A DNA stretch of 64,000 nt, from contig NC_052497.1 in assembly GCF_009730915.1 (NCBI RefSeq), forward strand, positions 1 to 64,000. Direction: 5' to 3'. The translations under genes and the position numbers were made by a program. A model generated the notes under the pieces. It did not search any database, had not been told where the DNA came from, and was given only the letters and a program-made list of their open reading frames with translations. This stretch comes from Dioscorea cayenensis subsp. rotundata. Its lineage: Eukaryota > Streptophyta > Magnoliopsida > Dioscoreales > Dioscoreaceae. Below, piece by piece: positions 1-64,000 of the stretch; position 1 is the first letter of the stretch, and every line of letters begins with the position of its first letter.

Positions 1-770
1 CGCAAGCCAGTTACGTATTGCTGGGTGACACCACTCATCACTCAAGGGCCTCTGTACTTCATGTTTTTCCCCATGCCGCCTATAGTTCAACAAAAAAGCT
101 GCCATAATACATATCCTTGGTCGGATTTCAATTAAATTTCCAGCCAGACAACAAGCAAACACATCAAACAACATATCAATACCAAAATCATAAACAAAAA
201 AAGACTACAAGGCCAAACCTTTCAAGATCTCAAGCAACAAAAACCCCCAAAGTTCGCAGCTTTGACCCCCAAAAAAACCACAAAAATCAACAATCCAAGA
301 TACCTAATTCACCAACGGAAATCAACAGCTAAGACACCACGCAACACAGATCTACACAAAATCCACAAAAATTCCAACAAAAACCCTCAAACATCAATGG
401 ATCTAAACAAAATCTCAAGCTCCACATAAAAATAAAAACCAAGGAATTCCCTTACCTTTCCGAAGGTCAATGAGGAGATTACTAGAAAGAAATCGATCCA
501 TAATAAACACGTAGTAAACCCCAAGAAAACCAATCCGTTTCCACCGGCCCTCCAATTCAAGGTCAATTCCCAATAAAAATCCTCGTTTGAGAGCTCGTTC
601 CTTCGCGCCTCGTTGAACCGAAACCCTAGCTCTTGTTTGCAAGGTAGATGAAGATGAACCCTTACCGTCCTCTCGATTTCGATCTCTCTCTCTCTCTCAC
701 TTCGATCGCTTTCGCTCTTCTCTTCTCTCCCTATTGACCTCTCTCTCTCTCTCTCTCTCTCTTCAATGAA
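1..770 (-). other. probable 5' leader of a minus-strand gene
   Basis: Read on the minus strand, a GA-rich stretch (the CT runs at 680-762 on +) is followed by a mixed-sequence exon-like segment that ends in a good donor (AAAG|GTAAGG) at about 456. A pyrimidine stretch then leads to a possible acceptor near 85-110. From about 105 down to base 1 one minus frame stays open (MAAFLLNYRRHGEKHEV and onward), but I could not join it in frame to the upstream exon, so the upstream part is probably untranslated leader. GA-rich leaders with a first intron are common in plant housekeeping genes. I do not recognise the product, and most of the gene lies outside the window. Confidence 0.3.
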
Positions 771-910
771 CCAACCGATGGCTCTTGTGGTTCTTTATAA
801 CTTCGATTCGATACGATTGCGATAAATCTTCTTCATAGATACGATGTCCGAACCCTTCGCCGCTTGATTCGACTTTGCACGAATCTCGAGGCACTCTCCG
901 GACTTGAGAT

Positions 911-2630
911 TTTTTATTCAATACGCTTTTTTTTTAAGACCATATATAAATATATAAAGTGAAATTATATATATATATATATATATTTTTTAGCCCATCC
1001 CTGCACTTAATTGGCTTACTGGTGTTTAAAGTTTTAATTTATTGGCTAATTTTTTATTTTATTTTTATTTTTTCTTTCATTTATTGAACTGACGTTACCT
1101 GAAACAAAAAGTATGTTTTACAACATTTAAATCTTTAGGATAAAATAAATTAAAAAAATAGTGAAAATACATTTATGATAAACAAAATATTATTTTACTA
1201 AAATGAGTTAATGGAGCAAAACCCGGCACTAGCTAGTATTGTATCGTTCTTAATATTAATCGAATGCTTGTATCTCTGGTGTTCGTCATCGCAGTGGATA
1301 TAAAGTGAAGATTGATGAAGGTATCTCTACTCGTCGGAAAAAATTAAAATTTCTAGGCCACGTGTAAAAGGAATTCGTGACTCTTTCTACCGATGAGTGA
1401 GTACGACTCCCAGACCTCGCTAGCATTTGAGTTTGACGTAGCTTTTAGAGCTTTTGGTTCTTTATTGTTGCTTTTCGTTATTCTATTCTTACCACATCTA
1501 AGAAGTAAATTGTCATCTTATTTGTTCTTTTTGTTTCATCTAATTTAAATCTGTTTATCCACTTATTCAGGTTAATGGAAAATGGGCTCAAATCTATAGA
1601 AAAAAAATCTTAATATTTAGAAGGGTATCTAATAAAATTATTTTTTTGAAAAATACATTTATTTTTAATAATTTTGAAATAAAAAAATTCCTTTCAAAAC
1701 AATCTGTATTTGTTAGATAAAAAAAATAAAGAAGATAAAAATGTGGATATTATAATCTGGACAAAATACAATTTTTATACCAAGCAATGTACGACAAACT
1801 ACAAGCTTCAAAAGTTTAAAAATAAGTATTTAATTTTTAATTGTATATATAGATATATAGATATATATATATATATATATAGATATGGTTGTTGTTAAAC
1901 ATGATTATCACTAACTGTGGAATGGGGTTATAATTGTAGGTCAGACAGCCCCTCACAGGTGCACGTAAGAATGTCCTTATTTTAAGGATGAACATGGTTC
2001 CTTATTGTTAACGCGGTTCATTAAAAATGAAGGCACATGCATGAAGAGAATATTAATACAAGTATATTAAATATTAATGTCTAACGTGGGACAAACTAAC
2101 TACACCAAATTCATTAATATATAGCACATGGATGGCCCTTTGTGTTGTATAAACTTTATCTTTTGTTTTTTTCTTTTATTATTCTGTGATTAATTATTTA
2201 ACAGCTATTACCTACTTTTCAGTGTAAATCTTTTTATGATTAATCATTATTTTAGTTTGATGGAAAATGGATTAATCTATTTAATCTTATATTAAGAGTG
2301 TTAATATCACTAATTAAGTTAGCTGTGATGATTTGGGTATCACTAACAACAATAATTAATTTCGAGTTAATTTGTGAAATTGATAAATATATGTTAAAAA
2401 TAAAAATATACCATTAATACTCATCTCTCTAAAACAAAAGATAATTTCTTATCATAAGAATCCATATCCGTTATTAAAAATTAATATTTAAAACTTGTTT
2501 TAGTTAAAAAAATAAAAAAATAAAGAAAAGATAATATGGTTTTGATTTTTTCTTTTGTTCTTGATCCTCATCCAAACTAAAAGAAGATAAATAATAATAA
2601 TACATCATAATAATAATAATAATAGTGGAA
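911..2630. other. AT-rich intergenic spacer
   Basis: No coding region or RNA gene is visible here. The stretch holds short (TA)n runs near 968-986 and 1846-1880 and generic AT-rich spacer. Confidence 0.6.
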
Positions 2631-4160
2631 ATTGCCAAAAACCCTTTAAAGTTTAGAAATCGCTAAAACACCCCTGCTAGTGAATCCCCCAAAACCCCTC
2701 CTTTAAAGTCTATGTTTTTCAAACCCCAAACCCTCGTAGAATCTGATGCTTTGAACGAGAGATAGTTTCAAAATTTTTGACGTAAATGCCCTCGCATGGG
2801 AGTCGCACCGCAGCCCTATCCTCACGATTGAGAGGATAGTTGGGTTTTCCGTGAGTAACCCCAAGCAGCATCTAATTTATCGAGACGCTTAATCGCTCTC
2901 AACTCACGCCTTCGCCTTTTCCATTTCGCGCTCGCCTCCGGGCTGTTCTCTACCTGCCAAGCCCTCCAGAATTGGCATTTCACTCGCCTTTTTCCCCTTC
3001 CACCTAAGATCTCAAGGAGAAGTCCCTCACAAGCAACTAGTCTGGTATTTCACTCGCCAGAATCTAAGGACGAGATGGCTTTTACGTTAACCTGCTCATC
3101 ATAAAGAAAGATTTTTCTATTGCTTTTCAGGCTCTCGCGTTATTGGAAGATATCAAGTCTCAGTGGGGATTTCTACCGGGTTTATAGTCGCAGGAGATTT
3201 CTGGTTGTGGTTTTGTTTTGCTTTGCATTTTCAGATGATACACTATCGAAAATAGTCGATCATATGATTCGTGTAATATTTATAAATGCATACTTTCCGC
3301 TTCGCTTTTCGATATGATCTGCAGCTTTACAAACGAGTCGACGCTTTTAAGAAACGACGATGTAGCGCTAACATTTCGTTGCCTCTGCTATATATTTCGC
3401 CTCGCTTAACAAAATGGGTCTTCGCTAACATTTTATATCTCGCTTAATAACCGAGAGTTTACCGCTTTAAACCTTATATTTCCGCTAAACTTTTGTCAAT
3501 ACCGCAGCTTTGCAGATTACGGCGGTCAACCTAGTTAACGGGCGCTGCTATTCGACAATCGGCCAGTGAGACCTCAAATCAATCGAAAGTTAACACGACC
3601 CCTCACACCGGGAGATTATTCAAGGACACCGCTTGCGCTGCTCACCGAGCCGGAAGCCATATACCAAGAGTAGGCCCTTCTCGATTCTCTTTGCAGCGGC
3701 ACGTACATGGTCGCACCAATAAATTCGGTGGATCGGGAAAGCCCTCGCCGAAGCTTCAGACCTCAAGACGTGGGCTCCTCGTTTGGTCTCGCTGCAGAAC
3801 GGCGACGCAGTCGGTCTTTCGTAAGAAGAAAACCAGTCGGGCCGTCAAGGCTTGCAGATCTATCAAAGACCCACGAGAGACATGAGACTCCATCAAGAGC
3901 ACTCAGCAATTTGTTCTGGATGTAAAGAGGGAGAAGATGTTACTCTTTGTCAGACTCCCCGATATGCATGTCGCTCGATGGGACAAATTCTTCCCAAATA
4001 CATCATGCTCGGTGCCCGAATCGGATCGCTGGATTACGCCGATGATCTACCAAACACGTAGCGACAGATGTGGGCGCAGCGACGACAAGTGGCTTGCTGA
4101 GGATATTCTTGAATAAGGCCGCTCGAAAGTGCAAGATAGACGCTACCGAGTTAAGCACTA
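2630..4160. repeat. GC-richer patch of probable transposon or repeat origin
   Basis: Base composition changes sharply from the AT-rich flanks. The patch opens with a motif about too-short introns of spacer type (aaaaccctttaaagtttagaaa, broken here only for description: AAACCCTTTAAAG then TTTAGAAATCG) that is typical of plant repeat ends. Around 3340-3520 loosely repeated CGCTAA/CGCTTAA motifs occur. At 3898-4116 (+) one frame is open and protein-like (VLDVKREKMLLFVRLPDM and onward, ending LAEDILE then stop). I do not recognise the family. It could be the tail of a transposon gene or a decayed host gene. No terminal repeats or target duplication could be defined. Confidence 0.35.
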
Positions 4161-4462
4161 ACATATTCCAAACCTTGCTGTCATCCCATTCTGTTCTTAT
4201 TGAATAGTACTAGCTCTCTTTCTTTATGCTTTCTTTAGTTTTCTTTTAAGATTTATAACTGATAAAACTAGAGGTTCTTGTTGCTTCAATGATGTTTTCA
4301 AGAAACTAGTTACACTAATTGATTAAAGATGCCATAATATATACTTAATTAATATAAATATATAAATATATCTATATATACACACACACACAAAATTTAT
4401 TGCTATATATATTGTGAACAAATAAGTGTCAAACTTGGAATCTAGAATTGACCTTAGAGAAC

Positions 4463-6005
4463 ATGGAAGACTTATCCAATTCATGGTGCAACACTGCCAT
4501 ACAAGTTTTCCAACCAGCATTAATGGAGGTAATTATTTAATTTAATGAGTTTAGCTTCAAGTATTTAAACTTCAACAGTGCTGTTCTTTGGTTAATTCTC
4601 TTGCAGAAACCTGAAAACCAATTGAAAGTTGAAGATGAAGCTTTGAGTTCAATCCCACAAGTCAAGTTTGATGACATGAAGGTAATTAGTAAAGCAAGCT
4701 CTTTTTCTTCTTCTTCACATGAATTAGAATATATAGACTTAAATTTTTGTTAATTTGTTTAATTTCATTAATGTAGTCATGGCTTTGGCTTCAGCAAGCA
4801 ATTCATCCAGAACTAGACTATGACATTGGTTTGAGAAAAAAATGGGTATATATATGTTATCAAACAAAGATTTTTACCTGAATTAATAATATTAATGACT
4901 CAAAATTAATGAAAATTTTCACAGTTTTCTCTTAGGATTACTCAACACTGGAAAGACATGTCAATAAAGAAATGGATAAAGGAAATCAAGCAAAAAAGAA
5001 AAGAAAAAGACCGGTTAAAAAGAGCTGAAGTTCATGCAGCCATATCTGTTGCAAGATTATCAGCTTCTCTTGCAGCAATTGCAGCAGAAAATACAGTTTC
5101 TAACACAATTAACAACTCCAAAGAAAATGCAGTCGCTGCTGCTGCTGCATTAATTGCTAAGCATTGTGCAACAGTTGCAGAAACCATTGGTGCACCTCAT
5201 GATCATTTAGCTTCAGAAATAAACAATGCAATCATCGCTACCGATGCCAACAATCTTCTAACCCTAACAGCTGCTGCAGCAACATGTACGTATATTAATA
5301 TTAATATCAATATATATATATATAATATGTTTTGGCATTACATGTTAATCTCTTGTAGCTCATACAAATGTTAATATGTATGTTTCAGCATTGAAAGGGG
5401 CTGCAACACTTAAAGGAATTAGACCGCATGATTTCGACTTTGGACGGTGTAGATCTTCATTAGCCAAAGGTGAAGAACTTATAGTGCATGCAATGGATGG
5501 TAAGTTAATACCTTTTATTTTATTTATTTGTATATACATTTATATGTAAATATTAATATGATTTTTATTTCTGTATTTTTTAATAGGGAAGTGGAAAATA
5601 AGATTAGTGTCTGTTGTGTTGAATAGAGATGCGAAAGTTATTCTGAGAATGAGAAAAACAAGCATTCTCATGAGCTTGTCAAATGCACATGAATGTAAGT
5701 GATTAATTAGTACTCAAGGTTTTTATATTTACTTTTTGGTTTATTTAGTTATATTGAACTTATTTAATTAGTCTTTTTGTGGTGCAGGTGTTGTGTATGA
5801 TATGAAAACAGAGATGGTTGATGAAGAGGTGATCAACAAGGATGAAAATTCATTTTATTGTGTTGATATGAGTACAAGTGATGGCAAGATTGAACTGAAA
5901 ATCAAAGACTATGTACAGTTTAAGAAATGGAGCATGACCATCAACCAGATGTTGATGCTTTCCACAACCTTCAGTGCATATGAACTCCAATTTTACAGGA
6001 GTTAA
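4463..6005 (+). CDS. VAN3-binding-protein-like (DUF828/PH) protein
   Basis: Seven exons join cleanly: 4463-4528, 4607-4681, 4777-4845, 4925-5285, 5389-5499, 5587-5694 and 5788-6005, giving 335 residues. Every intron is GT-AG and the phases agree. The central part (about residues 80-210) carries the family signature: an alanine-rich helix beginning ISVARLSASLAAIAAEN, then AAALIAKHC, HDHLASEI and LTLTAAAAT followed by LKGAATLKG. The C-terminal part (residues about 215-335) reads as the plant PH_2-type domain (LVSVVLNRDAKVILRM, CVVYDM). Relatives such as VAN3-binding protein and FORKED-like proteins act at the trans-Golgi and plasma membrane with the ARF-GAP VAN3 in auxin canalisation and vein continuity. 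The protein is shorter than the usual 400-plus residues. The upstream frame stays open to about 4418, so the start is uncertain and an N-terminal exon may be missing. Confidence 0.82.
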
Positions 6006-6271
6006 TTGACCATATATCATGCTTTGTTTTGGCTCATGTAAATAATTGTTGGTTTTATGTTTTTTTTTTTAAAATTTAACTTATGTATGTATGTTTGTAT
6101 GTATGAGTGTTTGTGTGTGATTAATTTACACCTTTCAAATCATTGGGGTATGTATATATATATATATATATAGATATATATATTCATCTTTTTCAATATC
6201 TAAGAAAATGTTTTCAGAAGTTTGGATATGTGATCACATATATAATCCACCATGTCAGATTCCATCACCAC

Positions 6272-6303
<32 letters not shown>

Positions 6304-6419
6304 TAATTAGAATGTATTAAAATGTATTTCATTTGAAATATTATCCGCATTATTGTAGAGATCCTAATAATCATGTAATTGTTAACTTAGGATATTGATA
6401 TGATCAAGAGTTTAATTTT

Positions 6420-6622
6420 GAATAATAGGTGACAAGCATCTTTTTTATGAATATAAACAGATCTAGAATAGTATTGAAGCTGCGTGATATACGAGTACAA
6501 AAATAATATAAAAATCTCATATGAACATTGTATGAACAGTACTGTCAGGAGAGAGATTTGAACTCATGATCTCCCACTTTTACACTTTGGTGTCATATCA
6601 TTGGGCTATCCAATGGTTGACC
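6420..6622 (-). mobile_element. tRNA-derived SINE, copy 1
   Basis: Read on the minus strand, the element begins GGTCAACCATTGG and contains an A-box-like TAGCCCAATGA and, about 40 nt later, a B-box-like GTTCAAATCTC, the internal pol III promoter of a tRNA-like head. It ends CCTATTATTC on the minus strand. A perfect 12-bp direct repeat, GAGTTTAATTTT, flanks it at 6408-6419 and 6623-6634. This is a target-site duplication of the size made by LINE machinery. It is homologous along its length to the copy at 18741-18912. Confidence 0.72.
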
Positions 6623-6634
6623 GAGTTTAATTTT

Positions 6635-7864
6635 TTATTATTAACTTTATAGGATTTAGGTAGAATGAATTAAATAACTAATTCATAGATTGTGTGTGTG
6701 TGTGTGATTTTTTTCTATTTAAGAATCTTTATTTCTTATAAAAATAACTTTAGTGATAAAAAACACCAAATGTGTAGAAGAAAAACAAAATATAAATAGA
6801 AGAAAAAAAATAAAAAAGAACAAGGAATCAAAAGGAGTGAGATCTTTATTAAATTAATAAACTTACCTTATCCATGTATATATAAAAGTCATGCACATGA
6901 AGTCCTACAAATACACACACACAAACAAAAACAAAATCAACCTTAAAACTCACACCAATCCATCAATCTCCCAAAGCAGTATACAAGTGAAACATAAAAC
7001 ATGGTAAACCATCCTCATATAGACTCATCAATTCTTGTGCAAATACTCATATAAACATGTTATATATATATCATATCTATATATAAACTTTATAATGTGT
7101 TGTCACATCTAAGAAAGAGAGACGAGTGATGATGATGGTGAGCAGTAAGAAAGGAACATGACTTTTCACAGGGATTCTCTCTGCACTACTAGTATGATTA
7201 CACCTTGGTTAACCCCCCAGATTATTTCTTCTGATCTTTTGACAGTGAACAGACCTTACTTTCTTAATATTAACACAAGTACACACAAACACACATATTC
7301 ATGTGTATATATATATGAGTACGTACCACTATGCTTTTTATATAACCAAGTCACTGCATGCAAATCCTACGTAACTTTGTTGTCTTAGTAAGAACATGTA
7401 CTATCTATATATATATATATATGTATATAATTAAAGCTTAATTGAATGTATTAAAATAATAAAGATTAAATACAAGCTTTATGCATATAAATAAATAAAT
7501 AAATATATATATGCATGAGAGAGTAAAGGTGAGAACATGAGAGAGTAGAGTAAACCCTAATTAGTTTTTCAGCTTGCTTGTGTGTAGAATTTAAACTTGC
7601 GTGAGAAAAGAGATAAGAGATCACAGAAAAGGCTTTATATCAACCTTTTTGTACTCATGTACACATTGAAAGCACAGATATTTGCTTTCCATTTATTGCC
7701 AAGGATTTTCACTTGCTTTTTGGTGTCTGGTTTTGTTGCTTCTCCATGTGAGGTTGGCTCATGGTTAACTTTTTCTTGGTGACAGTGAATGAAACATACA
7801 TTTGGGAATGTCAGTCAACTACCTCTCCTTCCCATCTCATCATACATTCATTTCTCTCCTCTCC
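6635..7864. other. intergenic spacer upstream of TAS3
   Basis: No gene is seen. The stretch contains (TG)n near 6693-6705 and several short (TA)n runs. It presumably carries the distal promoter of the TAS3 locus. Confidence 0.5.
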
Positions 7865-7874
7865 TATAAATTAA
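7865..7874 (+). promoter_or_regulatory. TATA box of TAS3
   Basis: TATAAATTAA follows a CT-rich stretch and lies 55 bp upstream of the short ORF. A transcript start near 7895 would fit the usual TATA spacing. The start site is inferred. Confidence 0.55.
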
Positions 7875-7919
7875 TCCACCTCCTCCATCCTTTCTCCAAC
7901 TCATTAAAGAGAAAACATT

Positions 7920-8024
7920 ATGTGTGTGCTTGGGTGGTTGTTTGAACTTGAATGGTGGTACAAAGGGAGGAGAAAGGTACATGGTTTGAGTTTTGGAGGC
8001 TGTTGTTGGTGCTATCTTTGCTGA
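7920..8024 (+). CDS. short ORF of TAS3 ending inside the 5' miR390 site
   Basis: A 34-codon ORF (begins MCVLGWLFELEWWYKG) starts about 25 nt after the likely transcript start. Its TGA (8022-8024) lies inside the 5' miR390 site. TAS3 transcripts of other plants carry a short ORF ending near the 5' miR390 site, and ribosomes are reported to stall there, which affects tasiRNA output. The peptide itself is not known to act. That this ORF is translated is inferred from position. Confidence 0.5.
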   Translation: MCVLGWLFELEWWYKGRRKVHGLSFGGCCWCYLC

Positions 8025-8028
8025 GCTT
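8008..8028 (+). promoter_or_regulatory. 5' miR390 target site of TAS3
   Basis: The 21 bases (GGTGCTATCTT then TGCTGAGCTT) pair with miR390 except for G:U pairs opposite miRNA nucleotides 11, 12 and 19 and a G-G clash opposite nucleotide 9. The weak centre suggests binding without efficient cutting, as at the 5' site in many TAS3 genes. The site lies out of 21-nt phase with the 3' cut. Confidence 0.8.
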
Positions 8029-8077
8029 CTCTCACTCTCTTTCTTTCTCTTTTTAAGTCCTCATTTTGCATGGTTTT

Positions 8078-8098
8078 TTCTTGACCTTGCAAGACTTT
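8078..8098 (+). ncRNA. tasiARF, register D6(+)
   Basis: The core TTCTTGACCTTGCAAGAC matches the conserved tasiR-ARF. The 21-nt unit falls exactly on the sixth register upstream of the predicted miR390 cut. The neighbouring registers (8057-8077 and 8099-8119) are not tasiARFs. Confidence 0.88.
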
Positions 8099-8192
8099 TT
8101 CTTCATAAGATCATATTCATGGCCGCTCTCTATCCCGTTTTGTGCTCACGTCTGTGATCTTACTCTTGTCAATCCTCCCATGTTTCTCTCTC

Positions 8193-8213
8193 TTGTCTAT
8201 CCCTCCAGAGCTT
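8193..8213 (+). promoter_or_regulatory. 3' miR390 target site of TAS3 (phase-setting cut)
   Basis: CTATCCCTCC and AGAGCTT pair with miR390. Nucleotides 8-17 of the miRNA are fully paired across the cut site. Mismatches fall at miRNA nucleotide 7 and at its last four bases. The predicted cut lies between 8203 and 8204. Confidence 0.82.
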
Positions 8214-8399
8214 TGGTTTAATTTTATTATTGCTCTTTTGTGTTATTTCAGATGTAATGCAATATTGATGTTTAATGTTGTGTATCTGTTTGCATTTTTC
8301 TAATGAGTTTGTGTTTAGTTTGGAGATGCATGCATCATTATGGAAATTATGTTTTGTTGTTTATTATCAATGAAGATTTTATTGATCATGCAAACTTCG

Positions 8400-8970
8400 T
8401 GATACAACCTTACCTCTCCAGCTGGAAGATAACCAACATGTTGAGCCGATATTAGAAGAGAACAACCACCATGAAGCATCACAGGAAGCTTCCACAGTAG
8501 AGGTGAACACCGATGAGAGGCGCGTTCAACGCATTCGTAAACCGCCAACTTGGATGCAGGATTTTGTGACCACACAAGTGGCATCAAGACGTCCATAGAT
8601 TGGGGTTGAGATATCATAGGTAATCATATCACAATAATGAGTTGTCATAGATTGGGTGATGAGATATCATCAGTAAGCATATCACAATGATGAGTTGTCA
8701 GTAACAATAATATTAGCTGGATTGATAAATTAACAGCTGGGTTACTTATTAAGATAAGTTGAGTCTATTTATATGTCATTAGGGTCCTTATGTTGGGGTA
8801 TGAAAAGTCTTGGAGTCTATCTTGTTCTTATGGAATAATATCTTTCTTTCTTTATCTTTTCTTCTTCTTCTTCTTCTCCTTGCCTCTCCTTTGACATTGG
8901 TCTTAATCGTGGAGTAAGAACCCACTCAAAGCAGGTTCCATTGGTGCGTCGCAAATCTATTGACGTATCA
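8400..8970 (+). repeat. 5' LTR
   Basis: This 571-bp copy is by eye identical to 13502-14072 and has TGATAC/GTATCA ends. It begins with a duplicate of the coding tail, because the coding region of this element runs into the 3' LTR. Confidence 0.95.
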
Positions 8971-8990
8971 CTGGTGCTTTCATTGAACCT

Positions 8991-11900
8991 ATGGCCAATC
9001 CGGAAATTCTTGAAGCTATGAAGGTGTTATCTGAGCAATTCCAGGAGCAACTGCAAACTAAGCTGGAGGAACAAGCTGCTGTCTATCATACGTCCCTGCA
9101 GAAGAGCATTGCGGCCCTAAATGGCCGTATTGAAGGAGTACGTTTCCAGTTGAGCGGATATAGTGCATCCACTAGCGAGGAGAGACCTTCGTCCTGTCAA
9201 CATCCGTCGGATTCTCTTCCTTTAAGTGCGAATGTTCAACTCCTTCCTCGCAATATGCGATTAGAGATCCCAAAATTTGATGGCACGGATCCAGAAAGTT
9301 GGGTCTTTAAAATCGAAGAGTTCTTCTATTTCCATGAGACCCCAGCATCACTCCGGCTGCGCATCGTCTCTTTTCATATGGAGGGAAAAGCCTCGGCTTG
9401 GTACCAGTGGATGAAGGGTAGTAATCTCCTTACCACTTGGCCCGACTTCCTTTCTAATGTCAGACAACGTTTTGGATCTTCGGTCTATGAGGATCATCAG
9501 GGGAATCTCTCCAAATTGTCTCAAACATCCACAGTGGCTGAGTTTCAAACTGAGTTTGAGGAATTGATGAATCTAATAACAGGAATTCCTGAGCATCTGC
9601 TCATCTCTTTTTTTATCGCTGGACTCCGGCCACACTTGCGTCGCGAGATGCTACTTCAACGGCCGACGACACTAATGGCAACTTTTTCATTGGCCAGAGC
9701 TTATGAGGCTCGGTACGAAGAAGCGCCACAGGATCAGCGCACGGTGTTTCGGGGTACCGCTCGAACAAATTCCCAAACTCCCGTCCCAGTCGCTTTCAGG
9801 ACTCAACCATCCCCTTCAAACATACCGGTGCCATCTTTACTGGGACCGCCTCCTAAAACCAGTGGAACAACTGTTGCGGCGAACCCACTTCCGATTCGCC
9901 GACTGACACCAACTGAGATACAGGAGAGACGCAACAAAGGGCTTTGTTTCAAATGTGATCAAAAGTGGACTGCAAACCATCGCTGCCGCAGCCAATGTTT
10001 ATTACTACTAAGCGATGTGGAGGACGACCCCGACACACAAACAAGTGCAGACTCTCCTCCTACACCGGAAGCTGAAGTGGTCACGGGCGACATATCAAGT
10101 ATGAATACTTTGGCAGGACAAAATAATCCAAGATCGCTGCGAATGCTGGGCATGATTTCAAGCCACTCATTTCATGTGCTGATTGATGGAGGAAGTACAC
10201 ATAACTTCATAAAGCCCTTGTTGGCAGAGAAACTGGGGTTGCATGTCAAACCAACACAACCTTTTCGGGTTTATATTGGTAACGGTGATTACTTGATTTG
10301 TTCTCTCTACTGCCCACAGATTCCTCTATGTTTGCAGGGAACTACTTTCACGATTGATGTCTTTTTGTTGGCCATTGAGGGACCAGATCTGGTTCTTGGG
10401 GTGCAATGGCTCCAAAGCTTGGGAAAAGTCTCACATGATTATAAGTTCCTTACTATGGAGTTCATGTGGGAGGGGAAGACCATACTTTTGCATGGGGACA
10501 CCAAACCGATCACCAAGGCAATCACCTACACTCAGCTTCAGGCTATGGTCAACTATGAAGTATGTGCAGGATTATATGAATTGCAACAACTCCATAGTCC
10601 TAAAGATAAGAGTGGAGAACATTCAGACTTCAAGTTATCCGAAGATCTCCATGCTGATGTGGTCGCACTTCTACAACAATACAAGGAGCTTTTCATGCCT
10701 CCCACACAGCTTCCCCCTCGCAGAATAATTGACCATAGGATATACTTGGAACCTAATACCACACCGATCAATGTCCGACCTTATCGCTATCCACACTATC
10801 AGAAGAGCGAAATGGAGAAATTGGTGCGTGAGATGCTCGCGCAAGGGGTCATCAGGCCGAGTCAGAGTCCTTTTTCTTCCCCTGTCCTACTAGTGCGTAA
10901 GAAGGATGGAACTTACCGTTTTTGCGTTGATTACAGAGCTCTCAATGCTGTAACAATCAAGGATAAGTTTCCTATTCCCACTATTGATGAACTCCTCGAT
11001 GAACTTGGAGGAGCCAAGGTCTTTACTAAACTTGATCTTCGGGCTGGATATCATCAAATCAGGATGCATGATCGGGATGTCTACAAAACAGCTTTCCGGA
11101 CTCATGATGGTCATTTCGAATTCCTGGTAATGCCTTTTGGTCTTTCAAATGCACCATCTACTTTCCAAGCTACTATGAATCGTATATTTGCTCCTTATCT
11201 CAGGAAATTTGTCATAGTATTCTTTGATGATATTTTGGTCTATAGCTCTTCTTTATCTTCTCATCTGCACCACCTTGAGCACGTGTTCCAGTGTCTGAAG
11301 ACAAATTATTTCTATATTAAAATGTCTAAGTGTTCCTTCGGCAAATCCACAATTGACTATTTGGGACACATCATGACTCCTGAGGGTGTGCGTGTTGATC
11401 CTACCAAGGTAGATGCCATGGCCAACTGGCCTACTCCTACCACACAACGCCAATTGAGAGCCTTCCTTGGGTTAACCGGATATTATAGAAGATTCATAAA
11501 GGGATATTCTTCCATTGCCGCGCCATTGACGGACTTACTGTGTAATGAAGCATTTGAGTGGACGACAACAGCAACTGATGCATTGGAGGCTTTAAAGCGC
11601 GCCATGATTACGGCACCCGTTCTCCACCTACCAGATTTCAACAAGCAATTCGTGATCGAGACTGATGCATCCAAAAGTGGAATTGGGGCTGTGCTTATGC
11701 AGGATGAACATCCAATCTCATATTTTAGCAAGAAGTTGGGTCCTCGCCTTCAATCTTCTTCAACATATATCCGAGAATTGCATGCTATCGTCGAGGCCGT
11801 ACACAAGTGGCGACAATACCTTCTGGGAAGTTTCTTTATCATTAGGACAGACCATCAAAGCCTTAAACAGCTCCTCCAACAAGTCATTCAAACTCCTGAC

Positions 11901-13700
11901 CAACAAATTTATCTTCGTAAATTATTGGGTTTCCATTTCCGAATTGATTACAAGCCAGGTTCGTCTAACCACGCCGCTGACGCTCTATCTCGCATGCACG
12001 AGGATGCAACTTATAGAACTTTGCAAATGGCCAGCCAACCCATCTCTTCATTCTTATCTACACTCAAACAAGAAAATATTAGCTTAACTGATTTGCAGCT
12101 CATGCACCAGAAACTTGCTGCCAGATCTCTCTCTCCAGCATATTCAAGCCGTGATGGTCTCCTTTTTTATAAGAACCGATATTACATCAGTCCAAATTCC
12201 AGCCTTAAACCAGCGTTGTTGTATGAATTCCATTCTACTCCACTTGCTGGACATGCCGGAGTGAAACGAACCTTGGTTCGTTTGTCTGCTCAATTTTTTT
12301 GGCCTGGGATGCGGAAGGATGTCGAAGCCTACATAGCAGCTTGTGAGAGATGTCAACAAATTAAATTCTCTACACAGCCACCTGCAGGCCTTCTCCAACC
12401 TTTGTCTATTCCGTCAACAGTATGGGAGGAACTTACTATGGACTTTATTGTTGGGTTACCAGAATCTCAGGGTTGCACAGCAATCATGGTGGTGGTAGAC
12501 CGACTGTCTAAATCGGCACACTTCGCCCCTCTTCCCACGAGGTTTACAGCTACCCAAGTGGCGGAGCTTTTTGCAGACCGAGTTGTGAAGTTACATGGGT
12601 TTCCTAAAACGATCGTATCCGATCGGGACCCCATTTTTGTTAGCCATTTCTGGAAGACATTATTTGCGCTCAGTGGTACCAAGCTCCATCATAGCACCGC
12701 ATATCATCCACAGACGGATGGACAGAGCGAGGTTGTCAATCGAGGCCTTGAGCAATACTTGCGTTCTTTTTCCGGGACTCAACCATCCAAATGGGTCAAG
12801 TTTCTTGCCTGGGCTGAGTTATGCTACAACACGAGCTACCATAGCGGCCTTAAGATGTCTCCATACCAGGCCTTGTATGGGCGACCACCACCATCATTAC
12901 CAGCTTATCACCCTGGTGATTCCAATCTTCAAGCTATTGATGCACTTTTGACTGAACGTGACAACTTAATGCGGACGTTGAAAACAAACTTATTACAAGC
13001 TCAACATCGGATGACACAAAAGGCCAACGCGCGACGACGAGAGCTAGAACTGGGAGTGGGTGATCGGGTGTTGGTCCGCCTCCAACCCTATCGTCAAGAA
13101 TCAGTAGCCAAACGTCACTCCACTAAGCTGAGCCCACGGTATTACGGGCCATTCGAAGTGCTTGAACGCATCGGGCCTGTAGCTTATCGTCTGCAGCTAC
13201 CACCGGAAAGTCGGATCCATCCAGTGTTTCATATCTCAGCTCTTCGTCCATTCAAGAGTTCTGAATTGACACAACCCTGTTCTCTTCCTCCAGTATATAG
13301 CACTCCTACACTTATTCCTCTACCCTTGGTGATCTGTGCTTCCCGTACAATCTTACAGCGTGGCAAGGCCATTCGTCAAATTCTGGTGCAGTGGCGAGGT
13401 ACTTCCCCGGAGGAGGCGACCTGGGAGAAACTTGATGATTTTTGCAAGTCTTATCCTCAGTACCACCTTGAGGACAAGGTGTTATTTCAGACGGGGGGAA
13501 ATGATACAACCTTACCTCTCCAGCTGGAAGATAACCAACATGTTGAGCCGATATTAGAAGAGAACAACCACCATGAAGCATCACAGGAAGCTTCCACAGT
13601 AGAGGTGAACACCGATGAGAGGCGCGTTCAACGCATTCGTAAACCGCCAACTTGGATGCAGGATTTTGTGACCACACAAGTGGCATCAAGACGTCCATAG
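8991..13700 (+). CDS. gag-pol polyprotein of the Reina-like chromovirus (1569 aa)
   Basis: One continuous reading frame holds all parts in the usual chromovirus order: gag with a zinc-knuckle-like region (to about residue 330), aspartic protease (near 400), reverse transcriptase (about 600-790), RNase H (about 885-1010), integrase with its zinc domain and catalytic core (about 1080-1320) and a C-terminal chromodomain (about 1440-1500). The last 66 or so residues are encoded within the 3' LTR. The element looks whole. Chromodomains of this group are thought to steer integration by reading histone marks. Confidence 0.93.
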   Translation: MANPEILEAMKVLSEQFQEQLQTKLEEQAAVYHTSLQKSIAALNGRIEGVRFQLSGYSASTSEERPSSCQHPSDSLPLSANVQLLPRNMRLEIPKFDGTDPESWVFKIEEFFYFHETPASLRLRIVSFHMEGKASAWYQWMKGSNLLTTWPDFLSNVRQRFGSSVYEDHQGNLSKLSQTSTVAEFQTEFEELMNLITGIPEHLLISFFIAGLRPHLRREMLLQRPTTLMATFSLARAYEARYEEAPQDQRTVFRGTARTNSQTPVPVAFRTQPSPSNIPVPSLLGPPPKTSGTTVAANPLPIRRLTPTEIQERRNKGLCFKCDQKWTANHRCRSQCLLLLSDVEDDPDTQTSADSPPTPEAEVVTGDISSMNTLAGQNNPRSLRMLGMISSHSFHVLIDGGSTHNFIKPLLAEKLGLHVKPTQPFRVYIGNGDYLICSLYCPQIPLCLQGTTFTIDVFLLAIEGPDLVLGVQWLQSLGKVSHDYKFLTMEFMWEGKTILLHGDTKPITKAITYTQLQAMVNYEVCAGLYELQQLHSPKDKSGEHSDFKLSEDLHADVVALLQQYKELFMPPTQLPPRRIIDHRIYLEPNTTPINVRPYRYPHYQKSEMEKLVREMLAQGVIRPSQSPFSSPVLLVRKKDGTYRFCVDYRALNAVTIKDKFPIPTIDELLDELGGAKVFTKLDLRAGYHQIRMHDRDVYKTAFRTHDGHFEFLVMPFGLSNAPSTFQATMNRIFAPYLRKFVIVFFDDILVYSSSLSSHLHHLEHVFQCLKTNYFYIKMSKCSFGKSTIDYLGHIMTPEGVRVDPTKVDAMANWPTPTTQRQLRAFLGLTGYYRRFIKGYSSIAAPLTDLLCNEAFEWTTTATDALEALKRAMITAPVLHLPDFNKQFVIETDASKSGIGAVLMQDEHPISYFSKKLGPRLQSSSTYIRELHAIVEAVHKWRQYLLGSFFIIRTDHQSLKQLLQQVIQTPDQQIYLRKLLGFHFRIDYKPGSSNHAADALSRMHEDATYRTLQMASQPISSFLSTLKQENISLTDLQLMHQKLAARSLSPAYSSRDGLLFYKNRYYISPNSSLKPALLYEFHSTPLAGHAGVKRTLVRLSAQFFWPGMRKDVEAYIAACERCQQIKFSTQPPAGLLQPLSIPSTVWEELTMDFIVGLPESQGCTAIMVVVDRLSKSAHFAPLPTRFTATQVAELFADRVVKLHGFPKTIVSDRDPIFVSHFWKTLFALSGTKLHHSTAYHPQTDGQSEVVNRGLEQYLRSFSGTQPSKWVKFLAWAELCYNTSYHSGLKMSPYQALYGRPPPSLPAYHPGDSNLQAIDALLTERDNLMRTLKTNLLQAQHRMTQKANARRRELELGVGDRVLVRLQPYRQESVAKRHSTKLSPRYYGPFEVLERIGPVAYRLQLPPESRIHPVFHISALRPFKSSELTQPCSLPPVYSTPTLIPLPLVICASRTILQRGKAIRQILVQWRGTSPEEATWEKLDDFCKSYPQYHLEDKVLFQTGGNDTTLPLQLEDNQHVEPILEENNHHEASQEASTVEVNTDERRVQRIRKPPTWMQDFVTTQVASRRP

Positions 13701-14072
13701 ATTGGGGTTGAGATATCATAGGTAATCATATCACAATAATGAGTTGTCATAGATTGGGTGATGAGATATCATCAGTAAGCATATCACAATGATGAGTTGT
13801 CAGTAACAATAATATTAGCTGGATTGATAAATTAACAGCTGGGTTACTTATTAAGATAAGTTGAGTCTATTTATATGTCATTAGGGTCCTTATGTTGGGG
13901 TATGAAAAGTCTTGGAGTCTATCTTGTTCTTATGGAATAATATCTTTCTTTCTTTATCTTTTCTTCTTCTTCTTCTTCTCCTTGCCTCTCCTTTGACATT
14001 GGTCTTAATCGTGGAGTAAGAACCCACTCAAAGCAGGTTCCATTGGTGCGTCGCAAATCTATTGACGTATCA
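13502..14072 (+). repeat. 3' LTR
   Basis: This is the second 571-bp LTR. It overlaps the end of the polyprotein frame and is followed by the CTTCG target duplicate at 14073-14077. Confidence 0.95.
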
Positions 14073-14077
14073 CTTCG

Positions 14078-16530
14078 CATATGTGTATGTTTAGCCATTA
14101 ATGATATATACAAGGATTTGATTTTATGATATTCTTAATTAAGAAAATAAAAGGCTATTGATTTTGCCTATCAATCATGAAAGAGCTTATTTAATTTTCA
14201 AAAGGACTGTAATTACCCAACCTTGACTTGTGGACTTGCAAAGAGTTGATAAGTTGTTAAACACTGAGAAAGAAGAATAGTACAATGAATGCTAAAGTGC
14301 TTCTTAGCTTTCAAGAATTCAAGATTATGATGCTACAAAACAAAGAGCTCTTTTTCTCAATCATGAAAGAGTTTTTCAGAAGTTTAGCTTTGAAGGATTA
14401 ATTATGTATATATAGTTCATGATGTTTCTGAAAAACAACTTTGATTTTGATTGTTTAACTGCTTGATTTATTTTATTAATTTATTTTTAATAAAATTGAT
14501 AAACCATGAATTCATTTAAAAAAAGAAATTAAAAGGAGGATAAAAAAATGTCCTCTTTTAATTTTCATCTAATTATTATTATTAGTTTGCTATACATTAT
14601 GCATGTATTTTTACTAAAAGTATGTAGATAAACACTTTTACATCTTCATGTAAAAATGAAAAAAAAAATTAGTCTAAGCTCTATTATACAATAGAATTTA
14701 ACTAACATAATATGTGTGTATATATATATATATATATATTCTAGCTAATGAAACTCAAACAAAAATGAAATATCTATATATAAACCTTAAATTAAAAACT
14801 TAAAAAAAAAACACTTAGATATAAGAATGTTGTTCACCAAAATGGCATGTTGTTTCTACACAATCAGTCTACTTATATATATATATATATATATAAATAT
14901 ATTATTTTAATCATTAGGTTCAACATTTATATTCAAAGAAATGAGCTCATGAAGACTAGTAATTATTAATTAATGACTAAAATAATAAGCAAGATTAGGT
15001 TGGTTTGAGAACAAATAATTTGTGTTTATAATTGTGATGCAAGCCATTGAATTATATAAAGCCAAGACAAAATTACATAGTCTTGGCATGATCATGTTGG
15101 ACTTTAGCTACCCAATGATACTAATTAAAATAAACCATATATATTAAAAGTTAAACTTATTCAAATATTTAATTAAAATAATAATTATGGCAACATCATA
15201 TATTTTTACCCCTTCATATATATTACTAATTTTAAAGCAATTTGCACTATTATACTTCTCAGAGAAATTAATAATAAATTATAAATTAATTATACTAAAC
15301 CTCAGTGTTATTGCTTTATTTTTTAATTTATATTTTAAATTTTAAATTATAAATTTTTCACTGAAAATGATTAAGATATACCGCCTTCTCCTTATCCCTA
15401 ATAACACCACCGTCTCTATACACAAGTGAAACATAGACCCTCGCATAGAGTGGGGGCTGTTGGATAATTTAAAAAACTCATGCGCATCTTGACACCTGAC
15501 CTTGTATGTATATTTATATATTTAATATATATATATTAAGCAAAAAAATATTATAATATAATTTTGAAAACAATGTAATTTCATGTAATTCATAATGAAG
15601 ATGACTCGATGGATCATGAAATTTGAAAAATATTCTTGAAAATAATACCAATAGATTTGGGAATTGACATTTGTGATACTAAGAAAACACAAAGCAATAA
15701 ATAAAACCATTTAAAAATAAGAAAAAAGAAAGAGGGCATTGAAGATGGATTCACATTTCAATGTCCACAAGTTACTCAAAGCCCCAAAAGACTTGGAAAA
15801 CAAGACCTAGGAACTACCCCCATTTTGCTTGGTCTATCCCCTTCCTCTTTTGAAGCCACAATTTATGACAACACATTAAAAATAAATAAATAAATAAAAT
15901 AAAATAAAAACAAGATAAAATTACTAAAAACTCCATGTAGATTTTCATTATTATCATTTAGTCCCTCTAACGTTCAAATTATTTTATAACCCTTGTTTTT
16001 TTTATCAAATCCTTATATTTTTAATATTTTAATATAATATACAGAGTTAAGGTAAAGTAAAACGAGAGTGCACTAACACAAATGGACGACTTTACCCTTT
16101 TTGATGCATGAATCCCATCAAGTGTAAATACACCAGTGAAAGGATAAAACAGGAATAAGTTTATAATTTTAATTTAATTTTAATATAAAAATGAAATTTT
16201 TGAGAAATAAGAGTGTTTTAGAAATTGATAAATTTGAAGGATTTTTTAAAAAAAAAAAAAAATTAGAAGAGTTGAGGGACCTGTGTTAAAACAATCACAA
16301 GCACATCCCAATGCCAAAACCAATACCAATACCAATACCACCTTCTCTTTTATCCCCCACTCAAAAGTCTCCACCACACTCACACCAAAAACAATATTTT
16401 TATATACAAAAAAATATTCCATCTTTGAAGGTTGCATGGAAGAGGAAGGAATTGAATTATATTGAATTTGTGCAATTGCCATTGCTGCACATGCTTTTGT
16501 TTCTGTAAAGTCAATCAAAAGAAGAAGATT
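14078..16530. other. intergenic spacer, continuation of the TAS3 3' flank
   Basis: This was joined to the TAS3 flank before the retrotransposon landed. No gene is seen. It holds (TA)n runs near 14717-14738 and 14874-14894 and spacer-type repeat text near 15380-15490 and 15930-16240. No SINE or MITE ends could be defined. Confidence 0.5.
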
Positions 16531-16533
16531 ACA

Positions 16534-16534
<1 letters not shown>

Positions 16535-16588
<54 letters not shown>

Positions 16589-16596
16589 TCTCTCAA
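16535..16596. repeat. (CT)n microsatellite in the leader of the RING gene
   Basis: About 23 CT units, then TTTCTC repeats, sit roughly 280 bp upstream of the RING-H2 start. Such pyrimidine runs are usual in plant 5' leaders. Confidence 0.8.
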
Positions 16597-16766
16597 AATC
16601 ATCATTGAATGCTCATTTACCACCTTACCATACTAAGCACAAGAGCCATCTATCCATTCATATCCCTTTTGCATCATCATTATCATCATCTTTCATTGCA
16701 TTTACTCCAAGAAAACACCTCCTCATCTTTTCCTCTTCTCATCTTCTCCTTTTCAATCTCAAAAAG

Positions 16767-16793
16767 ATGTCATCTTGCATGAAGATCTGGTGA
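16767..16793 (+). CDS. upstream ORF of the RING-H2 gene (8 codons)
   Basis: ATG to TGA encodes MSSCMKIW, 80 bp before the main start. The TG|GTGAGT text at its end could also act as a splice donor, but no matching acceptor is apparent before the main ATG. A role in translation is inferred only. Confidence 0.3.
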   Translation: MSSCMKIW

Positions 16794-16872
16794 GTTTTCT
16801 GTCCTCTGTTTTTTTTTTCTCTCTGTTTCTCTGTTCCTCTGTTTTCTGTTTCTCTGTTTCTTTGATGGAATT

Positions 16873-18255
16873 ATGAGTCTTGGAAAGCCACCATTACCAT
16901 TCTTCCAATCCTTATCATCTCCACCACCACCACCACCACCACCACCACCTTTCACAAATTCCCAAAGCAACAGCATAGAAAACAAGATCAGTCCAAGCAT
17001 TCTGCTCATCACTGTAATCTTAGCAGTCATCTTCTTCATCTCTGGTTTGGTTCATCTCCTTGTTAGATACCTTCTCAGGCCTATAAATAGAGAACCAGAA
17101 GAGATTGACAATGTGACAGTCCTCCAAGGCCAACTACAGCAGCTCTTCCACCTCCATGATGCAGGAGTGGACCAGTCTTACATTGACACTCTCCCAATCT
17201 TCCTCTACAAAGCCATTATTGGCTTGAAGGATCCTTTTGATTGTGCTGTTTGTTTGTGTGAGTTTGAAGCTGATGACAAGCTAAGACTTCTCCCCAAATG
17301 TAGCCATGCTTTCCATCTTGAATGCATTGACACTTGGTTGTTGTCCCACTCTACCTGCCCTCTTTGTAGGAGTTCTCTCCTGCCTGAATTTTCCCCAAGT
17401 TGTAGTAGTCCTATGCTCCTTGTTCTTGAGTCTGCTAGTGAGAGCTCTAGAGAGCCTGATTCTGAAAGGATTGATGTTGGAGATGATGAATTGAGGACTT
17501 CACTTAGTGGTGATGTTCATGTTAATCAAAAACAAGCTGAAATTGATGCCAAGGATGAGGTTGTGACAGTGAAACTTGGAAAGTTTAGAAATGTGGAAAC
17601 TAGTGGAGTTGCTGCAATTGGTGAAGGTGAAGGTTGTAGCAATGTGGAAACCAATAGGAATTTGGATCAAAGGAGATGTTTCTCTATGGGTTCATTTGAG
17701 TATGTTATGGATGAGAGTTCATTGCTGCAAGTGTCCATTAAGTTAAGCAAGAAAAGGCCGGCAGCAATTCAGAAACCCGGTCACCGGGGAGCAATGTCCG
17801 AATGCGATTGCCATTCGAGAAGAGAAGGATTCTCCAAAGCTTTCGATCATTCATCGAGAAGTTTCGAATCAATTCAAGGCAATGCAGGTGGTGGTGTTGG
17901 CAGCAGTAGCAGTAGCAGTAGCAATAATTTGCAGAAAAAAGAGAGCTTTTCGATATCGAAAATTTGGCTGAGACAGAAAAAGAAAAGTTCTGTAGTTTCC
18001 GGTGATTTTTCGACTCGTGCATTCTCATTTAGATTGTCATTGGTTAGAGGTGTAACCGGGGACTCGAAGATGAAGAGCAATGTTTCGGAGCCTGATGAGT
18101 TGCAGAAGAGTGGAAGTAGTGAATTCGGTGTCGATGTAGAGATTGGAAGTAGTAATTCTGGTGCTGTTTTGAAGGCAGAAGAAGGTCCTTCATTTGCTAG
18201 AAGAACATTGCTATGGTTAGGAGGAAGACAGAACAAAGTAGTGAATCATGTCTGA
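16873..18255 (+). CDS. RING-H2 finger E3 ubiquitin ligase, ATL46/ATL13-like
   Basis: An intronless 460-residue ORF, as is usual for ATL genes. It has a proline run from a CCA repeat (about 17-27), one membrane span (about 38-66, SILLITVILAVIFFISGLVH), the ATL lead-in TLPIFLYKAIIGLKDPFDC and a complete RING-H2 finger (C124 x2 C ... C x H x2 H x2 C ... C x2 C, ending PLC near 165). The long, serine-rich tail holds basic stretches and is typical of the ATL13/46/47 group. ATL proteins are membrane-anchored ligases that pass ubiquitin from E2 enzymes to substrates; many act in defence or wall-related signalling. The substrate is unknown. No truncation is seen. Confidence 0.9.
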   Translation: MSLGKPPLPFFQSLSSPPPPPPPPPPFTNSQSNSIENKISPSILLITVILAVIFFISGLVHLLVRYLLRPINREPEEIDNVTVLQGQLQQLFHLHDAGVDQSYIDTLPIFLYKAIIGLKDPFDCAVCLCEFEADDKLRLLPKCSHAFHLECIDTWLLSHSTCPLCRSSLLPEFSPSCSSPMLLVLESASESSREPDSERIDVGDDELRTSLSGDVHVNQKQAEIDAKDEVVTVKLGKFRNVETSGVAAIGEGEGCSNVETNRNLDQRRCFSMGSFEYVMDESSLLQVSIKLSKKRPAAIQKPGHRGAMSECDCHSRREGFSKAFDHSSRSFESIQGNAGGGVGSSSSSSSNNLQKKESFSISKIWLRQKKKSSVVSGDFSTRAFSFRLSLVRGVTGDSKMKSNVSEPDELQKSGSSEFGVDVEIGSSNSGAVLKAEEGPSFARRTLLWLGGRQNKVVNHV

Positions 18256-18740
18256 AATTAATTAGAGTTTTGAAATTTTGGTATTTGTTGATTACACATA
18301 TGATTTAGCAGAAATCTTTGATGCTTTTCTTGATAATTTCTGCATTGAATTTGATCATGAATGCAATTCTATTCACAGGGAGGAGGTTATGTGTTGGTTT
18401 TCTGATGATAAGTTTTGAATTTTGATTCTCTGATTTGAGTATTTCTGTATCTGCAACAATTGGATTCAATTCAATTTTGGAAGGTATCATTTAATGCTAG
18501 AAACTGAATTTGGCATGGTGCATTTGCAGGTCCACAAAGAAATGACTTCAAACTTCAAAATGTGTTCTTTTCTAATCATGATATAACAAAAATAGATTAT
18601 TGATTTAGAAATATATAAAAATATGATAAAAATTAGCCCGATTGATCCAAATGATAGAGATTTAGATCATATAGATTAATGATAAATGATTTTAATTTTG
18701 ATTAAGAATTGTTATGTATACAAAAACACCGAGTGAATTT

Positions 18741-18912
18741 AATAATAGACGCACTTTTTATATGAATATACGCCTAGATGTCGACGGATATGATACGTAA
18801 AAATACGAGTAATAATATAAGAATCCCGTGAGCAGAATCGCGGGGAGGATTTAAACCCATGACCTCCCCCTTTTACTTTGGTGTCATACCATTGGGCTAT
18901 TCAATGGTTGAC
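18741..18912 (-). mobile_element. tRNA-derived SINE, copy 2
   Basis: This is homologous to 6420-6622. On the minus strand it begins GTCAACCATTGAA, with A box TAGCCCAATGG (18889-18899 on +) and B box GGTTTAAATCC (18847-18857), about 31 nt apart. It ends GTCTATTATT on the minus strand. An A-rich stretch adjoins the head. No clear target duplication was found, so this copy is probably older or inserted in an A-run. Confidence 0.68.
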
Positions 18913-19709
18913 AAAAAAAAAAAATTTATCTTTATATAAGACTCTCAGTACCTCATTTTTACTGAACTTCAAAATTTGTTATTCTATTCTAGTTTAGAGT
19001 TCGTGGCTCCTAAAAAAATAATCGATAAGAAAAATGATAATAATAAAAATTATGGTGGTGGATATATATTGAAGTTACAAAAATATTGCCTCCTACCAGC
19101 TCCTCATATTTGCTGTCTTCATATGAATGTCCTTTTCCATTCATTTAATTTCCTTTTTTTTTTTAAGACAAATCCAAATGTCTTCACCTACTTGTCTTTG
19201 CCTTTGAATTGTTGACCTTCTTCTGCACCTATATATATATATATATAATTCAATAAAATACATGCTCCCAAAATTTTATATTAATGTCATATTTAAATTT
19301 TGTATAAATATTAAAATTATCATTAAAACTCTTGAAATCTAAAAAAAGTTATAATAAAACATTGTTACTCTTTACTTTTGTTAGAATTGTTTATTCTCAT
19401 TAATATGTATATCTCTCTGAACAAGAAAAACATAGAGTTAAAAGAATAATTAAGGTGTATAAAACTCTTAAAAATAGCAAATAATTTTTAAAAAAATATT
19501 AAATATGACAGTTAATATAAAACATGGAGAGTATTATATATATATATATATAAAGGATTTTCAAGATCTATGGCTAATATTAATTGGACAAATCAATGAG
19601 AATGTCAGGAAATACAGAGGAAGAAAGAGACCGGATTCAATGATTTCTGGACTATGTAAATCCAAGGGTCCTACATAATAAAGTTTGTATGTAGCCATTG
19701 TTTTGTTGA

Positions 19710-19773
<64 letters not shown>

Positions 19774-20433
19774 TACAATTTATTTTGAAGACCCTACTCC
19801 AACCACTTGGTTGGTTGGCATCAAGTCTAATCAACCAAACTCTAGTCTTTGATTCTATCTGCTTCCCTAATTGCACTCTTTAGAGCCAAACTTTGTCATT
19901 ATTTTGGTTTTTAAGAAAATTAAATTAAAATACAAGCTCAAATAAATAAATGGACAAAACCACTTTGTTCCACTACATGTCTTTATTTAGAGGAAATCCC
20001 TATATATATATATATTCTATTTTCAATAAAACAAGAAAAAAAAATAATTTTTGATCAACCAAAACCACTAGTGAATTTTAAATGAGTGATGAGAAATTCT
20101 GGCTGAAATGTTTCAAATTTGTTCTTTGTAGTATCAATGAATAAAAGTTATGTATTCATAAATGTAATGAAACAGAAGGCTAACTTTTCAGGTTGTCTTG
20201 AAAGCAACATGATTCCTTCATGAGTCCATGACATTCCCCCTGAGAAAAAGAAATTAAGCAAGTGATGTTGTTGATAACCGATAAAAGCGATCAATCGTTA
20301 ACTCAAAGAAGCTGCGGAGTTGTGTATAAATACCGAAAAAATTTAACAGAGCTCAATGTGAAAACAGATGCACATACCTCATTAGTTTTGTGCTTTGCTT
20401 CTTTTTTTTTCTGCAAATCATAAGTAAAAAATA
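18913..20433. other. spacer between the RING gene and TAD3
   Basis: No gene is seen. It contains an (ATT)n run at 19711-19773 and (TA)n runs near 19231 and 19533. The right part (about 20140-20433) is probably the 3' untranslated region of TAD3 on the minus strand. Confidence 0.5.
19711..19773. repeat. (ATT)n microsatellite
   Basis: About 21 uninterrupted ATT units. Confidence 0.9.
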
Positions 20434-23172
20434 TCAAATATGTTCTTCCAGTTTGGGGGCCAAAATTCGGAAAACAGAGTAATGGTGGTTCAAGCTTTTC
20501 TCTCCCTGCAGCCTGTGGACACTGCCCAGAGCACCGTCATTTGGATTGGGAAAGGCGTAGAAAATGCGTCGGATTCTTTGATGAACAAGAGCCATTGCAC
20601 ACCTTCGGAAAAATAACAGCAGCAGTGTTCAGAGATGATACCAATGGTCAAACACATGAAATAAATAAGACGAAATGCAGAGAAATTAGTGTACTTAAAC
20701 ATCACTAGATTTTTAACTTATCATTATTGATGCTACTCAATGCACGGCAGCAAAGAAAGAAAATGATCGGAAAGAGCTGAGTGGAGTTTACGGTTATTAA
20801 TAGTAATAAATAAATGATTGGTAACTCACATTGTGCATGGCTCCCAAACAAGGAAAATGTCAAACCCGGTGCATAAGTAAGGACGTGTCGCCTCTGATGT
20901 AGAAACATTCTTTGCAGCTTCCTCTTCTAACTTCTCATTCTGATATAGAATGTTAAATAAAATCAATTTGCATACAAGTCAGGATTCATAGAAACTCATA
21001 TGATGTCAATTGCTAACACACTGTTTCTTTTTCCAGAAAAGGAAGGGCTGCAACAAAGAAAAGGCAGAACGATTACCTCTGGTGTATTAGTTTTCAGCCG
21101 TTTTGAGGGGATGTCGTCAGGCTGAAGCAAATTATCCATGGAAGTAGAATGCTTTATGGAAGATGCTGGATTGGGAAATAGGCTTCTGTCCCTTGCAGCT
21201 GCATTCTCGATGGCAACTAGAGCAGCATGCCTCAAAGGATGCCATGCATAATCACTATCGCACTTTTCTGGTGGCTTTGGATCATATGGATTTAGTTCAG
21301 TCCATCCCCAAGGATGTAGGCAAGAAACCCGATGATATGGCTGCTTGTGTTTGTTTGGTGTCAACTTAGAGACAAGATATCCATTGTTTGGTGGGCTGTT
21401 TCCTCCGGGTTGAGAAGAGGAATTAGTTGGTTCCTGTCCAATGTGTGAACAGCTGCTGATTATAGTGGAGGGCAATGAGAATGTTTGGTCACTACCATAT
21501 GCTATAACTTGCTTGCTCATAGGATCAACAATCACAGCTGCATTGACTGCCTACAAATTTAAATGATGTGAACACAGCCAGTTGCATAATTAAAGAAATT
21601 AATAAAAGCTAGAACAATCAAAGATAGAAGATGCTGGTGTGAGTCGGATAATGGAAAAGCTTACGTATAAATCAAGAATTGTAGGGATGAAACACAATTG
21701 AAATTTGGACACTTCTTCATTTCCTATATTTAAAATGATGAAACAGCTTTTGAGAGAGGAAATTGAAGATAGCATGATAAGCAAATTATGAAAAAGGTCA
21801 CAGAAGTTTACATTATCATCTCAATAACTCAACAGAATCACAAAATGGCAAAAAAAAACCTTATGATTCAATTTGAAAATCCCCTAATGTTTGCAAATTT
21901 CATTTGGGAGTTGAAAGATGATGCAAGTTAATTGCAATAGCAGATATACAAAGCACCTCAACAACTAACCTCTCCACCAAGGAAGTTTGGCTTTGCTAAC
22001 TGAATGGCAACTTTCATAAAATTGATGATAAATTGAGAATCTTCCTCACTAAATCCACCCGCACCATCGAGGCTGTTGAGTTGTAGACAAATCACAATCA
22101 TTGAAAAATTTTAAAGCTTTAAACTCTAAGACTAACTTCACTATTTATGCAATAAATAAGGGAGAAAAAAAGGTCATGAGCTTGCATTTACTAGAAAACT
22201 AATTTACAAAGGCATAACAGAGGGAAAAATAGTAAATTTAGCATTGGTTACAAACTGACGGAGCAATCAGGACAAAAAATATATGAAATACATCAGAAGA
22301 AAGGTTGCTTACAGTGATGAAAATTAAGATGAGAATGCTCACTTCAAATGCTGAACAATTTCAAGGTAAACTACAACAAATATGTTGGTAAACTGAACTA
22401 ATTTCCTGGGAAAGAGGGGTTATATTGCTATTTGAATTCAATAACCAGAACACCACAGCATTTCAAGAGTAGACAACAGAAAATCAGATTAGATTTAACT
22501 TTCATTGCTTGGTTTTACCACCACAAGCACATGTGCATGCATGAGTGCGCACACACACAAGGAAAAGGGTATATTATCTGTCTCAACAATTTAAAAGTTC
22601 ACAAAAATTAAACTATGGCTATCAAAAAAAGCAGATTCACAGTGGAAGTCAAGTCCTGCATTTTATACCACTTAAAGCAAAGATTGATGAAGTACCAAGA
22701 TGAAGTTTCCAATACTGTTTTTTCTATACAGACTTATCTAGACCAAGAAGCTCAAAAACTTTCATATGAAGGCATAAAAAAAGAAAGGAAAAATGTAAAG
22801 AGTGCAATCAAGTGCTATATATATATATATATATACTAACAATGTAATTCAAATATAAATGAAGAAAGCAAATAGTGAAGCAAAGGCTGACCTTGATGGT
22901 GGGTGGTATGATGTTGGCCAGAGTTTGCACTGTTCCTCCCATTCTTCTTTGGACAAGGCAGGGCACTCAGCAACCTAGCATGTGTTAAGAATTTCACAAA
23001 TAAAACATGATCTCAAAACTAATTCATGTGTCATCATTTGCTGGTAGCTTAAACAACAACTGGTCCAATTGATAACTGAAAATTAAAAATAAAAATAAAA
23101 ATAAAAAAATTACAGGAAATTAACTAGTTTTACAATGGAAACTTAAATAATAACAATAATAATGATAATAAT

Positions 23173-23205
<33 letters not shown>

Positions 23206-24361
23206 AATGATGACCATAATAATAATAATAATAATAATAATTTATTTTTCTATTATTAAAGTTTTCCTAAAAATTGTGTATATTCACTTACCTAAGAATT
23301 GCACCTATGGTTCTCTTCACCTTAAAAACCTCTGATTTGAAATACCCTTACTTTGGTTTTTCTAGGTTATATATTAAACAATGGCAAATTTAAGTATTTT
23401 TGACCTAGACCTAAGGAACACAATTTACAAACAAACAGACATTGGATGGTAACTTACTCTTGCTATGAACGGACTTAACTGGTAATTATTAAGTAGTTGC
23501 AGTAAATCATTTGGCATTCCCTCCATGTGCTCACTAGATCCAAAGGACAGACATAAGATCACTGCTAACTCCACTTTTCCTGCCAATAAAACCGATTACT
23601 ATCATTAGTGGGGCAAAGGGAGACAAGGCAGGTAGCACAGCGAAGATATGCCTGAAGCAACATCAGAACAGCTCATGTCCACATGTTAGAAGCAGAAAAC
23701 TGGCTGCATCCAAGTTTTCATGCATTATAAAAATATAAATTCTTGAGAGAACAAGTTTAACCGTTCTACTATTAATTTAACAAATCAAACAAGAATACTT
23801 TCAACATTGTGTGATAACGACTCACAATCTACTTAAATAATCAAATTCTTGACAAAAAAAAAAAAAAATTCCATTAAAACATATATGCAAGGTGATTCCA
23901 AATATTACCTCATAATACTAAACTAAATCAAATGCAACTCATTAAGAAAGCTCAAGACTTATACAGTGTGTGAGAAGAAAGCCACACCTTCAATTATTCT
24001 CTTACGTACTCGTTTTTAGCGTGACGCAGATTCTCCAGTGGGCATATCTGATTCAACTTCCTGTCACAAACACAAAAATATCGCACAATCCAAAGGATTC
24101 ATTTAAAACAGCAGTATAAAATATGGGAAATCCTCAAACTGACCTCACAAGTGTGTTTGCAAGCTTTGGTTCAATTGTTGCAGCAATGACTTCCACTAAT
24201 ATCACAAAAGAATGGGGGGAAAATAGATGAAAAGTCATGCCCACAAAGAGAAATATACTGAAAATAAGAAAAAGAAGAGAAAAGAAATAAATGCCTGCAG
24301 CTTGCTCAGTAGAAGATGGCAGCTTCGCTGGTATGTGAATAATCTCCCAGTCCGTCCCCAT
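20434..24361 (-). CDS. TAD3: tRNA adenosine(34) deaminase subunit TAD3/ADAT3
   Basis: Nine exons on the minus strand: 24295-24361, 24144-24195, about 23988-24060, 23458-23579, 22892-22974, 21970-22072, 21077-21550, 20830-20939 and 20434-20602. The start MGTDWEIIHIPAK, then LANTLVR, KVELAVILCL, SKEEWEEQCKLWPTSYHPP, NAAVIVDP, HPLRHAALVAIENAAARDR and PCTMCAMALVHQR follow plant TAD3 throughout. TAD3 pairs with TAD2 to convert A34 to inosine in tRNA anticodons. The usual deaminase glutamate is absent from the HA motif (HAALV), as expected for this non-catalytic subunit; the zinc cysteines are kept. Intron 1 appears to begin GC rather than GT. In exon 3 the frame slips at a run of five A (minus strand, about 24012-24016); six would keep it. 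This is either an assembly error or a lesion. Confidence 0.85.
23148..23242. repeat. (AAC)n/(AAT)n compound microsatellite in TAD3 intron 4
   Basis: Mixed AAT, AAC and GAT triplets with a core of about ten AAC units. Confidence 0.85.
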
Positions 24362-25664
24362 GCCTAGTTGGACTTTTGCAATAGAAGTTCTAACCTAAAG
24401 AAACCACATTCCATTTTTGCTTTTAGAGGGCACATGCTTTAATTCATAAAGACAAAACAAACAAAAAAAAATATGTATTATGTGAAATGAATAATGAGAT
24501 TTCTATTTTCATAAAATATTAGGCAAAAACCGTTTTTGGAACAACTTTTTCATGAAAAGAGATAACATTCGGCACAAGAACAAACTAAATAATCATGAGA
24601 GTTGAAAAATCCAAGAAGGCTAAAAAAGGAGGCAAAATTCTACAGGGAGTTCCTCGTAGAAATAGAGGGCAAATTAACATACCACCTGTACTTCAAGATT
24701 CTAAGCATCTTAATTTTATCTCATCTGAAGATAAACGATAAGAGATTTAATGGATACAAATCCAATAACAAGTCAACTCATTAAAACCCACTTCCATCAC
24801 TCATCATTGCTCTTGCAGCCCGCGAAGCCTACAACATCTTATACACGCTCCACTCCAACCCCTCTTCTTGTGACATTGCTACTAGATTTTCCTCAAAAGA
24901 GATGGAGATTCTATCCCAGTTCAGAAATTCACATACTATTGCAGTTAGTTGTTACTGGTTTGCTAGCCGGATTTTTTTGTTTCAGCAGTATGACTTGCAT
25001 AAAAATGTGCTTTTGAGCTCCAAAAGACCAATAACAATCAAATACAATGAATAATGAATGACTGCAAGATTAAACAATCCACAAATCAAAGACAATTCCA
25101 AAATCATTTGAAACAAATATGCTCTTCATCAACTCAACAAAGTAGTCCACACTATCTCAGAGTGTACAACCCCACAAAATCTAAGCCACCAGGGATCACT
25201 AGAGATTATATAATTCCTAAACTGAAGCCAGTGCTGAATACATGAAATTCTAAACAATAATTATTCCCTCATAATTTATCAAAACAAGCACATAATTCAA
25301 CAATATCATAAAAATAAAAAAATTAAATAACACAGAAATGCACACAATTCAAAAGAGAATTGGTGGAAAACAAAGCAATGTCAAAAGCATTACAACAAAC
25401 ATCAAGCTTACATAATTCGCATGATATCATAAAGGAAAGATCACAGAACACAGCAATGTTCACAATTCCCAAAAAAATGGTGGAAAAAAGAGAAATTTAG
25501 AGCAAACAAGCACACCAACTTCTCACGGGCATTACAACAAACATCTAGCTTACATTTTAAAAAAACTACAAAGAAAGGAAACTAGAATCACCAAAGAGGA
25601 AGGCGAAGTAGGATAATGAGATGAAGGAGGCCTCGGAGCCGATGATGGACCGCCCAAGAGCTCT

Positions 25665-25698
<34 letters not shown>

Positions 25699-25770
25699 CT
25701 CGCGCCAGCAATGGCTTCTCTAATGGCGTGCGAGAACTCGATAATGGTGACAAGCCTTGATGGGCCTTAA
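24362..25770 (-). promoter_or_regulatory. TAD3 leader intron and promoter
   Basis: Upstream of the TAD3 start, CTTTAG|GTTAGAAC near 24400 is a likely acceptor for a leader intron. A GA-repeat leader lies at 25663-25695 (minus-strand CT run). Further out, 25760-25830 holds GGGCC/GGCCC and TGGGC site-II-like motifs of the type common in housekeeping promoters. The intron span holds no other gene. All of this is inferred. Confidence 0.45.
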
Positions 25771-25860
25771 AGGGCTATAATAGGTCGAAAAATACCGGCC
25801 CAATAATAATGGGCTAAACAATAAAAACTAAAAAAAAATATTTTAAAAAAAATATGTTTT
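25738..25860. repeat. promoter-like repeat unit 1 (at TAD3)
   Basis: The text ATAATGGTGACAAG, ATGGGCC, GGCCC and CCCAATAATAATGGGCT recurs in the same order near 26720-26810 and 27222-27320. Confidence 0.5.
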
Positions 25861-26647
25861 TTTTAAAAAGGTGGATAAACCACTTTAGAAAAGAATATTT
25901 ATAATTATATATATATTGTTAGGAATACTATAAAAACAGTGAATGTCTACTGTAACAGTTGATGACACTGTAGTAATCAATATTGTAATAGCAGGAGTCC
26001 ACGTTTTAGTGCAGTAGCTGTCAACATTGTTAGTTTTTCACCTATTAATGTATTTTACACAGTTGAATAAAATTAATTTTAGTTGTCTATTCATCTTTTG
26101 AATGCCTATAAATATTCCTTTTTTATGTTATAAATATATAGGAAAAAGATTTAAAAAAAAAGAAGAAGAAAGAATTAAAGTATAATTCAGAGTGTTTGAT
26201 ATTTATTTTTTATAATATTGAGGATTAATTTTAGTTGTATATACCACATATATATATATATATATTATTTGATGAACATTAATCATCCATGCATGTTTAT
26301 AGATTTGTAATCTATGAAAGTTGTTGCAGACAATTGTATTTCAATCCAACGGATTTGTATTATTACATGAACAGTACCATTGTTCATAAATGTAACACTA
26401 TTCTTATGAATAGTCTCAACCGTCGAAATCCATTTCTACTAAGCTTACAGTGGAGAACACCAAAACTTAAATAAAAACCGCAGAACACCACATCAACCCG
26501 TTTGGAACAAATACCATGATTGGTTACTGTTTATTGTACTAGTTAATCCACCAGATTATTATTCCTATCTCTCTCCTCTCAATTTTCTCTTACTTTAAAT
26601 AATCTGGGCACGATTCTGTGAACGACCCAGATTACACTTTCTCTTAT

Positions 26648-27120
26648 TAGATATATTTATTTACATAATAATTTCTCATCTCAAAATTAATTATTTTTAC
26701 TAATTTTATATTTGAGAAGCTGGGATAATTGTAAGAAGCTTTGACAGGCCGTAATGGGCCTCTGCCAGGCCCAAATAAACCAGCCTAATAATAGGGCTAC
26801 AGTATTTGGAAGAAAAACATTTAATATTTATAATATATATTTTTAAAATTATCGAATTATATTTATAATATTTGATTTTTTCTTTAACCAGAGAAGTATA
26901 CAAGTAAATCTTTTAGGTTTTTTTTATACAAATAATTATAACATTTTTTTATGATAATAAAAATCATAAAAATATTTTGGCATTTTTTAAAATTTTATTT
27001 AGCAAATATTGACCATAAGCAAACACATGTGTTGAAATTTGATTATTATTGGTCACAGAAAACTTCAAAAAAAAAATTCCTTACAATAATAATGGGCTCA
27101 AAATTAAAAAGTAAAAATTA
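26648..27120. repeat. promoter-like repeat unit 2
   Basis: This approximately 470-bp unit matches 27150-27640 along its length. Shared landmarks are TTTATTTACATAAT, TTTTATATTTGAGAA, TAATGGGC with AGGCCCAA, GAGAAGTATACAAG and GTGTTGAAATTTGATTATTATT. The open stretch at 26951-27142 is shared with the third unit but looks non-coding. Confidence 0.7.
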
Positions 27121-27149
27121 TTTAATAGGAAAACATTTATAATATATAC

Positions 27150-27640
27150 TTAAATATATTTATTTACATAATTATTTCCAGTTTAAAATTAATTATTTTT
27201 ATTAATTTTATATTTGAGAAACTGCCATAATGGAAACAAGTTGTAATGGGCTGTAAGAGGCCTCCAACAGGCCCAAGCAAACTACCCCAATAATAATGGG
27301 CTGTAAATAAGAAGTAAAAAACAATATTTAGAAGCGAAACATTTTATATTTATAATATATATTTAAAATTATTGAAATATATCTAATAATTATATCTAAA
27401 ATTTTATATTTGATTTTTCTCCAATCAGAGAAGTATACAAGTAAATCTTAGGGTTTTCGATTTTAGACAAGTAATTATAAGATTTTTTTTTTTTTGTATG
27501 ATAATGAAAATCATACAAATATTTTTGTATTTTTTAACATTTTATCTAACAAATATTGAACACATTCAAACACGTGTGTTGAAATTTGATTATTATTTTG
27601 ACAGAAAATTAACTTCAAAAAAATTTCACTATCATACTGA
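27150..27640. repeat. promoter-like repeat unit 3
   Basis: This is the tandem partner of 26648-27120. It carries AATGGGCTG, AGGCCCAAG and CCCCAATAATAATGGGCT. Divergence is substantial, so the duplication is old. Confidence 0.7.
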
Positions 27641-29365
27641 CTTATTTACATACTTTTTTTATTTCAACATCAAACACTTGTTTTTCTTTCTAATCTTGGC
27701 ATATTGCATATTATGATGAAAATCAATAGAAAACTTTCCAAAGTTCCAAAGCTCAATAATTCCTCTCTTAATTTTCTTCCTTTAGTTTTCTCTTTTGATA
27801 GTTCAATATATATATATATATTAATTACATAATGGTCTTAAATTTTGAAAATTCCTTGCGGCTTTTTCCAATGAAAATATTTTAAATTAAAATGTCCTTT
27901 GATTAGTCTTAAAAATAGATTAAAAAAATATGATAAATGATTGTTTTTATTTTTATGCTTAATTTTTTCAATTAATAAGGAGAAAAACATATCAAGTTAG
28001 TATTAAGAATTCTTGACAAAATAATAGTAGGAAAAACTAGTGTTTGTTAAGCAGAATTTAAAAATAAGGAGTTTATCAATTCATTAATTTTCACGTTATA
28101 TATTAAACACAAAAAAATATGACCTAGAGTAATTTATAAAATATTAAAAAAAATTATAAATAATAATAAGATGCATATAAAATAAGAATAAAATATAAAT
28201 GAGTAAATTTGATATTACATGTATGTGTGTGTGATGATGTGTCCATGTAGCTAACTATATATACATATAAAAAAATTATCATATAAAAATTTTTGCAATG
28301 AAACATGCTTTCTTGTTGGCATGAAATTGGATTGGCCGCTTTGCTTAAATTGACTTGCAATTGCCATGATAAGAAAAGTATCATTACATTTTAATTAATT
28401 TATCTTGAACTTAGTTTAATGAATATTTATCCATCAACATAAACCATCACTGCCAATTCTGTCCATTGAGAGATAAAGTTTTATATCAACATGGTTCTTA
28501 TCTTCATTCTACTTTTAATTACATTATATATAAAATGAGTTAAAAAATAAAATAAAATACTATTAGGCAAACAGCATTCATAACCTATCAACATGGCTTT
28601 TATATATATTTTTTTAATCGGCAGAGGGGTGGGGGTGGGGGGACTAATAAATTATAAAGGCGGTTTTTAATTTTAATTTTATTCAGGAGACACTAGTTAG
28701 TAGAAATTAATTTGGTTGATTAAGATTGTCTGAGTCATTATTACGATCATGATCAAATGGTTCATATTAATTAACAGTAGCATGATTTGCTTTATATATA
28801 TACACACTAATTTATTGAGTTTAGTAAAATGCAGAGGCTCTATTTAATTTGGTCATGTGTCCATGAGCTTACCATTAATGAACGAAATTAAACTTTCATA
28901 TATATATAAATATTTTTTAAGATAAATCGGTGATAAATACATTTTTATTTTTTTAAATTAGTTCTTTCATATATATATTATGATCGGTAAATAATAGCAA
29001 TACAAGATATTAAAATAAAGTTAAAAAAAAAGACACCAAAACTACATAATTTGGCTTTTTTTAATGCCTGCGTCTATGGAAAAAGAGAAATTTTTCTACT
29101 ATAAAAATTGTAAATATACAAGTAGAGATTTCACTCAATGCCTCTCAACTAAAAAACCCTAGCACACTCATTCATTCAAAAACCATTTTTGGTGTTTTTG
29201 TGGTTGTGTATTCTTCTTAACATAACTAAAGGGCCATGTATTTATAGGCAAATAAATCAACCAAAAATCCATGTATTTATACATGGATGTCAAAAGTTGT
29301 GCCTCTGCATGTTTAAATGGAGCCTTCATATATGCTTGTCAAAAATGAAGGGTTACCCTAGGGTT
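27641..29365. other. AT-rich intergenic spacer
   Basis: No gene is seen. There is a G-run GGGGTGGGGGTGGGG at about 28626 and scattered (TA)n. The rest is unremarkable. Confidence 0.5.
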
Positions 29366-29368
29366 TAA

Positions 29369-29697
29369 GGCCTCGTTTGGGTTGGCTTCTCCAAAAAGTT
29401 TGTTGTTGTATAATTTTAGTAGAAGTGACTCTGAAAAAAAGTGCTTCCGAGTAAATTAAGCGTTTTTTCAGTATTTTTGTGTTTGGATTAACCTTTCCTC
29501 ACGTAAAAATAAAATCTGAACAACAACTTTTTTTATAAAGTTTGGTCATGACTAGACTACTAAAAAGCTATTTTTTTCAAACTTTTTTACAAACTTTCTA
29601 CTTTAGAAAAACTAATACAAACAACTCTTTTTGAAGAAGTGCTTAACTTATAAAAAAAGTATTTATGAGTTTTTCAAAAACTAATCCAAACAAACTC
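29369..29697. mobile_element. Tourist/PIF-Harbinger-like MITE
   Basis: A 329-bp non-coding element with inverted ends GGCCTCGTTTGGGTTGG and (reverse complement of the right end) GAGTTTGTTTGGATTAG, and TAA on both sides (29366-29368 and 29698-29700), the target triplet of Harbinger elements. The inner sequence is AT-rich and partly self-complementary. It has no transposase, so it would depend on one elsewhere. Confidence 0.68.
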
Positions 29698-30106
29698 TAA
29701 GTATAAACAGTATCTGTGCAAAAATTCAGGGAATATTTTACACATATATTTAACTATATATAGCACATAAAGTGCCCCATTTATTGGTCTTTTATTTATG
29801 CACGTGACGTGATTTAAGAATTTTAAGCACTGAACTCGTTGTCAACTTGATTGCACTTTTGACTTCAAGTTTTATCATGAAAGATAATAACCTCATTACT
29901 TTCATAATTTAACAATAAAAAAAAGGAAATTACTACTCCAAGTCCATGTCAAGAAGTCAAATATTCTAATCGATCTTACTCTTGATTGGAAAATATGTAT
30001 TCTTAATATAATAATATAAGGTTCAAAATAGTTTTAAAAAATTATTATTTTCATTTACTACTAATGTTTAACCTAAAAAAAATTCCTTAGAAGTGTCTCC
30101 AACTGA

Positions 30107-30846
30107 AATAACTTCTTTAATTTATTGATTAATTGGTTGAATTCATAGAACTTAAAATAATAAATTTATTGTACTTTGTCAAATATATTATATATATATA
30201 TATATATTTTAAAATGTCTAGTTATTTGTCGTTTCATTAATTTTTAATATATTATATAATGTGTGATTTTTTTGTTTACCATACATATTATATTATTGCG
30301 GTGTCGGACAGTTGATATGATCTCTCAAATATATTATTATTTTTTCTAAATTAAACTCTTGGTCTTTATCATAAGTATGTGTCAATTTTTCTAGAAAAAC
30401 ATAATAAATAAAAAATAATAACAAAAATATGTACTTTGAAATCTTCATGTAGCAATATAAGACAATAATAATGTCTTAAAATAACTTCTTTAATTTATTG
30501 ATTAATTGGTTGAATCCTTAAAACTTAAAATAATAAATTTATTGTACTTGTTAAATATATAAATTTAGATAAATCTTTTTGAGATGTGTAGTTATTTGTC
30601 ATTTTAATTAATTTTTAATATATTTTATATTGTGTGTTTTTTTTTCATTTACCATATATTATATTATTGCCGTGCCGGACAGTTAATATGATCTCTCAAA
30701 CGTATTATTGTTTTTTTAAATTAAACTCTTGACTAAGTATGTGTCAAATTTTTTTAGAAAAAATAAATAAATAAAACAACAACAAAAAAAAATATGTACT
30801 TTGAAATCTTCATGTAGCTATATAAGACAAAAATAATGTCTTAAAA
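30107..30846. repeat. tandem duplication, two units of about 370 bp
   Basis: Unit 1 (30107-30479) and unit 2 (30480-30846) share AATAACTTCTTTAATTTATT, CTTAAAATAATAAATTTATT, GGACAGTT...ATATGATCTCTCAAA and TACTTTGAAATCTTCATGTA. They differ by small indels and substitutions. No coding content is seen. Confidence 0.85.
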
Positions 30847-32076
30847 CCAAACATCTTGTCTTAATAATATAAATGATGGTTCTCTTCATTGTCTCTAGAT
30901 GGTCTTTTACAATTTTTATTATTTGTTTTATTTTATCTCTTCTACGGACATTGATCTTGTAAAAAATATTAAAAAATTATTATTATTTGCATATTTTAAT
31001 TCTAAAAAAAAAACTTATCTAAAAATTTTTTTGTCAGACTTCATGTGCTCAAGAGCATTTATAATGAACTAAATCAAGGCGGTTTTGCCTCAACATCAAA
31101 TCTTAGCCAAGTCTCAAATCTCAACATTTTTTTCCCCAACAAATGAGACAAGTATGCTTAATCAAAGAAAATGCATCCAGATTAAAAATAAATAAATCAT
31201 CCAAACCCTTCATTCTCATATAGTGATGTCGAAATGTTGACCATAAATTTAAATCCATAATTGAAAGACTTTATTACTGTTATAGTATCAAACAAGTCGA
31301 GCTCGACACACTTAAACATCCCAAACACACTTTAAAAAAATTATTATTTTATTTTATTTTATACATTATATATATGAACATTTTTTTAAAAAAAGTGGAT
31401 ATACCATTTTTATTAAAAACAAAAAAAATAACCACCATTGGCGTAAACAACAGTGGAGGAAATAAAAAAGAGAGAACATCATAACATTGAGTGTGACACA
31501 ACAACTCAAAAACAGAAAAGACATTAACAAAAAGCAAATCGAAGAACAACAGCTTTCTCAAAACCAGTTTTATAAAAAATCCATCCCGTGCTTAAAATCT
31601 AAACCTTTTAAAATATCGAAATCCTACTAGATTTATCGATACAAGATCCTAAAAATTCGAGACTGATAGATGATTGTCATGAAAATTTCTAACTTCTTTT
31701 TTATTCTCTCTGTACAATTTGTGATAAAGACAAAAACATTCAATCAATTTTTAAAATAAAAGCATGCACAGCTAATACTTCAGCATTAAGAAGCCAAATG
31801 TTTCAGGCAAGTGGTTTTCACAACTAAAGTCTCCCATATATTAAACATTATTTGAAAAAAAAAATCAATTTATTAATCTTTGGATCCAAAGCTGACACCT
31901 CAATAAACCAAAGGTCAACTTTAACATATACATATATAAATATATAAATATATATAATAAAAACAAACTCATTAAATACTCCTTATGATACATGCCAACC
32001 CACAAGGCCACAACCCTTCTGGTCATCTTCCATCCAAGTCTCAACCCTAACCCTAATTATCTCAACAATCACCACC
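30847..32076. other. AT-rich spacer before the first UGT
   Basis: No gene is seen. The proximal part (31900-32076) is presumed promoter and leader of the UGT copy. An out-of-frame ATG at 31992 opens a frame that overlaps the UGT start. Confidence 0.45.
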
Positions 32077-32103
32077 ATGTCCACCACCACCACCACCATC
32101 ACC

Positions 32104-33590
32104 ATGAAAGAAGTGAAGAAAGACCACATCTTAATATTCCCATTCATGGCACAAGGCCACACCATCCCACTCCTCCACCTTGCCACCTTCCTCTCAACCC
32201 ACCACCACCACCTCCAAATCACCATCATCACCACCTCCGGCAACGCTCCTTTTCTCCAGCAATACCTCCCATCTTCCATCAACCTCTCCATCTTCCCATT
32301 TCCTTCCTCTCCTCTCCTCCCAACCGGCGTTGAATCCACTGATCACCTCCCTTCTATGGACCTCCACCCAATCTTCGCAGCCACCACCACCAATCTCCGG
32401 CCACACTTCCACAACCTCCTCCACTCCCTCCACCTCTCCAACTCCCTCCCACTCTGCCTCATCTCCGACTTCTTTCTCGGCTGGACTCTCGACGTCTGCC
32501 GTCTTTTCTCCGTCCCTCGTCTCGTCTTTCACGGCATGTCCACCTTCTCTATGTTCATCTGCAAGTCTCTCTTTGTCCACCAACCCTACTCTTCCGAAGA
32601 TGAGCTCTTTCAAATCCCCGGTGCTCCTCCTTCTCTTCTCCTCTCTCGCCACCAACTCCCTGACACCATTCTAACCTCCGGCGACCCTAACAACCCTGTA
32701 ACTATCTTCCTCTCCGAGATCGGTGCCACGGATATCAACAGCTGGGGTGTAATCGTCAACAGCTTCTCTTTCATTGAACGTGGTAGTACACTAAACTCTT
32801 TGAATCATTCTACCAGAACGGAGCTCGTGCATGGCTTCTTGGCCCTTTCTCTCTTCTCTCTCCCCAAACTCAGACTAAAGAAGACGATGACTGCCTCCAA
32901 TGGCTAGACGAGAAGAAGAAGAAGAAGAACTCAGTGGTTTACGTGTCATTTGGGACACAAACACACGTGACGGCGGAGCAACTTGAAGAGGTGGCGGCGG
33001 GGTTGGAGACGGCGGAGTGTGAGTATCTCTGGGTGGTGAGACATGCTTCATGGCGGCCGCCGGCCGGAGAGACAATTCCTCACCGGAGAGAGAGAGGAAA
33101 GATTGTACGGTGGGCACCGCAACGTGAGGTGTTACAGCATGAAGCAGTGGGAGGGTTTGTGAGTCACTGTGGGTGGAACTCAGTGTTAGAGAGTATGGTG
33201 GCCGGCGTTCCGGTGCTGACGTGGCCGATGATGGCTGAGCAGGCACTCAATGAGAAGATGATTGTTGATGAGCTTGGAGCTGGATTGAGGTTGAGGAAAG
33301 TGGGTGAAGATGGGGTGGTGAAGAGGGAGGAGATAAAGGATGGAGTTAGAGAGTTAATGGTGGGAGAGAAAGGGAAGAGAGTGAGGATGAAGATGGAGGA
33401 GCTTGGAAGGATGGCAATGGAGGCAGTTGAAGATGGAGGGAGTTCTCACAAGAGTTTGAGTGAACTCATTGAAGAGCTTCAGAGATGCAGGACTAATGGA
33501 AGAGATGATGATCAAGGTTTGGAAATGGAGAAGGTGGCCATTGATGCTAATTCTCTATTAGAGTATCAGGATTGCATTCAAATATCTTGA
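32104..33590 (+). pseudogene. UGT90A-like glycosyltransferase, frame-broken copy
   Basis: This is closely similar to the intact gene at 35455-36900 from MKEVKKDHILIFPFMAQGHT to the end, with a possible in-frame start 27 bp earlier (32077). The N-terminal half keeps the catalytic His in GHTIPLL, and the C-terminal half keeps the plant UGT box (WAPQREVLQHEAVGG... HCGWNS). After SFIER the frame is lost: compared with the partner gene there are two extra bases near 32783, and reading resumes correctly from TCAGTGGTTTACGTGTC (about 32931). An AAG run (KKKKK) near 32910 is unique to this copy. One small lesion in an otherwise well-preserved gene means either a young pseudogene or a sequence error. 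Confidence 0.8.
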
Positions 33591-35454
33591 GTTTTTTTTT
33601 GTTAGTGTTGATATTAATATATAATATATATATTAATTTATCATAAATAAATAATAATAATAATAATGTCTTGGATATTTATGTAACTTAATTAATTATA
33701 GTGATAAAAAAATAATCTAGTAATGTTATCTTGGTAATTTTGATTGTGACGTGCTTGTCAATTTGTTTGTAAAAAAAAAAAGAAGTAAAATTTATGTTAC
33801 TAGTCCTGATGTTTATGTACAGTAGTAATAAGTAATTGTAAGTAGGTTTATAAATGATGGTAAGTACGTACCTTTGTGCAAAAAGTCTATCTGTATATTT
33901 ATGTGTAGGTATGCTTACAAAGGTGGTTGCTGGCTTGACTTTTTTGTCCTTCACATAAATAAAGCATGCATGATTTTATCAATAAATAAATAAAATAAAA
34001 TAAAATAATAAAAAATAAAACATGCATGAAGGCATGGCAACATATACTGTTGTCTTTCTGCAAATATTTGGGCATGCAATATGAATGAATTTGTTGATAC
34101 TTCTCTTTAATATCTTAGCATCTGTTTATCAAAATAAGAGATTAGAAAGGCATGAGAAAAATAAAATAAAATTAAAATAAATAACAATATAGAAATCAAA
34201 TGGCGTCTTGCCTCCTTTGGTGTACAGATATTCCAATATTGTATTTTAATTAGTTTAGTAATCATGTTTACAAGACATTAATTATATATATATTAATCAA
34301 TCAATCACTATAAAAACAACAAGTTTAATGCATGCATGCTAAATAAGAACTAAAATACAATTATAATTGCATCTACACCAAAAAAATTTTTTTTAAAAAA
34401 AGTATAAGACGTCTTTCTTTGATTATATAGCTTGAAATTTTGAGATATGTTTATGTTAATGATTTGTAAAAAGGTTAAAAAAAACAAAGTCTCAGAAAAA
34501 TACATCTTAAAATATAAAATAAATTAAGGAAAACAATTCAAACAACAAATTCACATCTCAAATATCTTTGTTGTTTAGACAATTATCATTTAACTCATTT
34601 TTATTTTTATTTTTCATTTTCATCCTTCATGACTAATCAAGGTCTCTCAACCCCAATCAAGCTCACTAGGACTTGTCAAAACCAACTGCAAAACTCACCA
34701 TGAAGTCCCTTTTTCCTGGTTTAATTTTTGGATGAGAAAAGTCTCTAATTCAAGTAGTGTGCATATACTCAAACATATTTTAAATATATACCCTGTATTA
34801 TAAACCCTGAGAACTCTACCCTACATCCTAAACTTTATAAAAAATATATACATTTAGTTATATGAAACAGTGTCAGATTAATATAAAGACTTGTTTTCTT
34901 CTAGAACTAGGCAAGTTCAACTTGCTCACATGGACTTAATGCTGAAAGAGACAAGGTGAAAAAAGACAGATGAAAACAAGTATAAAAATAAAACTCTCAT
35001 ATATCTGTGTATAATTAAATTAAAGGGGAAAATGTTTTGGAATCCGTCACTTGATAAAGTCAAAGTATTACATTCTAGATGAGCTTGACAGTTGAAACAT
35101 TCAATGTCCAATTTCACGGTACACTGATAACTGACATCACACTGCACCCACACTGAATTAATCTCACTTGATTCACTCTCCAAACAATCAATTACCAACA
35201 AAAAAAAATAAATAAGACAAAAAAAAAAAGTAAAAAAGAACATGTTATATAAGCTTTCAACACCATATATATATATATATATATTTCCACCTTTTTATAC
35301 TATTTCATTAATGTAATGTACTTTATATATAAATACATATATAGAATTAAAATAAAAATTCATAAAATAGAAATTCAAAGAATCCACCTCAAAATCATCT
35401 ATAAATACATGTCACCCTTGCACCACCACCACCACCACCACCACCACCACCACC
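33591..35454. other. spacer between the two UGT copies
   Basis: AT-rich spacer with no gene seen. The right end has (TA)n at 35266-35283 and a (CAC)n run at 35419-35454 directly before the second UGT start. An out-of-frame ATG at 35409 reads through the CAC run as polyhistidine and overlaps the UGT start. Confidence 0.5.
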
Positions 35455-36900
35455 ATGAAGGAAGTGAAGAAAGATCACATCTTAATATTCCCATTCATGG
35501 CACAAGGCCATACCATCCCACTCCTCCACCTTGCCACCTTCCTCTCAACCCACCACCACCTTCAAATCACAATCATCACCACCTCCGGCAACGCTCCTTT
35601 TCTCCGGCAATACCTCCCATCTTCAATCAACCTCTCCATCTTCCCATTCCCTTCTTCTCCTCTCCTCCCCATCGGCGTTGAGTCCACTGATCACCTCTCT
35701 TCTATGGACCTACACCCAATCTTTGTAACCACCATTGCTCATCTCCGACCACACTTGCACCAACTCCTCCACTCCCTCCACCTCTCCAATTCCCTCCCAC
35801 TCTGCCTCATCTCCGACTTCTTCCTCCCTTGGACTCTCGACGTCTGCCGTCTCTTCTCCGTCCCACGTCTCGTCTTTCACGGCATGTCCACCTTCTCTAT
35901 GTTCATCTGCAAATCCATCTACACCCACCTAAAGCCTTCCTCCTTCACCTCCTCCGATGAGCTCTACCATGTCCCCGGTGGTCCTCCTTCTCTTCTCCTC
36001 TCTCGCCACCAAGTCCCAGACATCTTTCTCAACTCCGGTGACCCTAATGACCCTACAACTATCATCCTCGCCGAACACAACACAAGTGACATCAACAGCT
36101 GGGGCATCATCGTCAACAGCTTCTCATTCATTGAACGTGAGTACACTAAACTCTTTGAATCATTCTTCCAGAATGGAACTCGTGCATGGCTCATCGGTCC
36201 TTTATCTCTACTTTCTTCACCGACTCTCACCGACGAGGGTGATTGTCTCCGGTGGCTAAACGACAAGGAAATGAACTCAGTGGTTTACGTAGCGTTTGGG
36301 ACGCAAGCACACTTGACGGCGGAGCAGCTAGAGGAGGTGGCAAATGGGTTGGAGGCGGCGGAGTGTGAGTATCTATGGGTGGTGAGAGATGCTTCATGGC
36401 GGCCGCCGGAGAGGATCACTACCGGAGAAAGAGGAAAGATTGTCCGGTGGGCACCGCAACGTGAGGTGCTACAGCATGAAGCAGTGGGAGGGTTTGTGAG
36501 TCACTGTGGATGGAACTCAGTGTTAGAGAGCATGGTCGCCGGCGTGCCGGTGCTGACGTGGCCGATGATTGCTGAGCAGGCAATCAATGAGATGATGATT
36601 GTTGATGAGTTTGGAGCTGGTTTGAGGTTGAGGAAAGTGGGTGCAGATGGGGTAGTGAAGAAGGAGGAGATAAAGAATGGAGTTAGAGAGTTAATGGTGG
36701 GAGAGAAAGGGAAGAGAGTGAGGAAGAAGATGGAGGAGCTTGGAAGGATGGCAATGGAGGCAGTTGAAGATGGAGGGAGTTCTCATAAGAGTTTGAGTGA
36801 ACTGATTGAAGAGCTCCAGAGATGCAGGAACAGAGAAGATGATGGTTTGGAACTGGAGTCTCTGCATGAGAATCATCAGGAATGTATCAAAATGTCTTGA
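35455..36900 (+). CDS. UDP-glycosyltransferase, UGT90A-like
   Basis: An intronless 481-residue ORF, full length for a plant family-1 UGT. His19 in MAQGHTIPLL is the catalytic base; the Asp in LISDFF is its likely partner. The 44-residue plant UGT signature runs about 332-375 (WAPQREVLQH ... HCGWNSVLES ... MIAEQ) and ends in Gln, which favours UDP-glucose as donor. The FPFMAQGHTIPLLHLA opening resembles UGT90A proteins. The acceptor is unknown; flavonoids or other phenolics are possible. It is the 3' member of a tandem pair with the broken copy 2 kb upstream. The start was chosen by match to the family. An upstream out-of-frame ATG at 35409 might lower translation. Confidence 0.92.
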   Translation: MKEVKKDHILIFPFMAQGHTIPLLHLATFLSTHHHLQITIITTSGNAPFLRQYLPSSINLSIFPFPSSPLLPIGVESTDHLSSMDLHPIFVTTIAHLRPHLHQLLHSLHLSNSLPLCLISDFFLPWTLDVCRLFSVPRLVFHGMSTFSMFICKSIYTHLKPSSFTSSDELYHVPGGPPSLLLSRHQVPDIFLNSGDPNDPTTIILAEHNTSDINSWGIIVNSFSFIEREYTKLFESFFQNGTRAWLIGPLSLLSSPTLTDEGDCLRWLNDKEMNSVVYVAFGTQAHLTAEQLEEVANGLEAAECEYLWVVRDASWRPPERITTGERGKIVRWAPQREVLQHEAVGGFVSHCGWNSVLESMVAGVPVLTWPMIAEQAINEMMIVDEFGAGLRLRKVGADGVVKKEEIKNGVRELMVGEKGKRVRKKMEELGRMAMEAVEDGGSSHKSLSELIEELQRCRNREDDGLELESLHENHQECIKMS

Positions 36901-36956
36901 TTGCCCTTTCTTTTTTTATATATTTATTGCATGTAAGGGTTGATGAACTAATAATG

Positions 36957-36997
<41 letters not shown>

Positions 36998-38308
36998 TAG
37001 AAATAAGAATAAGTACTTTTCTCATAACATATTGCACCTGCTTTATTGCCTATGCATTGTTTTTATGAAATTATTTTTGAGATAATTAATGAAAAAAGAT
37101 GATATAGTCTATACTAGTAAAAATTAAGATGTCTAAATGTATGAACAGTAAACATGGAAGACTATTATTCATAAAAATAAAAGTGTAGTTGGAGATCATA
37201 CGATTATTGTATTGTTGATTAAGTAGTACATGTATCTCATATATATATATGATAGTACATCACCAAGTGGATAACATAACAATAAGAAACCAAAAGCATA
37301 ATTACTTTAAGAACCTAAACAATACATAGCCAAAGTATCCTTCAAAAGCCAGTATTAAAACAACATAAAAGAGGCAACAGAAAATAAGTGAGCAAGAGGC
37401 TTATCAAAGGATTAGACATAAAACTTATTTCTAGTTCATGTGAATCTTTATTATTAAGATTTTTAAAAATAAAAAAAAAGGCATGTAGTACCTAATAATA
37501 ACTGGTTCATCACTGAAAATTTGAGTCTTTATTTATCAGCGCTATACGTGCATAAATTTTCTTACTGTTAACAGAGATCAACTCTTACCTTAATAGATAA
37601 AAACCACAAGAAAAAACATTAAATTCAAGATTGCAGATATTCAGTTTGATTCGCTTTAATCTTAGTATTTATTTTCCATTGCATAATAATGCATCAAACA
37701 AATATTATATTTATCATTTTCTTATTTCTTTAATACTCGCAAAACATTCATTTTTCTCACCTCAAAAGCGCAAAAAAACAAAAAAAAACAAAAAGAGTTA
37801 TTCCACAATTCAAAAGACCACATTCGAGATAAGAACTACAACAAACATACCAGAAGATTGCAGTTTTGCAAATAAATAGCAATCCATTTTCTTTTCTTTA
37901 ATAGTTCGATTTGTATGGATTTCAATTAATCCAAATAAAATAATTGAAGACAGACTCGCATTCAAAGGCTGAACAACTTGTCATTACAGTGAAGAAGGAT
38001 CAAAGGAAAAAAAAATCAATCAAACAACTCCGCAATTTTCAAAACCTCATGCTGTTTTGTTGCACACTGGGTCTAATTTCAGTTATATGTCCCTTAGAGC
38101 TGAAATGGTATGAATTGCATCATTAAAACTTGCTCAACTATATATCAATACTAATTATACATAAGATTATGAGCCTCAAATTAAAAAGGAAATAGCTTAA
38201 GAAGTGGGATTTCGGCCAATGTTTCTGTCATGTTCTAATAAATCCTACCCCAAAATTAGCCGTGATCTGTGCAATTAATTAAAGTAGAAATAATATATGA
38301 GTTTACCT
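36901..38308. other. spacer 3' of the second UGT
   Basis: AT-rich, with (TA)n at 36965-36993. No convincing gene is seen. Open stretches such as 37944-38126 have no recognisable similarity. Confidence 0.45.
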
Positions 38309-39770
38309 GCATGACCATCAATGTTGGATTGATCTGAACGCCCATTTCTTGCTCTTGCTCAAGCTGCACCATTGCCATTTCTAGGCAATTACATGGTAGG
38401 ATTTGAATCCTAAATCGAAATAAAGGTCATTATGAGCTAAAGATCAATTAAGAAGAAACAAAATGAGATTTTTTACTACCTCCATGCACAAAAACTTTGA
38501 ATTGTTCTTCCAAATCCAGTGGATTCCAATCAAATTCTCATCTCTTTTCCATTTCACCTTTCTTGCTCTTGCCCTGTTGCATCATTATACCTCTCCCTGT
38601 TAAGATTTGTCTCCCTACATTTTTTGGTTTTTGTTAGTTCAGAAACACACTTTGCATTAGTTCCCAAGGATTAAAGTAACAACACTCCACAGTAGCATCT
38701 GGATGAAAATCACTCTGTTCATAAAGAACAAAAATTCAAACTACAAGAAATATATTGGGAGCATCCAGATGGAAAAATCACTTTGGGCATAAGGAACGAA
38801 AATTCAAAGCTCAAACCATATGATATATATATATATATATAAGGAACTTTTCACATTTTAGGCAAAACCACTTCGAAGGATGCAAAAACACTTACAACAA
38901 ATACATTTCCTCCCAGTTTTTTTACACTGAAGATTTTTTTGTACAAAAGGAAGAAAGAGAGCCCTGCTAATCAAAGTTTCATAATACTGATATTCAGAAA
39001 TGTTTACCTCAGCTAAGAATTTATCAACAATGTTTCTCAATAGAGACTATAAATTTAAGATCCAAAATCTAGAAACACAGATAAACTACATTTGTAGTAT
39101 GTATTACTGATACAATCCAGAGACTTTGGATAATGCCAAGAAAACATAACAAAGAAAACAATCTAAAGAAGAAACCACCAAAGAAAAGCAAGCAATTTGA
39201 ACATACATCTTATGAAGATCCAAACCCTAAAATCACACAATTAATTCAAATTCATCCAATTTATTATTGACATAATCCAGAGACTATGATGATGCCAAGA
39301 GCCCTAATACAGAAAGCAAATCAAAGAATGAACAAAACCAGAAAAGCAAGTAATTTATGCATAAATTTACTTCTTCAAACCCTAGAAACACAGAATTAAT
39401 CAACTCATAATATAATCCAAAGCCTTTGATGCTAAGAACCCTAAAAAGAAGCAATTTTTACTGAAGAAAACATACAAAAAGCAAGTAATCCATGGAACAA
39501 TCATGCCCTAAAAATAAACTCTATTCATCATCCAAGATCGAGAAAACACGCAAGAAAACCAATACGCTCATGCTCGTCATCAAATACATCAATAAATTCA
39601 AGAAAGAAAGTTAATCAAGCAAACCTGGATCAATAGGGAAACGAAATATGAAAAAATTCCAGCAGATCGGAGGAGAGCTCGCCGTCGACGTCGACGTCAA
39701 CGCCGAGGAACAAGACCGTCCTCGCCGGACAACGGGAGCGAGGAAGAGGAAATGGAGGATTTTTTCGAGC
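38309..39770 (-). other. possible short minus-strand gene, unrecognised
   Basis: Near 39640-39770 a GC-rich segment with GTCGACGTCGACGTC looks like a leader exon ending CAG|GTTTGCTT. Lower down, a minus-strand exon-like segment (about 38408-38309) between TTTAG and GTAAAC is open and protein-like: IQILPCNCLEMAMVQLEQEQ, then EMGVQINPTLMVMQ. Another open stretch lies at about 38480-38580. I could not join these in frame or recognise the family. The intron-like part (39060-39500) holds three diverged repeats built on GAGACT...GATGCCAAGA. It may be a small gene or a non-coding transcript. Confidence 0.28.
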
Positions 39771-40352
39771 ACTTGGTCTATAGAATAATTTTGTTTTTTG
39801 GCAGTGGTTTTATTGCAAAATCTTCCAATAAAAAAAGCGCAGAAAAGAACCTATATTTAATAAAATTTACAATAGGGGGCATTCTAAAAAATGGCTAAAC
39901 TTCAGTGAATTTTTACGGTTTAGTGAACCTAAATTTAATAAAAATTATATATATTGTCTATTTTCTTTGTCATTCCCATAATTAGTATCATTTTTTTAAA
40001 TCATCAGTAAGAAAGCATGACAATTTTTTTTTAAAAATGTCAATAAATTGAGGATTTAAACCCTACATTTTTTACTTAAGATAATGAAATAGATGTGGTG
40101 TAACAAAATTCTTGATTTGAATCTTTCCATCACGGGAAGTACATCTATATATGTATATTATTTAAATGTGGATAAATTACATATGAAAAACTGAGCTCTA
40201 TAATATTTATGCTCTTTACCTACTTAAGTTAGAGTTTGAATTCATCTTTTTAGCCAGATGAAAAATTTTATGTAGGATCATCATTGGCTAGTATATGGTA
40301 ATCCTGTGCTTGGTTTTCTTTGTTTATATATATATATATATATATAAAGAGG

Positions 40353-40373
40353 CCGTGTCTTCTACGGACACGG
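40353..40373. repeat. short hairpin, 7-bp arms
   Basis: CCGTGTC and GACACGG flank a seven-base loop, just after a (TA)n run. Its role is unknown. Confidence 0.4.
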
Positions 40374-40638
40374 ACATTCGTAGAACAGAACATTTTTTTT
40401 TTGTATTTGTTGGATTCAAATCCAACAGCTGAAACCTTTACTTTTTCAACAATTTTTTTCTACAGTAGTTTCAACAGTCCTTGCTACAGTATTAATGAGA
40501 TGCATAGTCATTGATCTGAATTATTCATTCATAATTATTACAGTAAACTGATAAATCTGAACTGTTAAACCTGATTTCTACTACACTAAAACTAATAAAC
40601 CAAACAACAACTCCAACAACCCATATCCAGTTGAAACC

Positions 40639-40659
40639 GGGATACCACGTTGGTATCCC
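40639..40659. repeat. short hairpin, 9-bp arms
   Basis: GGGATACCA and TGGTATCCC flank a three-base loop CGT. Its role is unknown; it may be the end of a decayed inverted-repeat element. Confidence 0.4.
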
Positions 40660-42600
40660 ATTCAATCAAAGGATGTCACCTCATCACTAAAATATATTAG
40701 CTTTTATTCTTAAATCTACAAAAAAACCCAAAAAAAACCTGAAATGTTTGCATGCACTACAAAACTCCTCCTCCTAGATTTATGCCTGCAGATTTGCAGT
40801 TTTGGGATTTCTCTTCTCTCATTTTCAAAAACAAATGCCACCTCATATCTAAAGCATTTCTAACTTCTGACTGGATTGTTGCAAAGGAAGCATCAAAGAA
40901 AGGGATGACCACTAGGAAGAACTCTCACACCAAATACAAACATTATATAATAAAATGTAAATAAATTATATTTAGATGGTGAATAACATTAGTGAATGAT
41001 TGTAATTAGGAATTGTTACTAATACAGGGAGGTTATTATTAGTTTTAAAATTTGGATTAAAATATCAAAATATACTAAAAAAAATAGTACATTGGTGCAT
41101 CATAATGTATAGCATAACTATCAATATGTATCGTATAACAAAGTATAATGATTAATGAATAACAAAATATAAATCCGAAAAAAAAAAGTGATTCAACAAT
41201 AAAATAATACAATTCTATAATAAACCAATTTCCCAAATACCAATATGTAATATGATGTTGTTATTATTTTGTGATGCATCACAAAATGAGAGTTAGAAGT
41301 TGTAAAATGTAAGAGGTTGAATGATAAAAAATAAATAAATAAATTTTCATATTTGTATCTTATAATAAATATTTTTATTTTTATTTTTATTCAAATATGA
41401 CAAGTGCAATTAGTTAGAACAAATCAAGAATTGATCCTCAAATCCTAGCTATTGTTTGTCCACTTCACACGCGCACACACAAAAGGCCTCTTGAGTACAC
41501 ATCTTTGCTAAGGGTCTGCTTGTTTGTCTTAAGCCCATGTTTTTTAAAATTTTTGACAATGATATTTTATGTATTATTATTATTATTATTATTATTAAAG
41601 CAAAATCACATAATGAATTATCACGACTAAAAATTCAAGATATTTTTTAAAGAAAAAAGTTAAAAAAAAATCATTGTGATTTGCGAAATTTACAAAATAA
41701 GGAGTGAGATAATGGTGTGATTTTTTTCAGTTTTTAAAATGTTAATGATATTAACTGTCTTTTTTTTTACTGAAGCAAAATTGTTCATTCATATAAAAAT
41801 CCCCCACATACATAAAAACATAATTTTTTTCAACATAATTTTATTTAATTTTTGAAATTTTAATTTTTTTAAGTAAAATTTTAAAAAAATTAATAAACTT
41901 AAAAATATATATATATTTTTGTTATATGAGTAGATTTTAAATAAAATAACAATTTCGTCCATGTGAGTTAACACTGTTAATGGTCTAATAACGATTTTCT
42001 TCTTTTGACAAATCTAAAAAACCACGCATCACAAAATCGGAAAAAAAAAAAAAAAAAAAACTTCACTTCTTATTTAGCGAATCTCGGAAACCTTTTTTTA
42101 TATTTTTTCCTATTTTTTATACCATAGAATTAGCATCATTGAACACCTTCTCCAACTCTTCTCCAACTCCAAGCCATCATCCCTCCCATTCCTCCATGTC
42201 TGAACCTTCTTCAGTGAGTTCACTCTTTAACTCCTGTGACAACACCCAAAAAATAAATAGAAAACACCTCATGACTACAAAAGAAATTGAGAAAAATAAA
42301 AAGTAACAACTAAAGAAAAATCAATCACTGAGATACTATGAATTGCAAGTAAGTTTGACACAAAGAATTCCTGGTGTACATTTTTTTAGTACCCATGATA
42401 TTGGCACTGGTCGGAAATTCACAGCCTCGAGTGACCGGAGAAAAAAAGGGGTATGTACAGAGTTACAACTTATCGGAACAATAATTCAGCAAATCTTGAC
42501 TGATGAAAAGCTAGTTTTTGGAGCATTAGGAGATTTCCTTCATTTCGTATAACATGCCAAGGTGTAATATATTAAGGTTTACCTGGCAACTACCAGAGAG
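40660..42600. other. AT-rich spacer 3' of YJU2
   Basis: No gene is seen. It holds (ATT)n at about 41573-41597 and an A-run near 42040. The last part is probably the 3' untranslated region of YJU2. Confidence 0.45.
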
Positions 42601-42614
42601 CTTGATCGTATCAA

Positions 42615-45600
42615 TCACTCACTTTCGTCGCTGTCATAGTTCTGACAGAGTGAAAGAAGCCCGGTGGGTGTGTCACCTTCTTTCGCATCATTTTTGTTCG
42701 CATCTTTCGGTTTGTTGTTTTCAGGAGGTTCAGTGCGGGGTTTCTTCCTTGCATCACTTGACACTGTCTTTGGCTTCAGCATGAATTTTGGCTTTAGAGG
42801 CGATGAAGCGCCAACTGTGTCTAACAAAGAATTAAGAGAAAGATCTAGTTAGTTGAAAAGTAGCAAAAACAGTTGCACATCAAACGGCACGACTACATTT
42901 GACAAGATTAGAATACAAGGCCACTAAAATACATCAAAAACATTGACAGATATATATCACTGTCTTTGGAAAGTTTTAATGTTATGCTTGGGAGCTTGGA
43001 GGTTAAATAAATATAAAGTTAACCAAGAGATGAAAGAGAAATGTGACAAAAAGAAAAGAGAGAAAAAAAAAGTCTGAAGCCTGAAGGGGTTTGACAAATA
43101 TAAACAAAACCAGAAGATGAAAAGATGAGACAGAAGGTAAGAGTGGAAAAGTGAAAGAAGTTGATGATAAAAACCAAAGTAACGGTTTACAATAACGTGA
43201 AAAAAAAACTTGATTCTCAGATATATTTTCATTTCCCTCATTTTCTTTAGAAGTTGAGATGAATCATGGCTTAAGAGCAAATGAAACCAATTGGAATTTA
43301 AATTTGTAAGCAAATTGAGAAAAAAAATATTACTACCGATTCATGATAAATTTCTTATAAAGTAACAAATTAGATGAGGGTGAAATCAAAAGATGACATG
43401 TTGAATAGAGCCTACCTCCACGTTTAGATGCATTGAAAATACTAGTTTTTGCCAAGGTGTCCGTAGGATTACCCACACAAGCAAGAATTTCTGAAGCATG
43501 TTTTATCTGAGACAAAAATAATTAAAAATTAGCAACTCACAAGTGATGAGATTGATAGAAATTTCAATTCAAAGCAAACCTAATATTACGCCAATTTAAT
43601 TGGAAATACAATAAAAACAATAAATACCAAACCACAGTTTAAAATATTTTTAAAAAGCTAAATATGCCAAGAAAGGAAAAGTTTTGCTGAATCTCAATAT
43701 TGAAAAAAAAAAAAGTATGCTTCACATTATAAAATATTAAAAATATCATAATAACATACCTTGGTGTCAGAATTTGATGAATCACCTGCTATATTGGATG
43801 GCTGATGTGAATCTTTTACATCATCATCATCATCATCAATTCTCCGAAGATAACCACCTTGTGAACTCTCCTGCAACACATGTTGTCCTCATAAACTTTC
43901 TCACTTAACATTAAAATTTCATTAAATGACAAGCACACAGATCTTAGAAAAGGCACAACATAAATAAATAGTTACTTACCTGGTAAATTGATCTAATAAG
44001 AGCTTCATCTTCTTCCGTAATTTCTTCCTCCTGCCAAGGAACAAAAACATTAATTAGGCTCGGTTCTTTGGAGGTGTTTGCATATAAAAATGAAATAAAC
44101 GTATCAATTAATAGCTCACAGCTGATGCACAAACATGTGGCAATAAACAGGCGATTTATGTTTTTATGTTTGGAAATTTGATAGGTTATGGTACCTCTCC
44201 ACCTTCCCATGCTATTATTAACTTCCCCTTAGGTTTAAGGCTCCAGTCTTTAGACATCCACGCTTTGCAACGTGGCCCTATATGGGGTGAAATACATACA
44301 GGTGGCTGAATTTTAGCATTAGCATTTCAGAAAATATTTCGAATCAAGTAGATTAACATCTGCTTCCATAAATGCTGGAAACTTGCTTGGCTTTCACTGA
44401 AAAGCATGGAAGAAGTGAAATCAAATATGTGGAAAACCCATATATGTGATCTCTTATCTACTTATTCTTCGTAGGAGGTGCTAGGTCCCTAGACAAACTA
44501 AAAATCCAAAATATGTATCCTCTACATTTCACCAAACATAATGAATCAAATGGACGACCATCATGTGGATATGCTAATAGTATGGCATCATGAATTTGAT
44601 GATAAATATATAATGCTGATCAAAACAAATCCTATTAAGAAAATTGAGAAGTCCGGATAGGTTGTTCCTGTACGACAACACAAGATAGTTCAATTTGAAT
44701 CTTTTGTTTCTATAAATCTATATGGGCAAGAACAAGGATTGTTTTAACTAGAATCTGATGTAAAGTTAAATCTATTTGAACTTTTTCTAAAGGCAGAATA
44801 CAGTAACAGTTTAAGCAATATCTTACTTTCAGGAAGATACACATGCACTCAAATCTTGATTATAGAATCCCACCACAAAAAAAAAAGTAGCAGTCTGATT
44901 CATGTTTGTTTTTGTATTAACATTTATTTTTATCATTTTTGGCACTATATAATTTCTACTACCTAAAGTCTATTTTTTTTTTCTTGATGGATCACAATGC
45001 CTTAAAAGAAAAACTTTATAGAAAATGACACACTAAAATTCTCAACATATTGACCAAGAAACAAGAAGTTATGCTCCACCTATCTTAAAGTGAAGGAAAT
45101 TTAGAACATTTGCGACGTTTTCACACATCATTTATAGGCTTATAGCTATAGTCTCCTTTAAACAATTCATATTCAAAGAAAAGAAACAGAATAAACTCCA
45201 AAATCTGTTATTCTTCATATTAATAGTTCAAAATGTTTGTTCTTAGAAGTACTCAAGTGAGCCCTACTCAACTAAGCATAAGTATTATCAAAAGGGAACT
45301 GTACTTACAAATGTATCCTACATAATAAAAAAAAAAAGAGAAATTACAATCTAAAGAGTTTATGAGAAGATACAAACATTTAATAGGAAGCAAGAAGCAC
45401 AAGTTTCCATCATTTTATATATTATACCAACCAAAGCTAAAACAGACTATGGAAATGGAAAATTCACTTGCTGAATCAATTATGCCATCCATATTGAATT
45501 AATGACTTAAGAATAGAATTGAACTACAAATACAACTCCAGAACAATGAAAATACTTAATTATCTCTTGTGTCAATATATATATATATATATGAAGTCAA

Positions 45601-47188
45601 AAACCATACCTTCTCATTAACTGGCTTTTGCAAAGCTTGAAGCATAAGATCAATGCTCACAGTTGCATGCCTAGACTGGAAAATATTAAAAGAAAAAATA
45701 CAAGTCAGTATCATGGAGAAATGGGCAGTGAAGAATAAAAAACTTTTTCACATGCTAAATGCAAATGGAAACTATATGATGTGGTAACAGGATGAGAAAA
45801 GGAGAATGTATTGCCTGCTACATTTGCAAGATGAACAACAACCCACAAACTAGCAGATAACAGAATTTAGCTTTTACCTTCATGGACTTCATTTCTTCTA
45901 GTGCAGCAAGAATATCCATATCTTGTTTAGAATCCATTGCTCTATTCTCCAATGACTTCATCGCATCACCCATCTCTTCTTCCTCTCTCTTCCTCTTTGC
46001 TGTGTCTGTCGCCTGTAACAAGATAACATAGGATTACACATCCCAATTCCTGACAAAAAAACGAACATAACAGACAAGTCTTGATCAACATGTGATCTCA
46101 GCAGAGTATTTGAAAAAATTCCTCACCTCATCCTCATCACGCCAAGGCTCAAAATTACGAGCAGCTCCTGATTCAACAACATAATCTGAATTCTGAGGAT
46201 CTGTCTTAAATGTAATCTCTGCAGAGCATTTTGTGCATTTGAAATAGAAACGGAATATTTGGATTCCCAAGTATGTCTGTGAATGCCAAAACATAAACAA
46301 AATAAGTGTAATGCCAAACATATCTCATTCCAAACTTGCATCACAAGTAAAATTTAAAACCAAATCCTAGAATAAAACTTATCATAGAAATAAATTAAGG
46401 GCATGATTTATCTGAGAGAAAATTAAAGCAATAGGATCATATCCTTTTTCTAAAATAAAAATGTCATGCGAACTCTAATCTCATTCCCAAGTGATAAAGA
46501 ATTAAAGTGTTGCCCAAGAACGTGTGATGTAAATATAGGTCATCAATAAACAAACTGCTTCATTAGCTCTGATAGCAATAAGAGACACATAGACTAATAA
46601 AACTACAAGATCATGGTAAAAATTAGTGCCACACACCAACATTATACTTGAAAACAAAAAGGAACAAATCATACTACAGGGAAACAAAAAATTTGGCAAT
46701 TTCAGTCAAGAAAAATTTGACCGAAATAAGAACCATAATTAAAGTCAAGAAATTAAAATTCATTTCTAAGTTCTCTAGCCCATCCCCCGCCACCGCCCCC
46801 CTGATTGCGACCTTCAGTAAAAGTTCAGGCAATAAAACTACGCTTAAGTTAGCCTAATGGTGCAATTGAATCCTAGAATTTCGAAAAATTGGATAAAAGC
46901 TACAAAATTTAAGGGAATCTCAGCAAAATTATTGGAAAAAAAAAACCTAAAAAGAAAAAATTTGAGGCTTTCTTGAATTAGGGATAGAACCTCGCCAATG
47001 ACATCCTCTTTTCTGGAATTGAACTTGGTGCCCTTATAGATGTAAGTCCCGCAAGTGCTGCAGCGAATACTCATCGGAAGCATCATCCGCACTTTGATCT
47101 GTTGATTCTTCGGCTGTCTCCGGCGCGGGATCTTCGCCGGATCGAAATCCGGTGGGTAGTACTTGTTGAGAACCTTCCGCTCACCCAT
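42615..47188 (-). CDS. YJU2: splicing factor YJU2 (CCDC94 homologue)
   Basis: Eight exons join in phase on the minus strand: 46991-47188, 46127-46276, 45878-46012, 45610-45675, 43980-44030, 43760-43870, 43416-43506 and 42615-42814, giving 333 residues. The N terminus [20 protein letters not shown] is the YJU2 signature. Two CxxC pairs (C43/C46 and C80/C83) form the zinc site. [20 protein letters not shown], a [20 protein letters not shown] coiled segment and [20 protein letters not shown] follow. The tail is lysine-rich and acidic, ending YDSDESE. YJU2 joins the spliceosome through the Prp19-related complex and positions the branch helix for the first step of splicing. It is a single, full-length gene in the nucleus with no lesion seen. 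The longest intron is 45609-44031. Confidence 0.95.
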
Positions 47189-47310
47189 CTCCTCCTCTCA
47201 GATGCTTCTCAAGAACAACACTAGAGCTCCCAGATCTCCTTCTCTTTCGAAACCCTAGATCGATTTCTTCCCCAATTCGAGCCCTTTCTAGGGTTTCGCA
47301 AGCGAAGCAA
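47189..47310 (-). promoter_or_regulatory. YJU2 5' region with telo-box motifs
   Basis: AACCCTAG (47251-47258) and CTAGGGTTT (47288-47296) lie within 110 bp of the start codon. Telo boxes are common in plant promoters of RNA-processing and translation genes. Confidence 0.5.
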
Positions 47311-48724
47311 AACCCTTTTTTTTAATATATATATATATATATACTAATAAACTAATTTTTTTTATAAACCGATTTATTAATTAATTTTTATTAAAAATAT
47401 TTTTATATAATTTATAAAAAAAATAAATAATTGATATGTGTTGCACAAGTGCACCAAATTTATACTCTTATGTGGAAAAGGTGTATATATATAGTTATAG
47501 GTTTAATATTTAACATTTATATATATATTTTTAAAAAAATTATAATGAATAGAAAATAAATTTATTTTAAAAAATATTTACCTAAAATGTAAAATATTTT
47601 AAAAAGAAAAAATTATTAATTAGGAGCCACAATCCTAAACCAATTTGGGCAAAGTATTAAGGGCTGATTTAAAATAAGATAGAATAATCTACCATATCTT
47701 GCTTTTATTTATTTATTTTTGATGAACCAATTTATTAACGATAACTAATTCGAAGAGGGGGAGGATAGAAATCAATAAGATAGGATAAAAAATAAATTTC
47801 TCTCCCTCATCTACTCAAAGACAAAAATATCTCTTATTCTTTCCATTATTACATTCTTGGACGAAAATCTCTTTTATTGTATCTTTTTTTGTTTCAATCC
47901 TCACGACAAGAAGCCTCTCAACGAGGAGATAGATTAAAAAATATCTATTTTTTTTAAAAAATAACTATAATTTATTGATTTACATACAATTCATATAATA
48001 TCTATATATTTTAAAATACAAAATAAAATAATAAAATGCTATCTGATGGTTTATTGGTGCGTTGAGCTCATATTCTATCCAATTTCTATCTGCCATATCC
48101 TATCATGATTTAGGGGTATATTAACAAATAAAATTATTTTACTAGAATATATTATATATATTTTTTACTAGTGTATATTAGAAATTTCACATTTCTATTG
48201 GGGCATACAAGCAATTTTCTTTTAAAAAATAAAAAAATAAAAAATAATGGCCCATTCGAAGATCCATTGTCCTAAACTATGCTTGGCCACTAAGTTGCAG
48301 TTAGTTTAATAAAACTCTTCAAAAGGCAAAATCAAAGTCAACTCTCTCACATATTTGACAAATTCTTCTCATAATACATTGGGTGCAATGTCATGATCAA
48401 TAGCCTTTTTTAAGTTATATTGATGAAATTTAAATAAAATAATAAATTATAGAAATAAATAATAATAAAAAATTCCTTGTGCACAAGATAATAATATCAT
48501 AAGGTCATATCTAAACAAACAAATTAAATAATTATATATATAAAGAAATTTACAGATTAGGTATTATAATTAATAAAATTAATCACAAATAAATACATGA
48601 TAAAAAGAGCATGTAAATTATTATTATTATTATTTTTAAACTCTTTTTCTTCTTTCTCATTTTCTTTTGTTATATTGTCTAGTACTAATATAAATAAAGA
48701 CAAGAAGCTCAAGAAGGTGGTCTC
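47311..48724. other. AT-rich spacer
   Basis: No gene is seen. A TATA-like TATAAATAA near 48691 lies 30 bp before the next gene. Confidence 0.5.
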
Positions 48725-49672
48725 ATGGATTCAAGGATTGGAATCATGGCAATACTAAGAGAAGCCATTAGCATTCCAAGAAGGAACAAGAAGCTCTTCA
48801 TCCCTGTCCTTCTTCTTGCTTTCATTCCTTCCTCATTTCTTCTCATGGGTAATTATGTTTCAATCTTTCCATTCCTTTTCAATTTCATCATAAAGTTACA
48901 TTTGCTAAGCAAAACACATGCAAGCAATCCAGAGTTTTACAGCATTCTTGTTGGTTTGAAACAAGATGCAGAGAGTTTGATCCATGTTGACATTGTTTTC
49001 ACTATCTCTTCATACATCATATCATTGTTTTCAATGATAATCATCATTCATGCAACATCCATGGTTTTCTCTGGCAAGCAAGTGACTGTAAAAGACTTGT
49101 TTTCGATGATCAAAAGACGATGGAAAGGACCGGTTATTACCCGTGTTTACTTCACCATTTTGTGGATTGGTTATACTGTTCTATCAGTGTGTTTGATAGC
49201 AATTCTCATGCTGAATTCAAATGGATCAGTAGGAGTGTTTTTGTTTGGTGGTTTTGTCGCTGTTTTGGTTCGGCTTTTTTATGTATACTTATCAATGGTT
49301 TGGATGATCGGGTTGGTGATTTCGGTGTTAGATGAAGCTTGTTATGGTTTGGGGGCAATGGGAAAAGCAGGGGAGCTAATCGAAGGGAGAAAGTTGCAAG
49401 GATTCTTCATATCATTCACACTGTTGTGTTTCGATACTATGCTTATCGGAATTTATAGCTTGATAATATCGACGGTTCATCCTCAATTGAAGGTTCAGAA
49501 AGTCGGCGGAATGCTAATACTCACTGTATCTGTTTTACTGAAGATTTTCTCACAAATGGTGTATACTTTGTTCTACTATGAATGTAGGAAGAATCAAGGG
49601 AAATTGGATGAAGAATTAGGGGCCATTTTCTACACAAGAGTCCCTAGTTCTTTAAATGTCAATGATGTTTGA
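48725..49672 (+). CDS. plant six-pass transmembrane protein, uncharacterised family, copy 1
   Basis: A 315-residue single-exon ORF. The N-terminal GIMAILREAISIPRRNKKLF precedes about six hydrophobic spans (roughly 22-46, 90-113, 143-167, 172-205, 225-250 and 262-285). The C-terminal YYECRKNQGKLDEELG resembles SYLEFLKSQGKCDDK at the same place in the next gene. Both belong to a plant family of unknown function in which a short cytosolic segment precedes repeated hydrophobic helices, often found as tandem clusters. Transport or membrane shaping is possible but nothing in the sequence proves it. A second possible start lies at codon 8. Confidence 0.7.
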   Translation: MDSRIGIMAILREAISIPRRNKKLFIPVLLLAFIPSSFLLMGNYVSIFPFLFNFIIKLHLLSKTHASNPEFYSILVGLKQDAESLIHVDIVFTISSYIISLFSMIIIIHATSMVFSGKQVTVKDLFSMIKRRWKGPVITRVYFTILWIGYTVLSVCLIAILMLNSNGSVGVFLFGGFVAVLVRLFYVYLSMVWMIGLVISVLDEACYGLGAMGKAGELIEGRKLQGFFISFTLLCFDTMLIGIYSLIISTVHPQLKVQKVGGMLILTVSVLLKIFSQMVYTLFYYECRKNQGKLDEELGAIFYTRVPSSLNVNDV

Positions 49673-50052
49673 TGAGTAATTTTAATGAAATTGTTGTATT
49701 AATTGTTTATCTATCGACAATTTCAATGACATAATCACTGAATTGATCAATCTTGAATTTCTGCAAATAAATTGACAAGTTCTGTCACAATGCATGCGTG
49801 ATTCTGAAAACTAATAAATCAATTCACTGAAGCTGAAATGCCGGTTGTATATTTAGATTCTGCTAAAGTAAAAGACAACTTGCTGGCTGAAATTTCAATG
49901 TTAATCTTTTTAAATTCACTTAACCAAGGAACATTTGGGAATATGCTAATTTATCTGCATTCCAAACTGCAGAAAAAAAGCAACAAACAGAAAAGTCAAA
50001 TTACATCTTCGACGAATCGATATTATCCATGCTTAATTAACATCAGAATTCA

Positions 50053-51024
50053 ATGAACATGATACCACACCATCTTATTTATGAGGCTTCTGATGAACAG
50101 CATAACATGGTAGAGCAATACACAAGAAAAACAACAACAGATATGTTCGGCATCCAAGGAATAATATGGGAAGGCTTGAAAGCAACAAACAAAAACAAGA
50201 AGGTAGTGTTATTAATCACAATATTCTCAATCCTTCCCTTCATCCTCATATTATTTGTGCTTGATTTCGTATTCATAATTCCCTTGAAAGAATTACTAAT
50301 ATCCACTGAATGGAAAAACGATGATAATTACAAGATTGTAGTAAGCTCTGTGATGAGCTTTTTTGCTGCGTTTTTGGTTGTCGCTATCATGGACATGTTA
50401 GCCACAGCATACTCTGCCAACACTCAGTCGATCACTGATGCACAAACAAGAAGAGACAAGTTAGTTTTTTCGGTAAAGATTTGGCGAAGAGTGACATGGA
50501 CTTGGTCGGTCTTTGTATTCTTCTCCATTGTTTGCATTGGAGGCGGTATTTACACGATCTTCATGCTAGCGCAGACATGTAGATCAGTAACAATTCTCAC
50601 TATTTCAGCATTTGCTGCGAAAATCTTGTATTTGTGTCTTGCGACAGTATCGATGATGGCAATTGTGATAACAAGCATCAGTGAAGAGTTTTATGGACTG
50701 AGTTCCATTTTAGAGGCCGGAAAGTTCGTCAAGGAGAATAAGTTTCATGGTTTTTCTCTAATGGTGCTTTTTATGACACCTTTCACAATTTGCCTTGCAT
50801 CGATAAGGTTCATGCTTATGGGATATGAAGCCGATGAACTTGTTTGGTATGTCTTTGCAATGTTCGTCGGTATTTTGTTGTGTCCATTGATCCTCTTTAT
50901 CTTTGAGGTGTTTCGAGTGTCATATCTTGAGTTCCTAAAGAGCCAAGGCAAATGTGATGACAAGAATGTAGATCAAGAACTCAAGGACGTTATTGTCCAA
51001 GTAAACCAAACAGAAATAGTGTAA
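50053..51024 (+). CDS. plant six-pass transmembrane protein, copy 2
   Basis: A 323-residue single-exon ORF in tandem with 48725-49672, 380 bp downstream. It shares the layout MFGIQGIIWEGLKATNKNKK, a first span LLITIFSILPFILILFVLDF and a late VITSISEEFYGLSSILEAGK that mirrors VISVLDEACYGLGAMGKAGE in copy 1. The proteins are clearly related but diverged, so the duplication is old. The start may instead be the Met at 50107. The function is unknown. Confidence 0.7.
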   Translation: MNMIPHHLIYEASDEQHNMVEQYTRKTTTDMFGIQGIIWEGLKATNKNKKVVLLITIFSILPFILILFVLDFVFIIPLKELLISTEWKNDDNYKIVVSSVMSFFAAFLVVAIMDMLATAYSANTQSITDAQTRRDKLVFSVKIWRRVTWTWSVFVFFSIVCIGGGIYTIFMLAQTCRSVTILTISAFAAKILYLCLATVSMMAIVITSISEEFYGLSSILEAGKFVKENKFHGFSLMVLFMTPFTICLASIRFMLMGYEADELVWYVFAMFVGILLCPLILFIFEVFRVSYLEFLKSQGKCDDKNVDQELKDVIVQVNQTEIV

Positions 51025-51127
51025 TTTTCTGCTTGTTTTACTGAAAAATACTTGAGAAATTTGATTACATGAATTGAATTCTTATATGACGAACATTGTC
51101 GTGTTACTTCAAAAAAATTTTCATAAG

Positions 51128-53286
51128 TTAAAAAGCAACATAGTCTTTCACCATCAAAATGTCGCCGCAAAACTTTTTGGGCACCTGATCGAGTTCTTTC
51201 CCTTCTTGCCATGCTTGCCCTACCAACACTCCAGGTCCAACATGGCGAATGTAAATCACCAAATGATCATTAAATGGCGACCGATGCTTTGCTGAAACCG
51301 CAAAAGAAAAGAAATAATACATTCTATGAAATAATGGTCACAAAGCCATCGAACATCAAGGGTTCTTGATGATCATGTTGAATTATCGATATTGTTTAAA
51401 TGTTAAAAAAGATCGCAGAGATAAAATTACCTGGTTGCGGGAAGCCATCAGGGAAATCGTTGAGATTTAAAAGGCCATCTCCAAAGTTAAATGTGATATC
51501 ACAAGGCTGTTCAGTGGACATCACCTCCACAGCTTGTCTCACTGTGAAGTATAATGGACCATAAAATTTTGCTAGACCGGCACCAATGGGTCCACCTGAA
51601 AATGTCACTGATTTATATTGAGGAAACAGAGCATATCAAAATTGAAATTTACTGCAGAAAATAAAATCATATACTATTCCGATTTCAAGAAGGCATTAAG
51701 CATTCTAAAGGAAATTCACGAGAAGTGGAAATAGCAGTTCATCAAGCAAAGAAAAGCAAATTTATTAGTTGAAGCAATCTCATAATAAATCATGAGAATG
51801 AGGCAGCCATCGATCATTGGTTATTACAGATGGCCAAGAATTTTACCAAGGAGTACCCGTCCATACGTTCCTCCATCCTTGCCACGAAACAAAGCCTGCA
51901 CAATGGAGAAGTTTATCAACGCTTATTTCCCAATAAACAACTTGGCAAGTATCTTATTGAAACTAGGAAAAGAGAAAGGCAAACCTTCTTGAAGTCATTT
52001 AGCCAAGAAAGTGGCAAGGGACCTGTTTCACAATGTTAAACCAAAAAAAAAAAAAATATCAGTTACGAAATTAAGCAATTGTTGCAGAAGCTTAACAAAA
52101 AGGAACGAGAAATATCAACCTGAATTTCATAGGAAATATATATATATATATATAAAGAACTGACAGAACAACTCAATCTGACATCTCCAATCCTTCAAGA
52201 GTATTTATGACCAAATTAGATTGTATCGAAGCATTTTAAAACAACCATGAATGGACTATGAGGGTTCGCAATAGCAAATTCAGGAAGGATCGATGTCATG
52301 AACAAGTCAGCCATATACATCGGCCTTGTAAGAAACATTACTTGGCACAAAACATAAACACATTCAATGTCCTCAATCATAGAATCATTCTTGCATGAGT
52401 TCACTATTGAGGTTTCAACTTAAAAACTAGAATCACCATGAATACTCATTCAGAACTGATAATAATCTAAAAGTACCTTTGCTAGTTCGACAGCTCCAAG
52501 ACTCCTGCATTACTACTGGATCATCATCCAGAGACAACAGCGCCGATGCACTTCGTTTAGCTAATTTGGCATCTTGATAACGAGTTCCAACTACTTCCCA
52601 AATTCTAGGTATAAGACTGCAGCAAAATACCTGGCACTATGTCATATCATAATTCGCAGAGTAGAACTATGGAAATCTTAGAATTTCTTTTGAAAGCACA
52701 CACACACACACACACAAGTAGAAAATTCATTCATTTGGATGAAGATGAAGTCAAGAGAACACAGAAAATTCACCTTGGTTTCACAATGGAGAGCAATCTA
52801 CACCGCCTTTCTTCTGGAATATCTCCAATTTTCTTCCTGGCAATGCATCAAGCAAACATATAATTATCCCAAAACACATTAAAAATCTCAACTTTAAAGT
52901 GGAAAAATCAGCACAAAATGCTGCAATTCTCACCAGAGATAGGAGGCGGGGTTATAAGAAGCAGGATCAATTGGGATGAGCTCCTTTGGAGGGTCAAGGA
53001 AGGTCACGACATCCAGCTCGTCAAAATAAGCTCTCTTCCCACTAGGAAGCAACTCGTAGGGCTTCTCATCCCAAGGAGAAGAGTTCACTCCACCACTCCC
53101 AGTCGCCAAAGCCTCGACTCCCATCCCACTGTACCGATAGACCAACGAGCATCGCCGGAGCTCACGATTTTGCACAAATCCTGCGAATTTAGGAATTTCT
53201 CGAAACCCTAACCCTAACCCTAATTTCAGTTGGGAATGGCGGGAGACGAGGGACGGAGAGCCGGAGACGGAGGCCATTTGGTTCAT
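51128..53286 (-). CDS. conserved plastid-targeted protein of unknown function
   Basis: Seven exons join in phase on the minus strand: 52934-53286, 52774-52836, 52477-52616, 51985-52022, 51847-51895, 51431-51595 and 51128-51291 (323 residues from the first Met; the Met at 53277, MASVSGSP, is the likelier start). The first 60 or so residues are Ser/Arg/Leu-rich and low in acid, like a transit peptide. Conserved-looking blocks follow: KPYELLPSGKRAYFDELDV, FLDPPKELIPIDPASYNPA, LYFTVRQAVEVMSTEQPCD and YIRHVGPGVLVGQAWQEGKE. I recall this pattern from single-copy plant chloroplast proteins without an assigned role, and see no catalytic motif. It is divergent from the VID27-like gene, with 421 bp between the starts. 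Confidence 0.75.
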
Positions 53287-53707
53287 GAAGCTTCTCGGAT
53301 CCGATTTCTCTTTACTAATCGGATCCTAAACCCGTACCCGAAGCATAAAGATCCAAACCCGTTTAAAAGAACTCGGTGAAAGGAACACCGGCTTTAATCT
53401 TGACCCTTAAAATCCCTCGAGATAAGACATTCCTTAGCAACGAAGCAGATCCACGCGTAACTCCCACGCTATTAGCCTAACAACAAACCTCAACACGCCA
53501 CGCGGCATTACATAAGCACATCCACATCCTCACCTCTGTAAAGAAAAATATCCAATAGTTTCATTCCACGTGTCCATATACGCTTTTCATTAACCGACAT
53601 CGCAGGTCCATTAAACCGCACACCTTCGTCTCCAAAAGCTCACATTTCGAAATTTCGAATCCCACCTTCTCTTTCCCTTCTTCTCGCCGGAGCTTCTCGC
53701 CGGAGCC
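53287..53707. promoter_or_regulatory. shared divergent promoter region
   Basis: A 421-bp interval separates the start codons of the plastid-protein gene (-) and the VID27-like gene (+). It contains CACGTG-like text (CCACGTGTCC, about 53566) and CACGCCACGCG near 53495. A bidirectional promoter is inferred from the spacing alone. Confidence 0.4.
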
Positions 53708-56700
53708 ATGGGCGGATCCCATAGCCGTGAGGGTCTCAGCCTATCGGATTCCGAACCCGAATCGATGAATATCAAGAAACAGAAGAAGAAGAAGGAGAGA
53801 AACAGCAATCGGATCTTCATCTCCGAGGATCCACATCCAAAACCCGAACTCCGATATCTGTGGCGGAGGTTGACGCCAAGCTTCAATCCCTGAAGCTCAA
53901 GTACTCGCCCAAGTCTCCAAACCCTAGTCTTGGCTCTAATTCCCCCAACGCCGCCAAGCTCTACCTGCACATCGGTGGCAGCTTGCCGTCGGCGAAGTGG
54001 ATCATATCCGAGAAGCTTACCTTCTTCTCCTTCTCCAAGCCGGATTACTCTGATGACGATGATTCACCGACGTCTTCGGCGTCGGTGTCCGCATGGGTTT
54101 TGGCTGTGGGAACTAAGATTAAGGCTCGCGTTGGTCCTGAGCTCCAGCTCAAGCCTTTCCCCGCGCAGCGGCGGGTTGATTTCGTCGCCGATGGCGTATG
54201 GGCGCTTAAATTCTTCTCCGTTGGGTCGTATCATGGATTCTTGAGTGAGTACCAGAAGTGCCTCTTTGAGAATACCTACAATCTTGAAGCGAATGATGCG
54301 AACAAGGTTAGGGTTTTTGGGAATGATTTCTTGGGCTGGGCCAAACCGGAGGTGGCGGACGATGCCATCTGGGAGGACGCCGAGGAAAGCTTCGAGAAGA
54401 GCCCCCGGGCAACGGTGGCTAGAGGACATGACTTGCTGGAGGAGTTTGAGGAGGAGGCTGGAAACGATGGAGGGATCCAAAGCCTTGCGCTTGGGGCATT
54501 GGAAAATAGCTTCTTGGTTAGTGATTCAGGGGTTCAGGTTTTGAAGAATTTCAGCCATGGAGTTCATGGGAAGGGTGTGTCAGTGAAGTTATCGAGTGGA
54601 AACAAAGGTGTTCAATATGAAACCCCAAAGAAGGCAGTGCTTATGAGGGGAGAGACCAATATGCTCTTGATGAGCCCTGCTACGGCAGGGAAGCCGCATT
54701 CCACTGGCGTTCGCCAGCTTGATATTGAGACTGGGACGGTTGTCACTGAATGGAAGTTTGAGAAGGATGGAACTGACATCACAATGAGAGATATCACTAA
54801 TGATAGCAAGGGTGCACAGTTGGATCCTTCGGAGTCTACCTTCCTAGGGTTGGATGACAACCGGCTCTGCCGTTGGGATATGCGGGACAGAGGAGGTATC
54901 GTGCAGAATCTTGCAAATTCAATGGAATCGCCGGTTTTGCAGTGGACACAGGGGCATCAGTTCTCCCGGGGGACTAACTTTCAGTGTTTCGCCTCAACTG
55001 GTGATGGTTCGATAGTGGTTGGTTCTCTTGATGGAAAAATCAGGTTGTATTCAAAAAGCTCAATGAGGATGGCAAAGACTGCTTTTCCGGGACTCGGTTC
55101 TCCAATCACTCATGTGGATGTTACTTACGATGGAAGGTGGATTTTGGGCACCACGGATACTTACTTGATACTTATATCTACAATCTTCAAGGATAAAGAT
55201 GGAAAGGAGAAGACTGGTTTTAGTGGAAGGATGGGCAATAGGATTGCAGCACCAAGGTTGTTGAAGCTCACTCCATTGGATGCACATTTGGCTGGCAAAA
55301 ACAAGATCCAAAAGGGTCAGTTTTCATGGGTAAGTGTTTTAAACTTCTTTTAATCAGCATGAATGATTGAATTAGCTTCATAATGCTTGGTATTTGTTCC
55401 TAATTACACTAGATGAGTAAACCTGTCATTTTTTAACTCTGTTTAGGCACCAAGACCTTTTTTAGAACCATAGTCAAGTGTGGTCTTCATTTAACTTGTT
55501 TTGTTAGGGGTCATTTCATTATATCAGCAACATATTGGGATCTTTCATTGAAGTTAAGTGATTCTTAGCTGGCGGTAATTGCATTTTACTTTAGGTTCCA
55601 TAGGTTAACTGCTTGATCTTAATTCCATGGTTTCAATTGATTATTTTGATTTTTTTGTTATTTTTTTAAGTTTGTAGAATATTCATGTTGTCCATCTTAT
55701 CTATCCTTTGAGTACTTTTGGCACGTGTATAATGCCTCCTGTCGGGTTTTGTGTGCATTCTATTAATGCCACTCAAAACAAGTCATCAATTGGTCACACT
55801 TTGTTTTTGGTCTTCGCAAAAAAAAAGTTGTTCTACCTATGCAGTAAAACCTTGATTTTCTGGAGTAGTATTTTGATTTTTATGATGACATGAATGAATA
55901 ATTATTGCTACAAGATGTGTTATTTATTACATGAACATAGTAGGATGTACCTTCTGATGTCCCTGATATAACTGGCAATTGGCACAAATTGGGAACTTTT
56001 GAAACTCCTAAAGCTTAAAAACAAGAACCATCAGGAGCATCTTTGTCAAGTTTTAGATTAAATTGTTGATACAACTAACTTATTTTCTCCTGTTTTGCGC
56101 CATATTTGGCTTTTTCTTGGCAATATTTATTTTAATGGAGCTTTACTTCTTACTATCTCAGATCTTCATATCATTTCACATCATTCAGTCTTTTGTTTGA
56201 ATCTTTGTTGTTTTTGCATCTGTCTTTGGTGGATTTAGTTTCCATTTTGAACATAGTGAAATGTTGTTTCTTCCCGCTTTTGTGAATCCAAGTATATTGG
56301 CCTTGGTGAATGTTCAGTATTTATTTATATCTTACCACTAGTTCTCTTTCTCCTCTTGTTTCTGTCCTCATGATAAGTGGTTTCCATTCTTTAGGGACCA
56401 ATTGTTGTATGGCTAGTGATTCAAAAATTTCAATTTAGTATAACCTTTGCTTAATAATCTAAATACCTTTAATGATGCTGATGGTGTCTAGAGCACCTTG
56501 TTGAGTACCTGTCTACTTTTTTGTCTTGTAGAGGTCAAGTATTTTATGCTTGGCTGGGAATCCATGCTTCTTGAGATCCTGTTCTTTATTTATTCTCTCA
56601 TATGCGAAGTTGCATTCACAATCAGATGCTAAGCTTGGGCATTCAATTTCTTGAAAGGTGGGTAGCCTAATTGGGCTTGGGGTTAAAATTTGGGTGGTGT

Positions 56701-58010
56701 GTCTGTGTTTTTTTTCCTTTCCAGATCTAAAAATGGTTTGGGTATGAGATTTCATAATCTGGCCCAGTCCAAGGGCATGGCCCAGCCAATTTGGGCCCCT
56801 GCTTCAATGAGAAATAGTGATTTTCAGATCAAAAATTGCTTGACTCTAACTTTTTAAAGTCCACCTCTGAAAAAGTTACCATTGACTTCCAAATGGGTTC
56901 TGCAGTCAAACATTGAAGTCAAATGTCACACTTCTTCTCCCGCCTAACACTCTCCAATCTCATGAAAATGAAAATGTGTTATCACTGGCATCGAATACTA
57001 CTGTCTTGATTTTGATTTTTTAGATGTTGAAATATGTAGACCTTTGAAAATTGTGGTTGAAATGAAAGGTTCACCAATCACTACGCTCATCTAGAGGTAG
57101 CTTCACACCTACCACATTCTCTCATTCATCAAACTAATTTTTTTCCTGCTTTCTGAATGGTATTTCTCGCCAACCCTGTTATCTGTAGAACACCTTGGTC
57201 CAGAATCTTTTAAGATGAATGGTGGCAGATTTGCTCTTAAAGGTTCATGAAAGCTCTTTGGACTTTGTCGTACACTCGTACTATAGCAAGGTGCTACGTG
57301 TTGATTGAATTTGATAAAGTCATCTCCTCTGCAGCATTATTTGGTATTGGGTTCTGTACTGTCATGTCTTATTATGTCTTCAGGACGGTTCCTAACATGT
57401 TTTTCACAATGTATTATTCCTTGCAATGTGGACAGAGGCTTGAAAGTCAGAGTGTGGTTTCTTGTTAACCAAATAAAAGCTTGGTTTTAATGGTTTTAGG
57501 TGTTAAGTTTCATTATGGTTGGAAAAACATGTTCTTGCTTGAAATTTACCCAATCCCACTTGATTTGTGATTGTTAGGTTTCACTTTTGATTTCCACTAG
57601 TGAAATGCATATCCAATTTCAGTATTTAACGCAATCAAATTCAGTATTTTCAGTTTCCAACACTATAATGGAATATATTCCACATGACCTGTTTAACATA
57701 ATTACTTTCATTCATGCATCACTATCAGGTCACTGAAAACGGCAAACAGGAAAGACATCTGGTAGCAACAGTAGGCAAGTTCAGCATCATCTGGAACTTC
57801 CAACAAGTAAAGAACAGCCACCATGAATGCTACCTAAACCAAGAAGGTCTCAAGAGCTGTTACTGCTACAAGATTGTCCCCAAGGAGGAATCCATCGTGG
57901 ATAGTCGATTCATGCACGAGAAGTTCGCTACATCCGACTCCCCTGAGGCCCCATTAGTCGTTGTAACTCCAATGAAAGTAAGCTCCTTCAGTATATCAAA
58001 TCGGCGTTAA
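53708..58010 (+). CDS. VID27/CYPRO4 (DEM)-like protein
   Basis: The body runs from about 53740 to 55329, is joined to 57729-58010 by a GT-AG intron of 2.4 kb ([22 protein letters not shown]), and ends at 58010. Landmarks are [55 protein letters not shown], a WD-like C-terminal half ([46 protein letters not shown]) and [12 protein letters not shown]. Relatives are yeast Vid27 and plant DEM/CYPRO4. The family N terminus, [16 protein letters not shown], is at 53708, but in a different frame from the body, whose frame reads [15 protein letters not shown] just downstream. One base lost or gained between about 53735 and 53770 explains this. Without it the body has no ATG near its start, only a GTG at 53860. 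Confidence 0.85.
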
Positions 58011-59582
58011 CCACGGCACTGAGGTTTGCAATGTGTGTGTGTGAATTGTGTTGTGTACTGGTTTGATTTTATGGTTTGTCGCTAAAATAAATGTGATGCT
58101 GACCATAAAAAGGAGGAAATGCTTGTGGTCCATAGTTCAGATTGATGATGATGGTTGGAGTTCTAAAAAAACTCAAGGAGGAGGTACACAGGTCACACAA
58201 ATACTTATCTTGATGACAGAATGGAGCCCACTTTTGACAAGAGGAATCCTTAGCTGGGCACTGTGCAAGTCAGGTTATTCCCCTTATCCATCATCTTTCA
58301 TTGCATTCCTCAGCATCAATGCTTGTTTATCATCCATATATCATATGAAGTTTCTGCCTGCCTGTGAGCCCCCAATGACTTTTTCTGGATAAGACTGTCC
58401 TCTTCAATCATCCGGCCTTGATTAGTGGGGAACTTTATTGAGCAGCTCTTTCTATCTTCTTCTTCTTCTTCTTCGACCATGTCACTGTTAATATTTCCAC
58501 GTCTGTTTGTCGTCGAAACTTTTAGATATGTGTTTTGTTTGTATCTAACATGGTATCAAAGCGATTACGATTAGTTTGTTTTCAAGTGTTCTTTACTTTG
58601 GAAAGCATGTGTTTTTCCTCTCAATCAAAATTTTAGTCTGGCACAATTTCATTGAACATGTGTTTTCTTTCTTCTATGTTTCTCATTGGATGCCAATTAA
58701 AATGAGTATTGAATGAACTACTATTTTAGGAGACAGTCTTAAATGGTTTAAGGTACTGTCCTTAAGGGTATCCCATAACTTTGGTGCTTCCATGTTTGTG
58801 CTTTACATTGTTTGCATTTGGATACATACACATGGGTGGGAAGGTGGGGAGAAAGATCATGATCTTGTTTTTATAATGAAGATGATAAAAATGGACTTAA
58901 AAGGATGTGATAGGATAAGCATGAAAGGACTTTCTAGGATGCAACCATTGTTTCAATGTTTTCCTTCTTTTTATTTTATTTGGTTTGGCATTTGGTATTT
59001 TGGGTTTCTTTGGGTCCCTCTCTTTGCCCCCTTATTAGGCCAACCCCCACCAAACTCTTACTCCATGGTTCTTAATCAAGTCAAAGAAATCTAACCCACA
59101 ATTTTGGGATTTTTTTTTCTTTCTTTCTTGGCTTGAATTATCCATAGAGATCCATGAGAAAAAGAAATTATTTTGGGTGTTATTTTGGTCGGAGATATTC
59201 TAATATACACGTGACTTATTATCTGTATTTGGAGTTACTATAATTGAATATATTAAGAGTTTGGCTGGAAGTTGAAATACTGTAATTTTTTTTTAGGTAT
59301 TTTTGTTTTAATTTTTTTAAATAAAACATTAAAGTTTTCAAATAAGAATTTTTTTTAAAAAAATATTATGTAACTCAAATCCATCATATGAAAGGGAATT
59401 AGGTCTTAATTAGAGATTAGCCCCTAATAACATGCCCTAACTAATCCTGTCCTGATATCTCAAACAATATGAAAAAGTGTCCCTCATAAAACACAATAAA
59501 ATCATGTGTTGTTACCCACTCAAAATCATAACACATTTGGATTCAAAGGCAAGAATTCAATCAATTTCTCTTCATTAAATCC

Positions 59583-59710
59583 ATGAATTCTCTCTCTTTC
59601 TCACTAAATAAAGCATCACTCCTCATTTTATTAGTGTCTATAGCCTTTGCCCTTAATTCAAGCATTCTTTCTTTCTCTTTGCCTTTTCTTTTTTTTAAAA
59701 AAAAAAAAAA
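59583..59710 (+). other. possible signal-peptide-like ORF start
   Basis: ATG opens MNSLSFSLNKASLLILLVSI, then AFALNSS, which looks like a secretory signal peptide, but it runs into a T/A homopolymer and no mature protein is visible before the gap. It may be a real first exon or chance. Confidence 0.18.
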
Positions 59711-60190
59711 AAAAGTAATGTAGTAAGAAAGGGGCAAATGATTAGTGAGATTAATTAATCATATCTTTGCATGAAACTTTATCTTACTAATGTTAATTGG
59801 ATGCATTCTTTTGCCCCTTTCTTTTTCCCAATGCATGTCTATCTTTGCATTCATTAATCAATTCAAATAATAATGATAATAATAAATATTAATAAATAAT
59901 TTAGTACTAAAAAAGACTTTGTCCCAAGTTTGAGTCTTATTATCTGAAATGTGATTAGCCAACGTGGCAACCACAAAATTCCACTTAGCATACCTAATTG
60001 GACCATTCCTCCACAACTTATTCATTTGATAAAGACACACCTAGAAAAAAGTATGACCCTCAACTCTTCTTTTCAATTTCAAATTGTGAAACAAAAAAAA
60101 AAAGCATTAATTATATACATATCACATTGTACGGAAAATTAGAACTTTTGATTTTTAAAAACAAAAAAAATTACAACTAATCATTTAGTG

Positions 60191-60191
<1 letters not shown>

Positions 60192-60243
<52 letters not shown>
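60192..60243. repeat. (TA)n microsatellite
   Basis: About 25 AT units, 185 bp before the gap. Confidence 0.9.
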
Positions 60244-60246
<3 letters not shown>

Positions 60247-60427
60247 TAGGAATCTTGATTTATTTATTTATTTTCTTAATCATATAAAAAAAAGTTCAAG
60301 GAAAATTTTACAAGGTCATAATTTCCCCTGTTTTTTTTTAAAAAAAAAAAGAAAATAACAATTTACTGTTTATTATTACTTACTTAAAAGTTATTGTTGA
60401 AAAATAAACCAACCACTCACGGTCAAC

Positions 60428-61427
60428 NNNNNNNNNNNNNNNNNNNNNNNNNNNNNNNNNNNNNNNNNNNNNNNNNNNNNNNNNNNNNNNNNNNNNNNNN
60501 NNNNNNNNNNNNNNNNNNNNNNNNNNNNNNNNNNNNNNNNNNNNNNNNNNNNNNNNNNNNNNNNNNNNNNNNNNNNNNNNNNNNNNNNNNNNNNNNNNNN
60601 NNNNNNNNNNNNNNNNNNNNNNNNNNNNNNNNNNNNNNNNNNNNNNNNNNNNNNNNNNNNNNNNNNNNNNNNNNNNNNNNNNNNNNNNNNNNNNNNNNNN
60701 NNNNNNNNNNNNNNNNNNNNNNNNNNNNNNNNNNNNNNNNNNNNNNNNNNNNNNNNNNNNNNNNNNNNNNNNNNNNNNNNNNNNNNNNNNNNNNNNNNNN
60801 NNNNNNNNNNNNNNNNNNNNNNNNNNNNNNNNNNNNNNNNNNNNNNNNNNNNNNNNNNNNNNNNNNNNNNNNNNNNNNNNNNNNNNNNNNNNNNNNNNNN
60901 NNNNNNNNNNNNNNNNNNNNNNNNNNNNNNNNNNNNNNNNNNNNNNNNNNNNNNNNNNNNNNNNNNNNNNNNNNNNNNNNNNNNNNNNNNNNNNNNNNNN
61001 NNNNNNNNNNNNNNNNNNNNNNNNNNNNNNNNNNNNNNNNNNNNNNNNNNNNNNNNNNNNNNNNNNNNNNNNNNNNNNNNNNNNNNNNNNNNNNNNNNNN
61101 NNNNNNNNNNNNNNNNNNNNNNNNNNNNNNNNNNNNNNNNNNNNNNNNNNNNNNNNNNNNNNNNNNNNNNNNNNNNNNNNNNNNNNNNNNNNNNNNNNNN
61201 NNNNNNNNNNNNNNNNNNNNNNNNNNNNNNNNNNNNNNNNNNNNNNNNNNNNNNNNNNNNNNNNNNNNNNNNNNNNNNNNNNNNNNNNNNNNNNNNNNNN
61301 NNNNNNNNNNNNNNNNNNNNNNNNNNNNNNNNNNNNNNNNNNNNNNNNNNNNNNNNNNNNNNNNNNNNNNNNNNNNNNNNNNNNNNNNNNNNNNNNNNNN
61401 NNNNNNNNNNNNNNNNNNNNNNNNNNN
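60428..61427. other. assembly gap, 1000 N
   Basis: Exactly 1000 N bases, most likely a fixed-size placeholder between contigs. Nothing can be said about its true length. Long open frames drawn through it are meaningless. Confidence 0.98.
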
Positions 61428-61890
61428 ATCATTAAACTCATTTTATATCTATTCAAGGGCACGTCAGGTCTATTGATTAATTTACACAAAACTTGCATGT
61501 ACTCTACCAAATTTGGGCAGAGATCAAAAGCTCCCTTGGTAGGTCTCTTAGCTACTCCATAAGTACACTACCTTTAACCTACCTCCGTGTTCCTATGACC
61601 AAATAGGAGCACCCAATGCCAGGACAAGGACAAACTCATTAAGAATATTAGATCAAAACTATCCTCATGGAATCCAAGCTCCTATTGCTTGGAGTAGATT
61701 CACATTCACTATCTCGGTAATTTTTTGTATTCTGATTTGGTGGATATCTATCTTCAAACTCCCAATTTGAGTAAGAAATCGAGTGAATCCAAAGAGATTT
61801 CCTTTGGCTCAAACCAAGTATCAATAAACCTAATTGTTTGCTTGTTGATTTGAAGCAACTTTGGAAACCCCAGGAGCATAGCGGTTGGGC
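61428..61890. other. unassigned sequence after the gap
   Basis: Slightly more mixed composition than the other spacers. Minus-strand open stretches (61648-61953) show no family I know. It is possibly repeat-derived. Confidence 0.3.
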
Positions 61891-62450
61891 ATATTTTTTT
61901 TTAGGGAAAGAACTAAGGGAACTAATATATTGAAAATAAAAAAGGTTACACAATGTTAAGGGTTATAGTTAGAATTAAACCAAAAGGAGAAAATAAAAGA
62001 AAACAGAGAAAAGAAGAGCAGAGAAAGAAAAAAGAAGCAAACAACATGAATCAAAAAGTGAAGCCTGCATCAGTGAAAAGCTTCATGATCCAACGCAGAA
62101 GATCACGACCAGTCAGATAAAGGTTAAGGCTGTGAAGATTGGCTCCAGAACCAGCAAGGGCGATAGTAAGGGCATTCCAGCATCTTGGGATTTCAACAAG
62201 AGAAGGTTTGCCCTCAAGCAGAAGGAGATAGTTGATATCAGAAATGGCTTGAGAGAATCTCCAAGTGACCGGGTTGCTATGGCTTCTCAATATTTGAGAA
62301 ATGTCCCGATGACAGTGTAAGATGTGGCGAATGTTCAAATGTCTATCGATGGATGTTCAAAGGGCAGTATCTAAAGCATTGATCTCAGATTCAATAGACG
62401 ATTCAGCATTGAAAGCACTGCTCCCTGCACAAAAGACAAAATGAGTAGAG
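61891..62450 (-). mobile_element. L1-type LINE 3' end (RNase H region, 3' UTR, poly-A)
   Basis: On the minus strand, an RNase H-like segment with frame breaks (FVFCAGSSAFNAESSIESEI, then NPVTWRFSQAISDINYLLLL and EIPRCWNALTIALAGSGANL) is followed by a stop at 62051, about 150 bp of T-rich 3' UTR and a short A tail (TTCCCTAAAAAAAAA; T-run at about 61893-61901 on +). This is the usual end of plant L1 ORF2. No target duplication could be traced. Confidence 0.68.
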
Positions 62451-64000
62451 TGGCCGAGCCCGTGGTCGAGGGGGTGGCACTTGCACCACTCCCGAGACCC
62501 GCGGCATGGCAACCGATGTGAGTACCGAGAAGCGCCGACCTCGGTACCCGGCCTCCAGCGGGATTCGTGGGGGTAGGTCTGGCCCTACTTCGAACCGTTC
62601 CCCTAGTCTGGATGCCATTCACAGTATCCCCACATCCTCTGATCTGATGGATACGGAGATCATCCCTATGAATCCTATCTCAACCGCTAATAACGCTTCG
62701 AATTCTCCGCCTACCGTTGATGGAAGCAAGCTTGATTCTCATCGGGATTAAGTAAAGGCTTTATGTGGCGGCCCTAGTTCCAATGGCACTATGCCGACCG
62801 CACCCCCCAATCAATTCAGGCGGTGCATTGTTCCCCCCACCATTGGAAATGACATTTCTTTTCAAAATCTTCACTCTAGCTCTCCTCCTCCCATACTTCA
62901 CTCTTCACCTCAAACCCCCCCCCCCCATCTTCTCCTCCTCAGCCTGAGAGAGATTCTCATCTCCTTGTCGTCGACCGTGTCTCTGCTGCGCTCCATGAAG
63001 GTGTTATGGAGGAAGATAGCAACGGGGACACCACTGATGATGATGATGAGGATGAAATGTCCGATGACGAAGAATCTGACGATGATATGACCCTTGTTCA
63101 ATTTCAAGAAGAAGCCAGACGTGAGGCACTCATTCGGAAGAGCACCCCTTCTTCCGGCTCTTCCCCGAAAAAGGGCAGGATGGAACCAGAAAACTCTGGT
63201 TCTTAAATCAGACAGTGGCTTATTTGCTTTCGTTTCTCTATTCCTATTTGGAAGTTATTCTCTCTCTTTTGGATATTATGTTTATGATGATTGCTAAATT
63301 TTTATGCTAGAATTGCAGAGGACTCTCGGCGCGAGATACCTCTGACTATATTTTCAAACTCATCAGGATCCACAAACCTTCCCTCGTTTGTCTTGTTGAG
63401 ACTAGAGCCAACTCTGGCCGTATTGATCGATTTCGCTTCAAAATCCCCAAGTCCTGGCATTGGGCCGCTATTGAAGCTGATGGTTATTCCGGTGGCATTT
63501 TCATTCTTTGGAATAAAAGTTTGGGTCATGTTACCCCCATTGTTGCTTCTCGTCGTGCTTTACATATTGTTATCTCTTCTTCGGTTTTCAAAAATTGCGT
63601 TATTTCCATCGTTTATAATTCTACCTTCTCTCGCAAACAATGTCTTCTTTGGAACGAGCTTTCCAAAATTTCTAATTTGCACCTTCCTTGGCTCATTATT
63701 GGAGATTTTAATGCAGTTCTTTCCAGAAACGAATTCAAAGGCGGCAATTTTTCTTAATATAATCGGAAAGCTCGTTTTTTAGAGAATTCGTTGATTTTAA
63801 CAATCTCATTGATTTAAATCGATCCCGGTCCCCGTTTACTTTGGTGCAACAACCGAATGGCCTAGCCCGTCATTGTGCGGATCGGATCGGTGTCTTGTTA
63901 ACTTGGATTGGACCAACGCTTTTCGTGTTTTTATAATCTTAAACACCTCTCTCGCGTTTTCTCCGATCATTCTCCCCTTCTTCTGGACATTAACGTGCAT
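62451..64000 (+). mobile_element. L1-type LINE, ORF1 tail and ORF2 endonuclease, degenerate, runs off the window
   Basis: From about 62452 a Gly/Arg-rich stretch (GRARGRGGGTCTTPETRG) and a Ser/Pro-rich linker, then an acidic tail DDMTLVQFQEEARREALI to stop at 63204, fit the end of plant L1 ORF1. ORF2 begins near 63307 (NCRGLSARDTSDYIFKLIRI), with LVCLVETRA, DGYSGGIFILWN and PWLIIGDFNAVLSRNEFKGG, the AP-type endonuclease of L1 LINEs. The frame then breaks at 63756 and several more times, and the codon before NCRGL is TAG where TGG is usual. Text to 64000 still matches (LVNLDWTNAFRVF, FSDHSPLLLDIN in shifting frames). It is a dead copy. Confidence 0.78.

Follow-up and report, generated by a model that had tools for sequence, protein, structure and literature searches.

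Small RNAs of the miR390–TAS3–ARF pathway tune the auxin response. The apple TAS3-2 family was reported to be missing in Arabidopsis and conserved in many dicots (PMC3446319). A single tasiARF is also located between miR390 sites 190 nt apart in TAS3c of cassava and castor bean (PMC4124141), and the 5′ site was reported to be cut in watermelon TAS3b (PMC5954288) and cassava TAS3c (PMC4124141). The locus analysed here resembled cassava TAS3c (PMC4124141), the one-tasiARF subfamily (PMC3835848) and a pair of loci in tea that each have one tasiARF (PMC10673657). Moreover, it shared several features with apple MdTAS3-2 (PMC3446319). The two miR390 sites were 185 bases apart from start to start, compared with about 190 bases in apple, and a single tasiARF lay between them. 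Base 10 was paired at the 5′ site, the 3′ site was the predicted phase setter, and two paralogs were present in the genome.

The window, i.e., the whole stretch of 64,000 bases that was analysed, is the start of a 121,368-base scaffold (C27) in a genome of 584 Mb. A sequence-only reading of the window had proposed a TAS3 locus at 7895..8399. This identity was upheld because two miR390 sites, a tasiARF in register, a MIR390 gene and ARF target sites were all found, and because these parts recur in a collinear paralog. Thus, the locus very probably belongs to the one-tasiARF (TAS3-2/TAS3-short) class of TAS3 genes, and it adds a further member to an already published class. The parts of the locus are given below.

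7680..7854, + strand: probable promoter block, upstream, kept in the collinear C8 paralog (blastn, 70% identity, 198 aligned columns)
7864..7873, + strand: putative TATA-like box, CTATAAATTA, read by eye
7920..8024, + strand: short upstream ORF of 34 codons, TGA inside the 5′ miR390 site, translation putative
8008..8028, + strand: 5′ miR390 site, scored against miR390
8078..8098, + strand: tasiARF, D6(+), from scoring against the tasiARF reference and the register count
8120..8140, + strand: D4(+) siRNA position, kept in C8 (18/21), candidate AHL-type target match
8162..8182, + strand: D2(+) siRNA position, kept in C8 (17/21)
8193..8213, + strand: 3′ miR390 site, predicted cut 8203|8204
8395..8399, + strand: 5-bp target-site duplication CTTCG, second copy at 14073-14077
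8400..14072, + strand: full-length Ty3/gypsy LTR retrotransposon, LTRs 8400-8970 and 13502-14072, polyprotein ORF 8991-13700

The proposed start at 7895 lies about 25-30 bases 3′ of the TATA-like box. The proposed end at 8399 was the insertion edge of the retrotransposon and not the end of the gene. The retrotransposon that forms this 3′ edge and the conservation of D4(+) were both absent from the sequence-only reading.

Every position of the window was scored against miR390 on both strands. The exact mature sequence of the miR390 query was later located in the same genome. The top two matches were at 8008-8028 (penalty 4.5) and 8193-8213 (penalty 6), and no other place scored better than 9.5 on the + strand or 8.0 on the − strand. 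The 5′ site had a mismatch at miRNA base 9 and G:U pairs at bases 11, 12 and 19, with base 10 paired. The 3′ site was mismatched at miRNA bases 7 and 18-21. The base-7 mismatch, whose position was common to the loci on C27, C8 and C12, was the feature of the 3′ site most against efficient cutting, and it could weaken the cutting. The best tasiARF match in the window was located at 8078-8098 and had four mismatches, at bases 13 and 19-21, to a reference of the two-tasiARF type, whereas the next best match had six. Both sites and the tasiARF core were therefore the ones that had been named from the letters.

The cut was predicted at 8203|8204, in agreement with the earlier reading, because bases 10 and 11 of miR390 pair with 8204 and 8203. 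The distance from 8098 to 8203 was 105 bases, or 5 x 21, and the tasiARF was exactly D6(+), the sixth register, as had been stated. The 5′ site was rejected as the phase setter, with a distance of 59 bases between 8019 and 8078, which is no multiple of 21. The tasiARF was out of register with the 5′ cut; hence, the 3′ site was preferred, and the phase at this locus would most likely be set by it. The argument that six registers align to the base, which was held to be very unlikely by chance, was overstated. The register has the weight of a single 1-in-21 coincidence and is weaker evidence than was held. By the same geometry, it was exact at the C27 and C8 loci and one base off at the other three of the five TAS3 loci, namely that on C12 and both on C7.

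Five loci in the genome had both miR390 sites and a tasiARF, two of them on C7 and one each on C8, C12 and C27. Each of the two C7 loci had two tandem tasiARFs, and the others had one each. The 18-base tasiARF core was found with at most one mismatch at 12 places and at none in the control. Seven of these places were in the five TAS3 loci and four were in three ARF genes, and the remaining one, on C2, was unexplained. This tasiARF-like 18-mer (C2:5112702-5112719, one mismatch) lay in no recognised TAS3 or ARF gene. The genome pattern for the 3′ site, which was composed to fit the five loci, matched at five places, all in the five TAS3 loci, against one in the control. The search for the 5′ site gave nine places against two in the control: five were the TAS3 loci, one was a MIR390 hairpin, and three, on C3, C5 and C15, had one mismatch. 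Rfam gave no match in the window at the gathering score. The two TAS3-long copies, at 592 kb and 940 kb of C7, were 348 kb apart and 92% identical over about 0.8 kb, and each stretch examined contained 1000 N. The pair reflects either a duplication of recent date or an artefact of the assembly.

The surroundings of the locus were collinear with those of its C8 paralog. The matches kept their order, with pieces at 4.8-6.0 kb followed by the block at 7680-7854, then the TAS3 core and finally a RING-finger ORF (16.9-17.7 kb). ORFs of the window at 16873-18255, 35455-36900 and 53860-55353 matched the RING-H2 finger, UDP-glycosyltransferase and VID27 families, respectively. The functional blocks were identical or nearly so between C27 and C8, with 21/21 for the 5′ site, 21/21 for the D6 tasiARF and 19/21 for the 3′ site. 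The values for the remaining parts were 16/51 for the 5′ spacer, 13/21 for D5, 18/21 for D4, 7/21 for D3 and 17/21 for D2. Apart from the two further conserved registers, these values are what a functional TAS3 gene would be expected to show.

The 34-codon ORF ends inside the 5′ miR390 site, in agreement with Arabidopsis TAS RNAs, whose short ORFs with ribosome coverage were reported to stop at the miRNA site (PMC5207768). An ORF of the C8 paralog stopped at the same base. At the other three TAS3 loci, an ORF ended between -9 and +13 of the 5′ site, under an ORF filter that was chosen after the fact. A meaningful link between the end of the upstream ORF and the site is thus suggestive only.

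A MIR390 hairpin on C18, the one found and a lower bound on the number of such loci, scored above the Rfam cut-off, had a folding energy of -52.8 kcal/mol and contained the full mature sequence exactly. ARF genes of the same genome, with which a comparison of the tasiARF had been suggested, showed near-perfect complementarity. The C27 tasiARF paired with two identical sites in one ARF gene on C4 (20 pairs and one G:U), and its departures from the ARF genes on C5 and C19 were all G:U. Base 13 of the one-tasiARF variants was paired with the ARF sites, and the C7 tasiARFs had G:U there. The ARF ancillary domain was matched over the cut-off for the C5 gene (E 1.4e-9) and just under it for the C4 gene (1.4e-5). 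An AUX/IAA domain match occurred in the C5 and C19 genes, and the C19 gene matched the ARF1 structure. The ARF identity of the C4, C5 and C19 genes rests on exon pieces. Pfam gave no hit for two of these pieces, and the B3 domain was matched weakly in two cases. The C4 gene with two sites presumably corresponds to ARF3, and the C5 and C19 genes presumably correspond to ARF2/ARF4.

According to the known pathway, the locus would act as follows. Transcription would start near 7895, and miR390 in AGO7 would bind both sites and cut the transcript at 8203|8204. The upstream fragment would be copied by SGS3/RDR6 and diced by DCL4 in 21-base steps from the cut. The D6(+) tasiARF would then cleave the ARF mRNAs and thereby limit them.

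The conservation of D4 and D2 in the C8 paralog was left unexplained by the plain tasiARF story. The locus may be a TAS3 gene with dual output, in which the D6(+) tasiARF is accompanied by a D4(+) siRNA that would silence intron-bearing AHL-type (AT-hook) genes; this is considered rather unlikely. The D4 register was kept between C27 and C8 at 18/21 positions, against a local background of 36/93, and the three differences were all T/C. A binomial estimate on this background gave p = 1.3e-5 per comparison window and about 0.002 over 180 such windows, for a comparison within one species. However, the D4 block was absent by eye from the C12 and C7 loci.

Targets of D4(+) were sought with a 20-base pattern that covered the C27 and C8 variants and allowed G:U, together with a reversed control. 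The pattern occurred at seven places in the whole genome: two TAS3 loci, four genes (C1:1582564, C4:3032763, C10:228628 and C14:20850174) and C5:31578392, which was not recognisably an AHL gene. The control gave three places, though, and about four were expected with uniform bases. The four gene sites were in mRNA sense within the second AT-hook (KRxRGRP), and each was followed on its own strand by a PCC-domain match at a distance of 1.4-5 kb. We took the four genes to be AHL-type from the AT-hook and the PCC domain. Two of the four PCC stretches read across stops, which are probably introns. The four genes are related and do not count as four independent hits. Furthermore, the G:U-tolerant search was chosen after AT-hook genes had been noticed among the hits of a mismatch search. 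With up to three mismatches, that search found 22 places and its control 43; with up to two mismatches, three of the five places outside TAS3 were AT-hook coding sequence on the opposite strand.

The target pattern sat in the D4 register. Bases 1-20 of the C8 D4(+) paired with all four genes with departures that were all G:U, but base 21 was mismatched with all four. The same held for bases 1-20 of the C27 D4(+) with the C4 and C1 genes, whereas base 15 was mismatched with the C10 and C14 genes. The C27 D4(+) had penalties of 2.0-3.0 against the AHL-type sites and 0.82-0.96 of the perfect duplex energy. Two of eight comparison loci, which were selected by similarity to D4 and are not neutral, scored as well as the AHL genes, and a D4 start at 8119 scored equally for the C4 gene.

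The codons of the motif were also compared. Silent codons of the C10 gene agreed with those of the C4, C14 and C1 genes in 15/21 cases at the second AT-hook and in 8/30 at the first (p 0.002 by Fisher's test, although the comparisons lack independence; p 0.036 for the best single pair). With uniform codon choice, only 8/41,472 or 8/27,648 spellings of the motif would fit the D4 pattern. On the other hand, a gene on C2 that has no site agreed at the first AT-hook with the C4, C14 and C1 genes in 8/10, 6/10 and 7/10 codons, respectively, and at the second AT-hook in 2/7 codons with each of them. The agreement at the first hook means that silent codon agreement is not special to the site, and the codon argument is weakened by it.

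The search for D2(+) targets gave one place outside TAS3 (C4:207-225) against three in the control, and D2(+) targets were rejected because the matches were below the control.

Literature searches with the D4 and D2 strings matched only unrelated titles. No TAS3 siRNA against AHL genes appeared in the titles or abstract starts among the matches listed, and such a report may exist. GIANT KILLER is, as we assume, another AHL type. This AT-hook protein was reported to be a repressor of ETT/ARF3 in Arabidopsis (PMC2774341). If the D4(+) reading were true, ARF genes and AHL chromatin factors would both be under the control of a single miR390-triggered transcript, and the miR390-TAS3 module would gain, in this lineage, a second target family that is conserved. 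The broader proposal, that the TAS3-short genes of the lineage carry D4(+) as a second conserved trans-acting siRNA silencing AHL-type AT-hook genes, is likewise considered rather unlikely.

The preferred reading, a one-tasiARF TAS3 gene, was also weighed against the insertion next to it. The Ty3/gypsy element at 8400-14072 has the same orientation as the TAS3 locus and starts 186 bases after the 3′ miR390 site. Its polyprotein ORF (8991-13700) matched gag, protease, RT, RNase H and integrase models. The two LTRs were identical over 571 bases, and the upper bound of their divergence was about 0.5%. The element is therefore young. The insertion spared both the siRNA region and the conserved upstream block, and the retrotransposon could disturb the end of the TAS3 transcript. 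The locus might be a decayed or silenced TAS3 relic whose parts are still readable while the gene is off, perhaps through the retrotransposon. The nearby element with identical LTRs, the base-7 mismatch in the 3′ site and the presence of a similar locus on C8 are in line with this explanation. However, the functional blocks were identical or nearly identical to those of C8 while the spacers had diverged, and neither the region between the sites nor the upstream block was hit by the insertion. A relic is thus regarded as very unlikely.

A null model was built from 300 first-order Markov resamplings of the window, which gave 38.4 Mb over both strands. It contained 11 single miR390-like sites with a penalty of at most 6, the best of them at 4.5. 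No stretch of these 38.4 Mb matched the 18-base tasiARF core with fewer than two mismatches. A chance assembly of the motifs in a pyrimidine-rich non-coding stretch has a negligible probability: comparable single sites do arise in resampled sequence, but here an intact 18-base core is enclosed by two sites, all within 206 bases of one strand, and the collinear C8 paralog, which keeps the sites and the tasiARF, speaks strongly against it.

As a TAS3-short gene, the locus is ordinary but useful, being a further copy in a pathway known in leaf and root development. Such TAS3 genes can be overlooked by ORF-based annotation. The literature search found no publication of the exact tasiARF variant of the window. 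The locus differs from apple MdTAS3-2 (PMC3446319) in that it is known from DNA alone, and the conservation of D4 and D2 and the AHL match are without mention in the TAS3-2 section of that report. In TAS3c of cassava and castor bean (PMC4124141), both sites are reported to be cut and the registers are counted from the 5′ site, whereas the tasiARF of the window fits the 3′ cut only. The TAS3-long class, represented here by the two C7 loci, likewise has two miR390 sites and tasiARF sequence. Membership of the window locus in that class was rejected, since two tandem tasiARFs are required and one is present. The C7 loci differ from the window locus in their two tandem tasiARFs, which have T at base 13, and in other central mismatches of the 5′ site.
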